The notes under the pieces: generated by a model
What the model was told of the DNA's origin: nothing
The model's input: the letters and a program-made list of their open reading frames with translations, nothing else
The model's database searches: none
Translations under genes and position numbers: made by a program
Shown: positions 1 through 47,559 of the stretch, in pieces
Layout of the letters: each line of letters begins with the position of its first letter
Numbering within the stretch: the stretch's first letter is position 1
Assembly: GCA_016782445.1 (NCBI GenBank)
Contig: JADHYM010000005.1
Span: 1 to 47,559 of the forward strand
From: Candidatus Omnitrophota bacterium
GTDB taxonomy: Bacteria > Omnitrophota > Gorgyraeia > JABMRN01 > RBG-13-46-9
DNA: 47,559 bases
Reading direction: 5' to 3'

Positions 1-72
1 TTTAGACATCTGTATTTCGGCTTCGCGCAGCATAACAACGATTTGTTCCGCTTTGAACCTTTTCCTCTTCAT
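1..72 (-). CDS. IS3-family transposase OrfA, N-terminal fragment (cut by window edge)
   Basis: The minus strand from 72 encodes MKRKRFKAEQIVVMLREAEI and four more residues, then leaves the window. This is the usual start of the OrfA helix-turn-helix protein of IS3-family elements, which binds the IS ends and makes OrfAB by frameshifting. An AAGGGG ribosome-binding site lies about 7 nt before the ATG. Only 24 codons are visible, so whether the gene is intact cannot be judged. Confidence 0.75.
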   Translation of the reverse strand, partial: MKRKRFKAEQIVVMLREAEIQMSK

Positions 73-137
73 TTTTACCCCTTTCTGTTACCTGTATTCT
101 AGCACAACTACTGGTACAGTTTAAGGGGGTCAGGTCA
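1..137 (-). mobile_element. End of an IS3-family insertion sequence (runs off the window start)
   Basis: Read on the minus strand, the segment begins with TGACCTGACCCCCTTAAAC, a terminus of the kind seen in IS3-family elements, about 65 bp before a transposase start codon at 72. The + strand ends in ...GGTCA at 137 and recombinase-like coding sequence starts directly after it, so 137/138 is the likely insertion boundary. Only the 5' end of the element is in the window, so the second inverted repeat and the target duplication cannot be checked. The family assignment rests on the terminus plus the OrfA start. Confidence 0.7.
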
Positions 138-718
138 CTACGCGACTTGTGGCAGCCCAAGCGATGGAGAATAAAGTCATGAACTGCCTGCGGCAGATCT
201 CAAAAGAATCGAAACTTGATCCAAAAACGTGGGAGACTTTAACGTTGGATGAACAAATACTAGTTATAAGGTCGCTGGTTAAACAGGTAAACTACGACGC
301 CCATAACGAAATACTGGACATAACGCTTCAGGATGGTAAAACTCACAGCTTTACCATAAGGCTTCGAGAATTAAAACGAATTCCGCAACATAAGCTCCAG
401 GACGGCGAGATTGCCAAAGAGCCAGCCATAAGGCAGAACCTCATCCTTGCGTGCCAGATAAGCCAAACCTCGAAAGAAAAAGGCTGTAGTCTGCGACAAA
501 TCGCAAAATGGGCCGGTATTCCGCTTCCAAAGATCTGCGAAATCGCTAACATGCTTAATATCTCGCCCAAGATTCAGGAAGAAATTATGCTCTCCCAAGA
601 TAAACGCCTCTACAATATCGCCGAATATAGACTCCGACCAATCATATTCGAGATAGGCTGGGACAAGCAACAGCAAATCTGGAATTCCCTCCTAAAGTCC
701 GTCGGTAGCCAAGCATAG
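138..718 (+). pseudogene. Large serine recombinase, C-terminal remnant cut by an IS
   Basis: The open frame runs in from the IS boundary and ends at 718 (about 190 residues; the first usable start codon is a GTG at 149). It resembles the C-terminal end of large serine recombinases: a 'W..LT.DEQ..VIRSLVKQVNYD' segment at about residues 28-50, which normally follows the zinc ribbon and coiled coil, and a late helix-turn-helix-like stretch (about residues 115-145, LRQIAKWAGI...IANMLNISP) ending in QEEIML. The catalytic serine domain is absent, and the position where it should continue is occupied by IS3-type sequence. The simplest reading is a recombinase gene split by the IS, with the N-terminal part outside the window. 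A short protein expressed from GTG 149 cannot be excluded. Confidence 0.65.
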
Positions 719-846
719 AATAAACACTATCACGAGAGATAGGTTTCCGTGACAGGTAGTTTTGCGAGCCTAAATCTGCCGAATAATGGCCATATATGAG
801 TGTCGCAAAATGCTTGCCACATCCGAGAGGAATTGAGATATTTTGC

Positions 847-890
847 CCTGCTACGCTCTTCTTCGCTAAAGCTTCGGAGAGCTTCGCAGG
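847..890. repeat. Imperfect palindromic repeat in the 719-972 gap
   Basis: CCTGC at 847-851 pairs with GCAGG at 886-890, and GCTCT with AGAGC inside, around an AAGCTTCGG-rich centre. It sits in the 254-bp stretch between the recombinase remnant and the tRNA cluster, where I see no gene. It looks like a small dispersed palindromic element of the sort found at several places in this window. Confidence 0.4.
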
Positions 891-933
891 ACACTTCTTC
901 GCCTACAAGTTTAGGTTATGCTTGCACTTCGAA

Positions 934-962
934 GCCCTCTCTTGTTTTACTTTAGAGAGGGC
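934..962 (-). terminator. Stem-loop after tRNA-His, possible tRNA operon terminator
   Basis: A perfect 9-bp stem (GCCCTCTCT at 934-942, AGAGAGGGC at 954-962) with an 11-nt loop lies 7 nt beyond the CCA end of tRNA-His on the minus strand. No clear T-run follows in the direction of transcription, so it could be a processing stem rather than an intrinsic terminator. Confidence 0.35.
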
Positions 963-969
963 GAAGAAA

Positions 970-1044
970 TGGGGTGGCTAACGGGATTCGAACCCGTGCT
1001 AAAAGAACCACAATCTTCCGTGCTACCACTACACCATAGCCACC
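970..1044 (-). tRNA. tRNA-His(GTG), CCA encoded
   Basis: The cloverleaf folds on the minus strand from 1044. The anticodon loop is TTGTGGT, with anticodon GTG. The acceptor stem is GTGGCTA/TAGCCAC with an extra G(-1) facing C73, the hallmark of histidine tRNAs. The T-loop is TTCGAAT and CCA is encoded at 972-970. It is the last of three tRNAs read from the promoter at 1290. Confidence 0.95.
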
Positions 1045-1047
1045 ACG

Positions 1048-1121
<74 letters not shown>

Positions 1122-1157
1122 AAGTATATTAAAGAACCCAATAAGATATTATATACG

Positions 1158-1232
1158 TCGGGGCGGTCAGATTCGAACTGACGATCTCCTGGTCCCAAAC
1201 CAGGCGCGATAGCCAAGCTTCGCTACGCCCCG
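1158..1232 (-). tRNA. tRNA-Pro(TGG)
   Basis: The cloverleaf on the minus strand from 1232 has acceptor CGGGGCG/CGCCCCG, anticodon loop TTTGGGA (anticodon TGG), anticodon stem CCTGG/CCAGG, T-loop TTCGAAT and discriminator A. CCA is not encoded. It is the promoter-proximal gene of the Pro-Arg-His tRNA cluster. Confidence 0.95.
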
Positions 1233-1261
1233 GAAATTTTAACAATTCCCGTCTACGCCAC

Positions 1262-1290
1262 AGTATAACAACGCCATTATTAAAAGTCAA
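1262..1290 (-). promoter_or_regulatory. Sigma-70-type promoter for the tRNA-Pro-Arg-His cluster
   Basis: On the minus strand, TTGACT (1290-1285), a 17-bp spacer and TATACT (1267-1262) form a near-consensus housekeeping promoter. The predicted start is near 1255, about 20 nt before mature tRNA-Pro. Confidence 0.75.
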
Positions 1291-1347
1291 TTGCAATATA
1301 AGCGGCCCATACCCTGGTTTTTAGCCAGCTCTCTTTTAAGAAAAGTC

Positions 1348-1376
1348 TTGCCATAGGATTAAAGGGCTTATATAAT
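1348..1376 (+). promoter_or_regulatory. Sigma-70-type promoter upstream of the zinc-ribbon gene
   Basis: TTGCCA (1348-1353), a 17-bp spacer and a perfect TATAAT (1371-1376). Transcription would begin near 1383, about 20 nt before the ATG at 1402, leaving only a short leader. Confidence 0.7.
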
Positions 1377-1401
1377 CATTATATTGTAAGCAAAATGAAT
1401 T

Positions 1402-1722
1402 ATGAAAACGTGCCCGTATTGCGCCGAGGAGATACAAGACGAAGCGGTTATTTGCCGATATTGCTATCGGAAACTTAAGGGCATGCCTATCAAACGGGTC
1501 ATAATCATTGTTATGGCGCTTGCGACTCTTGCCTTTCTTTTTGCGAACAGGCATAAGATCAGGCAGGTAAAATACGAAATGGGCATTTTCTTTGAAGAAG
1601 CAAAAGACGTATGGACATCTTTTAAGGGTACCATACGCGATACAAAAAGCGGCCTCGAATCTCTTAAGGAAAAAAAAGCGAAATATAGTGGAATGGACGA
1701 GGTAATAGGACAGACAAAGTGA
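1402..1722 (+). CDS. Zinc-ribbon membrane-anchored protein
   Basis: This 106-residue protein opens with a four-cysteine zinc ribbon (CPYCAEE...CRYCYRK, Cys4, 7, 18 and 21). A single hydrophobic span follows at about residues 32-48 and then a charged, helical tail (about 50-106). Such N-terminal zinc ribbons on small membrane proteins are common in bacteria and mostly lack an assigned function. A housekeeping promoter lies 26 bp upstream, and the next gene starts 11 bp after the stop, so the two are probably co-transcribed. I cannot name a specific function; the tail might be periplasmic or might interact with a partner. There is no sign of truncation. Confidence 0.75.
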
Positions 1723-1732
1723 GGAGGGGTTT

Positions 1733-2035
1733 ATGAAGAAAATGTTTTATTTAGTGCTGGTGTTGGCCTTCGCGTTTTTAGCTTATGGCAAAGAAGCCAT
1801 AGCGCAAGAGCAGGCAAAGGTCGCGCCGAAAAAAGTGCAAGTCGATACTAATTATGACGGAAAGATTGACAGAACTGAAACATACAATACTGAAGGAAAA
1901 ATAGAGCAGGTAGAATCCGATACTACAGGAGACGGCAAAATAGACGAATGGGTTAACTACAAAGCCGGCAAGCCCATACAGAGCGAAAAAGATACCAATG
2001 CTGACGGCAAGCCGGATGTTTGGGTAGATTATTAA
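1733..2035 (+). CDS. Secreted small protein with three calcium-loop (DxNxDGxxD) repeats
   Basis: The protein has 100 residues. Residues 1-24 form a signal peptide (charged MKK, hydrophobic core, cleavage likely after AIA). The mature part carries three repeats at about 38, 63 and 87: DTNYDGKID, DTTGDGKID and DTNADGKPD. These have the D-x-[ND/T]-x-D-G-x-[IP]-D layout of half EF-hand, dockerin or thrombospondin type 3 calcium loops, with W/Y residues after repeats 2 and 3. It is likely a small exported calcium-binding protein. GAGGAGGGG precedes the ATG. No enzymatic domain is present. It follows the zinc-ribbon gene by 11 bp. Confidence 0.75.
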   Translation: MKKMFYLVLVLAFAFLAYGKEAIAQEQAKVAPKKVQVDTNYDGKIDRTETYNTEGKIEQVESDTTGDGKIDEWVNYKAGKPIQSEKDTNADGKPDVWVDY

Positions 2036-2074
2036 AAGCGGTAAGGGATAAGCGATAAGGGATATGGAGGAGAT

Positions 2075-3526
2075 ATGAGCGGTATTTTTGGCGTTGTAGC
2101 GAAAGATAATTGCGCGAAAAAACTTTTCTACGGGACGGATTATCATTCTCATCTTGGTACCGAATACGGCGGAATGGCTGTCCTGGGGAAGAAATTCACG
2201 CGCCACATACGCGATATACGCCAGAGCCAGTTCAAGTCAAAATTCTACGAAGACTACACTCATATGAAAGGAACCAAGGGCATAGGCGTCATAAGCGCTT
2301 CTGACGAACAGCCGATTTATCTTAATTCAAAATTCGGACCGTTCTGCATAGTCACCGACGGGATCGTAGAGAACAAGGAGGCCCTTGCGAAGGATCTCAT
2401 GGCGAAGGGTATTTCCTTTAGCGAGGTCAGCAAAGACATCGTTAATACCGTAGAGCTTGTAGCCAAGCTCATCAATCAGGGTAAGCATATCGTAGACGGT
2501 ATAGAAAAAATGTTTCAAAAGATAGAAGGTTCGTGTTCGCTTCTTTTGCTGCACGCCGACGGAGTATACGCTGCCCGCGACAGGTTTGGCTATAGCCCGC
2601 TTATCACAGGCAAGCATTCTGATGGATCGTGGGCCGTTACCTCTGAGACAGCTGCATTTCCGAACCTCGGGTTCGAAATCGTAAAATATGTGGAACCCGG
2701 GGAAATAATTCTTATGACAGGAAAAGGCCCCGCGCAAAAACAGTCCGGCGGAAACGTGAGCCAGATATGTTCATTTTTATGGATATATACGGGCTTCCCT
2801 GCCTCGACATATGAGGGTATAAATGTGGAAATGGTGCGCGAGCGTTGCGGGAGGTCCCTGGCCAAATACGATAAAGATATCGGAGTAGACGTTGTCTCGG
2901 GCGTGCCGGATTCAGGAATAGCGCATGCCCTGGGGTATGCAATGGAATCAAAAAAACCATACAGGCGGCCGCTCGTAAAATATACTCCGGGTTATGGAAG
3001 AAGCTATACGCCTCCTTCTCAGGAGCTTCGCGATGTAATCGCTACAATGAAGCTTATAGCCATAAAAGAGATAATAGAAAATAATCGAATTGTCGTGTGC
3101 GAGGATTCAATAGTCCGCGGCACGCAGCTTAAGAATTTCACCGTAAAAAAACTCTGGGACGCCGGCGCTAAGGAAATCCATGCGCGCCCCGCGTGCCCGC
3201 CGCTTATGTTTCCGTGCAAATTTAACTTATCTACCAGAACCATCCAGGAGCTTGTTGCAAGAAGAGCGATCAAGGCTTTGGAGGGGCGTGAAGTCGAAGA
3301 CATTTCTCCCTACCTGGACCACTCATCAGAAGAATACAAAAAAATGGTAGCATGGATCACAAAGGATTTGGAAGTAACGACATTGCGCTATCAGACCATA
3401 GATGACCTGGTGAAGGCAATAGGCCTTCCGAAAGAGAGGCTTTGTCTTTATTGCTGGACGGGTAAATGCCCTAGCGATTCCGCTTGCTCTTCCGACTGCG
3501 CGAAAAAAGAAAGATCGCATGCCTAA
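2075..3526 (+). CDS. PurF-like amidophosphoribosyltransferase paralogue with degenerate glutaminase site
   Basis: At 483 residues it matches the PurF layout: an N-terminal class II glutamine amidotransferase (Ntn) fold (about 1-220) and a C-terminal phosphoribosyltransferase domain (about 260-400). The PRPP loop VVCEDSIVRGT (340-350), GVPDSGIAHALGYA and the SQELRD segment are kept. So are the four cysteines that correspond to the Fe-S ligands of B. subtilis-type PurF (232, 381, 457 and 460). The glutaminase site is not kept. The nucleophile Cys of the normal MCGIFG start is Ser2 (MSGIFG). The GHxRYST motif is GIGVISAS (69-76) and lacks the arginine. The oxyanion-hole 'NG' is TDG (94-96). It may use free ammonia, make another ribosylated product or be regulatory. 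The start is fixed by GGAGG before the ATG. The next gene overlaps by 8 bp. Confidence 0.8.
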   Translation: MSGIFGVVAKDNCAKKLFYGTDYHSHLGTEYGGMAVLGKKFTRHIRDIRQSQFKSKFYEDYTHMKGTKGIGVISASDEQPIYLNSKFGPFCIVTDGIVENKEALAKDLMAKGISFSEVSKDIVNTVELVAKLINQGKHIVDGIEKMFQKIEGSCSLLLLHADGVYAARDRFGYSPLITGKHSDGSWAVTSETAAFPNLGFEIVKYVEPGEIILMTGKGPAQKQSGGNVSQICSFLWIYTGFPASTYEGINVEMVRERCGRSLAKYDKDIGVDVVSGVPDSGIAHALGYAMESKKPYRRPLVKYTPGYGRSYTPPSQELRDVIATMKLIAIKEIIENNRIVVCEDSIVRGTQLKNFTVKKLWDAGAKEIHARPACPPLMFPCKFNLSTRTIQELVARRAIKALEGREVEDISPYLDHSSEEYKKMVAWITKDLEVTTLRYQTIDDLVKAIGLPKERLCLYCWTGKCPSDSACSSDCAKKERSHA

Positions 3527-4067
3527 AAAGGCCTTGCTTGTACTGGCGGATGGTTTCGAAGAAATAGAGGCTTTTGCGCCCTTTGACATACTGAAACGCG
3601 CAGGTGTGGATGTTACGCTGGCGGGCGAGTCGGCAAAAGAAGTAAAAAGCGCGCATGGTGCAAAAATCCTTACCGATAAAATCCTGGACGAAAAAGACGA
3701 ATTTTACGACGCGGTTATTTTTCCGGGAGGCTCAACCGGAGCCGGGAATCTCTCAAAATCAGAAAAAGTAAAAAGCCTCATTAAGAAAATGCATGAAAAA
3801 GGAAAAATAATAGCAGCTATTTGCGCCTCTCCCGCAGTTGTCCTTGCGCCATTGGGTATATTAGACGGCAAAGAAGCGACCTCTTATCCCGGCATGGAAA
3901 AAAAATGCACATCAAAAATTCATTTTACTCAAGGCCCGGTTGTCTTAGACGGCAATATACTTACAAGCAGAGGGCCGGGCACTGCGCATCTTTTCGGGTT
4001 TAAACTAGCCGAACTTCTGGCAGGCCGCGAAAAGGCCGAGTCAGTAAAAAAAGCCACACTATTCTGA
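3519..4067 (+). CDS. DJ-1/PfpI family protein (YajL/ThiJ-like)
   Basis: This 182-residue protein has a flavodoxin-like DJ-1 fold. The conserved Glu lies in DGFEEIEA (Glu15) and the reactive cysteine in the nucleophile elbow AAICASP (Cys102), with a GPGTA motif near residue 152, as in DJ-1/YajL proteins. Members act as protein or nucleotide deglycases, chaperones or oxidative-stress proteins, and the exact activity cannot be read from sequence. It overlaps the PurF-like gene by 8 bp and precedes dtd by 3 bp, so all are in one transcription unit. Its length is normal for the family. Confidence 0.85.
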   Translation: MPKKALLVLADGFEEIEAFAPFDILKRAGVDVTLAGESAKEVKSAHGAKILTDKILDEKDEFYDAVIFPGGSTGAGNLSKSEKVKSLIKKMHEKGKIIAAICASPAVVLAPLGILDGKEATSYPGMEKKCTSKIHFTQGPVVLDGNILTSRGPGTAHLFGFKLAELLAGREKAESVKKATLF

Positions 4068-4070
4068 TTC

Positions 4071-4514
4071 ATGAGAGCCCTTATCCAGCGTGTAAAAAAA
4101 GCAAATGTATCAATCGGAGGGGGACTTATCTCTGAGATCGATAAGGGGCTGCTTATCTTTATCGGCGTGGGAAAGGACGATAGAGAAGAGGACATAGCGC
4201 GCCTTTCAAAAAAAGTAGCAAATTTAAGAATTTTCGAAGACGGACAAAAGAAAATGAATCTCGATATAAAAGAAACGCTCGGTGAAATTTTAAGCGTTCC
4301 CCAATTTACTCTATATGCTGATACGAGAAAGGGTAACCGGTCGGGGTTTGAATTTGCCGCAGAACCCGAAAAAGCAAAAAAATACTGGCATAAATTCAAT
4401 AGCTTTCTGAAAGCCGAAGGCGTTGAGGTTAAAGAGGGCGTTTTCGGGGCCTATATGGATGTGAGCCTTGTAAATGACGGCCCGGTAACGATAATGCTGG
4501 ATACAAAGATATGA
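4071..4514 (+). CDS. dtd: D-aminoacyl-tRNA deacylase
   Basis: The 147-residue cytoplasmic enzyme hydrolyses D-amino acids (and glycine from tRNA-Ala) mischarged on tRNA. It starts with the canonical MRALIQRV and contains the two catalytic signatures SVPQFTLYAD (about 95-104) and the C-terminal NDGPVT (about 135-140), which carries the cross-subunit Gly-cisPro motif. Length is typical. It sits 3 bp after the DJ-1 gene and overlaps the Nudix gene by 4 bp (ATGA), pointing to coupled translation. Confidence 0.95.
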   Translation: MRALIQRVKKANVSIGGGLISEIDKGLLIFIGVGKDDREEDIARLSKKVANLRIFEDGQKKMNLDIKETLGEILSVPQFTLYADTRKGNRSGFEFAAEPEKAKKYWHKFNSFLKAEGVEVKEGVFGAYMDVSLVNDGPVTIMLDTKI

Positions 4515-5011
4515 AAAAAATATTTCAAGGCAAGATACTTCAGTTATATACGGAGAAAAAGCGTTATCCAAATGGATATGTTGGAAAGCTCGAGGTAGTG
4601 AAGCACCCGGGGGCAGCGCTTATAGTGCCATATCTCGATCAAAATACAGTAATCTTGATACGCCAGTACAGGCCGGTTATTGATACCTATATATGGGAGC
4701 TTCCGGCAGGCACTCTTGGAAGGAACGAGCCGCCCTTAAAATGCGCCAAAAGAGAAATCGTAGAAGAAATCGGATATAAAGCCTCTAAGTGGCAAAGGCT
4801 GGGCTATATATACCCGGCGCCCGGGTATACCACCGAAAAAATAATAATATTCAGAGCCAGTGGCCTCAAGCAAGTTCTTGCCGACACACAGGAAGACGAA
4901 GTTATCACCGCGAAAAAATTCACTAAAAACCAAATCCGCAAACTCCTCAAAAGCGGCAAAATCGTAGATTCAAAAACCATCTCTGCACTCCGCCTCGCCA
5001 ACGTCATCTAA
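4511..5011 (+). CDS. Nudix hydrolase, ADP-ribose pyrophosphatase type
   Basis: This 166-residue protein contains a complete Nudix box: G at about residue 74, then five residues, E, seven residues and REIVEEIGY, giving the metal-binding REUXEEXGU core. The upstream LPAGT and the VVKHPGAALIVPY strand resemble ADP-ribose/ADP-sugar pyrophosphatases (NudF group). The downstream PAPGYTTE supports ADP-ribose-type specificity. It likely clears ADP-ribose or a similar NDP-sugar. It starts within the dtd stop codon (ATGA). It is the last gene of this run; a 590-bp non-coding stretch follows. Confidence 0.85.
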   Translation: MKKIFQGKILQLYTEKKRYPNGYVGKLEVVKHPGAALIVPYLDQNTVILIRQYRPVIDTYIWELPAGTLGRNEPPLKCAKREIVEEIGYKASKWQRLGYIYPAPGYTTEKIIIFRASGLKQVLADTQEDEVITAKKFTKNQIRKLLKSGKIVDSKTISALRLANVI

Positions 5012-5026
5012 TCAGTTATTGCCTAT

Positions 5027-5162
5027 AAGATTCCGAACCGCGCCTGCCGAGCGGCGAACTTTTGCGCCATACACTTAAAGTTTACACCCTCGCCAGCGAC
5101 CTTTTGAGATTCTTATCACAATAGATGGGGTGAGCAGTGAGGCAGGCGCGGTTCGGAAGCTT
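5027..5162. repeat. MITE-like element with 22-bp terminal inverted repeats
   Basis: 5031-5048 is an exact reverse complement of 5141-5158 (18 bp, TTCCGAACCGCGCCTGCC), and the match extends to about 22 bp with one mismatch at 5027/5162. About 92 bp lie between the arms, including a possible inner CACCC/GGGTG pairing. No open frame of note is enclosed. It occupies the first part of the 590-bp gap after the Nudix gene. It could be a miniature mobile element or a structured RNA. Confidence 0.6.
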
Positions 5163-5296
5163 GTATAAAGGGAGACTGCGTTAAAGATGAAAAAGGTGGA
5201 ATAGTAGACTTGCCAAGGTGGATTATATAGGGTATCCTTATAAGGTATAGCTATTCGATCTTTTAACATGGATTTTTGATACGATAAAGGCAAACC

Positions 5297-5348
5297 CCGT
5301 TAGAAATTTTTCTAACGGTGTTTGCTACGTTAGAAAAAGTTCTAACGG
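5297..5348. mobile_element. 52-bp double-palindrome inserted in the riboswitch, flanked by an 8-bp direct repeat
   Basis: Two hairpins built from CCGTTAGAA.../...TTCTAACGG (5297-5318 and 5328-5348) are separated by TGTTTGCTA. The block is flanked by GGCAAACC on both sides (5289-5296 and 5349-5356). In the aptamer this octamer should occur once, so it looks like a target-site duplication of a miniature palindromic element. The inner TGTTTGC is also complementary to GCAAAC, so a local rearrangement is an alternative origin. Confidence 0.6.
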
Positions 5349-5373
5349 GGCAAACCACTTGAAAGAGTGGGAC

Positions 5374-5455
5374 CCCGCCTTCGTCGCATTGCTTTTGCGT
5401 GCGACTTCGGCGGGTCCGCCGTAGCTGAACACAATAAGTATTCAGCGGAGGCGGA
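5374..5455. repeat. 82-bp palindromic repeat inserted between GGGAC and GCAAAGCC of the riboswitch
   Basis: The first part (5374-5414) is a hairpin CCCGCCTTCG-TCGCA...TGCGA-CTTCGGCGGG with loop TTGCTTTTGCG. The second part (5415-5455) is another palindromic segment, TCCGCCGTAGCTGAA...TTCAGCGGAGGCGGA. The first hairpin belongs to the same family as the copies at 27629-27667, 28777-28816 and 28849-28888, which share CCGCCTTCG, a TTGCTTTCGCG-like loop and CTTCGGCG. Confidence 0.65.
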
Positions 5456-5525
5456 GCAAAGCCAACAGGCCTTAAACAGCTGAAAAGCTGGAGAGGTGGC
5501 TGGGTTGCCGAAATACGAGTAGGTG

Positions 5526-5552
5526 ATCCGGGTTTTTGCCCGGATTTTTTTT
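5526..5552 (+). terminator. Intrinsic terminator, expression platform of the c-di-GMP riboswitch
   Basis: The stem is ATCCGGG/CCCGGAT (5526-5532 and 5539-5545) with loop TTTTTG, followed by an 8-T run (5545-5552). It lies 14 nt after the aptamer and 51 nt before the GH113-like start codon, so it can gate transcription into that gene. Confidence 0.85.
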
Positions 5553-5602
5553 CACCCATTCTTTTCAGGTTTGCCAAACACGAAGAAAAGGAGACGAAAA
5601 AA

Positions 5603-7270
5603 ATGGGCGGAAAAATAGTGCATGGCACAGTCGTAATTATATTGATATCATTTCTTTTCCTTGTCCCGGCCTATGCTTTTGAAACACATAAAGGGATGTG
5701 TTATGCCACGTGGACCGAAGATTCTTTTTCGAACAAACGTTCGGATGAGTCTCTCAAGTCAATGGCGGAATCAGGCGTTAAAAACGTTGCGATCGTCGTT
5801 ACGCGATACCAGGAAGAATTTGACTCACCCCTTATAAAGAAGACCGAGAGAACCCCTACCGACGCAAGTTTACGCAATGCAATAAGAAAAGCTCATAAAA
5901 ATGGGATGGAAGTAATGCTGAAACCTCACGTTGACCTCGAAGCGCAGGCCGGCACTTGGCGGGCGGATATAAATTTTGCGACTGATAAGGATTGGGGTAA
6001 ATGGTTCAAAAGCTACACGAAGTACGTAACCCGCTACGCGAAAATTGCCGAAGAAGAAAAAGTGGAGTTTTTCTGTGTAGGGACAGAGCTTTCCTGTCCT
6101 GCCGAAAAAACAGAGTATTGGAAGGAAATGGTTATACCGGCCGTGCGGAAAAACTTCTCCGGTAAAATTACATACGCGGCAAACTGGGATAATTTTCAAA
6201 ACATAAAATTCTGGGATGACTTAGACTACGCGGGCGTGGATGCGTATTTTCCTTTAGCTAAGAACGAAAATCCTACGCTCGAAGAACTGAAAGAAGGGTG
6301 GCGGCCCTATGTTGCCAAGATAGAGGCATGGCAAAAAGAAATAAACAAGCCCGTCCTCTTTACTGAAATCGGATATACGAGTTCAAATGACAGCGCAAAA
6401 AGGCCATGGGAGAGCGCTACCGGCAGCGACAAGCCAAATATGAAGCTGCAGTCCGATTGCTACCAGGCATTTTTTGATATGTTCTGGGACAAGAGCTGGT
6501 TTGCGGGCGTTTACTGGTGGAAGTGGAACACCTACGCCGGCGCCGGAGGAGAGAATAATAGCCGTTTTACGCCCCAGAATAAACCGGCATTAAGAGTTGT
6601 TAAGGCCTGGTATGAAAAAGATAGGGAAAGAAGCATGATACAAAAGGCGATTGAAAGTATGCCCGCCGGAAGGCAAAAACTCGTACCCTACGTCCCTCCG
6701 GTGAGTCTGCCGGCTGCGGCACTTCTCGAGGTATCGAGACTTGATCGCGATACCCAAGAGCAAAGAACGCTTGCCCTGGCAAGGATCGTTCTCAATAAGA
6801 CGGGTAGGCCCGATGAAAAGATTGTAACAGTAGTGGATCTAAGGGAAAAAGAAGGACTCGGCATGCATAAAGAAATACTCGCCTCCCTCTACTCGCTTGC
6901 AGCGGAGAGCGACTCTCCTTTTATGATTTACGTTATTGCCGATGAAAGTGAAAAACACTCCCCGCTTTTAAATGGGCTGAATGTCATTAATGGGGCGAAA
7001 CGCGATCCTTCCGCAACCCTGGACTCAATAAGGTCCCATATACCGGGCGCTATCGGGAACAAAAAGGTTATAGTGATGCTTTCCGAGAACATGCCTGGTT
7101 TAAAAGAATGCGTGCGCGACCATATAGAAAAATATAAAGAGAATTCATTTAATGTCGTTATAACGAACAGAAAAGAGAACATACTTATTGTTTCTATAGC
7201 GGATATCCTGCCGGCCATTGCGGGAGAAAAAATAGCTTCTTTACAAAAAAGTTCTCCTGCGCTAAAATAA
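5603..7270 (+). CDS. Secreted GH113-like glycoside hydrolase with unknown C-terminal domain
   Basis: The protein has 555 residues. A signal peptide (about 1-25, cleavage after AYA) precedes a TIM-barrel domain (about 27-345) resembling family GH113/clan GH-A beta-mannanases. Candidate catalytic glutamates are the acid/base in FFCVGTELS (Glu162) and the nucleophile in VLFTEIGYTS (Glu255). Supporting signatures are GVDAYFPL, the tryptophan-rich GVYWWKWNTY and an N-terminal KGMCYATW. Residues about 350-555 form a separate alpha/beta region that I do not recognise. The gene is led by a c-di-GMP-I riboswitch and terminator, so its expression should follow c-di-GMP. AAGGAGA precedes the ATG. The likely role is trimming of a beta-mannan-like or surface polysaccharide; substrate is not established. 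The next gene follows by 7 bp. Confidence 0.75.
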   Translation: MGGKIVHGTVVIILISFLFLVPAYAFETHKGMCYATWTEDSFSNKRSDESLKSMAESGVKNVAIVVTRYQEEFDSPLIKKTERTPTDASLRNAIRKAHKNGMEVMLKPHVDLEAQAGTWRADINFATDKDWGKWFKSYTKYVTRYAKIAEEEKVEFFCVGTELSCPAEKTEYWKEMVIPAVRKNFSGKITYAANWDNFQNIKFWDDLDYAGVDAYFPLAKNENPTLEELKEGWRPYVAKIEAWQKEINKPVLFTEIGYTSSNDSAKRPWESATGSDKPNMKLQSDCYQAFFDMFWDKSWFAGVYWWKWNTYAGAGGENNSRFTPQNKPALRVVKAWYEKDRERSMIQKAIESMPAGRQKLVPYVPPVSLPAAALLEVSRLDRDTQEQRTLALARIVLNKTGRPDEKIVTVVDLREKEGLGMHKEILASLYSLAAESDSPFMIYVIADESEKHSPLLNGLNVINGAKRDPSATLDSIRSHIPGAIGNKKVIVMLSENMPGLKECVRDHIEKYKENSFNVVITNRKENILIVSIADILPAIAGEKIASLQKSSPALK

Positions 7271-7277
7271 AATTTCT

Positions 7278-7715
7278 ATGAACGCAGAAATACACGCCGC
7301 AGTATCTTTTTCCCTTGGCCTTGCCATATGGTTTTTCACTAAGTCTTTTCTGGGGGGCATGCTGTGTCTCGCCGCGGGTATAATACCGGATATAGACCAC
7401 ATAATAGAATTTTTAATGCATTATCCCCGGAAGGAATTTAGCTTTGAAAGGTTTTATGCGGAATGCCAAGATACCGGAAAGAGAAAAAAAAGCGGTTTTA
7501 AAAAGCTACGGCTTTTTTTTCACTCGATGGAGCTGTGTATTATATTGATCGTAGCGGCTCTGGTTACGAGAAACATATACGTAATTTCCGTAGCGTTGGG
7601 CTATGCCTCCCACATGGCGCTGGATGCTATCGCAAACCCGATACGGGCATCCTCGTATTTTTTCATAAAACGTATTTTTGTAAAGTTTGATACGGATAAA
7701 CTAATGAAACAGTAG
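7278..7715 (+). CDS. Membrane-bound metal-dependent hydrolase (YdjM/DUF457-like)
   Basis: This 145-residue polytopic membrane protein has the conserved His/Asp pattern of the YdjM/DUF457 inner-membrane hydrolase group: an early HAA at residue 6, AGIIPDIDHI at about 33-42, HSME near 88 and the terminal GYASHMALDA (about 113-122). Three or four hydrophobic segments are visible. Family members are predicted metal-dependent phospholipase-like enzymes, but function is mostly unproven. The stop codon lies inside a perfect 42-nt palindrome that likely ends transcription from both sides. Confidence 0.7.
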   Translation: MNAEIHAAVSFSLGLAIWFFTKSFLGGMLCLAAGIIPDIDHIIEFLMHYPRKEFSFERFYAECQDTGKRKKSGFKKLRLFFHSMELCIILIVAALVTRNIYVISVALGYASHMALDAIANPIRASSYFFIKRIFVKFDTDKLMKQ

Positions 7716-7745
7716 GGGAGGCTTAAGCCTCCCCTACTGTTTCAT
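7704..7745. terminator. Perfect 42-nt palindrome between convergent genes
   Basis: 7704-7745 is a perfect inverted repeat with a central TTAA: 19-bp arms starting ATGAAACAGTAGGGG, and the TAG stop of the upstream gene lies inside the left arm. It ends 9 bp before the stop of the convergent helicase gene (7754), consistent with a bidirectional terminator. Confidence 0.7.
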
Positions 7746-7753
7746 TCTCGTTC

Positions 7754-9679
7754 TTAAGCCCGGAGCTGTTTTTCAGCGTCGACTATATCGCGGTTTATAA
7801 GCGACATAGCGATTTTGGTTTTTTGCTTTAATTCTTCGGTAGCCGGCGTGTCAAGAATCTCCCTTAGTATCTGAGCACACATCCTGAAGTACCGGATTAG
7901 TTCCCCCTCATCAGTACCCGTTAAACGTAGCACGCTGTCAAAAGGCTCATTCTTCATCCATGCCTCGAGAGAAGGCGCAAGCTGGAAGTAGTACTTTTTA
8001 CTTAAAGGGGATATCCGGTATTTTTTTTCCAGATAATTTATGTGTCCAAGAATCTCCTCTGTTTTTTTGTGAATATGCCCGGCTTTTTTCGTTACCGGTG
8101 TCTGGTGGTCTCCTTTTCTTGGCTCGAATACAAGAGCAAGGCATAAAATACCGAGCTCTATTTCAGATAGATTATTTAAGAAACCGCTTGTGTAAAGCTC
8201 TGTTAGAGAAAGTTCGTAGCCGTAGACCTTGCCGGCAAAATAACCTTTTTCTGTAAGGCGCTCATTCTTTATGTAACCCAGCTCCTTTAGGATGCCTACC
8301 TTTGCCCGAAGGAGCGCGACGGCTCTGTCTTTAGCTTTTTTGTTTTCCTGAAAATAATGGAAGGAAAAGGGGTATATCCCATAAAGTTTTTCGCCGTACC
8401 TGTCATAGAGATTAAGCACCGTAGCATAGGAAGCGTTAAAGCGGGATCTTACTTCTTCCGGCTCTCCGTAGATAGTGTCTTTAAGCTCTTCGAAATTTAT
8501 GAAACGCGGGTTTATCCTTGTATATACAAATCCTTCTTTATCTATGCCGCGGCGGCCTGCGCGGCCGGCCATCTGGTAAAAATCGCGCGTTTTTAAGGTG
8601 CTGAAAAACCTCCCGTAAAATTTCCTCAATTCATCGAACACTACGGTGCGCGCCGGCATGTTGATTCCGAGAGCGAATGTTTCCGTGGTGAATATTACCT
8701 TGATGAGGCGGCTGGTAAAAAGCCGCTCGATGACTTCTTTTAAAGTAGGCAGCATTCCGGCGTGGTGGTAGGCTATCCCGCGCTCTATTAAAGGCCGTAT
8801 TTTATGCGCGCTTTGCTCGGCCGTTAGACCGAAGTGCTCACAAAGGTCCTTAAAAAGGTGTTTTATTTTGTTTTTTTCCTCTTCAGTCAGGAAATTGAAA
8901 TTCTGCATTTCTTCGGCCAGGTACTCGGTGCGCCGTCTCGAAAAGGCAAAGTAGATACAGGGCAGCCTTTTCTCATCCTGCAGGTGGTGCGCGAGTGAAT
9001 CGAGCCTATTCGGCTTCAGGTGCCCGTGTTTGAAAAATTTGCGACCGCGGGAATAAAAGAAAGCACTTTTTTCATAGGCAAGCCCCTTAACTTTTTTGGT
9101 AGAGTCCACTATTTTTCCCTGGCACTGGTAAAAAAAATGTAGTGGCACCGGACGCAAACTCTCCTTAACTACTTTTATAGGTTTTTTATGTATTGACTCT
9201 ATCCACCTGGCGAATTCGTCTATATTAGGTATGGTTGCCGAGAGGGCGAGCATATTCATGTTCTTAGGCAGAAATATGAGCGATTCCTCCCAAACGCTAC
9301 CGCGCTCGTAGTCGTCCAGGTAGTGGATCTCGTCAAAAATTATCCACGAATATTCATCGAGATTCGCCTCTTCCTCGAGAACCTTATTCCGGAATATTTC
9401 CGTAGTCATTATGAGCACTGAGCCGTGCGGGTTGATGCTTACGTCCCCTGTAAGAATGCCTACTTCTTCCGGGAAGGTTTTCTGGAAATCGCGGAATTTC
9501 TGGTTTGAGAGGGCCTTAATGGGTGCGGTGTATATGACGCGCTTTTTTTTGGCAATGCAATCGTTTATGACGTGTTCGGCGATAACGGTTTTTCCCGCAC
9601 CGGTCGGAGCGGAGACGATTACCGAGAAGCCCTGGTTTATGTAGTCTATAGCCTGTTTTTGAAATGGGTCATATTGCAT
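7754..9679 (-). CDS. DEAD/DEAH-box helicase of the Ski2/Mtr4 group
   Basis: This superfamily 2 helicase has about 641 residues. From the start come motif I SAPTGAGKT, motif II DEIHYLDD (the DExH form), motif III SATIPN, and motif VI QMAGRAGRRG after FTTETFALGINMPA. These are diagnostic of Ski2-like RNA/DNA helicases (bacterial relatives of Ski2, Mtr4 and Hel308). About 270 residues of helical C-terminal region follow. The start is ambiguous. ATG at 9679 (MQYDPFQ) agrees with the family N-terminus and follows AGGAAA at short spacing; in-frame starts also exist at 9694 (ATG) and 9718 (TTG). It is likely cytoplasmic, in RNA turnover or repair. It stands alone on this strand between convergent and divergent neighbours. 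Confidence 0.85.
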   Translation of the reverse strand: MQYDPFQKQAIDYINQGFSVIVSAPTGAGKTVIAEHVINDCIAKKKRVIYTAPIKALSNQKFRDFQKTFPEEVGILTGDVSINPHGSVLIMTTEIFRNKVLEEEANLDEYSWIIFDEIHYLDDYERGSVWEESLIFLPKNMNMLALSATIPNIDEFARWIESIHKKPIKVVKESLRPVPLHFFYQCQGKIVDSTKKVKGLAYEKSAFFYSRGRKFFKHGHLKPNRLDSLAHHLQDEKRLPCIYFAFSRRRTEYLAEEMQNFNFLTEEEKNKIKHLFKDLCEHFGLTAEQSAHKIRPLIERGIAYHHAGMLPTLKEVIERLFTSRLIKVIFTTETFALGINMPARTVVFDELRKFYGRFFSTLKTRDFYQMAGRAGRRGIDKEGFVYTRINPRFINFEELKDTIYGEPEEVRSRFNASYATVLNLYDRYGEKLYGIYPFSFHYFQENKKAKDRAVALLRAKVGILKELGYIKNERLTEKGYFAGKVYGYELSLTELYTSGFLNNLSEIELGILCLALVFEPRKGDHQTPVTKKAGHIHKKTEEILGHINYLEKKYRISPLSKKYYFQLAPSLEAWMKNEPFDSVLRLTGTDEGELIRYFRMCAQILREILDTPATEELKQKTKIAMSLINRDIVDAEKQLRA

Positions 9680-9742
9680 TTTCCTGTATATCATACATCG
9701 AAATATGATATAATTCAAATGATTTGCGTAGTGTATAGTGAT

Positions 9743-9890
9743 ACTGGAAACTAGTCTCTGGGCATTGGCAGCTAGTATGGATGCTCGGAACCAGAAACTT
9801 GAAGTTTGTACCTAGCTTCCAGCTTCTAAATTCCAGTTTCCATACTAGTCGCCAGAGACCAGGAACCAGATTCAAGTTTCCATTACTAGA
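9743..9890. repeat. Low-complexity 'GGAAACTAG/CCAGTTTCC' word repeat
   Basis: Much of the 218-bp gap between the helicase and the next gene is made of recurring short words: CTGGAAAC, CTAGT, CCAG, CTTGAAG, GAACCAGA. It ends with an inverted version (CCATACTAGTCGCCAGAGAC at 9840-9859) of its beginning (CTAGTCTCTGGGC...CTAGTATGG). A similar array lies at 28454-28557. No gene or tRNA is seen in it. Confidence 0.55.
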
Positions 9891-9936
9891 ATACTCAACA
9901 TGGAACGCCTGGCCATAGCAAAGGAGGTAAAGAAAA

Positions 9937-10416
9937 ATGTTTCGTCATCCGCTTAAAGTAGGGTTTAGTTTCGGGCTTACATCAGGCATCATAACGACTC
10001 TCGGGCTCATGGTAGGCCTGAATGCGGGAACACATTCGAAGCTCGTAGTTATAGGCGGCATACTTACAATAGCGATAGCCGACGCTTTTTCCGATGCCCT
10101 GGCTATTCACATATCCGAAGAATCTGAGAACAGGCATACGGCAAAACAGGTCTGGGTGGCTACCGTAGCGACGTTTCTGGCAAAATTCATTTTTGCAATT
10201 ACATTTCTTATACCTGTTTTATTTTTTGAACTTTCGAGGGCGATTATAATCAGCATTATATGGGGCCTCTCGGCGCTTTCTGTATTCAGCTACCGCATGG
10301 CCAGGGAACAGTATAAAGATCCGCTAAAAGTCATGGGCGAACACCTCGGCATTGCTATAATTGTTATAATTGCGACATATTACGTAGGCACCTGGATATT
10401 GACGATATTTAAGTAG
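9937..10416 (+). CDS. VIT1/CCC1-family-like membrane protein
   Basis: This 159-residue integral membrane protein has about five hydrophobic spans. The N-terminal GFSFGLTSGIITTLGLMVGL and the following IADAFSDALAIHISEESE resemble helices 1-2 of the VIT1/CCC1 iron/manganese transporter family, including the acidic/Ser pattern after helix 2. It is shorter than the plant vacuolar transporters and lacks their cytoplasmic metal-binding domain. A divalent metal transport role is a family-level inference. AAAGGAGGT lies 10 nt before the ATG. The hairpin AAGGCC-AATAT-GGCCTT (10420-10436) follows the stop. Confidence 0.65.
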   Translation: MFRHPLKVGFSFGLTSGIITTLGLMVGLNAGTHSKLVVIGGILTIAIADAFSDALAIHISEESENRHTAKQVWVATVATFLAKFIFAITFLIPVLFFELSRAIIISIIWGLSALSVFSYRMAREQYKDPLKVMGEHLGIAIIVIIATYYVGTWILTIFK

Positions 10417-10434
10417 CGTAAGGCCAATATGGCC

Positions 10435-10463
10435 TTGACAGCATGTAGCCCATATGTTAAAAT
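10435..10463 (+). promoter_or_regulatory. Strong sigma-70-type promoter upstream of nfnA
   Basis: A consensus TTGACA (10435-10440), 17-bp spacer and TAAAAT (10458-10463). The -35 overlaps the right arm of the inverted repeat AAGGCC-AATAT-GGCCTT (10420-10436), which may be an operator or the end of the previous transcript. Transcription from about 10470 gives a 76-nt leader that contains the hairpin/terminator at 10501-10542. Confidence 0.75.
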
Positions 10464-10500
10464 TTGGCATAAATAAAATTTGGTATAAATTAGAAAACGT

Positions 10501-10542
10501 AGACAAGGGTGTCTTTATACATAAGGCACCCTTGTTTTTTTT
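10501..10542 (+). promoter_or_regulatory. Attenuator-like leader: AAGG hexaloop hairpin overlapping an intrinsic terminator
   Basis: AGAC-AAGGGT-GTCT (10501-10514) is a 4-bp stem with a hexaloop that has A at position 1 and G at 4. It is mutually exclusive with the terminator ACAAGGGTG/CACCCTTGT (10503-10511 and 10527-10535), which is followed by 8 T. The T-run ends 3 nt before the nfnA ATG and no Shine-Dalgarno sequence is visible. The layout resembles an ANTAR antitermination target, but a second hexaloop hairpin upstream is not evident. Confidence 0.55.
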
Positions 10543-10545
10543 AAT

Positions 10546-11376
10546 ATGAAAATACTAAAAAAAGAAATATTGACCGATGCCCTTGGTTCAAGGGTAGCAA
10601 GGCTTGAGATTGAAGCGCCGCTTATTGCTTCAAAGGCGAGACCCGGGCAGTTTGTGGTCCTGATGGTAAAAAAAGAGGGCGAGAGAATTCCTTTGACAGT
10701 AGCTGCTTCCGACGAAAAAGAGGGGCGCATTACGCTGATTTTTCAGGAACTCGGGCTTACCACGAAACTTCTCGGAAAAGCGGAAGAGGGAGACTCGCTT
10801 TATTCGCTTGTAGGGCCCTTAGGCCATGCTACGGAAATAAAAAAATACGGCAGCGTAATACTTATAGGAGGCGGGGTCGGCATAGCTGAAGTTTATCCGG
10901 TTGCCAAGGCAATGTCTGCCGTAGCCGGAAATAAGGTTATTACGATAATAGGGGCCCGGACAAAAGGCCTTCTGATACTTGAAGAAGAGCTAAGGGCCGT
11001 ATCGAGCGAGCTTCATGTCGCCACTGACGATGGTTCTTACGGAACGAAGGGTTTCGTGACAGATATCTTAGCTTATAGCTTAAAGCTTAAAGCTTATAGC
11101 TTAGTATACGCCGTCGGACCAATCCCTATGATGAAGGCAGTTGCGAATGCCACAAAAAATTCAGGAATTAAAACAACAGTTTCTCTTAATGCTCTGATGG
11201 TGGACGGGACAGGCATGTGCGGTTCGTGCCGTGTTACAGTAGACGGAAAGGTAAAATTCAGTTGCGTTGACGGCCCTGAATTCGACGCGCACCTTGTGGA
11301 CTGGGACGAGCTTGATAAGAGAAGCAGGATTTACGTTGAGAAGGAAAAACATATTTGTAAATTGAGTAAACTATGA
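10546..11376 (+). CDS. NfnA/SudB-like FAD, [2Fe-2S] oxidoreductase subunit
   Basis: This 276-residue protein of the ferredoxin-NADP reductase fold matches the small subunit of NADH-dependent ferredoxin:NADP+ oxidoreductase (NfnA) or sulfide dehydrogenase SudB. The FAD-binding segment with ARPGQFVVL and GERIPLTV comes first, then the NAD-binding GGGVGIAEVYP (about 107-117), then VYAVGPIPMMK. The C-terminal [2Fe-2S] motif is DGTGMCGSCRVTV...FSCVDGPEF, with three Cys and a preceding Asp as in the family. It likely pairs with the next gene, which it overlaps by 4 bp. No Shine-Dalgarno precedes the ATG; the start agrees with the family N-terminus. Residues about 175-187 (LAYSLKLKAYSL) are encoded by a short heptamer repeat. 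Confidence 0.85.
   Translation: MKILKKEILTDALGSRVARLEIEAPLIASKARPGQFVVLMVKKEGERIPLTVAASDEKEGRITLIFQELGLTTKLLGKAEEGDSLYSLVGPLGHATEIKKYGSVILIGGGVGIAEVYPVAKAMSAVAGNKVITIIGARTKGLLILEEELRAVSSELHVATDDGSYGTKGFVTDILAYSLKLKAYSLVYAVGPIPMMKAVANATKNSGIKTTVSLNALMVDGTGMCGSCRVTVDGKVKFSCVDGPEFDAHLVDWDELDKRSRIYVEKEKHICKLSKL
11068..11104. repeat. Intragenic 7-bp (AGCTTAN) tandem repeat inside nfnA
   Basis: Five consecutive heptamers AGCTTAT, AGCTTAA, AGCTTAA, AGCTTAT, AGCTTAG (11070-11104) are read as AYSLKLKAYSL. The same word family appears at 41620-41694 before lptF (GCTTACA x5). It occupies a surface-loop position between GFVTDIL and VYAVGPIPMM. Confidence 0.7.
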
Positions 11377-12803
11377 AAAAAGTGCCGGTAAGCCCCCAAG
11401 AACTAGACTCAAAATCAAGGATTAACTCTTTCGACGAAGTCGTCTCCTGCTATACTGAAGAAGAGGCTCTTCTAGAGGCGAAGCGCTGTATTCAATGCAA
11501 GAACCCGGCCTGCATTTCAGGCTGCCCGGTAGGTATAGACATAAAAAAATTCATTGCGCAAATTACGGAAAAAGACTACAAGGCCGCCTATCTTACGATA
11601 CGCGAGAAGAATAATTTTCCCTCGATGTGCGGCAGGGTGTGCCCTGCCGAATACCAATGCAGAAAGGCCTGTGTATTCACAAAAAAGGGCGAGCCTTTCG
11701 CCTCTCTAAACGCGATAAACATACATTTTCTCGAGCGCTTTGTCGGGGATTGGGGGATAAAAAATATAAAAAATCAAAAATTTAATATTAAAAATCAAAA
11801 CGAAAAACGCGTTGCTGTCGTCGGTTCCGGCCCCGCGGGCCTTTGTTGCGCGGGCGAGCTTGCCAAGGCCGGAATAAAAGTAACTATTTTTGAGGGCCTT
11901 CATAAAACAGGAGGCGTTCTTAGTTATGGGATTCCTCCGTTCAGGCTGCCGCAGGACACTCTTCATGTAGAGATAGAGTATCTTAAGAATCTTGGCGTTG
12001 AAATAATCCCGAATTTTCTCGTAGGAAAAATGAAAACCCTGGACGAATTTTTCGCGGATGGGTTTTCCGCGATTTTTCTGGGGCTCGGGGCGGGCACACC
12101 GTCTTTTATGAATATCCCGGGCGAAAATCTCTGCAACGTATATTCCGCGAACGAATTTTTAACGAGAGTAAATCTTATGAGTGCTTACAAGTTTCCGGAA
12201 TACCAGACCCCTGTGAATGTAGGAGGGAGCGTAGTCGTAATAGGCGGCGGAAATACCGCGATGGACGCAGCGCGCACAGGCTTAAGGCTTCAGAAAATGA
12301 ACGGGATAAAACCGAACGTAAAAATATATTACAGGCGCACCGAGGTTGAAATGCCGGCGAGGCGGCTTGAAATACATCACGCGAAGGAAGAAGGTGTGGA
12401 TTTTAACCTTCTCACGCAGCCGGTGGCCTTTACAGGGGACCAAGAAGGCCGCGTTGTTTCAATAAAAAGTCTTCGGTGTGAGCTGGGCGAGCCTGACGCA
12501 AGCGGAAGGCGCCGCCCCGTAGCGATAAAAGGGAGCGAATTCGAAAGCCCTTGCGAGGTGGCCATAGTAGCCATAGGCCTACGCGCAAATGAGCTTTTAA
12601 CCAAGGTCACCCCTTCCATAAAACTGGATAAATGGGGGGATATCGCGGTCAATACCGAGACAATGGAGACATCAGTTAAAAATGTGTACGCCGGAGGCGA
12701 CATCGTAGGTGGCGAAGGCACTGTCATTGAGGCCATGGGCATGGCAAAAACCGCTGCTCGGTCTATTGTGAAGACATTGTTTGAAAAAAAGAGCCATTAT
12801 TGA
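11373..12803 (+). CDS. NfnB/GltA-like NADPH-dependent oxidoreductase (glutamate synthase small subunit family)
   Basis: The protein has 476 residues. The N-terminal Fe-S domain (about 35-110) carries CIQCKNPACISGCPVGIDI and CGRVCPAEYQCRKAC, ligands for two [4Fe-4S] clusters. The first dinucleotide fold (VAVVGSGPAGLCCA, about 147) binds FAD and the second (VVVIGGGNTAMDAAR, about 286) binds NADPH; NVYAGGDIVGG near the end completes the FAD site. The family includes glutamate synthase small chain, SudA and NfnB. No glutamate synthase large subunit is present and an NfnA-type subunit precedes it, so an Nfn/Sud-type electron-bifurcating complex is most likely. Residues about 129-142 are a repeat-derived insert (KNIKNQKFNIKNQN). 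A glnA promoter lies in its 3' end. Confidence 0.85.
   Translation: MKKVPVSPQELDSKSRINSFDEVVSCYTEEEALLEAKRCIQCKNPACISGCPVGIDIKKFIAQITEKDYKAAYLTIREKNNFPSMCGRVCPAEYQCRKACVFTKKGEPFASLNAINIHFLERFVGDWGIKNIKNQKFNIKNQNEKRVAVVGSGPAGLCCAGELAKAGIKVTIFEGLHKTGGVLSYGIPPFRLPQDTLHVEIEYLKNLGVEIIPNFLVGKMKTLDEFFADGFSAIFLGLGAGTPSFMNIPGENLCNVYSANEFLTRVNLMSAYKFPEYQTPVNVGGSVVVIGGGNTAMDAARTGLRLQKMNGIKPNVKIYYRRTEVEMPARRLEIHHAKEEGVDFNLLTQPVAFTGDQEGRVVSIKSLRCELGEPDASGRRRPVAIKGSEFESPCEVAIVAIGLRANELLTKVTPSIKLDKWGDIAVNTETMETSVKNVYAGGDIVGGEGTVIEAMGMAKTAARSIVKTLFEKKSHY
11758..11803. repeat. Intragenic A-rich word repeat (AAAAATCAAAA) inside nfnB
   Basis: The segment consists of TAAAAAAT/AAAAATCAAAAATT-like words and translates to IKNIKNQKFNIKNQNEK, between the Fe-S domain and the FAD-binding VAVVGSGPAG. 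Its composition (almost only A and T with periodic C) differs sharply from the flanking gene sequence. Confidence 0.65.
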
Positions 12804-12809
12804 TATAAT
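12781..12809 (+). promoter_or_regulatory. Sigma-70-type promoter for glnA within the nfnB 3' end
   Basis: TTGAAA (12781-12786), 17-bp spacer and a perfect TATAAT (12804-12809) directly after the nfnB stop. The start would be near 12816. CCCGT (12813-12817) could pair with ACGGG (12826-12830) next to the GGGAGG ribosome-binding site if transcription starts early enough or reads through from nfnB. Confidence 0.7.
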
Positions 12810-12843
12810 ATGCCCGTATAAATTAACGGGAGGAATATAGGTT

Positions 12844-14166
12844 ATGACAAAAAATGAAGTTCTAAAAATAGTAAAACAAAAGAAAATCGGATTTGTAAGA
12901 CTCTGGTTTACCGATGTCCTGGGATTTTTGAAAAGTTTTGACATTCCGGTGGAAGAGCTTGGCGGCGCGCTGAAAGACGGAATGGGCTTTGACGGTTCGT
13001 CCATTGAGGGTTTTTCGCGAATCGAGGAATCCGACATGATAGTAAAACCGGACCCTAAGACTTTTCAAATTATACCCTGGATCAAAGAAGAGCGCCCGGT
13101 CGCGCGTATGTTCTGCGACGTTTTACAGCCCGGTGGGAAGCCGTTTGAAGGCGACCCGAGATATGTATTAAAGAAAAACATAGAAGAAGCCAAAAAAATG
13201 GGCTTTACTAATTTTTATCTCGGCCCGGAACTCGAATATTTTTATTTTCGCAATCCCGGCGGCACTGAAATACTTGATAAAGGCGGGTATTTTGATCTGA
13301 CACCTATGGACATAGGAGAAGATTTAAGGCGCAAAACGGTTCTCATGCTCGAGAAAATGGGGATAGAGGTTGAGTACTGGCACCATGAGGTCGCGAGCTC
13401 TCAACACGAGATAGACCTTCGCTACAAGGACGCGCTTCTGATGTCGGATAACGTCATGACCTATCGCATGGTAGTAAAAGAAGTCGCCATGAACAATGGC
13501 CTTTACGCGACCTTCATGCCTAAACCCATGTACGGGGTGCCCGGAAGCGGGATGCATACGCACATGTCTCTTTTTAAGGGTGCGAAGAACGCGTTTTTTG
13601 ACAAAAGTGACAAAATGCATCTCTCGAAGGACGCGAAATATTTTATAGCAGGGCTCTTGACGCACGCCAGAGAAATTTGCTCCGTATGCTGTCAATGGAT
13701 TAATTCCTACAAACGTCTTGTACCGGGCTATGAAGCCCCGGTTTACGTTTCCTGGGCGCAGAAGAATCGCTCGGCCCTTGTGAGAGTACCGGTCTATAAA
13801 CCTGGAAAGGAAAAGGCGACGCGCGTGGAGCTCAGGAACCCGGACCCGGCGTGTAACCCGTATCTTGCATTTTCGGTAATGCTCGCTGCGGGCCTGGAGG
13901 GCATAAAGAAAAAATATGCCCTGCCTAAAGCCATAACCGGTAACATCTATGCGATGTCGGAAAAAGAGCGGAAAGGTTTTGGCATAGAGGCACTTCCTGA
14001 TGACCTTTTTGAAGCTGTGAAAATAACCGAGAAAAGCGCGCTTGTAAGAAAGGCGCTTGGCGATAAGGTGTTTGAGTACTTTATACGCAACAAGAAAGAC
14101 GAGTGGGGCGAATATAGAAAACAGGTTTCAAAGTACGAACTGGGCAAGTATCTCGCGATATTGTAA
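12844..14166 (+). CDS. glnA: Glutamine synthetase, class I (alpha type)
   Basis: This 440-residue cytoplasmic enzyme makes glutamine from glutamate, ammonia and ATP. It has the GS beta-grasp N-terminus with DGMGFDGSSIEGF (about 46-58), the catalytic domain with GPELEYFYF, HHEVASSQHEIDL, GSGMHTHMSL and NRSALVRVP, and the metal/ammonia-site ELRNPDPACNPYL. Length and the C-terminal YAMSEKERKGFGIEALP segment, without the adenylylation-loop tyrosine of the longer beta type, place it with GSI-alpha enzymes controlled by feedback and transcription rather than adenylylation. GGGAGG precedes the ATG. It lies 40 bp after nfnB with its own promoter, and gdhA follows. Confidence 0.95.
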   Translation: MTKNEVLKIVKQKKIGFVRLWFTDVLGFLKSFDIPVEELGGALKDGMGFDGSSIEGFSRIEESDMIVKPDPKTFQIIPWIKEERPVARMFCDVLQPGGKPFEGDPRYVLKKNIEEAKKMGFTNFYLGPELEYFYFRNPGGTEILDKGGYFDLTPMDIGEDLRRKTVLMLEKMGIEVEYWHHEVASSQHEIDLRYKDALLMSDNVMTYRMVVKEVAMNNGLYATFMPKPMYGVPGSGMHTHMSLFKGAKNAFFDKSDKMHLSKDAKYFIAGLLTHAREICSVCCQWINSYKRLVPGYEAPVYVSWAQKNRSALVRVPVYKPGKEKATRVELRNPDPACNPYLAFSVMLAAGLEGIKKKYALPKAITGNIYAMSEKERKGFGIEALPDDLFEAVKITEKSALVRKALGDKVFEYFIRNKKDEWGEYRKQVSKYELGKYLAIL

Positions 14167-14170
14167 ATGA

Positions 14171-14188
14171 GCAGACAAGGCCGTCTGC
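14171..14188 (+). promoter_or_regulatory. GCAGAC-AAGGCC-GTCTGC hexaloop hairpin between glnA and gdhA
   Basis: A perfect 6-bp stem (14171-14176 and 14183-14188) closes a hexaloop with A at position 1 and G at 4, the ANTAR-target signature. Its AGAC-AAGG-NN-GTCT core is the same as in the nfnA leader. A second possible hexaloop hairpin, CTTC-AAAGAA-GAAG (14203-14216), follows, but there is no T-run, so no intrinsic terminator is evident. Confidence 0.45.
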
Positions 14189-14227
14189 GATTGCATTCAA
14201 CCCTTCAAAGAAGAAGTGCAGGGTAGA

Positions 14228-15637
<1,410 letters not shown>

Positions 15638-15645
15638 CTAAAGGA

Positions 15646-16347
15646 ATGGCCAAGAAGAAGTCCTCTTATAAGACGTATCTGGATACCTTAAGCAAAATAA
15701 GCAATGCTATAACCTCGGACTTCTATCTTGGCGACGTTCTTAAGCTCATCGTGACCCTCACCGCGAACGTCATGCACGCCAAAATCTGCTCGCTTTGGAT
15801 CCTTGACGAGGAAACGAAAGACCTTAAGATAAGGGCGACGCAGACGATGAGCGCGGAGTACCTGAAAGAAAGAACGCTCAAACTTGGCGAAGGCATCGTA
15901 GGGCTTGTGGCAAAGGAAAGGAAACCCCTCATAATTTCAGATGTCTCGAGGGATTTGAGGTACAAGGAAAAGTGCCTTGCGCAAAAAGAAAAGCTCGTTT
16001 CCATGCTGAGCGTGCCGATGCTCGTAAAAAAACGCGTTATAGGCGTTATAAACTGTTACACGACCGAAGAGTACAAATTCACGAAAAGTGATATAGCACT
16101 TTTAAGCACCGTAGCAAACCAGGCAGCCGTAGCTATAGAGAATACGGAGCTTGTCGTCAAAACAAAGGTCGTCCAGGAGGAGCTCGAGGCGAGGAAAAAA
16201 GTTGAGAAGGCGAAGGGTATCCTGATGAAAGAACGAGGCCTGTCCGAGGAAGCTGCGTATCGCCTTATAAGAAAATCAAGCATGGACAAACGTTTGCAGA
16301 TGAAGGAGATAGCTGAAGCTATAATAGTTTCCAGCGAATTAAAATAA
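15646..16347 (+). CDS. GAF-ANTAR domain RNA-binding antiterminator
   Basis: The protein has 233 residues. A GAF sensor domain spans about 12-165 (segments TLTANVMHAKICSLWILDEE and LSVPMLVKKRVIGVINCY), a short coiled-coil helix follows (about 165-185), and the C-terminal ANTAR domain spans about 182-233: KVEKAKGILMKERGLSEEAAYRLIRKSS...MKEIAEAII. ANTAR domains bind paired hexaloop RNA hairpins and prevent intrinsic termination. The start is ATG 15646 after AAAGGA; the frame is open further upstream only as a shadow of gdhA. The gene sits 8 bp after gdhA and directly before a leader with two such hairpins and a terminator in front of carB. The GAF ligand is unknown; a nitrogen metabolite is a reasonable guess. 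No cysteine cluster or histidine kinase partner is seen. Confidence 0.9.
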   Translation: MAKKKSSYKTYLDTLSKISNAITSDFYLGDVLKLIVTLTANVMHAKICSLWILDEETKDLKIRATQTMSAEYLKERTLKLGEGIVGLVAKERKPLIISDVSRDLRYKEKCLAQKEKLVSMLSVPMLVKKRVIGVINCYTTEEYKFTKSDIALLSTVANQAAVAIENTELVVKTKVVQEELEARKKVEKAKGILMKERGLSEEAAYRLIRKSSMDKRLQMKEIAEAIIVSSELK

Positions 16348-16351
16348 ACTC

Positions 16352-16380
16352 TTGATACCGCGTAAGAATCGTGATATGAT
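16352..16380 (+). promoter_or_regulatory. Sigma-70-type promoter for carB
   Basis: TTGATA (16352-16357), 17-bp spacer and TATGAT (16375-16380), starting 4 bp after the ANTAR gene stop. The predicted start (about 16386-16388) places the first hexaloop hairpin at the very 5' end of the transcript. Confidence 0.75.
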
Positions 16381-16386
16381 ATTTTC

Positions 16387-16441
16387 AACAATGAAGTTAA
16401 GTAGGCAAGGAAGCCCGCACTGAAGTGCGGGCTTTTTTTTT
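16387..16441 (+). promoter_or_regulatory. Candidate ANTAR-responsive antitermination leader of carB
   Basis: P1 is AAC-AATGAA-GTT (16387-16398) and P2 is GGC-AAGGAA-GCC (16404-16415), separated by 5 nt. Both are hexaloops with A at 1 and G at 4. The terminator AGCCCGCAC-TGAA-GTGCGGGCT (16412-16433), followed by an unbroken T-run to 16441, uses the 3' strand of P2, so the two folds are mutually exclusive. This is the arrangement expected for an ANTAR target, and the ANTAR gene is immediately upstream. Stems are only 3 bp (P1 extends by two more pairs after a mismatch), so the RNA fold needs testing. Confidence 0.7.
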
Positions 16442-16469
16442 GAAAATCAGTTAATCGGGGGAACAGATT

Positions 16470-19400
16470 ATGGCTAAAAGAAAAGACATACACAAAATCC
16501 TTATCATAGGCTCCGGCCCTATTATCATAGGCCAGGCATGCGAATTTGATTATTCCGGCACACAGGCCTGCAAGGCGCTCAAAGAAGAGGGGTACGAGGT
16601 GGTACTGGTAAATTCAAACCCCGCCACAATAATGACAGATCCCGGCATGGCTCATAAGACCTATATTGAGCCGCTTACAATTAAAAGTGTCGAAAGGGTC
16701 ATTGCCAAGGAAAGGCCCGACGCACTTTTGCCGAATCTTGGCGGGCAGACAGGGCTAAATCTTTCATCCGCTCTTTCGAAAGCCGGCGTATTAAAAAAAT
16801 ATGGCGTCCAGATGATAGGTGTTAAAGCGGATGCCATAGAGCGCGGAGAGGATAGAATCGCATTCAAGGAAGCGATGAAAAAACTGGATATTTCTATACC
16901 TAAGTCTGCGCCTTCTCATTCCGTAGAGGAAGCGGAGAAAATCGCCGCAGAGTTGGGATACCCCGTAGTCCTCCGGCCGGCCTACACTCTCGGCGGCACG
17001 GGCGGAGGCCTGGTGTACAACGTGGAGGAATTAAGGGCAGTGGCGGCGCGCGGCCTCGCGGCAAGCATCGTAAACCAGGTTCTTGTTGAGGAATCGGTTC
17101 TCGGATGGGAAGAGCTTGAGCTCGAAGTTGTCAGAGATGATAAAAATAATATGATAACCGTATGCTTCATAGAAAACATAGATGCTATGGGTGTTCATAC
17201 GGGGGATAGCTTTTGCTCAGCGCCCATGCTTACGGTACCTAAGAAACTTCAGAAAAGAATGCAGAGTCTTTCGTATAAAATAGTGGAAGCGATAGGCGTA
17301 ATCGGCGGCACAAATGTACAATTTGCGCATAACGCGAAAGACGATAGGCTTGTCGTAATTGAAATAAATCCCCGGACCTCGCGGTCCTCTGCGCTTGCTT
17401 CAAAGGCTACGGGTTTTCCGATAGCGCGGATATCTACTAAACTTGCCGCCGGACTTACTATGGATGAAATTCCATACTGGCGAAAGGGAACGCTCGAGAA
17501 ATACGAGCCATGGGGAGAATACGTTGTTATTAAATTTGCGCGCTGGGCTTTTGAAAAATTTCCCGCGGCAAAAGATATACTTGGAACGCAGATGAAGGCC
17601 GTCGGCGAGGTCATGAGCATAGGGAAAACTTTTAAGGAGGCCTTTCAGAAAGCGATACGCTCGCTCGAGATAAAACGATACGGTCTGGGTGGAGCCAAAA
17701 ACTTTAAAGAACTTTCTCTTGAAAAACTAAAGGAAAAATTAGCCTATCCTTCGAGCGAACGCGTATTTTTGATGTATGAGGCCTTGAGAAAATGTATTTC
17801 AGTGGAAGAGCTTCACGCAATGACCTACATGCATAGTTATTTTATAAAGGAAATGAAGGAGCTTGTCGATTTTGAAGAGAAAATTCTTAAATATAAATGG
17901 GAAAACCTGCCTGAGGAAAAACTCATTCAGGCAAAGGAATGGGGCTTTGCCGACAGGTATCTGGCGGGACTTTTCAAGGTAAAAGAAAAGTCTGTCCGCG
18001 AGAAAAGAATAAAACTGGGAAAAACAGAATGTTATGAAGCGGTTCCCGTAAGCGGGGTGGAAAACGCTGCTTATTACTATTCAACCTATAACGCAAAGGA
18101 CACAGTGCCCGTATCGCCCAACAAGAAAATCATGATTTTAGGTGGCGGTCCGAATAGAATCGGACAGGGGATCGAGTTTGACTATACTTGCGTTCACGCG
18201 GCTTTTGCATTACGAGACGAAGGTTATGAATCGATAATGGTGAACTGTAACCCCGAAACCGTATCCACTGATTATGACACATCAAATAAACTCTACTTTG
18301 AGCCGCTTACCGCGGAGGATGTGCTTTCGATATACCATAAAGAAAAACCCGAAGGCGTTATAGTCCAGTTCGGTGGTCAGACTCCGCTTAACATCGCGCA
18401 GGAACTTAAATCTAACGGCGTAAAAATTCTGGGCACTACGCCTGAAAGCATTCACCTTGCCGAAGACAGGGAAAGATTTCGCGAGAAGATGATAAAACTT
18501 AATATTCCGCAGCCTGAAAGCGGCACTGCGCGTTCGTTAGAAGATGCGTTAAAAATAGCGAAAAAAATCGGATTTCCTCTCATGTGCAGGCCTTCTTATG
18601 TTTTAGGCGGCCGCGGAATGGAAATCGTATACGACGAAGAACGCCTAAAAGCTTACGTCCTTGAAGCTATCAATGTGAATCCGGAACACCCTGTACTCAT
18701 CGACAGGTTCCTCGAAGAGGCGCTTGAGACTGAGGTCGACGCGCTCGCCGACGGGGAAAATGCATTTGTCGCGGCTGTAATGGAACATATAGAACTTGCA
18801 GGCGTACATTCCGGGGATTCGGCGTGCGTTATACCTAAAAGAACTATCCCTGAGAAGCATATGAAAACAATAAAGGAATATACCACAAAAATTGCTAGGG
18901 AGTTCAAGGTTGTAGGGCTCATGAACATACAATATGCTATAGCGGGCGACAAAGTATATATCCTAGAAGCAAATCCGCGCGCATCGCGAACGGTTCCCCT
19001 CGTGGCAAAAGTAACAGGGGTTTCTATCGCAAGAATCGCCACGTTTCTCATGCTGGGCAGGAAGTTATCGGAATTTCCGGAATTAAAAACGCAAGAACTT
19101 CCGCACGTAGGAGTAAAGGAAGCGGTATTCCCGTTTAACATGTTTCCGGAGGTCGACCCGCTCCTTGGCCCTGAAATGAAAGCGACAGGCGAAGTGATGG
19201 GAATAGCCGATAGTTTTGGGCTTGCGTTTTATAAGGCGCAAGAGGCAGCCGGAACAAAGCTTCCTCTTGAGGGTAATGTTCTTCTGACCGTAGCGGATAA
19301 GGATAAGAAAAAGCTTCTGCCGATCGCCAAGAAACTAAAAGCACTCGGGTTTAATATCTATACCACAGAAGGGACTTCTAATTTCTTGCGGGAAAAAGGC

Positions 19401-19712
19401 CTGAATTGCGCATGTATTAAGAAACTTCACGAGGGCAGGCCAAACATTGCTGACGCGATAAAAAATAAGGAAGTGCAACTTATAATAAACACGCCCCTCG
19501 GCAAGGTTTCCAAATATGACGACAGCTATATCCGTATTTCGGCAATACAGCATAAGATTCCTTATATAACGTCGATGACGGCTGCCGAGGCAAGCACCGA
19601 AGGTATTGAGGCGATGAAAAAATCTAAACTCGTTCCCAAATCCCTGCAGGATTATTATAAAGATCTGGCTAAAAGGAAAGAAAGTAAAAAAGTAACATCT
19701 AAAGCAAAATAG
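16470..19712 (+). CDS. carB: Carbamoyl-phosphate synthase large subunit
   Basis: This 1080-residue protein has the duplicated CarB architecture. The carboxyphosphate half starts GSGPIIIGQACEFDYSG with its ATP-grasp domain (GGTGGGLVYN, INPRTSRSSALASKATGFP). The carbamoyl half starts GGGPNRIGQGIEFDYTC at about residue 553, with a second ATP-grasp domain (ANPRASRTVPLVAKVTG). A C-terminal MGS-like allosteric domain follows (about 935-1070). It makes carbamoyl phosphate for pyrimidines and arginine from glutamine-derived ammonia. carA is not in the window. It begins downstream of an ANTAR-type leader and terminator, with GGGGGAACAG before the ATG. purL follows 31 bp later. Confidence 0.97.
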   Translation: MAKRKDIHKILIIGSGPIIIGQACEFDYSGTQACKALKEEGYEVVLVNSNPATIMTDPGMAHKTYIEPLTIKSVERVIAKERPDALLPNLGGQTGLNLSSALSKAGVLKKYGVQMIGVKADAIERGEDRIAFKEAMKKLDISIPKSAPSHSVEEAEKIAAELGYPVVLRPAYTLGGTGGGLVYNVEELRAVAARGLAASIVNQVLVEESVLGWEELELEVVRDDKNNMITVCFIENIDAMGVHTGDSFCSAPMLTVPKKLQKRMQSLSYKIVEAIGVIGGTNVQFAHNAKDDRLVVIEINPRTSRSSALASKATGFPIARISTKLAAGLTMDEIPYWRKGTLEKYEPWGEYVVIKFARWAFEKFPAAKDILGTQMKAVGEVMSIGKTFKEAFQKAIRSLEIKRYGLGGAKNFKELSLEKLKEKLAYPSSERVFLMYEALRKCISVEELHAMTYMHSYFIKEMKELVDFEEKILKYKWENLPEEKLIQAKEWGFADRYLAGLFKVKEKSVREKRIKLGKTECYEAVPVSGVENAAYYYSTYNAKDTVPVSPNKKIMILGGGPNRIGQGIEFDYTCVHAAFALRDEGYESIMVNCNPETVSTDYDTSNKLYFEPLTAEDVLSIYHKEKPEGVIVQFGGQTPLNIAQELKSNGVKILGTTPESIHLAEDRERFREKMIKLNIPQPESGTARSLEDALKIAKKIGFPLMCRPSYVLGGRGMEIVYDEERLKAYVLEAINVNPEHPVLIDRFLEEALETEVDALADGENAFVAAVMEHIELAGVHSGDSACVIPKRTIPEKHMKTIKEYTTKIAREFKVVGLMNIQYAIAGDKVYILEANPRASRTVPLVAKVTGVSIARIATFLMLGRKLSEFPELKTQELPHVGVKEAVFPFNMFPEVDPLLGPEMKATGEVMGIADSFGLAFYKAQEAAGTKLPLEGNVLLTVADKDKKKLLPIAKKLKALGFNIYTTEGTSNFLREKGLNCACIKKLHEGRPNIADAIKNKEVQLIINTPLGKVSKYDDSYIRISAIQHKIPYITSMTAAEASTEGIEAMKKSKLVPKSLQDYYKDLAKRKESKKVTSKAK

Positions 19713-19743
19713 AAAAACTAAAAAACAAAAGGGAGGTTATTTC

Positions 19744-21972
19744 ATGGAAGCGACTATCAAGGTAAATGCGGCAATGGCAAAAGAGTTGGGGCTTACAGAG
19801 GAAGAATTTGAACGCATAAAAACGCTTCTTGGCAGAACCCCGAACGTTACCGAGCTTGGTGTTTTTTCCGCCATGTGGTCGGAGCACTGCAGTTATAAAA
19901 ACTCACGAAAACTATTCAAGCTTTTTCCTACAAAGGGCCCTCAGGTAGTTGTGGGCGCGGGCGAGGAAAACTGCGGGATAGTTGATATAGGGGACGGTCT
20001 CGGCGTTGCTTTTAAAATAGAGTCGCATAACCATCCATCAGCAGTTGAGCCTTTTGAAGCTTCCGCGACCGGCATAGGCGGATGCTTGAGGGATATTTTT
20101 ACGACAGGGGCACGCCCCATCGCGGTACTCGGGTCCCTTCGTTTCGGCAGTTTGGATAAGGAAAAAGTAAAGTTTTTGTTCAAGGAAGTAATCCGCGGCT
20201 TGGCGCATTACGCGAATACGGCAGAAGTAAATGCCGTAGGAGGGGAAACATATTTTGACGAAAGCTATGAAGGAAATCCCCTTGTAAATGCGTTTGTCGT
20301 GGGTATCGTAAAGAAGGATAAAATCATAAAAGGAGCTGCTTCCGGAGTGGGTAATCCCGTGTATTACATAGGCGGGGATACAGGACGCGATGGCGTGGGA
20401 GGGGCAAGTTTTGCGTCGAAGGAAATAACAGAGGAGTCAACGACTGATACAAGTTCCGTTGCCATAGGTGATGCCGAGCTCGGGAAGCGTTTGCGGGAGG
20501 CATGCCTCGAGCTTATCGAGAAAGATCTCGTGATCGGCATGCAGGATATGGGCGCTGCGGGATTAACATGCTCTTCCTGTGAGACAGCTACAAGGAGCGG
20601 CACCGGTATCGAAATAGACGTTTCGCTCGTCCCTCAAAGGGAAAAGAAGATGACGCCTTACGAAATATTACTTTCGGAGTCACAAGAGAGAATGCTCGCG
20701 ATATTAAAGAACGGAAAAGAATCTGAGGCGTTCGAGGTGTTAAAAAAATGGAAGATCAACGCCGTGAAAATAGGTAAAGTCACAGGCGACAAGATGATGC
20801 GGGTAAAGGAAAAAGGCGTCGTTGTTTGCGAAGTGCCGGCGGAAGCGCTCACGAAAGAAGCGCCTCTCTATGATCGTGAGACCAAAGAACCGGCGTATCT
20901 TAAAGAGACAAGAAAACTTGATCTAGCATCGATAAAAATGCCGGACGATTTAAGCTCGGTTCTTCTAAAATTACTGGATTCGCCCACGATCGGGAGCAAG
21001 GAAGCGCAATATAAGCAATTTACCAGCATAGATAAAAAGACAGTGATTCAGGGCGCAGGGTCCGACGCGGCAGTAATAAGGGTTCCGGGTACAAAAAAGG
21101 CTCTTGCCATAAGCGTTGATTGCAACGGCAGGCACTGCTACCTCAATCCTCACGACGGAGCTATGATAGCAGTGGCAGAAGCTGCCAGGAACATAGTCTG
21201 TTCAGGCGGAAGGCCCCTCGCAATAACGGACGGCCTGAATTTCGGAAGCCCGATGAAACCCGAAAACTACTGGCAGTTTACCAAATGCATCGAAGGGCTC
21301 GCTCATGCATGCTCGGTGCTCGAGACGCCGGTTATAAGCGGTAACGCGAGTTTTTATAACGAAAATCCGAAGGGCGCGGTTGATCCGACACCGATTGTCG
21401 GCATGGTAGGGCTCATAGAAGATGCTTCGAAATTCGTAACTCAGGATTTTAAAAATGAAAACGACGTAATCTTCCTTCTCGGGAAGCCTAGCGACGAAAT
21501 GGCCGGGAGCGAATATCTCTATATTGTGCACCGTGAAAAAAAGGGAAATCCCACGATTGATATCGAACTCGAAAAGCGCCTCCAAAAAGCCTGCCTTGAG
21601 GCGATAACCTCAGGTATTATTAGCTCTGCACACGACTGTTCCGAAGGCGGGCTTACCGTGGCGCTGGCCGAATCCTGCGTGACAAACGCGAAACGCCTTA
21701 CAGGGGCCACTATCAATATCGATACGCAGAGCATGCGCCTTGACGGCATGCTTTTTGGCGAAGCGCCATCGAGGATAATAGTTTCGCTTGATAAAAAGAA
21801 TTCAGAAAACTTAAAAGCGATATGCGAAAAAGCAAATGTGCCCTACCTTGAACTGGGCCGTGTGGGTGGCGAGAATCTCCTAATCAAAGACAAGAACAAG
21901 ACGATTATAGATGTGCCCGTTAAAAAGCTGAGCAATACCTGGAGGAATGCAATTCCCTCAAGGGTGAAGTAG
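19744..21972 (+). CDS. purL: Phosphoribosylformylglycinamidine synthase subunit PurL
   Basis: The 742-residue length is that of the small-type PurL, which needs separate PurS and PurQ. Motifs: SEHCSYKNS near residue 45, GVAFKIESHNHPSAVEPF (about 89-106), GGETYFDESY, the second-half VDCNGRHCYLNPHDGA and the C-terminal HDCSEGGLTVALAES. It converts FGAR to FGAM with glutamine-derived ammonia and ATP in purine synthesis. GGGAGG precedes the ATG. It is the second gene of the carB unit and ends before a strong hairpin. Placing it after carB joins two glutamine-consuming nucleotide enzymes under the same leader. Confidence 0.96.
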   Translation: MEATIKVNAAMAKELGLTEEEFERIKTLLGRTPNVTELGVFSAMWSEHCSYKNSRKLFKLFPTKGPQVVVGAGEENCGIVDIGDGLGVAFKIESHNHPSAVEPFEASATGIGGCLRDIFTTGARPIAVLGSLRFGSLDKEKVKFLFKEVIRGLAHYANTAEVNAVGGETYFDESYEGNPLVNAFVVGIVKKDKIIKGAASGVGNPVYYIGGDTGRDGVGGASFASKEITEESTTDTSSVAIGDAELGKRLREACLELIEKDLVIGMQDMGAAGLTCSSCETATRSGTGIEIDVSLVPQREKKMTPYEILLSESQERMLAILKNGKESEAFEVLKKWKINAVKIGKVTGDKMMRVKEKGVVVCEVPAEALTKEAPLYDRETKEPAYLKETRKLDLASIKMPDDLSSVLLKLLDSPTIGSKEAQYKQFTSIDKKTVIQGAGSDAAVIRVPGTKKALAISVDCNGRHCYLNPHDGAMIAVAEAARNIVCSGGRPLAITDGLNFGSPMKPENYWQFTKCIEGLAHACSVLETPVISGNASFYNENPKGAVDPTPIVGMVGLIEDASKFVTQDFKNENDVIFLLGKPSDEMAGSEYLYIVHREKKGNPTIDIELEKRLQKACLEAITSGIISSAHDCSEGGLTVALAESCVTNAKRLTGATINIDTQSMRLDGMLFGEAPSRIIVSLDKKNSENLKAICEKANVPYLELGRVGGENLLIKDKNKTIIDVPVKKLSNTWRNAIPSRVK

Positions 21973-21978
21973 CACGTG

Positions 21979-22020
21979 CTTGAAGGCCCCGCAAAAAAAT
22001 ACCGGGGCCTTCAAGCTTTT
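21979..22020 (+). terminator. Intrinsic terminator after purL
   Basis: A perfect 13-bp stem CTTGAAGGCCCCG/CGGGGCCTTCAAG (21979-21991 and 22003-22015) with a 11-nt A-rich loop, followed by CTTTTAATTTT. It closes the nitrogen/nucleotide block. Confidence 0.8.
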
Positions 22021-22052
22021 AATTTTACTCCTTTATCCCGTTCCGATAAAAC

Positions 22053-22081
22053 TTGACCACCCACTCTAAGCTTGCTACAAT
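22053..22081 (+). promoter_or_regulatory. Sigma-70-type promoter for thi4
   Basis: TTGACC (22053-22058), 17-bp spacer and TACAAT (22076-22081), 40 bp before the thi4 ATG. I see no TPP riboswitch (no THI-box) in the short leader. Confidence 0.7.
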
Positions 22082-22121
22082 ACTTATTTAATTTAATCTT
22101 ACTATATGAAAGGGGCTATAA

Positions 22122-22898
22122 ATGGACGAAGTTATCATATCGCGGGCTATAACCGAAAGTTTCATGAAGGATTTTCTGGATTCGCTCAATATCGACGTAG
22201 CGATCGCCGGAGCCGGCCCGTCGGGCCTTGTAGCGGCATATTATCTTGCCAAGAAAGGCCTTAAGGTTTCGGTTTTTGAGAGGCACCTTAAGGTAGGAGG
22301 CGGCATGCCCGGAGGCGGCATGATGTTTAACCGTATCGTAGTTCAGGAAGAGGGAAAATCAATAATGAAGGAATTCGGCATAGGCCTTAAAAAGTACCGA
22401 AAGGGCCTTTACGTGGCTGATTCTCTTGAAACGATTGGCGCCATGTGCGCGAGATGCATCCGGGAAGGAGTAAAAATATTTAATTTAATAACCGTCGAGG
22501 ACGTTGTTATACGGGAGGACGATAGGATTTCAGGTGTCGTCCTCAATTGGAGCGCGGTAGGATGGTCAAAACTTCATGTCGATCCTTTAGCCGCTAAATC
22601 TAAGGTTGTTATTGATGCGACGGGCCATGACGCGGAGATTGCGAGGATTGTTGAAAAGAAAATAGGCGCGAAACTTTTTACCGAAGACGGGAAAGTGAAA
22701 GGCGAGCGTTCCATGTGGGCCGAAGTTGGCGAGAAAGCATTACTTGAAAATACAAAAGAAATCTATCCCGGCCTCATAACATGCGGCATGGTGGCGAACG
22801 CCGTTTTCGGATCTCCGAGGATGGGCGCTATCTTCGGTGGCATGCTTCTTTCAGGAAAAAAAGCAGCGCAAATAGCGGAAAAGAAGTGCAAAGCGTAG
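22122..22898 (+). CDS. thi4: Thi4-type thiazole synthase, His-type (sulfide-dependent)
   Basis: This 258-residue FAD/NAD-binding protein begins its Rossmann fold at VAIAGAGPSGLVAAYYLAKKG (about 26-46), followed by FERHLKVGGGMPGGGMMF and ending SPRMGAIFGGMLLSGKKAA. It makes the thiazole part of thiamin from NAD and glycine. Yeast Thi4 donates sulfur from an active-site cysteine and works once. Here that position, in LHVDPLAAKS, is His152, as in archaeal and anaerobe Thi4 enzymes that use sulfide and turn over. AAAGGGG precedes the ATG. The next gene, a LarE-like sulfur transferase, overlaps by 13 bp. Confidence 0.88.
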   Translation: MDEVIISRAITESFMKDFLDSLNIDVAIAGAGPSGLVAAYYLAKKGLKVSVFERHLKVGGGMPGGGMMFNRIVVQEEGKSIMKEFGIGLKKYRKGLYVADSLETIGAMCARCIREGVKIFNLITVEDVVIREDDRISGVVLNWSAVGWSKLHVDPLAAKSKVVIDATGHDAEIARIVEKKIGAKLFTEDGKVKGERSMWAEVGEKALLENTKEIYPGLITCGMVANAVFGSPRMGAIFGGMLLSGKKAAQIAEKKCKA

Positions 22899-23698
22899 CA
22901 AAAAAAGAAAAACGCCTGAAAGACATACTCGCCTCAATGCGGAGCGTTCTCGTAGCGTATTCAGGAGGCGCTGACTCAACCCTGCTTCTCAAAGCAGCAA
23001 AAGATATGTTAGGGAAAAATGTCCTTGCTGTAACCGCGGATTCGGCAACGCTACCTTCGAGAGAGCTTAAGGACGCCAGGGCCATTGCGAAAAAACTGGG
23101 CGTAAAACATATTCTCGTGCGCACAAGAGAGCTCTCAAACTCCAAGTTCTTTAATAACGACGCTGCGAGATGCTACTGGTGCAAAAAGGAGCTTTACTCG
23201 AAGCTAAGGGATGTTGCCAGGCAGCATAACATAAGTCACATTGTGGATGGAAGCAACGCAGAAGATAAGAGCGATTACCGCCCGGGCGCGAGAGCCGTGA
23301 GGGAATGTGGCGTGCGAAAACCTCTCGAAGAAGCAGGACTTTTCAAAGAAGAAATAAGAAAGCTTTCAAAGAAACTTCGCCTTCCGAGCTGGAATAAGCC
23401 CTCGTCAGCGTGCCTCGCCTCGAGGGTCCCGTATGGTGTTAAGATAAAGGGAAATACGCTTGCGAGAATCGAAAAGGCGGAAAACGTATTAAAAGACCTA
23501 GGATTCGCCGGCGCGCGCGTAAGGCATCATGGCGACATAGCAAGAATCGAAGTGGGAAAAAAACAAATACCGAAACTTTTTAAGGGGAAAGCTAAAAATA
23601 AAATTATAGGAAGCCTTAAAAAACTCGGCTATTCCTACATTACGATCGATCTCGAAGGCTATACACGGGGAAGCCTCAACAAATTATTAAGAAAGTAA
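22886..23698 (+). CDS. larE: LarE-like ATP-dependent sulfur transferase (PP-loop)
   Basis: About 270 residues. The PP-loop SGGADS (26-31) activates a substrate by adenylylation. SACLASRVPYG carries the family sulfur cysteine (Cys176 by this count), and Cys96/Cys99 in ARCYWCKK add a CxxC, the three-Cys arrangement of [4Fe-4S]-type LarE proteins that handle sulfide rather than sacrificing Cys. LarE makes the dithiolated pincer cofactor of lactate racemase, but larB, larC and larA are not in the window. The start is GTG 22886, which overlaps thi4 by 13 bp; the frame is open further 5' only as a thi4 shadow. Its position suggests a link to thiamin or thiolation chemistry. Confidence 0.8.
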   Translation: MQSVAKKEKRLKDILASMRSVLVAYSGGADSTLLLKAAKDMLGKNVLAVTADSATLPSRELKDARAIAKKLGVKHILVRTRELSNSKFFNNDAARCYWCKKELYSKLRDVARQHNISHIVDGSNAEDKSDYRPGARAVRECGVRKPLEEAGLFKEEIRKLSKKLRLPSWNKPSSACLASRVPYGVKIKGNTLARIEKAENVLKDLGFAGARVRHHGDIARIEVGKKQIPKLFKGKAKNKIIGSLKKLGYSYITIDLEGYTRGSLNKLLRK

Positions 23699-23703
23699 GA
23701 GAT

Positions 23704-23850
23704 GAACCCAGCCCTTTTTGCACAGAAGAAGTTCTTTGATGTACGAAAAGGGCGGGGTTCAATTCGACCCTTCGGGGGAGAAGCTCATAGGAGATGGATT
23801 TATGGAAAATTTCTGTAAAATTTTCCATAAATCCAGGTCTCATTGAAGAA
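23704..23850. repeat. Two-hairpin repeat element in front of mnmA, supplying its start codon
   Basis: First hairpin: GAACCC-A-GCCCTTTT... pairs with ...AAAAGGGC-G-GGGTTC (23704-23760). Second hairpin: a 17-bp stem, GGATTTATGGAAAATTT with its complement ending CCATAAATCC (23796-23834). It ends AGGTCTCATTGAAG (23835-23848), matching the element before gdhA (14228-14279). The mnmA TTG start (23843) and the AGG that may serve as ribosome-binding site both lie in this shared tail. I see no separate gene in the 144-bp gap. Confidence 0.6.
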
Positions 23851-24901
23851 AAAAGTTTTAGTTGCCATGTCAGGAGGAGTGGATTCCTCGGTTGCCGCCT
23901 GCCTTCTCAAGGAAAAAGGCTATGACGTAGCCGGGGTGACCATGTGCCTGGGCATTAAAGACTCAAATTCTTCAAAACCCCGATGCTGCGGTACCGAGGC
24001 GGTCGAAGACGCAAAAAAAGTAGCCGACGCGATAGGCATACCCCATTATGTGCTTGATTTTTCAAAAGAACTTGAGGAAAAAGTCATACAGGGTTTCATA
24101 TGCGATTACGAGAAAGGCAGAACACCAAACCCTTGCGTTGATTGCAATAGGCGCATAAAATTCGGCTCTCTTTTAAAAAAGGCCCTTGCCATGAATTTTG
24201 ATTTTCTGGCAACCGGCCACTATGCTAGAATAGAAAAATCACGCGGCAAATACCTTTTAAAAAAGGCGAAAGATAAACAAAAAGACCAGTCTTATTTTCT
24301 TTACGGTATACAGAAAGAGGCTCTCCCTAATATTTTGTTTCCTCTCGGCTCGCTCGCGAAGAAAGAGGTAAGAATTATCGCTAAGAAAAAACGCCTCCCG
24401 GTATGGCAGAAAGCCGAGAGCCAGGATATATGTTTTATAAAAGGGAGAAGTTATCACGATTTCTTTCTTAATAGGTCAGAAAAACCAGAGTCCGGCTCCA
24501 TACTGAACAGGGAAAGAAGGCTCCTTGGCCGCCACAAAGGAGTTCCTTTTTATACCGTAGGCCAGCGTCATGGGATGGGAATAGGCGCAAAGGGAGCGCT
24601 TTATGTCGTGTCAATAGATACCGAACGCAATGAGATAATAGCCGGAGAAAAAGAAGATCTAAAAGCAAAAAGTCTTGTTGCGCAAGACGCGAATTTTCTT
24701 ATTGAGGTATTTTCCGGGAACGCTTCGGCAAAGATACGCTATTCCGGAAACGAAGCAAAATGTTCCTTCTTTTCCAGGGGGAAAAGCATAAAAGTAATAT
24801 TTGACGAAAAACAGGAAGCAATAACGCCCGGACAGTCCGTGGTTCTTTATAAAAACGACACGGTGCTGGGTGGGGGCGTTATAAAGGAGTCTATAAGGTG
24901 A
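23843..24901 (+). CDS. mnmA: tRNA-specific 2-thiouridylase MnmA
   Basis: This 352-residue enzyme thiolates U34 of tRNA-Lys, -Glu and -Gln. The PP-loop AMSGGVDSSVAACLL opens the protein. Catalytic cysteines lie in TPNPCVDCNRRIKF (about 93-106) and the SQDICFI segment (about 193-199). ATGHYARI, KDQSYFLYG and the C-terminal beta-barrel GKSIKVIFDE...ITPGQSVVLY complete the family pattern. The start is TTG 23843, encoded by the tail of a repeat element; it gives the normal MKKKVLVAMSGG N-terminus. nadA begins in its stop codon (GTGA overlap). Confidence 0.95.
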   Translation: MKKKVLVAMSGGVDSSVAACLLKEKGYDVAGVTMCLGIKDSNSSKPRCCGTEAVEDAKKVADAIGIPHYVLDFSKELEEKVIQGFICDYEKGRTPNPCVDCNRRIKFGSLLKKALAMNFDFLATGHYARIEKSRGKYLLKKAKDKQKDQSYFLYGIQKEALPNILFPLGSLAKKEVRIIAKKKRLPVWQKAESQDICFIKGRSYHDFFLNRSEKPESGSILNRERRLLGRHKGVPFYTVGQRHGMGIGAKGALYVVSIDTERNEIIAGEKEDLKAKSLVAQDANFLIEVFSGNASAKIRYSGNEAKCSFFSRGKSIKVIFDEKQEAITPGQSVVLYKNDTVLGGGVIKESIR

Positions 24902-25812
24902 TCGATAAAGCTCTGCTCGAAAAAATAAAAAAGCTAAAAAAAGAAAGAAACGCCGTAATCCTTGCACATAATTATCAGATACCGGAAGTTCAGGACATGG
25001 CGGATTTTCTGGGAGATTCGCTTGGCCTTAGCATCAAAGCGTCAAAAACAAAGGCTGATATAATCGTTTTTTGCGGAGTCAAATTCATGGCTGAGACAGC
25101 TAAAATAATTTCGCCCGGAAAAAAAGTTCTTATACCGGAAAAGGATGCCGGCTGTCCCATGGCGGACATGATAACCGCCGAGGCGCTTATCGAGCTTAAG
25201 AAAAAACATCCCGAAGCCAAGGTGCTTAGTTATGTAAATACCCCCGCTGAGGTAAAAGCAGAAAGCGACCTTTTGTGCACTTCCGCAAACGCCGTGGAAC
25301 TTGTAAAAAAGGCTTTTACGCCCGGAGACGAGATTATATTCGTACCCGATAAATACCTCGCCGATTACGTATCCCGCGAAACAGGAAGAAAATTTATTTC
25401 CTGGAACGGCTACTGCACCGCCCATGTAAGCATTCTTCCCGAGCATGTAAAAGAAGAGAAGCGTCTTCATCCGGAAGCAAAAGTCCTGGTGCACCCGGAA
25501 TGTACGAGGCCCGTCATAGACCTGGCCGACGAAGCGCTGTCGACGGAAGGCATGATGAAATTCGCGAAGAAAACGAGCGCCAAAGAAATGATAATAGGCA
25601 CTGAACCCGGAATTGTATATAGACTAAAAAAAGAAAATCCCGGTAAAGAGTTTTACGCGGCAAACGCCTCGAGTGTTTGCCGGAATATGAAGAAGACGAC
25701 ACTTAATAAAGTGATACGGTCTTTAGAGATAATGCAGTATGAGATTATTCTTTCCGATGATATAATAAGAAGGGCGAAAAAAAGCATAGAGGGAATGCTT
25801 AAATTTAGATAA
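24898..25812 (+). CDS. nadA: Quinolinate synthase NadA
   Basis: This 304-residue [4Fe-4S] enzyme condenses iminoaspartate with dihydroxyacetone phosphate for NAD synthesis. The three cluster cysteines are in VFCGVKFMAE (Cys59), HPECTRPV and ASSVCRNMKK. AHNYQIPEVQD and the YVNTPAEVKAE segment are also typical. GTG start, overlapping the mnmA stop. nadB and nadC are not in the window. MnmA-NadA adjacency may simply reflect operon packing; both depend on Fe-S or sulfur supply, as do the two genes before. Confidence 0.95.
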   Translation: MIDKALLEKIKKLKKERNAVILAHNYQIPEVQDMADFLGDSLGLSIKASKTKADIIVFCGVKFMAETAKIISPGKKVLIPEKDAGCPMADMITAEALIELKKKHPEAKVLSYVNTPAEVKAESDLLCTSANAVELVKKAFTPGDEIIFVPDKYLADYVSRETGRKFISWNGYCTAHVSILPEHVKEEKRLHPEAKVLVHPECTRPVIDLADEALSTEGMMKFAKKTSAKEMIIGTEPGIVYRLKKENPGKEFYAANASSVCRNMKKTTLNKVIRSLEIMQYEIILSDDIIRRAKKSIEGMLKFR

Positions 25813-25827
25813 AGCGGAGGTGCATAT

Positions 25828-25992
25828 ATGCGTTTTGGAATGGGCGAGCTCATAATAATTTTGGCGATAATTCTTCTTCTTTTCGGCGCTTCGCGGCTTC
25901 CGGCTATTGCGCGGGCACTGGGCGACGCGATAAAGGAATTCAAAAAAGGCACGAAAGAAACCGGGGATGATAGCGATAAGCACGCAGGATAA
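25828..25992 (+). CDS. tatA: Sec-independent translocase subunit TatA
   Basis: A 54-residue protein: a short N-terminal membrane helix (GMGELIIILAIILLLFGASRLP, about residues 4-25), the FG hinge, then an amphipathic helix (IARALGDAIKEFKKG) and an acidic tail. This is the TatA/E pattern; no separate TatB is seen, so it may serve both roles. GCGGAGGTG precedes the ATG. It overlaps tatC by 26 bp, which supports TatAC as the export pair. Confidence 0.93.
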   Translation: MRFGMGELIIILAIILLLFGASRLPAIARALGDAIKEFKKGTKETGDDSDKHAG

Positions 25993-26686
25993 AAGAAAGG
26001 CGGTTATTGAGCATCTCGAAGAGCTGCGGCTAAGAATAATAAAGTGTGCGGTATTTATCATCGCAGCAAGCGTTATTTGCTATAATTTTTCCGGAAAAAT
26101 ACTTTCAAATATTATAAAGCCCGCGGGCCGGACCGTATTCATAGCGCCGCAGGAAGCTTTCGTGACACATGTAAAGGTGGCCTTTATAACGGGGGCCCTC
26201 GCATCGGTTCCTTTTATTCTTTTCGAGACGTGGAGGTTTGTTTCAGAAGCTCTGCAACGCCAAGAAAAAAAATACATTTTACTTTTCGCTCCGCTATCTT
26301 TAGTACTTTTTGCGATTGGCGCGTTTTTTGGTTATGCAGTCATACTTCCCGTTGCCATGAAATTTCTCCTGGGATTTTCCACCGAATACATAACGCCTAT
26401 GTTGAGCGTGGGGATGTATGTTTCGTTCGCAGGGCTCTTGATATTTGCGTTTGGCATTATGTTTGAGCTTCCGATAGCCGCCCTTTTTGCGACGAAAATA
26501 GGGCTTGTTACGCCTTATTTTTTGTCAAAGCGAAGAAGGGAGGCTGTGGTCATTATTTTCATAATAGCGGCTTTTTTTACGCCGCCGGATGCGGTGACGC
26601 AAATACTTATGGCAGTACCGCTTTTAGCGCTTTATGAAGCGAGCATTCTGTTCTCAAAACTCGTATATAAAAGAGGTGAAATATGA
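25967..26686 (+). CDS. tatC: Sec-independent translocase subunit TatC
   Basis: This 239-residue protein has six membrane spans. The N-terminal HLEELRLRIIK (about 16-26) is the diagnostic cytoplasmic TatC motif that contacts twin-arginine signals. FETWRFVSEAL and the late FTPPDAVTQILMAVPLLALYE loop and helices are also conserved. It forms the receptor core of the Tat exporter with TatA. The start lies inside tatA. The next gene begins 4 bp before its stop. Confidence 0.95.
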   Translation: MIAISTQDKRKAVIEHLEELRLRIIKCAVFIIAASVICYNFSGKILSNIIKPAGRTVFIAPQEAFVTHVKVAFITGALASVPFILFETWRFVSEALQRQEKKYILLFAPLSLVLFAIGAFFGYAVILPVAMKFLLGFSTEYITPMLSVGMYVSFAGLLIFAFGIMFELPIAALFATKIGLVTPYFLSKRRREAVVIIFIIAAFFTPPDAVTQILMAVPLLALYEASILFSKLVYKRGEI

Positions 26687-27429
26687 TAGCGTTATTTACC
26701 CTTTTAGTAATCATTCTTGTTTCGGTTATTGCGATACGGATAGGAGCCACGGCCCTTGAGCTTACAGGGCTTTCAAACGAGATAGCCAGCTTCCAGGCGC
26801 ACTCGGCTTTTTCAGGCGTGGGCTTTACCACGCAGGAAGCCGAATCAATTGTATCGCACCCCGTGAGGCGGCGCATAATACGGGTTCTTTTTCTCGCGGG
26901 TTCAGCCGGGATCACGACCTCGATGGCCGCATTAATTCTGGCGTTCATGGGCCAGCCGGGGAAAAACGTGCTCGAAATGTCCGTGATCCTTATCATGGGG
27001 CTTCTTTTTATACTTTTGTTCGCGAAATCAAATTATATCTACAATGTAATGAAAAACATGATAAAGCTTGCGCTCAAACGCTGGACAACGCTTAAGGTGT
27101 ATGATTATAACCAGCTTTTGGGATTTGGAGCTGGGTACGCGATAGTGCGCCTTACGGTGCGGCCGGACAGTTGGATGGGAAACAGAAAACTGAAGGACAT
27201 GAGGCTTGACCTGGAGGGAGTGCTTATTTTATCGATAGAGCGTACAAAAGACGGTGAAATTAAATTTAAAGGAGCGCCTCACGGTGAAACCGGGATTTTG
27301 CCGGGCGATACGATACTTTGCTACGCGAAACAGGAAGTTATTGAAAAGCTCGCCCAGCGCTGCAAGGGGAGAGAGGGCGACGAAGAACACAAGGAAGCCG
27401 TGGAAGAAATCAAAGAGGAGAGCAAATGA
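26683..27429 (+). CDS. Membrane protein with C-terminal TrkA-C (RCK_C) domain
   Basis: 248 residues. Three or so hydrophobic segments (about 1-22, 64-88 and 94-112) are followed by a soluble part. Residues about 150-225 (VRLTVRPDSWMGNRKLKDMRL...GVLILSIER...PGDTILCYAKQEVIEKLA) match the TrkA-C regulatory domain that binds small ligands such as cyclic dinucleotides in other proteins. A mixed-charge tail ends the protein. It lacks a K+ channel pore signature, so a ligand-sensing membrane protein is a safer name than a transporter. It overlaps tatC and the next gene by 4 bp each. Confidence 0.7.
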   Translation: MIALFTLLVIILVSVIAIRIGATALELTGLSNEIASFQAHSAFSGVGFTTQEAESIVSHPVRRRIIRVLFLAGSAGITTSMAALILAFMGQPGKNVLEMSVILIMGLLFILLFAKSNYIYNVMKNMIKLALKRWTTLKVYDYNQLLGFGAGYAIVRLTVRPDSWMGNRKLKDMRLDLEGVLILSIERTKDGEIKFKGAPHGETGILPGDTILCYAKQEVIEKLAQRCKGREGDEEHKEAVEEIKEESK

Positions 27430-27614
27430 TAGCAGGAATTTTTTTAATTGTAGCGGGAATCCTGATCGCGCTTTATCCGCCGCTTCTTTCGATCATCGTG
27501 GCGGTAGTGCTCATAATGACAGGGCTTTCGATTGCCATGATGAGCTACAGATTCAAGAAGATGGAGCGGAAGTTTAAAGATAATCCGTTCATGGACTTTT
27601 TCGCGAGATTTTAA
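27426..27614 (+). CDS. Small two-helix membrane protein
   Basis: 62 residues with two hydrophobic spans (about 3-19 and 22-40: IAGIFLIVAGILIALYPP and LLSIIVAVVLIMTGLSIAMM), then a basic segment (RFKKMERKFKDN). The ATG overlaps the TrkA-C gene stop (ATGA), so it is translated with it. I do not recognise a specific family function; its position suggests it works with the upstream membrane protein. Confidence 0.7.
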   Translation: MIAGIFLIVAGILIALYPPLLSIIVAVVLIMTGLSIAMMSYRFKKMERKFKDNPFMDFFARF

Positions 27615-27620
27615 CTTTAG

Positions 27621-27709
27621 GCGCCCGTCCGCCTTCGCCAAATTGCTTTCGCGTTTGGCTTTGGCGAGACAGGGCTTTTCAAAGAAGAAATTCATAGATG
27701 AGCGCCCGT
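27621..27709. repeat. Palindromic repeat of the CCGCCTTCG family with flanking GCGCCCGT
   Basis: The hairpin CCGCCTTCGCCAAA...TTTGGCTTTGGCGAG (27629-27667) has loop TTGCTTTCGCG and a tail TTTTCAAAGAAGAAATTC. The block is bracketed by GCGCCCGT at 27621-27628 and 27702-27709. Same family as 5374-5414, 28777-28816 and 28849-28888. Confidence 0.65.
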
Positions 27710-27790
27710 TCAGCCTGAGGCTGATCAGCCTCAGGCTGACAGTTGGTAGAGCGGATTCTCCGCCTTAGGCGGAGACCAGCCTTCGGCTGG
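27710..27790. repeat. Cluster of three palindromes with an embedded tRNA D-arm-like word
   Basis: 27710-27739 is a perfect 30-nt palindrome built from TCAGCCTGAGGCTGA and its complement. TCCGCCTTAGGCGGA (27759-27773) and CCAGCCTTCGGCTGG (27776-27790) follow. Between them CAGTTGGTAGAGC (27740-27752) is identical to the D-arm of the nearby tRNA-Lys and tRNA-Gly genes. No complete tRNA can be folded here. Confidence 0.55.
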
Positions 27791-27816
27791 GGCTTCGACT
27801 TTAGATAGTATTATAC

Positions 27817-27893
27817 GTCCCCGTAGCTCAACTGGATAGAGTGGGTGGCTTCGAACCACTAGGTTGCAGGTTCAAGTCCTGCCGGGGACGCCA
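27817..27893 (+). tRNA. tRNA-Arg(TCG), CCA encoded
   Basis: Acceptor GTCCCCG/CGGGGAC, anticodon loop CTTCGAA (anticodon TCG, reading CGA), T-loop TTCAAGT, discriminator G and encoded CCA at 27891-27893. An intrinsic terminator follows within 5 bp, so it is a single-gene unit. Confidence 0.95.
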
Positions 27894-27897
27894 TTAC

Positions 27898-27929
27898 ATA
27901 AAAAATCCCTCATACGAGGGATTTTTTAT
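27898..27929 (+). terminator. Intrinsic terminator after tRNA-Arg(TCG)
   Basis: AAAAAATCCCTC/GAGGGATTTTTT stem with an ATAC loop. The A-tract and T-tract make it symmetrical, so it could work in both directions. Confidence 0.85.
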
Positions 27930-27975
27930 GTATATGCTCGATATGCAGTATTTGGAGCACCTTTTCTACTATTAA

Positions 27976-28004
27976 TTGACGAAAGCGTAAGGGTTAGGTA
28001 TACT
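27976..28004 (+). promoter_or_regulatory. Sigma-70-type promoter for the small membrane protein at 28033
   Basis: TTGACG (27976-27981), 17-bp spacer and TATACT (27999-28004), giving a start near 28011, about 20 nt before the ATG with AAGGAGGG between. Confidence 0.7.
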
Positions 28005-28032
28005 TTCTATTAAGGAAAAAAAGGAGGGTGGC

Positions 28033-28281
28033 ATGGGAAAACTTAATGCAAAAGCGTTCGCGATTGCCGGGGGAATTCTTTGGGGCGCGAGTCTGTTTAT
28101 TCTTACATGGCTGGAAATTGCCGGCTATGGATCAGTCGACGGTGTCATGGTAGTGAAATCCTATTATATAGGTTATACCGTAACTCCTCTCGGAAGCGTA
28201 ATAGGCGCGGTATATGGGTTTTGTGACGCAGGAATAGGCTGCGGCATCTTTTCACTCATCTATAATAAGCTCTGTAAGTAA
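28033..28281 (+). CDS. Small membrane protein (holin-like family)
   Basis: 82 residues with two or three hydrophobic segments: AFAIAGGILWGASLFILTW at about 8-26 and SVIGAVYGFCDAGIGCGIFSLIYN at about 55-78. The pattern 'KAFA...GILWG..LF.LTW......Y..GY...P.GS.IG..YGF.D' matches small bacterial membrane proteins often labelled bacteriophage-holin-like; that label is not functional proof and no phage genes are nearby. It has its own promoter and a good AAGGAGGG site. A large nested inverted repeat follows directly. Confidence 0.7.
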   Translation: MGKLNAKAFAIAGGILWGASLFILTWLEIAGYGSVDGVMVVKSYYIGYTVTPLGSVIGAVYGFCDAGIGCGIFSLIYNKLCK

Positions 28282-28285
28282 CAGT

Positions 28286-28369
28286 GTATCGAAACGCTTT
28301 CGGCCCAAACGGGAAAATGTACCCTTTACGGGTACATTTTCCATTTTGGAACCGAAAGCGTTTCGATAC
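28286..28369. repeat. Nested double-hairpin after the holin-like gene
   Basis: The outer 18-bp perfect inverted repeat (28286-28303 with 28352-28369, starting GTATCGAAACGCTTTCGG) encloses an inner 13-bp perfect hairpin (28312-28324 with 28330-28342, GGAAAATGTACCC and its complement). It lacks a T-run. It could be a strong structured 3' end, an RNA or a small palindromic element. It begins the 341-bp gap 28282-28622, whose remainder holds the word repeat at 28454-28557 and the tRNA-Leu promoter; I see no gene. Confidence 0.6.
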
Positions 28370-28453
28370 TTAAAACCCACCCAGACCTCAAAACCCCTGT
28401 AATACGGATTATATACGAACAATTGATATGATATCATAAAACAAATATTTAGT

Positions 28454-28557
28454 TGGGAAGCTGGAGGCTGGTTTCTGGGCTCTTGATGCTAGTATGGAAG
28501 CTGGTAAGTAGAAGCTGGAAATTGGGGTCGGTCTCAAGCTTCTTGCTTCCAGCTCCC
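28454..28557. repeat. Low-complexity 'GAAGCTGG' word repeat
   Basis: Recurring GGAAGCTGG, GAGGCTGG, TAGAAGCTGGAAATTGG and CTAGTATGGAAGC words end in the inverse CTTGCTTCCAGCTCCC, so the block is roughly self-complementary. Related to 9743-9890 (shared CTAGTATGGA, CTGGAAA, TTCCAGCTT). Confidence 0.55.
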
Positions 28558-28579
28558 TTCGTGCTTTGAGTAATTCCTC

Positions 28580-28608
28580 TTGATTCAACCATACGGATAT
28601 ACTATAAT
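28580..28608 (+). promoter_or_regulatory. Sigma-70-type promoter for tRNA-Leu
   Basis: TTGATT (28580-28585), 17-bp spacer and a perfect TATAAT (28603-28608), 14 bp before mature tRNA-Leu. Confidence 0.75.
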
Positions 28609-28622
28609 TTACAGAAGTAAAT

Positions 28623-28706
28623 GCGGGCGTGGCGAAACTGGCACACGCGCCAGCCTTAGGAGCTGGTGAGCTTACGCTCTTGGGGGTTCAAATCCCTCCG
28701 CCCGCA
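28623..28706 (+). tRNA. tRNA-Leu(TAG)
   Basis: A class II tRNA: acceptor GCGGGCG/CGCCCGC, anticodon stem CCAGC/GCTGG with loop CTTAGGA (anticodon TAG), a long variable arm (TGAGCTTACGCTCTTG), T-loop TTCAAAT and discriminator A. CCA is not encoded. Confidence 0.95.
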
Positions 28707-28714
28707 CTCTATTG

Positions 28715-28742
28715 TTTACAATAGCTAATATTTTGATATAAT
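28715..28742 (+). promoter_or_regulatory. Possible promoter for the tRNA-Lys-Gly unit
   Basis: TTTACA (28715-28720), 16-bp spacer and TATAAT (28737-28742). If used, the two 72-bp tandem repeats lie in the transcribed leader before tRNA-Lys. Confidence 0.45.
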
Positions 28743-28765
28743 ATTAGTCTAATATTACCTAGAGA

Positions 28766-28920
28766 ATTGCGCCCGCCCGCCTTCGCCAAATGGCTTACGC
28801 GTTTGGCTTCGGCGAGGCTGGGAAGTTCATTGTAGAAATTGCGCCCGCCCGCCTTCGCCAAATGGCTTACGCGTTTGGCTTCGGCGAGGCTGGGAAGTTC
28901 ATTGTAGAAATTGCGCCCGC
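28766..28920. repeat. 72-bp tandem duplication abutting tRNA-Lys
   Basis: Two identical 72-bp units (28766-28837 and 28838-28909), each starting ATTGCGCCCGC, containing the CCGCCTTCG-family hairpin (28777-28816 and 28849-28888) and ending GAAGTTCATTGTAGAA, are followed by a third ATTGCGCCCGC (28910-28920). The last six bases of that third copy are the 5' end of tRNA-Lys. The exact identity of the units points to a recent duplication. Confidence 0.85.
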
Positions 28921-28987
28921 ATAGCTCAGTTGGTAGAGCAGGTCCCTCTTAAGGACAAGGTCCAAGGTTCGAATCCTTGTGCGGGTA
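28915..28987 (+). tRNA. tRNA-Lys(CTT)
   Basis: Acceptor GCCCGCA/TGCGGGT (one G-T pair), D-arm GCTCAGTTGGTAGAGC, anticodon loop CTCTTAA (anticodon CTT), T-arm CAAGG-TTCGAAT-CCTTG, discriminator A. CCA is not encoded. Its 5' end overlaps the last partial copy of the 72-bp repeat. Confidence 0.93.
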
Positions 28988-28990
28988 CGA

Positions 28991-29063
28991 GCGGGAGTAG
29001 CTCAGTTGGTAGAGCACAACGTTGCCAACGTTGTTGTCGCCGGTTCGAGACCGGTCTCCCGCT
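28991..29063 (+). tRNA. tRNA-Gly(GCC)
   Basis: Acceptor GCGGGAG/CTCCCGC, anticodon stem CAACG/CGTTG with loop TTGCCAA (anticodon GCC), T-loop TTCGAGA, discriminator T. It follows tRNA-Lys by 3 bp, so both come from one transcript. Confidence 0.95.
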
Positions 29064-29122
29064 CTCTTATTATATATTACGTTAAAATTATCCGACGCGA
29101 GAGAAAAAGGAGGATACGCTAG

Positions 29123-29593
29123 ATGAAGATTTCAGATTTTCTAAACAGGAAAGCCATGTCTGCCGATATCGCATCGAAAGAAAAAAAAGATGTGATACGT
29201 GAACTCGTAGATCTTTTAGTAAAATCGAAAGAAATAAGGCCCAAGGACAAGGATATCATAGTGAAAACGGTTCTTGATAGAGAAACCCTTGGCTCTACCG
29301 GAATAGGTCAGAGCGTGGGTATCCCCCACGGCAAATCACCCAACGTAAAAAATTTGATAGGGGCCGTCGGAATATCAAGGCAGGGCGTTAATTTTGATTC
29401 TCTTGACGGGGAGCCTGTTTATATTTTCTTCCTTCTCCTTGCGCCTCAAGCATCGGCTGGCCCGCACTTAAAGGCGCTTGCCCGTATTTCACGGCTTTTG
29501 AAAGATAGATATTTCAGGGACACGCTGCGTACCGTTAAAAACGAAAAGGATTTGGCGACAATCATATTTAAAGAGGACCAGAAACAACAATAA
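29123..29593 (+). CDS. PTS EIIA domain protein, fructose/nitrogen (PtsN) type
   Basis: This 156-residue single-domain EIIA protein of the mannitol/fructose/Ntr group has a phosphorylatable His69 in SVGIPHGKSP and the DRETLGSTGIGQSVGIPHGK core. The C-terminal half contains the typical LLAPQASAGPHLKALARISRLL. It accepts phosphate from HPr; free-standing EIIA-Ntr proteins regulate potassium and carbon/nitrogen balance instead of importing sugar. HPr and enzyme I are encoded 3.2 kb downstream in the same gene run and no EIIB/EIIC is present, which supports a regulatory role. AGGAGG precedes the ATG; yvcK overlaps its stop by one base. Confidence 0.88.
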   Translation: MKISDFLNRKAMSADIASKEKKDVIRELVDLLVKSKEIRPKDKDIIVKTVLDRETLGSTGIGQSVGIPHGKSPNVKNLIGAVGISRQGVNFDSLDGEPVYIFFLLLAPQASAGPHLKALARISRLLKDRYFRDTLRTVKNEKDLATIIFKEDQKQQ

Positions 29594-30819
29594 TGAGCAG
29601 GCTTAAATGGTTATATCCGGGAATGCTTGTTAAGCGATGGGTGTTTCTTATTGCTGTAGGAATCATTTTGATCGCGATGGGCTTTGCCGTGGTTCTTATG
29701 GAAAACAATCCCGAAACAAGAACGTATACCGCGTTTACTATCATAGCGGGAATCGTACTCGTAATATGGGGGATAAGGGGTACCATAAGGTCGCTTCTGG
29801 ACGCGTATCTTCCTAAAAGGCAGAAGGAAATCGTAGATACGGTATACGAAAAAAGAATACTAGAAAAAGGCCCTAAAATTGTCGTGATAGGCGGCGGGAC
29901 AGGGCTTTCAGCGCTACTTCATGGCTTAAAGGAGTACACGAGCAACATCACTGCGGTGGTTACGGTTGCGGACGACGGTGGTTCAAGCGGCCGACTAAGG
30001 GAGGAGCTCGACGTTCTTCCTCCGGGGGACATAAGAAACTGCCTCGTGGCACTGGCCGATACCGAACCCCTTATGGAAAAACTCTTTCAATTCAGGTTTG
30101 CTGACGGAAAAGACCTCAATGGCCATAGTTTCGGCAACCTCTTCATAACAGCGCTTTCAAAAGTGACAGGAGACTTTGAAGAAGCTGTTAAAGCTTCCTC
30201 AAAGATACTTGCGATACGCGGAAATGTAATACCCGCCACTTTGAGCAAAATAGTTTTGAAGGCGCGATATAAAGACGGCACTGAAACCGAAGGCGAAAGT
30301 AAAATTCCCGAGAGCAAAAGCCCCATAGAGAGGGTCTACATAAAACCTGCTGATTCAAGGCCCACACTTGGGGCCTTGCAGGCCATACAAAAAGCACAGG
30401 CAATAATTCTTGGTCCCGGCAGTCTTTATACGAGCATCATGCCGAACCTCCTTATAGAAGGCATGCATGAGGCGATCAGGAAATCAAACGCGGTTAAGAT
30501 TTACATATGCAATGTTATGACCCAAGCAGGCGAGACCAGCAACTATACTGCAAGCCGTCACGTAAAGACCATAATCGACCACACGGGAAGCGGTATTATT
30601 AATTTTTGCATAGTGAATACGGGAAAGGTGCCCTCAGAGCTTGTCGAAAAATATAAGGACGAAAACGCGCATCCGGTCGTCGTAGACAAAAATAAGTTTA
30701 GGGCCCTTAAGTGCACCGTGATCCAGGACAACGTGATCGATACGAAAGATTTCGTCAGGCACGATTCTCACAAGCTTGCCAAGACGATATTTGACCTCGT
30801 ATCCTCGATAAAAAAATGA
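29593..30819 (+). CDS. yvcK: YvcK/CofD-like gluconeogenesis factor with N-terminal membrane anchor
   Basis: This 408-residue protein has two N-terminal hydrophobic helices (about 16-36 and 47-64), then the CofD-like Rossmann domain from about residue 95: IVVIGGGTGLSALLHGLK, VADDGGSSGRLREEL, LPPGDIRNCLVALA and GPGSLYTSIMPNL. YvcK binds UDP-sugars and adjusts carbon flow and cell-wall synthesis in other bacteria; the membrane-anchored form is known in several phyla. It sits between EIIA and a GH57 glucanotransferase, both overlapping, in keeping with a carbon-regulation module. Confidence 0.9.
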   Translation: MSRLKWLYPGMLVKRWVFLIAVGIILIAMGFAVVLMENNPETRTYTAFTIIAGIVLVIWGIRGTIRSLLDAYLPKRQKEIVDTVYEKRILEKGPKIVVIGGGTGLSALLHGLKEYTSNITAVVTVADDGGSSGRLREELDVLPPGDIRNCLVALADTEPLMEKLFQFRFADGKDLNGHSFGNLFITALSKVTGDFEEAVKASSKILAIRGNVIPATLSKIVLKARYKDGTETEGESKIPESKSPIERVYIKPADSRPTLGALQAIQKAQAIILGPGSLYTSIMPNLLIEGMHEAIRKSNAVKIYICNVMTQAGETSNYTASRHVKTIIDHTGSGIINFCIVNTGKVPSELVEKYKDENAHPVVVDKNKFRALKCTVIQDNVIDTKDFVRHDSHKLAKTIFDLVSSIKK

Positions 30820-32840
30820 ATAAAGAAAAAAGCATAAAATTTTTAATGGGAATGCATTGCCACCAACCCGTGGATAATTTCGGGCATGTTTTCGAGAAGG
30901 CATACACAAAATCCTACAAGCCTTTTCTGGATGTCCTGAAGCGGCATCCGGGTATAAAACTTTCGATTCACTACTCAGGATCGCTTCTTTCCTGGATCAA
31001 GGAAAGAAGCCCGGAGTTTTTAGACACGATAAGGGAATTTTCCGAGCGCGGACAGGTTGAAATACTTACGGGCGGCTACCACGAACCGATATTGACGATG
31101 ATTCCGAAAGAAGACATTTTGGGGCAGATAAATAAACTCACCGGTTTTATAAAAGAAACATTTAAATGCGACCCGAAGGGACTGTGGCTTACCGAACGCG
31201 TGTGGGATCCGAAACTGGGCGACATATTTGGCAAAACCGGCATAAAATACACGATCGTGGACGATTTTCACCTCGAAAACACCGAACTGGGCGCCGGAGG
31301 GGTTTTTGGACGGTATACGATAAAGAAAAGCGGGAACCTTTCCGTCTTCCCCTCAATAAAAAAATTAAGATACATAATACCCTTCAGCAAGAGCCCGAAA
31401 GAAGCGGTGGATTACCTGGAAGGAATTGCCTCGAGCCCTAATGCGCGCTGTGTTGCGTTCGCTGACGACATGGAAAAATTTGGGCTCTGGCCGCATGCCC
31501 ATAACTGGGTATATAGGAAAGGCTGGCTCGACAGCTTCTTCACCATGATCGAAAAAAGTAAATACATTGATACGATGACCTTTGGCGAGGCGGTTTCCGA
31601 AGTGCCTTCCTCGGGAGATATCGCGATGTCGCATTCGAGCTATGCCGAGATGATGCTCTGGTCGGGAGGAGATTTTGATAATTTCTTCAGTAAATATCCG
31701 GAGTCGGATTTCATGAGAAAGCGCATGCTTCATGTGAGTAACCGCCTTGACGAGGCGACGGAGAAGGATGAAGAAAAAACGAGAGCAGCGCGAGAGGAGC
31801 TGTATAAATCGCAGTCGAACTGCGCGTATTGGCACGGAATATTCGGAGGGGTTTATCTAAAATACTTGAGGCAGGGGATATATAAGCACCTCATAAAAGC
31901 GGAATCCCTGGTAGAAAAGTGTGCCTCTTCTGCCGCGCCGGAAGTAGAGATCCTGAAATTTCCCGGGAAGACAAGCGAAATACTTTGCGCAAAGAATAGA
32001 TTCCTGAATATCTTCGTTGACCCCAGCTGCGCCGGAGCCATATTCGAGGTCGATTACAAGCCACGCGTCCATAACCTTTCAAACACGATGTCGCGGCGCG
32101 AAGAGCCCTATCACGCGCATATCGTAAACCGGAAAAACCCTCTTTCCATGCGTGCCATAAAAAGATGGGAAAACACGGACACCGAATCCATGGATCTTTA
32201 TGAAGTGCTGGGCGTAAAGGAGTGGAATCTTAAAAAATGGCTTTTTTACGACCTTTATCCGAAGGTTTCGCTTATCCTGCACCTTTTGCCGGTAAAAACC
32301 TCTATAAAGGATTTCATTAGATCAAAGCATTGTGGCGAAGATAAGAATAATACTATTTTAGGCGACTACGCCTATACGACAGAAAAAACCGACAAAGCCA
32401 TCTCGATAAAGCTCGAAAAGGAATGCATGGTGACTTTCGACAAGCTTTCCCGTAATATTTTATGTAGGAAGGAAGTCGTACTCACTGAAAAAAACGAGTT
32501 TTGCACCATCGTTGAAGCCGAAAACAAATCGGCCGAGGATATAAAGTTTTTACTGGCCATGGAATACAACTGGTCTATAGAGGATAAATCCTTCAAAAAC
32601 CCGAGAAAATTAAAAAACGTAAAAAAACTTGTTTTAAGAGACAGGTATTGCGGTGCCACGGTAGAGCATGTTCTTGATAATGGTGTTTCCGCCTGGATTT
32701 TTCCTCTCTATACTCTCAATGAATCCGAAAATGGCATAGGAAAAAACTTTCAGGGCTCGTCACTGCTTTTTTATAAGAACGTTTCACTAAAGGCGAATTG
32801 CTCTGCCCGGATGGGCTGTGCCTTAAAGGTGTACAAATAA
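30816..32840 (+). CDS. GH57 4-alpha-glucanotransferase/alpha-amylase family enzyme
   Basis: The protein has 674 residues. The GH57 barrel (about 8-310) shows the five family motifs: MGMHCHQP (12-18), the nucleophile Glu127 in GLWLTERVWDP, the acid/base Asp in FADDMEKFGLWP (about 215-225), and a helical bundle. The C-terminal half matches the DUF1925/DUF1926 beta-domains of Thermococcus-type 4-alpha-glucanotransferases. There is no signal peptide, so it acts in the cytoplasm on glycogen or maltodextrin. It starts in the yvcK stop codon (ATGA) and hpr follows 1 bp after its stop. Confidence 0.9.
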   Translation: MNKEKSIKFLMGMHCHQPVDNFGHVFEKAYTKSYKPFLDVLKRHPGIKLSIHYSGSLLSWIKERSPEFLDTIREFSERGQVEILTGGYHEPILTMIPKEDILGQINKLTGFIKETFKCDPKGLWLTERVWDPKLGDIFGKTGIKYTIVDDFHLENTELGAGGVFGRYTIKKSGNLSVFPSIKKLRYIIPFSKSPKEAVDYLEGIASSPNARCVAFADDMEKFGLWPHAHNWVYRKGWLDSFFTMIEKSKYIDTMTFGEAVSEVPSSGDIAMSHSSYAEMMLWSGGDFDNFFSKYPESDFMRKRMLHVSNRLDEATEKDEEKTRAAREELYKSQSNCAYWHGIFGGVYLKYLRQGIYKHLIKAESLVEKCASSAAPEVEILKFPGKTSEILCAKNRFLNIFVDPSCAGAIFEVDYKPRVHNLSNTMSRREEPYHAHIVNRKNPLSMRAIKRWENTDTESMDLYEVLGVKEWNLKKWLFYDLYPKVSLILHLLPVKTSIKDFIRSKHCGEDKNNTILGDYAYTTEKTDKAISIKLEKECMVTFDKLSRNILCRKEVVLTEKNEFCTIVEAENKSAEDIKFLLAMEYNWSIEDKSFKNPRKLKNVKKLVLRDRYCGATVEHVLDNGVSAWIFPLYTLNESENGIGKNFQGSSLLFYKNVSLKANCSARMGCALKVYK

Positions 32841-32841
32841 C

Positions 32842-33135
32842 ATGGTAGAAAGAAAAGCTATCATAAAAAATAAATCCGGCCTGCATGCGAGGCCCGCGGC
32901 ACTCTTCGTTCAAATCGCGAATAAATATGACAGCGATATCAGCATTAAGAAGGGGAGCCAGAAAGTAAACGGAAAATCAATAATGGGAATAATGATGCTT
33001 GCCGCAGAAAAGGGAAGCCGCGTTGTGATAATAGCAGAGGGCCCTGACGCGAAAAACGCGGTGGATGAACTTGAGAAACTTCTTTTAAGCAATACCCTGG
33101 ACGAATGGTATGACAAAGAAAAAAAGAAAAAGTAA
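32842..33135 (+). CDS. ptsH: Phosphocarrier protein HPr
   Basis: 97 residues. The active-site His15 lies in SGLHARPAALF, and the regulatory serine sits at position 46 in NGKSIMGIMML, the site phosphorylated by HPr kinase where that enzyme exists. A lysine-rich tail extends about 10 residues beyond the usual end. It hands phosphate from enzyme I to EIIA. The gene overlaps ptsI by 26 bp. Confidence 0.95.
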   Translation: MVERKAIIKNKSGLHARPAALFVQIANKYDSDISIKKGSQKVNGKSIMGIMMLAAEKGSRVVIIAEGPDAKNAVDELEKLLLSNTLDEWYDKEKKKK

Positions 33136-34903
33136 GGTCAAGGAAATTATACTGAAGGGCATACCGGCGGCGCCCGGCGTTATTACGGGCAAGGCCTACC
33201 TTTTGTTCGACGAGGAATATCCCGTACCTCAGAGGAAAAAGGTAAGCGAGCATTTCATCGAAAAAGAAATCTTAAGGTTTAAGCAGGCGCTGGCAAAAGC
33301 GCGCTCCGAAATACTTTCCATACAGCACAGAATAGCCGAAGAAATGGGCATGGACAAGGCGCGCATATTCTGGGCGCATCTTATGGTCCTTGAGGACGAA
33401 ATCCTGATAGGAGAGGTGATTGCAAACCTCCGGAAAGAAAAACTAACGGTTGAGTACATATTCTGGGAGGTCCTGGAAAAGTACGTAAAGGTTCTCTCAA
33501 AGAGCGAGGACGAGTACCTTCGCGAGAGGGTAAGCGATATAAATGACGTTGGCAAGCGCGTGTTGAATAACCTTGTCGGGACGAAGCAGAAAACGCTGGA
33601 AAACATAAAGGACAAGGTTATAGTCATAGCCTATGACCTGTCGCCTTCGGACACGGCCACTATGCACAGAAAAAACGTGATGGCATTTGCCACGGATATA
33701 GGCGGAAGGACCTCTCATACCGCCATCATGGCGAAGTCACTGGAAATACCAGCTGTTGTCGGATTGGAAAGTATTACTTCAAAAGCCGAAAACGGCTCAA
33801 AACTCATCGTGGATGGCAGTCGCGGCATAGTCATAGTAAACCCTAAGCCTGAAACCCTCAAGAAATACCGCCTCCAGAAAAAGCGTTTCGAGACATTTGA
33901 AAAACATCTTATCAAATTAAAGAATCTTCCCGCTGTAACCAGTGACGGAAAAAAAATAGCGCTCGCGGCGAACATAGAACTACCGAACGATGTCCCGAGC
34001 GTCCTGGCCCACGGGGCCAAGGGGATAGGGCTTTACAGGACGGAATACTTCTATATGAACCGAAAGGATCTACCTTCCGAGAAGGAGCAGTACGAGGCCT
34101 ATAAAGTCGTAGCCGAAAGAATAGCGCCTCACCCGGTTGTCATAAGGACGCTTGATCTTGGCGGCGATAAATTCCTTTCCCAGTTTGAGCTCCCGCGTGA
34201 GATGAACCCATTTTTGGGGTGGAGAGCGATACGGTTTTGCCTGGCGCGCCCGGATATTTTTAAGGCACAGCTGCGCCCCATACTAAAGGCTTCCGTGCAC
34301 GGAAATCTAAAGATAATGTATCCGATGATCTCCGGCATTGAGGAGCTCAGGCAGGCAAACGCGATCTTGAAAGACGTAAAAAAAGAACTGAAAAAGAAAA
34401 ACATTCCCTTCGACAAAGAGATAGAGGTCGGAGCGATGATAGAAGTGCCATCAGCGGCTTTGACGAGCGACGTTCTGGCCAGAGAAGCTGATTTCTTCTC
34501 GATAGGCACAAACGACCTTATCCAGTATGCGTTGGCAGTAGACAGGGTAAACGAAAAAATCGCTTATTTATACGAACCAGCGCATCCTGCGGTACTAAGG
34601 CTTATTAAGACCATAATAGATAACGCACATAGGGAACGCATATGGGTCGGGATGTGCGGGGAAATGGCCGGCGACATAGTGCTTACCATGATACTTCTCG
34701 GGTTGGGGCTCGACGAGTTCAGCACCTCACCTATCATAGTTCCGGAGGTAAAACGGATAATTCGCTTGGTCCGCTATCAGGAAGCCCGCAAGATCGCTGA
34801 AAAAGCGCTTACCCTGTCAACAGGAAAGGAAGTCGAGGATTTTGCCAAGGCGAGACTTAAAAAACTTATTCCCGGTGTCATTCTAGAGAAAAGGAAAAAA
34901 TAG
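33110..34903 (+). CDS. ptsI: PTS enzyme I (phosphoenolpyruvate-protein phosphotransferase)
   Basis: 597 residues. The N-terminal domain contains the phospho-histidine in GGRTSHTAIMAKS (His203). The C-terminal PEP-binding barrel has GIGLYRTEYFYM, RTLDLGGDKF, EVGAMIEVPSAAL, FFSIGTNDLIQYALAVDR and the catalytic cysteine in VGMCGEMAGD. It phosphorylates HPr from PEP. The start overlaps hpr, and the protein begins with a basic MTKKKRKSK stretch. No sugar-specific EIIBC is in view, so the phosphorelay here may be mainly regulatory. Confidence 0.96.
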   Translation: MTKKKRKSKVKEIILKGIPAAPGVITGKAYLLFDEEYPVPQRKKVSEHFIEKEILRFKQALAKARSEILSIQHRIAEEMGMDKARIFWAHLMVLEDEILIGEVIANLRKEKLTVEYIFWEVLEKYVKVLSKSEDEYLRERVSDINDVGKRVLNNLVGTKQKTLENIKDKVIVIAYDLSPSDTATMHRKNVMAFATDIGGRTSHTAIMAKSLEIPAVVGLESITSKAENGSKLIVDGSRGIVIVNPKPETLKKYRLQKKRFETFEKHLIKLKNLPAVTSDGKKIALAANIELPNDVPSVLAHGAKGIGLYRTEYFYMNRKDLPSEKEQYEAYKVVAERIAPHPVVIRTLDLGGDKFLSQFELPREMNPFLGWRAIRFCLARPDIFKAQLRPILKASVHGNLKIMYPMISGIEELRQANAILKDVKKELKKKNIPFDKEIEVGAMIEVPSAALTSDVLAREADFFSIGTNDLIQYALAVDRVNEKIAYLYEPAHPAVLRLIKTIIDNAHRERIWVGMCGEMAGDIVLTMILLGLGLDEFSTSPIIVPEVKRIIRLVRYQEARKIAEKALTLSTGKEVEDFAKARLKKLIPGVILEKRKK

Positions 34904-34914
34904 AAAGGCTGAAT

Positions 34915-35976
34915 ATGAATCTTGATAATCTAAAAGATATAATGCGGTTGGATAGAGAAAATATGCTCAGATTGCTTGTGTCCTTTCCCGGCCAGTGCAG
35001 GGAAGCAATAAAAATAGGAGAACGTATAAACGTGCCCTTTTCCTATAGGAAGGGGTATGTAAATGTAATTTTTACGGGGTTAGGCGGTTCTGCTATAGGA
35101 GCGGATATTGTGTGCGGGATAACGGAAGAAGAAATCAAGGTTCCTATATTCGTCAACAGGAACTATACACTTCCTCACTTTACCGGAAAAAATTCCCTTG
35201 TCTTTGCCATAAGCTACTCCGGAAATACGGAAGAAACGCTTTCGGCTTACGCCGACGCGAAAAAAAGAGGTTCGAACATTATCGCTATAACCTCCGGCGG
35301 AAAATTAAAGGAATTGGCCGTTAAAAACAAGGATGTTCTCATTCTTATACCACAGGGATATCCGCCGCGAGCCGCTTTAGGGTATTCTTTTATACCGGCT
35401 ATTTTTTCCCTGTCTAAACTCGGGCTCATAAAAGAAAAGAGAAATGATCTCCTTAAGACAACGGTTTTGCTGAAAGAGATGCAGGGGGATATGCTCGGGG
35501 CCCATGTGCACGGCCGCAAAAATATCGCCAAGGAAACAGCAAAAAAAATACACGGCTCTTTTCCTGTCATTTATGCCTCGAGCCGCATGGAAAGCGTCAT
35601 GACCCGGTGGAAGGGGCAATTCGCGGAAAACGGAAAACATCTCTCTTCGGGGCACGTGTTCCCGGAGATGAACCACAACGAAATAGTCGGGTGGGTATAT
35701 CCGAAAAACATTTTACGAAACTTTCTCGCGATAATATTGAGGGACAGATTTGATCACCCGAGGGTGCAAAAGCGCATGGATATAACTTATTCGATATTGA
35801 AAAAAGCGCAGTTTGAAGTAATCGAAATCGAAAGTAACGGTGCGAGCCTCATCGAGAGGATGCTGTCGCTTGTGGTAGTAGGAGATTTTATTTCTTTTTA
35901 TCTTGCGATCCTTAACGGCATTGATCCGACTCCCGTGGAGCGAATTACCTATTTAAAAAAACAACTGGCTAAATAA
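34915..35976 (+). CDS. Bifunctional phosphoglucose/phosphomannose isomerase
   Basis: 353 residues with two SIS domains. The first has VIFTGLGGSAIGADIV (about 51-66) and AISYSGNTEETLSAY; the second has the catalytic FPEMNHNEIVGW (about 248-259). The C-terminal GASLIERMLSLVVVGDFISFYLAILNGIDPTPV is characteristic of the PGI/PMI family of archaea and some bacteria. It interconverts fructose-6-P with glucose-6-P and mannose-6-P. It follows ptsI by 11 bp, extending the carbon block. A low-complexity repeat follows. Confidence 0.93.
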   Translation: MNLDNLKDIMRLDRENMLRLLVSFPGQCREAIKIGERINVPFSYRKGYVNVIFTGLGGSAIGADIVCGITEEEIKVPIFVNRNYTLPHFTGKNSLVFAISYSGNTEETLSAYADAKKRGSNIIAITSGGKLKELAVKNKDVLILIPQGYPPRAALGYSFIPAIFSLSKLGLIKEKRNDLLKTTVLLKEMQGDMLGAHVHGRKNIAKETAKKIHGSFPVIYASSRMESVMTRWKGQFAENGKHLSSGHVFPEMNHNEIVGWVYPKNILRNFLAIILRDRFDHPRVQKRMDITYSILKKAQFEVIEIESNGASLIERMLSLVVVGDFISFYLAILNGIDPTPVERITYLKKQLAK

Positions 35977-35985
35977 GAAGAAAAG

Positions 35986-36125
35986 CGAGTAATTAGTAAT
36001 TTGTAATTGGTAATTTGTGGGGATGAGGGGATTCGAGTAATTGGTAATTTGTAATTAGTAATTTATGGGGGCATGGATAAATTAGAAATTACTCCTGGAA
36101 TTATGGTGATTACAAATTACTCGAG
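35986..36125. repeat. AT-rich word repeat (GTAATTNGTAATTTG)
   Basis: Words AGTAATT, GGTAATTTG, GTAATTAGTAATTT recur, and the end (ATTACAAATTACTCGAG) is the reverse complement of the start (CGAGTAATT...), so the block is partly self-complementary. It fills the 162-bp gap between PGI/PMI and the nucleotidyltransferase gene and supplies the region just before that start codon. Confidence 0.6.
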
Positions 36126-36138
36126 TTAAAGGTATGAA

Positions 36139-36891
36139 ATGGTAACAATAATACTAGCGGCGGGATACGGCACAAGGCTGTATCCGCTTACGATCAACAA
36201 GCCGAAGGCTCTTCTCGAGGTAGGCGGCAAGACTATTCTCGACAGGCTTTTAGAAAAAATAACCCCTATAGAGAATAACAGGAAGATCTATATAGTCACG
36301 AATGAAAAATTCAACAAAGAATTTATTAACTGGACAAAATCGGCGGATTATGGCTGTGAAATAGAGGTTATAAATGATAAAACTCTTTCGAATGAGACGA
36401 GGCTTGGCGCGATAGGGGATATCGATCTTGCGCTCAAAAGCAAAAAAATAAAAGATGATCTTTTTATAACGGGTAGCGATAATTTATTTGATATGGATCT
36501 TGTGGATTTTGCTAATTTCGCTAATGCAAAAAGACCTTCAAGTTCTATGGTTTTTTTTGATGTAAAGGATATCAAGCTTGCGACTAAATACGGCATAGGT
36601 AATCTGGATAATGATTCAAGGGTGATAGGTTTTGAAGAAAAGCCTGTATCTCCGAAAAGCACTCTTGCCGCAACCGCTCTTTATTTTATTCCGAAAGAAA
36701 AACTCGGGAAGGTGTTTGAGTATATGGATACTGATCTATCAAAGGACGCTCCCGGAAATCTTCTTTTATGGCTGGCAAAAGAAGATAAGGTATATGGCTA
36801 CGTTTTGAAAAAAGCATGGTATGACATTGGGGACATGGAGTCTCTGAAGAAAGCAAATGATAAATTTACAAAGAGAGAGGAAGGAAAATGA
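36139..36891 (+). CDS. Sugar-1-phosphate nucleotidyltransferase
   Basis: This 250-residue single-domain enzyme has the NTP-transferase signature [12 protein letters not shown]...[11 protein letters not shown] at about 7-30, a metal-binding Asp in [10 protein letters not shown] (about 115) and GFEEKPVSP (about 174-182). It resembles glucose-1-phosphate thymidylyl/uridylyltransferases without the extra C-terminal hexapeptide domain. The donor and sugar cannot be fixed from sequence. GTATGAAATGG offers a weak ribosome-binding site, since the upstream region is repeat. metK overlaps its stop (ATGA). Confidence 0.85.
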
Positions 36892-38033
36892 TAAGGAAAA
36901 GAAATTATCTTCTAACATCAGAAAGCGTTACTGAGGGGCACCCGGATAAAGTTTGTGACCAGATTTCAGATAGCATTCTGGATGCGATTTTGGGTCAGGA
37001 TCCGATGGGTAGAGTTGCTTGTGAAGCAATGGTTACTACGGGACTTGCAATGGTAGCCGGCGAGATAACAACCAATTGTTATGTTCCGATACCCAAGATC
37101 ATACGAAGCACCATTAGGGATATAGGGTACACTGATCCGCATTACGGATTTGACTATCTTACCTGCGGTGTCGTAACCTCTGTGCAAGAGCAGTCTCCGG
37201 ATATATCTATGGGAGTTGACAAGGGAGGCGCCGGTGATCAGGGGATGATGTTTGGCTATGCCAGCGATGAAACAAAAGAGCTCATGCCTATGCCTATAGC
37301 GTTAGCGCATAAGCTTTCAAGAAGGCTTTCAGATATCAGAAAGAGAAAAATAGTAAACTATCTAAGGCCTGATGGTAAAACCCAGGTTACGGTTGAATAC
37401 GTAAATGGTTCGCCGCACAAAGTTAAAGCTATAGTAGTAAGCGCGCACCACGATAAAAAGGCAAAAACAAAAGATATAAAACATGACATGCAAAAGCTTG
37501 TCATAGATAAGATAATACCTAAACATCTATTGGCGAAGGATGTAAAAATTTATGTAAATCCTACGGGTAGATTTGAAGTAGGCGGCCCTGTTGCTGATAC
37601 AGGTGTTACGGGTAGGAAGATAATAGTGGATACTTATGGCGGAGTTGGCTCGCACGGCGGCGGAGCTTTTTCAGGAAAAGATCCGTCAAAAGTTGACAGA
37701 TCCGCTTCGTACATGGCCCGATATGTCGCGAAAAATATCGTAGCTGCAGAACTTGCCAAGAGATGCGAGATACAACTGGCATATGCCATAGGTATTGCAG
37801 AACCGGTAAGCGTGATGGTAAATACATTTGGCACCGGGCACGTCGCAGAAGAAAAACTCGTGAAAGCGGTAAGAAAGGTATTTGACCTTACGCCTTACGC
37901 GATAATAAGAAATCTAAAATTAAGAAAGCCCATTTATAAAAAAACAGCAGCTTATGGGCATTTTGGCAGAGAAGAAGAAGGTTTTACATGGGAGGAAATA
38001 GATAAAGTAAATGCTTTGAGGAAGGAAGTTTAA
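36888..38033 (+). CDS. metK: S-adenosylmethionine synthetase
   Basis: This 381-residue enzyme makes SAM from methionine and ATP. Motifs: [19 protein letters not shown] (12-30), the hexapeptide [12 protein letters not shown] (about 111-122) and [20 protein letters not shown] (about 255-274), with P-loop lysine and metal ligands intact. It replaces the usual DTYGGMARHGGG with [12 protein letters not shown]. No SAM riboswitch is visible because the gene is translationally coupled to the one before it. ahcY follows 4 bp later, a methyl-cycle pair. Confidence 0.96.
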
Positions 38034-38037
38034 CAAA

Positions 38038-39294
38038 ATGAAATATGATGTAAAAGATATCAACTTGGCAAAAAAAGGGGGTTTGCGCATAGAATGGGCA
38101 AAGGAATACATGCCTGTCATGCGCCTTACGGAAGAAAAATTTAAAAAAGAGAAACCTTTTAAAGGTATGGCGATCTCTTGCTGTCTCCATGTAACGACGG
38201 AAACAGCCGCTCTCGCAACCTGCTTAAAAGCCGGGGGCGCAAAAGTTTTTTTATGCGCTTCGAACCCGCTTAGCACGCAGGATGACGTGGCCGCTTCGCT
38301 TGTCAAGGAACACAAGATAAGTGTGTTTGCAATAAAAGGTGAGGATAAAAAAACATACTATAAACACTTAAACATGGTTCTTGACGAGAAACCGTGCGTA
38401 ACGATAGATGACGGAGCGGACCTTGTTTCTGTTATTCATTCAAAAAGGCGCAATCTCCTGAGTGATATAGTGGGCGGAACAGAAGAGACGACCACAGGCG
38501 TCATAAGGTTGAGGAGCCTTGAAAAAGCCGGCAAGCTTATGTACCCGATAATATCGGTAAATGATGCCGATACCAAGCACCTTTTTGACAATAGGTACGG
38601 GACAGGTCAATCAACCATTGACGGTGTTATCCGGGCGACAAACAGACTAATAGCCGGTTCGAGTTTTGTCGTATGCGGTTACGGATGGTGCGGCAGAGGC
38701 GTGGCGATGCGCGCGCGCGGTCTGGGAGCAAACATTACTGTTTGTGAGGTAGAACCTGTAAAAGCCCTAGAGGCTGTTATGGACGGATATACAGTTGTGT
38801 CTCTAAAGCAAGCGGCAAAATATGGCGATATTTTTATTACGGCTACGGGGGATATAAACGTTTTGGACAGGGAACATTTTAAGCTGATGAAAGACGGCGT
38901 TATAATCGCTAACACAGGTCACTTTAATGTCGAAATAAACATACCGATTCTTAAGAAGATGTCTAAAAAGGTACGAATAGTAAGAGAATTTGTACAGGAG
39001 TTTACTCTTAGAAACGGAAAAAGAATAAATCTTTTAGCTGAAGGCAGGCTTGTAAATCTTGCCGCCGCAGAAGGCCACCCGGCGCATGTTATGGATATGA
39101 GCTTTGCAAACCAGGCTCTTTCCGCGCTATTTGTTGTGCAAAACAAGGAAAAACTCGACAGAAAAGTATACAGCGTGCCCGAGGAGATAGATAAAGAAAT
39201 AGCCAGGCTTAAATTGAAATCTATGGGCATTAAGATAGATACGCTTACAAGAGAACAGGAAGAATACCTTCGTAGCTGGGAGATGGGGACGTGA
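38038..39294 (+). CDS. ahcY: Adenosylhomocysteinase
   Basis: This 418-residue NAD-dependent enzyme splits SAH to adenosine and homocysteine. Substrate-domain signatures include [21 protein letters not shown] and DDGADL; NAD-domain signatures include [31 protein letters not shown] and [26 protein letters not shown]. The C-terminal end is shorter than in eukaryotes, as usual for bacterial and archaeal forms. Together with metK it recycles SAM. pfkA overlaps its stop (GTGA). Confidence 0.96.
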
Positions 39295-40280
39295 AGAGCG
39301 CTAATCGCATAAAACGTATAGGCATTCTTACTTCCGGCGGGGATGCGCCCGGAATGAATGCCGCCATAAGAAGCACTGTACGCTCGGCTATCCACCATGG
39401 CTTTAAGGTCAAGGGCATACTTCGCGGATACGAAGGACTGATAAACGACGAAGTAATTGACATGAATGCCAGAAGCGTTAGTAATATTTTGACGCGTGGC
39501 GGAACAATGCTCAAAACCGCCCGTTCATCGGAATTCATGACAAAAAAAGGCCGGAAAAAAGCATATGAAACAGTGAAAAAAAATGATATTGACGGATTAA
39601 TCATAATAGGGGGGAACGGTTCTTTTCAGGGGGCGCATGTTTTCTGGAAGGAATTCAGGGTTCCAAGCATAGGCGTTCCGGCCACGATTGATAATGATAT
39701 ATCAGGCTCTGATTACACGATAGGCGCACACACGGCCGTTAATACGGCTCTCGACGCGATAGATAAGATAAGAGACACCGTTACCAGCATGGAGAGGATT
39801 TACGTCATTGAGGTAATGGGCCGCGAAGATCCTTTTATCGCAACGCGCGTGGGACTTGCAGGCGGAGCCGAAGAAGTCATATTTCCGCATAGCCTGTATT
39901 CGCCGAAAAGGATTTGCTCCGAGATAATAAAAGGAAGAAAAAAAGGAAAAATAAGCTGGATTATTGTTGTTTCCGAAGGGAGCGCGAAGGCTCAGGACGT
40001 CGCGGATATAATAAAAAAGAAAACAAAGTTTTCCGTTCGGGCGCTTGTCCTCGGACACATACAGAGAGGCGGTTCCCCCGAAGCGTTTGATAGAATTCTT
40101 GCCTCGATTCTCGGAGCCAGTGCCGTAGATGCGATCGCTGTCGGTCGCACAGACGCCATGGTAGGGTTCGTTTCGCAGGAAATCAAAGTCACATCTTACG
40201 CCAAGGCGGTCATGCGTGATGCGGCAAAGGCCCGCGGAGATAGGTACCTCTATCGCCTCACGAAAATACTCGCCAAGTAA
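39291..40280 (+). CDS. pfkA: 6-phosphofructokinase (group with GGNGS motif)
   Basis: 329 residues of the PfkA family. [16 protein letters not shown] starts the fold; GGNGSFQGA (about 104-112) is the ATP/Mg loop; [16 protein letters not shown] contains the catalytic Asp; MGREDPFIA and GGSPEAFDR are substrate-site segments. E. coli-type ATP enzymes have GGDGS and PPi-dependent ones GGDD. Here the Mg-binding Asp is Asn and the discriminating Gly is kept, so ATP use is more likely but donor and metal binding are uncertain. GTG start. It is followed by an aldolase-like gene, the next glycolytic step. Confidence 0.9.
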
Positions 40281-40305
40281 ATCCGAACAAAAAAAGGAGT
40301 ATACA

Positions 40306-41619
40306 ATGAAAGACATTTCAAAGATAGCGAATGAATTGGCCTTAGCAAAAACCAAAGATGAGAAGAAAAAATTAGCCCGGGTTATCCTGGAAGAAGCGTA
40401 CGAAAAAAAGGTGTACCCCTGGAGTATAAACGATTTTTATATGGCGCGGGCGAAAGACCGTTTTGGCGGCTTTACAGTGCCGGCGATAAACCTAAGGACA
40501 ATGACGTATGAATTGGCGCGCGCCATATTCAGGGCTGCGGGGGCGATAAATGCAGGGGCATTCATTTTTGAAATCGCTAAATCTGAAATGGGTTATACCG
40601 ATCAGATACCGTCTGAATACGTCTCCATGTGTCTGGCGGCCGCGATAGCGGAAAACTATCAGGGGCCGGTGTTCATCCAGGGAGACCACATCCAGCTCAA
40701 GGCAAAAAACTACAATGAAAATCCCGGAAAAGAGATAGAAGGAATAAAGCTTCTAATAAAGGAAGCGGTGAGGGCAGGTTTTTACAATATAGACATAGAC
40801 TCCTCGACGCTCGTTGATCTTTCTCAAGCGAGCGCCAAGGCCGAGCAGCTGCATAATTACAAAGTTTGCGCCGAGCTTACGAATTTTATCCGTTCCATAC
40901 AGCCCGGAGAACTCAATGTTTCCGTAGGAGGAGAAATAGGAGAAGTTGGAAAAAAGAATTCTACCCCTCTCGAACTTCGCGCTTTTATGCAAGGGTACGC
41001 TGAGCTCCTGAAAAAAGGAAATATAGGAATAAGCAAAATAAGCATACAAACCGGAACCTCGCACGGCGGGGTTGTCATGCCGGACGGTACGGTAGCTAAG
41101 GTTAAGGTGGATTTCGAGACGCTAAAAAATCTTTCACTTCTTGCGAGAGACGAGTTTGGCATGGCGGGCGCAGTGCAACACGGCGCGTCGACCCTACCAA
41201 GCGACGCGTTCGGTAAGTTTCCGGAAGTTGAAACAGCCGAAATACACCTCGCGACACAGTTCCAGAATATGGTTTATGACAGCCCGCATTTTCCTAAGAA
41301 GCTGCGGGATAAAATCTATAACTGGATAAAAGAAAATCTCACTTCTGAAAAGAAGGAAAAGGATACAGAAGAACAGTTCATGTATAGGGCAAGAAAGAAG
41401 GCGCTCGGGCCGTTTAAGAAAGAGATCTTGGGCCTTGAGCCCGGCGTCAAAAAGGCAATAGTTGAAGAAGTTGAAAAGGAATTCCGGTTTCTTTTTGGAA
41501 AGCTCAATATAAAGGACACAAAAGATCTTGTCTCCAAGTACGTAAGCCCGGGCCCCATAAAGGCTAGAATAGCCGATGACAACACCCACGTAGAAATGGA
41601 CGGCGAGGGAGACGACTAA
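40306..41619 (+). CDS. Class II fructose-bisphosphate aldolase-like protein
   Basis: About 437 residues, longer than the usual 285-360. The zinc-dependent aldolase elements are visible: a zinc histidine in FIQGDHIQLK (about 125-134), DIDSSTLVDLS, the acidic GGEIGEVGKKNSTP, a zinc histidine in GTSHGGVV and GAVQHGASTLP. The extra length is an N-terminal helical part (about 1-45) and a C-terminal region (about 340-437) with EEQFMYRARKKALGPFK. It probably cleaves fructose-1,6-bisphosphate or a similar ketose bisphosphate. ATG 40306 is chosen because AAAAAGGAG precedes it; the upstream extension is a pfkA shadow. Confidence 0.85.
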   Translation: MKDISKIANELALAKTKDEKKKLARVILEEAYEKKVYPWSINDFYMARAKDRFGGFTVPAINLRTMTYELARAIFRAAGAINAGAFIFEIAKSEMGYTDQIPSEYVSMCLAAAIAENYQGPVFIQGDHIQLKAKNYNENPGKEIEGIKLLIKEAVRAGFYNIDIDSSTLVDLSQASAKAEQLHNYKVCAELTNFIRSIQPGELNVSVGGEIGEVGKKNSTPLELRAFMQGYAELLKKGNIGISKISIQTGTSHGGVVMPDGTVAKVKVDFETLKNLSLLARDEFGMAGAVQHGASTLPSDAFGKFPEVETAEIHLATQFQNMVYDSPHFPKKLRDKIYNWIKENLTSEKKEKDTEEQFMYRARKKALGPFKKEILGLEPGVKKAIVEEVEKEFRFLFGKLNIKDTKDLVSKYVSPGPIKARIADDNTHVEMDGEGDD

Positions 41620-41694
41620 AATCAGCTTTAAGCTATAAGCTTTAAGCCCTAAGCACGAGGCTTACAGCTTACAGCTTACAGCTTACAGCTTACT
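41620..41694. repeat. AGCTTA-type word repeat ending in five GCTTACA heptamers at the lptF start codon
   Basis: 41620-41659 holds loose AGCTTTAAGC words. 41660-41694 is five exact 7-bp units (GCTTACA x4, then GCTTACT), and the lptF ATG follows with no spacer. The same heptamer family is found inside nfnA (11068-11104). No Shine-Dalgarno sequence is left between the aldolase and lptF. Confidence 0.75.
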
Positions 41695-42789
41695 ATGCAT
41701 ATAATAAGAAATTACATACTTAAAGAATTAATCGGGCCGTTTCTTCTCTCGCTACTCGTATCTACCATGATACTCGCTGCGGGAAATATGATGCAGGTTG
41801 CCGATCTTATTATAAATAAAGGCGTAGATGTTATCTACGTATTCAGGCTATTTGTTCTAATGATGCCGTGGCTTCTTACATTCACCATACCAATTTCGGT
41901 TCTTTCGGCAACACTTCTTGCCTATGGGAGGCTCGCCAGCGACAATGAGATCATAGCGCTTAAGGCAAGCGGGATGAGCCTTTACAGAATAGGTGCGCCG
42001 GCTCTCATAGCCGGCCTCATAATGAGCCTTTTTTGCGTTCCGCTTAACGACAAGGTTCTGCCGGAATCAGGATACGGGGCGCGCTGTCTCATAAAGGAGA
42101 TAGGCATAAGGAATCCGATCGCAATGCTTGAGCCGGGCGTGTTTATAAAGGGATTCCAGGATTACATAATTTTTGTCTACAACATAAAGGGGAATAAGCT
42201 AAAAAACATAAGGATATACCAGCCCCAGGCTGGTAAGCCCACAAGAACCATCGTTGCCAGGGAGGGCGAGGTCATACCTATTCCTGAGCAAAATATTGTC
42301 AAGCTCAAGCTGCGCTACGGAAGCGCTGATGAGGCGCTCCCGCAGGACCCGGATAATTTTTACAAGGTAGTGTTTGATACCTATTATATGACACTTAATC
42401 TTAAGGATGCCATGGCCAACGAGAACATAGAGAAAAAGCCGAGAGAGATGAGTATAGCTAAGCTTCGCAGTGAGATCAAAAAAATGGACAAAAAAAACGT
42501 AAACACGGTACCGTTATACATAGAGATACACAACAAGCTTGCGCTTGCTTTCTCGAATTTTATTTTTGTGTTAATAGGAATACCCATCGCCATAAGAACA
42601 CACAGGCGCGAAAAATCAATAAATTTCGGGTTCACAATGGTTCTTTTCCTCGTGTACTGGGGCATTATGCTGGTAGGCGTGGCGTGTTCGATACGCAATA
42701 TCGTTCCTCCGTGGCTCGGTATATGGATGGCGAACATACTACTTTTTATCGTAGGGGTTTTTCTTTTTCTTAGGATGGCCAGGAAATAA
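41695..42789 (+). CDS. lptF: LPS export permease LptF (YjgP/YjgQ family)
   Basis: 364 residues with six membrane helices in the 3 + 3 pattern around a periplasmic beta-jellyroll (about 105-270). The N-terminal IIRNYILKELIGPFLLSLLVS is the family start, PISVLSATLLAYGRLASDNEIIALKASG is the conserved coupling helix, and the C-terminal membrane set begins near LALAFSNFIFVLIGIPIA. It forms the LptB2FG transporter that extracts lipopolysaccharide from the inner membrane, so the organism should have an outer membrane. The start is the family start, although it directly abuts a heptamer repeat and has no evident ribosome-binding site. lptG follows 2 bp later. Confidence 0.92.
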   Translation: MHIIRNYILKELIGPFLLSLLVSTMILAAGNMMQVADLIINKGVDVIYVFRLFVLMMPWLLTFTIPISVLSATLLAYGRLASDNEIIALKASGMSLYRIGAPALIAGLIMSLFCVPLNDKVLPESGYGARCLIKEIGIRNPIAMLEPGVFIKGFQDYIIFVYNIKGNKLKNIRIYQPQAGKPTRTIVAREGEVIPIPEQNIVKLKLRYGSADEALPQDPDNFYKVVFDTYYMTLNLKDAMANENIEKKPREMSIAKLRSEIKKMDKKNVNTVPLYIEIHNKLALAFSNFIFVLIGIPIAIRTHRREKSINFGFTMVLFLVYWGIMLVGVACSIRNIVPPWLGIWMANILLFIVGVFLFLRMARK

Positions 42790-42791
42790 AA

Positions 42792-43880
42792 ATGGTTATA
42801 CTCGATAGGTATTTTTTCAAAGGGTTTATATCGACATTTCTTTTTTGCCTTTTTCTTCTCTGGAGCCTGTTCATACTGGGCGACATATTCGGTTTTTTAG
42901 ACGAGATACTAAGAGAAAGAATACCGGTAGCGAGCCTGATAAGGTTTTATACGTATCTTACGCCTTTTATAGTTACGCAAATAGCTCCAATTTCAACGCT
43001 CATCGCGTGCGTATATCTTCTGGGAAATTTGAATAAGCACAGCGAGATCACTGCCATACGCGCTAGCGGCATAAGCATATGGAGGGCGCTCCGTCCGATT
43101 CTCGCGGCGGCTTTTATAATAAGCATTTTTGTTTTTATCGTAAACGATAAATTATTGCCGCCCGCAATGAGACTGGCCAACAGGATCCGATATGAAAAGC
43201 TCGATGTCGGCAAGAGGGGCAAGGCCCAGTCGATCAAAGTAGAGAATGTGGCTATTTACGGATATGGCAACAGAATCATTTTCGCCAGAAAATTTGACAT
43301 AAAGCAAAACGTACTCGAGGACACGATCATACACCGGCACGATGCGCAGCACGACCTGATACTTCGCACTTCCGCGAAAAAAGTATACTGGAAAGATAAC
43401 GCCTGGCACGGAGAGCAAGTGGTTGCCTATCGCATGGACTCGGCGGGTGAGTTCGTAGGAGAGCCGGTAATCTCCGATGAGGCAAAGATAGATATCATAG
43501 AGACGCCGACGGATTTTATAAACAATCAGTGGAAGCCCGAATACATGAGCTACACGCAGCTTAAAAAATACATAAGGATATTCGCAATGGGAGGGCAAAA
43601 ATCCTACAGAAGGCTCCTGGTAGATCTCCATTATAAGCTCGCGTTTCCTTTTACGTGCATGGTAACGATACTTATAAGCGCGCCTTTTGCGTTATCAACG
43701 AAAAGAGGAGGAGCCCTTCTGGGTATGGCAACAGGAATTGTCATAGCGCTTCTATATATTCCCGTTATGGCCGTGGGCCTTGCCCTCGGAAAGGGTGGGA
43801 TGCTGCCGCCTGTTTTAGGCGCGTGGTTTAGCAATATTTTGTTTGGCGGTGCAGGGATCTATCTTTTGAGCAAGTTTTAA
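42792..43880 (+). CDS. lptG: LPS export permease LptG (YjgP/YjgQ family)
   Basis: 362 residues with the same architecture as LptF: VILDRYFFKGFISTFLFCLFLLW at the start, LIACVYLLGNLNKHSEITAIRASGISIWRAL as coupling helix, a periplasmic domain of about 150 residues, and a C-terminal membrane bundle (FPFTCMVTILISAPFAL...). It pairs with LptF in LPS export. LptB and the LptA/C/D components are not in this window. F and G were assigned by gene order, so the labels could be interchanged. Confidence 0.9.
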   Translation: MVILDRYFFKGFISTFLFCLFLLWSLFILGDIFGFLDEILRERIPVASLIRFYTYLTPFIVTQIAPISTLIACVYLLGNLNKHSEITAIRASGISIWRALRPILAAAFIISIFVFIVNDKLLPPAMRLANRIRYEKLDVGKRGKAQSIKVENVAIYGYGNRIIFARKFDIKQNVLEDTIIHRHDAQHDLILRTSAKKVYWKDNAWHGEQVVAYRMDSAGEFVGEPVISDEAKIDIIETPTDFINNQWKPEYMSYTQLKKYIRIFAMGGQKSYRRLLVDLHYKLAFPFTCMVTILISAPFALSTKRGGALLGMATGIVIALLYIPVMAVGLALGKGGMLPPVLGAWFSNILFGGAGIYLLSKF

Positions 43881-43903
43881 GGGATAAGAAGGGAATTTAA
43901 AAA

Positions 43904-44848
43904 ATGAGAAAATTTTGGAAAATAGCGTTTTTCATATTTATAGCGCTTAACGTTTATTCCGTAATACCTATTATATCATTTTACCTTGGGCGCGCGCCTA
44001 TCCGTGTTACCGTAAATGAAGAGGTCGTAGAAAAACTTAGAGAAAACAAAGACCCCTACTTCAGCTTTATAGTTACGAGCGATACGGCAAGCGGCCTTTT
44101 TCTTAACGAGGCCTCGACCCTTAAAATCATATCCGGCATAAACAGAGAAGACAGGTTCAAGAAGGTCCCGATAGATTTTGTCATGAACATAGGCGACGTT
44201 ACCTTCCGCGGAAAAGAGGCGCATTACAGGAACTACCTCAAAATGAAAGAGAGGATAAAATTTCCGGTTCTTGACGCCATAGGAAATCACGACGACGACC
44301 TGGATGACGGCGCGCGGGGCGAGGCGCTTTTTAATCATTTTTGCGGGAAGGCCGAATATGCTTTTCCCGACCGAAACTCATATTTTATCGTACTCGACGA
44401 TAAAAGAGGAGATTTTACGGAAAGACAGTTTGTTTCTTTTGAAAAAGAACTCCAAAAAGGGAAAAACTATGGCCACATTTTTGTTTTTATGCACAAGCCG
44501 CCGTTTAACCCATTTTGCGAATCCTGGTACCGCGTCGAAACAAATCCCTGGTCAAGGCGTTTCATGGAGCTTTGCGATAAATACGGGGTAGATATAGTTT
44601 TTGCGGGCCACGAGGAAGGCCATAGAATAGCTAAATTCGGTTCCGTTACTTATATGATTACAGGTGGAGGCGGAACGCTTTTGATACAACCCTCTTCTAA
44701 CGGAGGGTTCCTAAACTATATCGTGGTAAAGGTAAACGGAGACTACGTAGATTACGAGGTAAGAAAAGTAAACCCGCCTATCTGGGAGTTCTTTGCTTAT
44801 TACATGTGGAAGCACCTGGCGTATTTTTTTAGAGGTTGGTTCAACTAA
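43904..44848 (+). CDS. Membrane-anchored calcineurin-like metallophosphoesterase
   Basis: 314 residues. An N-terminal hydrophobic segment (about 7-26) may be a signal anchor, placing the catalytic part outside the cytoplasm. Metallophosphoesterase blocks: SDTAS (DxH position, His replaced by Ala), MNIGDVTF (GD), DAIGNHDDD (GNHD), FVFMHKPPF (His) and FAGHEEGHRI (GHxH-like). The changes at the first and last blocks leave an incomplete binuclear site on paper, so either the metal ligands shifted or activity is reduced. Its 3' end overlaps the convergent comF gene by 4 bp. Confidence 0.75.
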   Translation: MRKFWKIAFFIFIALNVYSVIPIISFYLGRAPIRVTVNEEVVEKLRENKDPYFSFIVTSDTASGLFLNEASTLKIISGINREDRFKKVPIDFVMNIGDVTFRGKEAHYRNYLKMKERIKFPVLDAIGNHDDDLDDGARGEALFNHFCGKAEYAFPDRNSYFIVLDDKRGDFTERQFVSFEKELQKGKNYGHIFVFMHKPPFNPFCESWYRVETNPWSRRFMELCDKYGVDIVFAGHEEGHRIAKFGSVTYMITGGGGTLLIQPSSNGGFLNYIVVKVNGDYVDYEVRKVNPPIWEFFAYYMWKHLAYFFRGWFN

Positions 44849-45516
44849 CGCGCAATCGCAAAAGAAAATACTTGATCTGCCCGCGCCTCCCGTAAAGCCT
44901 TCGCGCACTCGTTCGCGGTCGATCCCGTCGTGTAGACATCGTCTATAAGAAGAATTTTTTTGCCGCAAAAAGCGGTTTTTTCCACCGCCAGAAAGCTGTT
45001 CCTTACATTCGCTAGGCGTTTTTCCTTGTCGAGCTCGCTCTGCGGACGGGTCCAGCGTATTTTCTTAAGATTTCTTGAATCGAGCGGGATGGACATTTCC
45101 TGCGATATGGCGCGCGCGAGAAGGTCAGTGTGTGAGTAGCTTTTCTCCCTTCTTTTCACCCGATGCGCCGGCACGGGCACGAGAAGGTCTATATCTTTAT
45201 CTAACCTGTTTTTCCTTATAAAATTTACCGCGATATCCCGGAATATATCGACTAACCCCGCGTATCCGCTATATTTAAAAAGATGTACGCATTCTTTGAT
45301 GGTTTCCTTATAGCGGCACGCAAACCACGCCCCGTCGAGATATGCGGTTCTTTGAGGTTCTGCAAGATAGGGTAACCTGTGGATTTTATCGAGGCAGTCA
45401 TCGCAGAGGCCGTACTTCCCGCGGCACGGTTCCTTACACACGTAGCATACCGGTGGCAGCACTACGTCGAGCATCGCGCGGAATATCTTTGAGGTTTTTT
45501 CGAGCACTCCCTGCAT
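44845..45516 (-). CDS. comF: ComF-family phosphoribosyltransferase-like protein
   Basis: 223 residues. The N-terminal zinc-binding region has paired cysteines (CYVCKEPC...CDDC, about 24-41), followed by the type I phosphoribosyltransferase fold: LLVPVPAHRVKRREKSYSHTDLLA (normally R-G-F-N-Q; here REKSYSH) and the PRPP loop ILLIDDVYTTGSTANECA (about 190-207). ComF proteins take part in DNA uptake or recombination in competent bacteria; the biochemical role is unsettled. The gene is convergent with the phosphoesterase, overlapping 4 bp, and its 5' side faces the inverted repeat at 45580. Confidence 0.85.
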   Translation of the reverse strand: MQGVLEKTSKIFRAMLDVVLPPVCYVCKEPCRGKYGLCDDCLDKIHRLPYLAEPQRTAYLDGAWFACRYKETIKECVHLFKYSGYAGLVDIFRDIAVNFIRKNRLDKDIDLLVPVPAHRVKRREKSYSHTDLLARAISQEMSIPLDSRNLKKIRWTRPQSELDKEKRLANVRNSFLAVEKTAFCGKKILLIDDVYTTGSTANECAKALREARADQVFSFAIAR

Positions 45517-45579
45517 AACGCTCTATCGTATCATGCTCGTTTGGGCTTGTCAATATGTCTGCAGACGTTAGATTCGTTG

Positions 45580-45679
45580 GGTTGCGGTTGCGTCGCGCGA
45601 AACGGTTGCGTTGATAGGGTGCGTCTGATATCCACGCCACCGCTCGACGCACGACATTTCGCACGACGCTACCGCAACC
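45580..45679. repeat. 100-bp inverted-repeat element upstream of comF
   Basis: The left arm (45580-45602, GGTTGCGGTTGCGTCGCGCG...) matches the reverse complement of the right arm (45657-45679, ...CGACGCTACCGCAACC) with two mismatches; the centre is rich in GCGTC words. It lies in the 237-bp gap between divergent comF and the small basic gene. No gene is seen in it. Confidence 0.55.
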
Positions 45680-45715
45680 GCCTGACGCAAGACGGGTTAA
45701 AGATATTGTTTTTAC

Positions 45716-45744
45716 TTGAAGTAAGGCTAACCCTATGATATAGT
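45716..45744 (+). promoter_or_regulatory. Sigma-70-type promoter for the 45754-47559 run
   Basis: TTGAAG (45716-45721), 17-bp spacer and TATAGT (45739-45744). Transcription would start about 45751, almost at the ATG of the small basic gene, so that gene would be near-leaderless. Confidence 0.65.
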
Positions 45745-45753
45745 GTCACCGAT

Positions 45754-45888
45754 ATGGGCATAGCAAAAAGAAGGCAACTTCTATATAAAAAAAAGGTAAA
45801 ACGGAAAAAGCGAAGACTGCGCCTTGTGAAGAAGGGCAAAAATCCCGACGAGCATTTCAAAAGCGGCATTTATATCGGCCGGGGATAA
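45754..45888 (+). CDS. Small highly basic protein (44 aa)
   Basis: The frame encodes 44 residues starting MGIAKRRQLLYKKKVKRKKR and ending with ...GRG; about 40% are Lys or Arg. It has its own promoter and an ATG, and the next gene starts 7 bp after its stop. Such composition suggests nucleic-acid or ribosome binding. It recalls small basic DUF proteins of related phyla, but I cannot assign it. There is no evident Shine-Dalgarno sequence, consistent with a leaderless mRNA. Confidence 0.5.
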   Translation: MGIAKRRQLLYKKKVKRKKRRLRLVKKGKNPDEHFKSGIYIGRG

Positions 45889-45895
45889 AGCCGAG

Positions 45896-46291
45896 ATGGC
45901 AAAAAAGGGGCTCGTCTACGTCATACAGAAACACGACGCCTCACACCTTCATTATGACCTTCGGCTCGAGATGGGCGGCGTTCTAAAAAGTTGGGCCATC
46001 CCTAAAGAACCCGTTTTTAAGAAGGGCATAAAGCGTCTTGCGATCAGCGTAGAGGATCACCCGCTTGGTTACGAAAAATTCGAAGGCACGATTCCTAAGG
46101 GTCAATACGGCGCGGGCACGGTCAAAATTTGGGACCGGGGACATTGTGAATTTCTTGAGCGAAAACCGGACACACTTGTTCTTGATATTAGCGGGACAAA
46201 ATTAAAAGGCGTCTACATTCTAACAAAGCTTAAACCAAAACCCGGCGGAAAGACAGACAAAAACTGGCTGTTTTTTAAAAAGCAAAATTGA
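45896..46291 (+). CDS. Stand-alone LigD-type 3'-phosphoesterase domain protein
   Basis: 131 residues matching the 3'-phosphoesterase (PE) module normally fused to bacterial DNA ligase D. Conserved elements: VIQKHDASHLHYDLRLEM (about 7-24, catalytic His and Asp), SWAIPKEP, VEDHPLGYEKFEGTIPKGQYGAGTV (about 51-75) and the final NWLFFK. The module trims 3'-phosphate or ribonucleotide ends before ligation in end joining. No ligase, polymerase or Ku gene is in the window, so it acts alone or with partners elsewhere. The downstream transporter starts within its stop codon (TTGA). Confidence 0.9.
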   Translation: MAKKGLVYVIQKHDASHLHYDLRLEMGGVLKSWAIPKEPVFKKGIKRLAISVEDHPLGYEKFEGTIPKGQYGAGTVKIWDRGHCEFLERKPDTLVLDISGTKLKGVYILTKLKPKPGGKTDKNWLFFKKQN

Positions 46292-47406
46292 AGTTTATTT
46301 CAAAAATAACAAAAATCATTTCCGTCTTCTTCTTTCTTTATCTATTCCTCGTCAGCATAAGCTTGATGAGCCATGCCTTTAAGGGGTTTGGCGCGGGCTT
46401 TGCGGAGAGCCTTATAACCACGACATCCAATCCTTTTATAGGGCTATTTATAGGAATACTGGCGACCAGCATTATACAGAGCTCCTCTACAACCACTTCC
46501 ATGGTTGTTGCTTTTGTCGCTGCCGGGATGCTTTCAGTAAGAGGGGCCATTCCCATTGTGATGGGGGCCAACATAGGAACTACAGTTACAAATACGCTAG
46601 TAGCGATGGGCCACATAACGCGGAAAGAGGAATTCAAACGGGCACTCTCAGGCTCCACAATTCACGATTTTTTTAATATACTTACAGTTATAATTCTTTT
46701 TCCGCTTGAGATGAAGACACACTATCTCGAAAAGGCCGGCACGTATTTATCATCTCTTTTCTGCGACGTGGGGTGCATTAAATTCACAAGCCCCATAAAG
46801 TTTATAGTCAAACCCGCTGTAGAAGGCGTAGATAAGGTTTTAAGCTACCTTCCCGTCCCAGATGTGGCGCTCGGCATCATGGCTCTCCTTATAGCTTTGG
46901 CGCTTCTTTTCTTTTCGCTTTACAACATAGCAAAAATCATGCGCTTACTTGTCATAAAAAAGGCTGACATGGTCTTTAACAATGTGATAGGGAAAAATGT
47001 GCTTCTTTCAATGTTTATGGGGATGCTTTTTACGGCTATCGTGCAGTCAAGTTCCATAACTACTTCCATATTGGTTCCTCTTGTGGCTGCCGGGGTGCTT
47101 CAAATAGAGCAGTCTTTTCCGATAGTTCTCGGCGCTAATGTGGGAACCACAGTTACAGCCATACTTGCTTCGTTTACCGGCAACATAGCCGGAATAACTA
47201 TTGCATTTGTGCACCTTGTTTTTAACATTACCGGTATATTAATTATTTACCCGATCCGGTTTATGCGAAATATTCCGATCAAACTGGCGCGTCTTGTAGC
47301 AGAAAAAAGCGCGAAATTCAAGGGATACGCAATAGTGTATGTGCTGGGAACATTTTATCTTTTACCCTTAGGCTTAATAGCTTTATCTAAAGTATTTAAA
47401 TGGTAA
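46288..47406 (+). CDS. Na+/phosphate cotransporter family protein (NptA/PF02690)
   Basis: 372 residues, about eight membrane spans, with the internal duplication typical of the Na/Pi-II family. Each half has a QSSS motif: ATSIIQSSSTTTSMVVAFV (about 60-78) and FTAIVQSSSITTSILVPLV (about 249-267), each followed by GANIGTT/GANVGTTVT. It imports phosphate or a similar anion. Unlike many bacterial members it ends after the membrane domain; a PhoU-like domain is encoded by the next gene, so the usual fusion is split. TTG start at 46288, overlapping the PE gene stop. Confidence 0.9.
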   Translation: MKFISKITKIISVFFFLYLFLVSISLMSHAFKGFGAGFAESLITTTSNPFIGLFIGILATSIIQSSSTTTSMVVAFVAAGMLSVRGAIPIVMGANIGTTVTNTLVAMGHITRKEEFKRALSGSTIHDFFNILTVIILFPLEMKTHYLEKAGTYLSSLFCDVGCIKFTSPIKFIVKPAVEGVDKVLSYLPVPDVALGIMALLIALALLFFSLYNIAKIMRLLVIKKADMVFNNVIGKNVLLSMFMGMLFTAIVQSSSITTSILVPLVAAGVLQIEQSFPIVLGANVGTTVTAILASFTGNIAGITIAFVHLVFNITGILIIYPIRFMRNIPIKLARLVAEKSAKFKGYAIVYVLGTFYLLPLGLIALSKVFKW

Positions 47407-47421
47407 AAAAAGAGGTGAATC

Positions 47422-47559
47422 ATGTTTAAGAATTTTATGGCGCTCTGGAAAGGCAAAGATTTTTTGACCGAGGTGCTCGAGGATTTTAAAAAAATGCTCA
47501 ATGACTCAAAGTGCATGTTTAACTCAGTTATAGCCGGCCTCATAGAGGGGAAAACGCCG
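47422..47559 (+). CDS. PhoU-like protein, N-terminal part (cut by window end)
   Basis: 46 codons are visible (MFKNFMALWKGKDFLTEVLE...), with AGAGGTG before the ATG. The helical, acidic-basic start and its position right after a Na/Pi cotransporter match DUF47/PhoU-like regulators that follow or are fused to such transporters. The call depends on context as much as on sequence, and the gene runs off the window. Confidence 0.6.
   Translation, partial: MFKNFMALWKGKDFLTEVLEDFKKMLNDSKCMFNSVIAGLIEGKTP

Follow-up and report, generated by a model that had tools for sequence, protein, structure and literature searches.

Most of what is known of ANTAR-mediated antitermination comes from ethanolamine, nitrate and amidase operons. 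In the EutV-responsive leaders of the Enterococcus faecalis eut genes, two small hairpins with 3-bp stems and hexanucleotide loops carrying A1 and G4 are joined by linkers of 5 to 12 nt, and bases of the second hairpin (P2) are shared with an intrinsic terminator (Ramesh 2012, PMC3369931; Walshe 2022, PMC8934654). The mechanism described for EutV is that protein bound to the hexaloops holds P2 while RNA polymerase passes (PMC3369931, PMC8934654). A single hexaloop is the binding unit, but contact with both is needed for antitermination (Walshe 2022, NAR, PMC8934654). EutV is governed by a phosphorylated receiver domain, whereas NasR of Klebsiella oxytoca is a one-component regulator in which a NIT nitrate-sensing domain and ANTAR share a chain and which acts on the hexaloop leader of nasF to control nitrate assimilation genes. 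Predicted ANTAR nitrogen regulons in Desulfotomaculum and Pelobacter comprise several operons per genome, with consecutive attenuators and such targets as GOGAT, glutamine synthetase (GS), PII and ammonium transporters (PMC3369931); the main text of that paper does not list either carbamoyl-phosphate synthase or PurL among the targets. Actinobacterial ANTAR RNAs have tandem A1/G4 hexaloops with accepted linkers of 2 to 25 nt, and the main text describing them does not mention purine, pyrimidine, carbamoyl or GAF (PMC8164766). As of 2012, none of the GAF-ANTAR regulators had been characterised (Ramesh 2012, PMC3369931). A literature search limited to main texts detected no paper that connects carbamoyl-phosphate synthase with the ANTAR domain, or Omnitrophota with ANTAR.

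The stretch of DNA analysed here (the window; 47,559 nt) derives from a genome assembly of 1.0 Mb, 86% complete, that is closest, among named organisms, to Candidatus Omnitrophota. It contains, in order, an NfnA/GltA-like oxidoreductase pair (10546-12803), a GS gene (12844-14166), the NADP glutamate dehydrogenase gene gdhA (14294-15637) and, on the forward strand, a gene for a GAF-ANTAR regulator of 233 amino acids (15646-16347), carB for the carbamoyl-phosphate synthase large subunit (16470-19712; NCBIfam NF003671, 1525 bits) and purL (19744-21972; NF002290, 921 bits). The purL gene starts 31 nt 3' of carB and presumably lies on the same transcript. The window is thus a compact and readable GAF-ANTAR case, with the regulator, a predicted target 39 nt downstream of its gene and an ANTAR gene that is usually the only one per genome.

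Direct reading of the forward strand bore out what a sequence-only reading had described in this leader. A sigma-70-like promoter, TTGATA (16352-16357)-17 nt-TATGAT (16375-16380), matches the consensus at 10 of 12 positions, has a TG before the second hexamer and lies immediately after the GAF-ANTAR gene, as claimed. Its -10 element ends 6 nt 5' of the first hairpin, so the transcript is expected to begin at P1. P1 (AAC-AATGAA-GTT, 16387-16398) and P2 (GGC-AAGGAA-GCC, 16404-16415) were found where they had been placed, with two stems of at least 3 bp, hexanucleotide loops AATGAA and AAGGAA, and A1 and G4 in both. The linker, AAGTA, is 5 nt long and falls within the ranges of both the E. faecalis eut leaders (5 to 12 nt) and the actinobacterial RNAs (2 to 25 nt). 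P2 is followed by an intrinsic terminator (16413-16441) comprising the hairpin GCCCGCAC-TGAA-GTGCGGGC at 16413-16432 and nine T residues (16433-16441). The final GCC of P2 begins the left GC arm, followed by CGCAC-TGAA-GTGCGGGC and the T run, and the two structures therefore share bases 16413-16415 and are mutually exclusive, which is the arrangement of the antitermination subclass. The 8-bp GC-rich stem can be extended to 14 bp by A-U pairs, which lengthen the left arm to 16407. The earlier reading was correct in having the terminator use the 3' strand of P2 but placed the left arm at 16412-16420, one base away from the GC arm at 16413-16420.

The minimum free energy (MFE) structure of 16386-16441 was the terminator, at -21.9 kcal/mol (z, -4.8), versus -10.8 kcal/mol when P1 and P2 were imposed. 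The short stems had been named as the weak point of the proposal; P1 consists of only 3 bp (AAC/GTT) and was absent from the MFE structure even without the terminator. From the two energies it follows that a protein would have to hold P2 while the polymerase passes.

Together with the tests described below, these features make it very probable that positions 16348-16469 form the carB-purL 5' leader, an ANTAR-type transcription attenuator that the GAF-ANTAR protein encoded upstream would cancel. Transcription would start at about 16387. In the default state the terminator at 16413-16441 would form and carB would be off. In its binding state, the GAF-ANTAR protein would hold the P1 and P2 hexaloops as a dimer; P2 would then withhold the three leading bases (16413-16415) from the left GC arm, so that the terminator could not form in time and RNA polymerase would read into carB-purL. 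Binding, antitermination and the cotranscription of purL with carB are all predictions from sequence. The mechanism and the motif are already known, and the extension, well supported as a prediction, is the addition of carbamoyl phosphate (and, by operon, of purL) to an ANTAR regulon.

The likelihood of such a unit arising by chance was assessed with a scan for tandem A1/G4 hairpins with a P1 loop of six or seven, a P2 loop of six, C-G-closed stems of three or more pairs and a P2 overlapping a terminator. The carB leader was the only unit in the window, and none was detected in 100 dinucleotide shuffles (9.5 Mb, both strands). When the terminator was not required, a scan of both window strands gave only two tandem pairs, one in the carB leader and one in the gdhA leader, versus 0.28 expected. 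Across 1.81 Mb of neighbourhoods from related genomes (both strands), P2 plus terminator occurred 29 times versus 5 times in the shuffle, and P1 plus P2 plus terminator occurred 11 times versus 0. A plain sequence pattern was uninformative over the window's own genome (91 + 75 matches versus 88 + 50 in a reversed control).

Two covariance models were built from leaders other than those of carB. R1, made from seven leaders of non-carB genes in other genomes, had the carB leader as its only match over the whole own genome (25.4 bits; E, 0.010), and the next best score in the window was 11.7 bits. R2, made from thirteen leaders and no carB, again matched only this leader (31.0 bits; E, 9e-4). E values of purpose-built models such as these are rough. 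The covariance-model search that the sequence-only reading had called for thus returned the carB leader as the sole match in its own genome with both held-out models.

The protein encoded upstream has the domains expected of such a regulator. Pfam analysis of the 233-amino-acid open reading frame detected GAF_2 (2.7e-22) and ANTAR (1.4e-19); the PF03861 (ANTAR domain) score was 72.9 bits against a cutoff of 27.3, and this was the single PF03861 match in the whole assembly (86% complete). The closest ANTAR relative with a solved structure was EutV (6wsh), for which 11 RNA-contact residues have been listed (PMC8934654). Nine of these were identical in the window protein (R142, K143, K147, K149, E160, Y164, R168, M172 and R175), and the two changes were N173 to D and R177 to Q. 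The residues surrounding the flipped G4 (R142, K149, E160 and Y164) and the methionine plug, M172, were conserved. The system resembles EutV in its hairpins, linker, terminator overlap and largely retained ANTAR contacts; it differs in its sensor, a GAF domain carried by the ANTAR chain itself, in the predicted controlled genes, carB-purL, and in the phylum, Omnitrophota. With NasR it shares the one-component design, a hexaloop leader and a nitrogen theme, with GAF in place of NIT. Dimerisation is known for GAF domains (PMC3369931).

The best NCBIfam matches of the GAF part were to PtsP (74 bits) and NifA (58 bits), both far under the full-length cutoffs, and these scores indicate kinship of the GAF domain only. 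As the GAF domain of PtsP responds to glutamine (PMC4848567), glutamine is a reasonable but unproven ligand for the window protein. The signal is probably nitrogen status; naming glutamine or 2-oxoglutarate from the resemblance to PtsP and NifA is a guess by analogy.

The distribution of leaders among related genomes was then compared with that of the ANTAR gene. Of 59 close relatives, 41 carried PF03861, each in a single copy, as did 179 of 246 genomes sampled from the class, most of them with one copy; a lone GAF-ANTAR protein is thus the usual state here, in contrast to the Desulfotomaculum and Pelobacter regulons. R2 matches with an E value of ≤0.01 were detected in 34 of the 179 ANTAR-positive genomes versus 0 of the 67 ANTAR-negative genomes (Fisher P, 8e-6). 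After removal of eleven training genomes, the counts were 23 of 168 versus 0 of 67 (P, 3e-4). The genomes are related, so these P values overstate independence, and the matches span many families. Leaders of this type thus co-occurred with an ANTAR protein encoded in the same genome. Weak R2 matches in five ANTAR-less genomes (G057, G166, G242, G112 and G032) were treated as chance. A weak match in a further ANTAR-less assembly, G089, which is 81% complete, looks real; an ANTAR gene is present in another genome of its genus. Two ANTAR-less genomes of the same family as the window genome (G001 and G007) had carB directly after gdhA and lacked the motif.

Leaders from all fetched loci were collected under a strict P1-P2-terminator definition, yielding 70 distinct examples whose stems had been selected for three pairs only. 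P1 pairs 4 and 5, for which there was no selection, formed in 70% and 71% of these leaders versus 42% and 45% with shuffled partners, and none of 2000 shuffles reached the observed frequency. The outer pairs of P2 in the 70 leaders were not significant, which fits a hairpin constrained by its overlap with the terminator. The compensatory changes that the sequence-only reading had named as support were hence present in P1 but were not significant in P2. Its expectation of an invariant A1 and G4 was likewise borne out in part: the loops kept A1 and G4 while the stems varied between leaders, but A1 was not strictly invariant in this group, occasional loops having G or T as their first base. Among leaders with recognisable promoters, the -10 element most often ended six nt ahead of the P1 core, the spacing also seen in the window; P1 would then occupy the extreme 5' end of the RNA. 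No related genome was near enough for a base-by-base alignment of the carB leader of the window.

Independent attenuators associated with carA or carB were also detected in relatives, in several other families. In G023 the order was ANTAR-attenuator-carB, with P1 CGC-AATGTTA-GCG (a seven-base loop), P2 AGGAC-AAAGAC-GTTCT and a long-looped terminator. In G055 the attenuator preceded an ANTAR-carB pair, and in G027 and G184 it preceded carA. In G029 it lay before gdhA, with carB 2 nt after gdhA. G033 had two consecutive attenuators before GOGAT and carB downstream, about 100 nt apart, and here carB may have its own promoter. Tandem hairpins lacking a terminator preceded carB in G005 and G043. 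A further carA leader, CTTAA-AGAGTA-TTAGG, was rejected as chance, its loop not being C-G closed. Most carB genes and leaders in the fetched loci had no ANTAR hairpins, and the idea that carB is a universal ANTAR target was rejected on this account; its distribution makes carB a target that recurs within a nitrogen regulon without being obligatory. Together with the held-out models, the 34-versus-0 co-occurrence and the covariation in P1, these independent carA and carB leaders leave ANTAR-controlled antitermination of carB-purL, the central claim of the earlier reading, well supported as a prediction.

Three other explanations of the carB leader were considered. The hairpin might merely terminate a gdhA-ANTAR transcript, with the small hairpins being coincidental, and its position directly behind the ANTAR stop codon is indeed the one expected of a terminator at the end of a gene. 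This is very unlikely, since a promoter is situated between that stop codon and the terminator, with about 50 nt from the start to the end of the terminator; only 28 nt separate the T run from the carB ATG and no second promoter-like site was reported there; and the motif is the sole model match in the genome and recurs in the same relation to carA or carB elsewhere. The least probable explanation is that the terminator belongs to another type of attenuator (PyrR type, T-box, riboswitch or leader peptide) responsive to pyrimidines, arginine or purines. It draws on the fact that carAB and pur genes are classic attenuation targets in other bacteria, but the approximately 26 nt before the terminator arm are too short for such elements, and an Rfam scan of the window detected no family other than tRNA at the gathering threshold, with no PyrR, T-box or purine riboswitch member.

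Between these two in probability, and also very unlikely, is the possibility that the carB leader is an ANTAR target on which the bound protein acts chiefly by other means, such as repression or an effect on translation. Leaders without a terminator, such as those of carB in G043 and G005 and the tandem site before gdhA in the window, where P2 competes with Shine-Dalgarno pairing, would suit this mode of action. In the carB leader P2 overlaps a strong terminator, which is the geometry described for antitermination by EutV, NasR and AmiR (PMC3369931), and the Shine-Dalgarno sequence lies outside the terminator fold. Antitermination by the GAF-ANTAR protein therefore remains the preferred reading for carB.

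The gdhA leader (14165-14293) is the second tandem ANTAR site of the window. On the forward strand it has P1 GCAGAC-AAGGCC-GTCTGC (14171-14188) and P2 CTTC-AAAGAA-GAAG (14203-14216), both with A1/G4 hexaloops, and a core linker of 18 nt; a terminator is absent. In the predicted MFE structure, the left side of P2 paired with the gdhA Shine-Dalgarno sequence (AAGGAGG, from 14279), and forcing P2 to form freed it. This competition and the absence of a terminator suggest that gdhA may be under translational control by the same GAF-ANTAR protein, which would unmask the ribosome-binding site. A long AT-rich hairpin (TTGATTTATAAA.../...TTTATAAATCAA) without a T run was observed at 14228-14270, just 5' of the gdhA Shine-Dalgarno sequence.

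A candidate single-hexaloop attenuator (10501-10537, forward strand) precedes the NfnA/GltA-like operon. Its leader (10434-10545) has a promoter-like TTGACA-17-TAAAAT, and the hexaloop AGAC-AAGGGT-GTCT (10501-10514) overlaps a strong 14-bp terminator; no P1 was found in this leader. The same single-hexaloop form was seen before NfnA in three other genomes, G045 among them.

Further genes behind comparable leaders encoded GS, GSIII, GDH, GOGAT, Amt, PII, NAD synthetase, a sigma-70-like protein, outer-membrane-like proteins and ANTAR itself. Glutamine nitrogen is consumed by CarAB and, with an amidotransferase partner, by PurL, and both are for this reason sensible members of a regulon otherwise made up of glutamine-forming genes. 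Carbamoyl-phosphate synthase links the assimilation of nitrogen with the synthesis of pyrimidines and arginine. The Desulfotomaculum and Pelobacter regulons likewise include consecutive attenuators, several operons per genome and targets of this kind. A broader and tentative proposal is possible but somewhat doubtful. One GAF-ANTAR protein per genome may run a glutamine-economy regulon across much of this Omnitrophota class, coupling ammonia assimilation (Amt, PII, GS, GDH and GOGAT) to major glutamine consumers (CarAB, PurL and NadE). Within a single genome it would use antitermination at some genes (here carB) and expose the ribosome-binding site at others (here gdhA); the regulon would include single-hexaloop attenuators and would relay its signal through the sigma-70-like factor, with the GAF domain sensing glutamine as in PtsP. 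The window itself offers a prediction for how bacteria of this largely uncultured phylum may adjust their use of glutamine.

At eight loci, the gene behind the attenuator encoded a protein of 170 to 200 amino acids resembling sigma-70 regions 2 and 4, which was among the commonest genes in this position in Omnitrophota; such a target would give a transcription cascade below an RNA-binding regulator. Two types of outer-membrane-like protein were encoded behind attenuators at five loci, with no Pfam match in the one of each that was scanned, and these are perhaps channels for nitrogen compounds. At a further set of five loci, an attenuator lay directly 5' of the ANTAR gene, which implies autoregulation.

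The 70 short leaders also provide material for ANTAR recognition rules, including P1 loops of six or seven, single hexaloops and G or T at position 1. P1 had a C-G-closed seven-base loop, ANNGNNN, at five loci whose leaders were otherwise canonical. Two or three consecutive attenuators preceded one gene in G002, G033 and G005, and the later ones sometimes had G or T at loop position 1.
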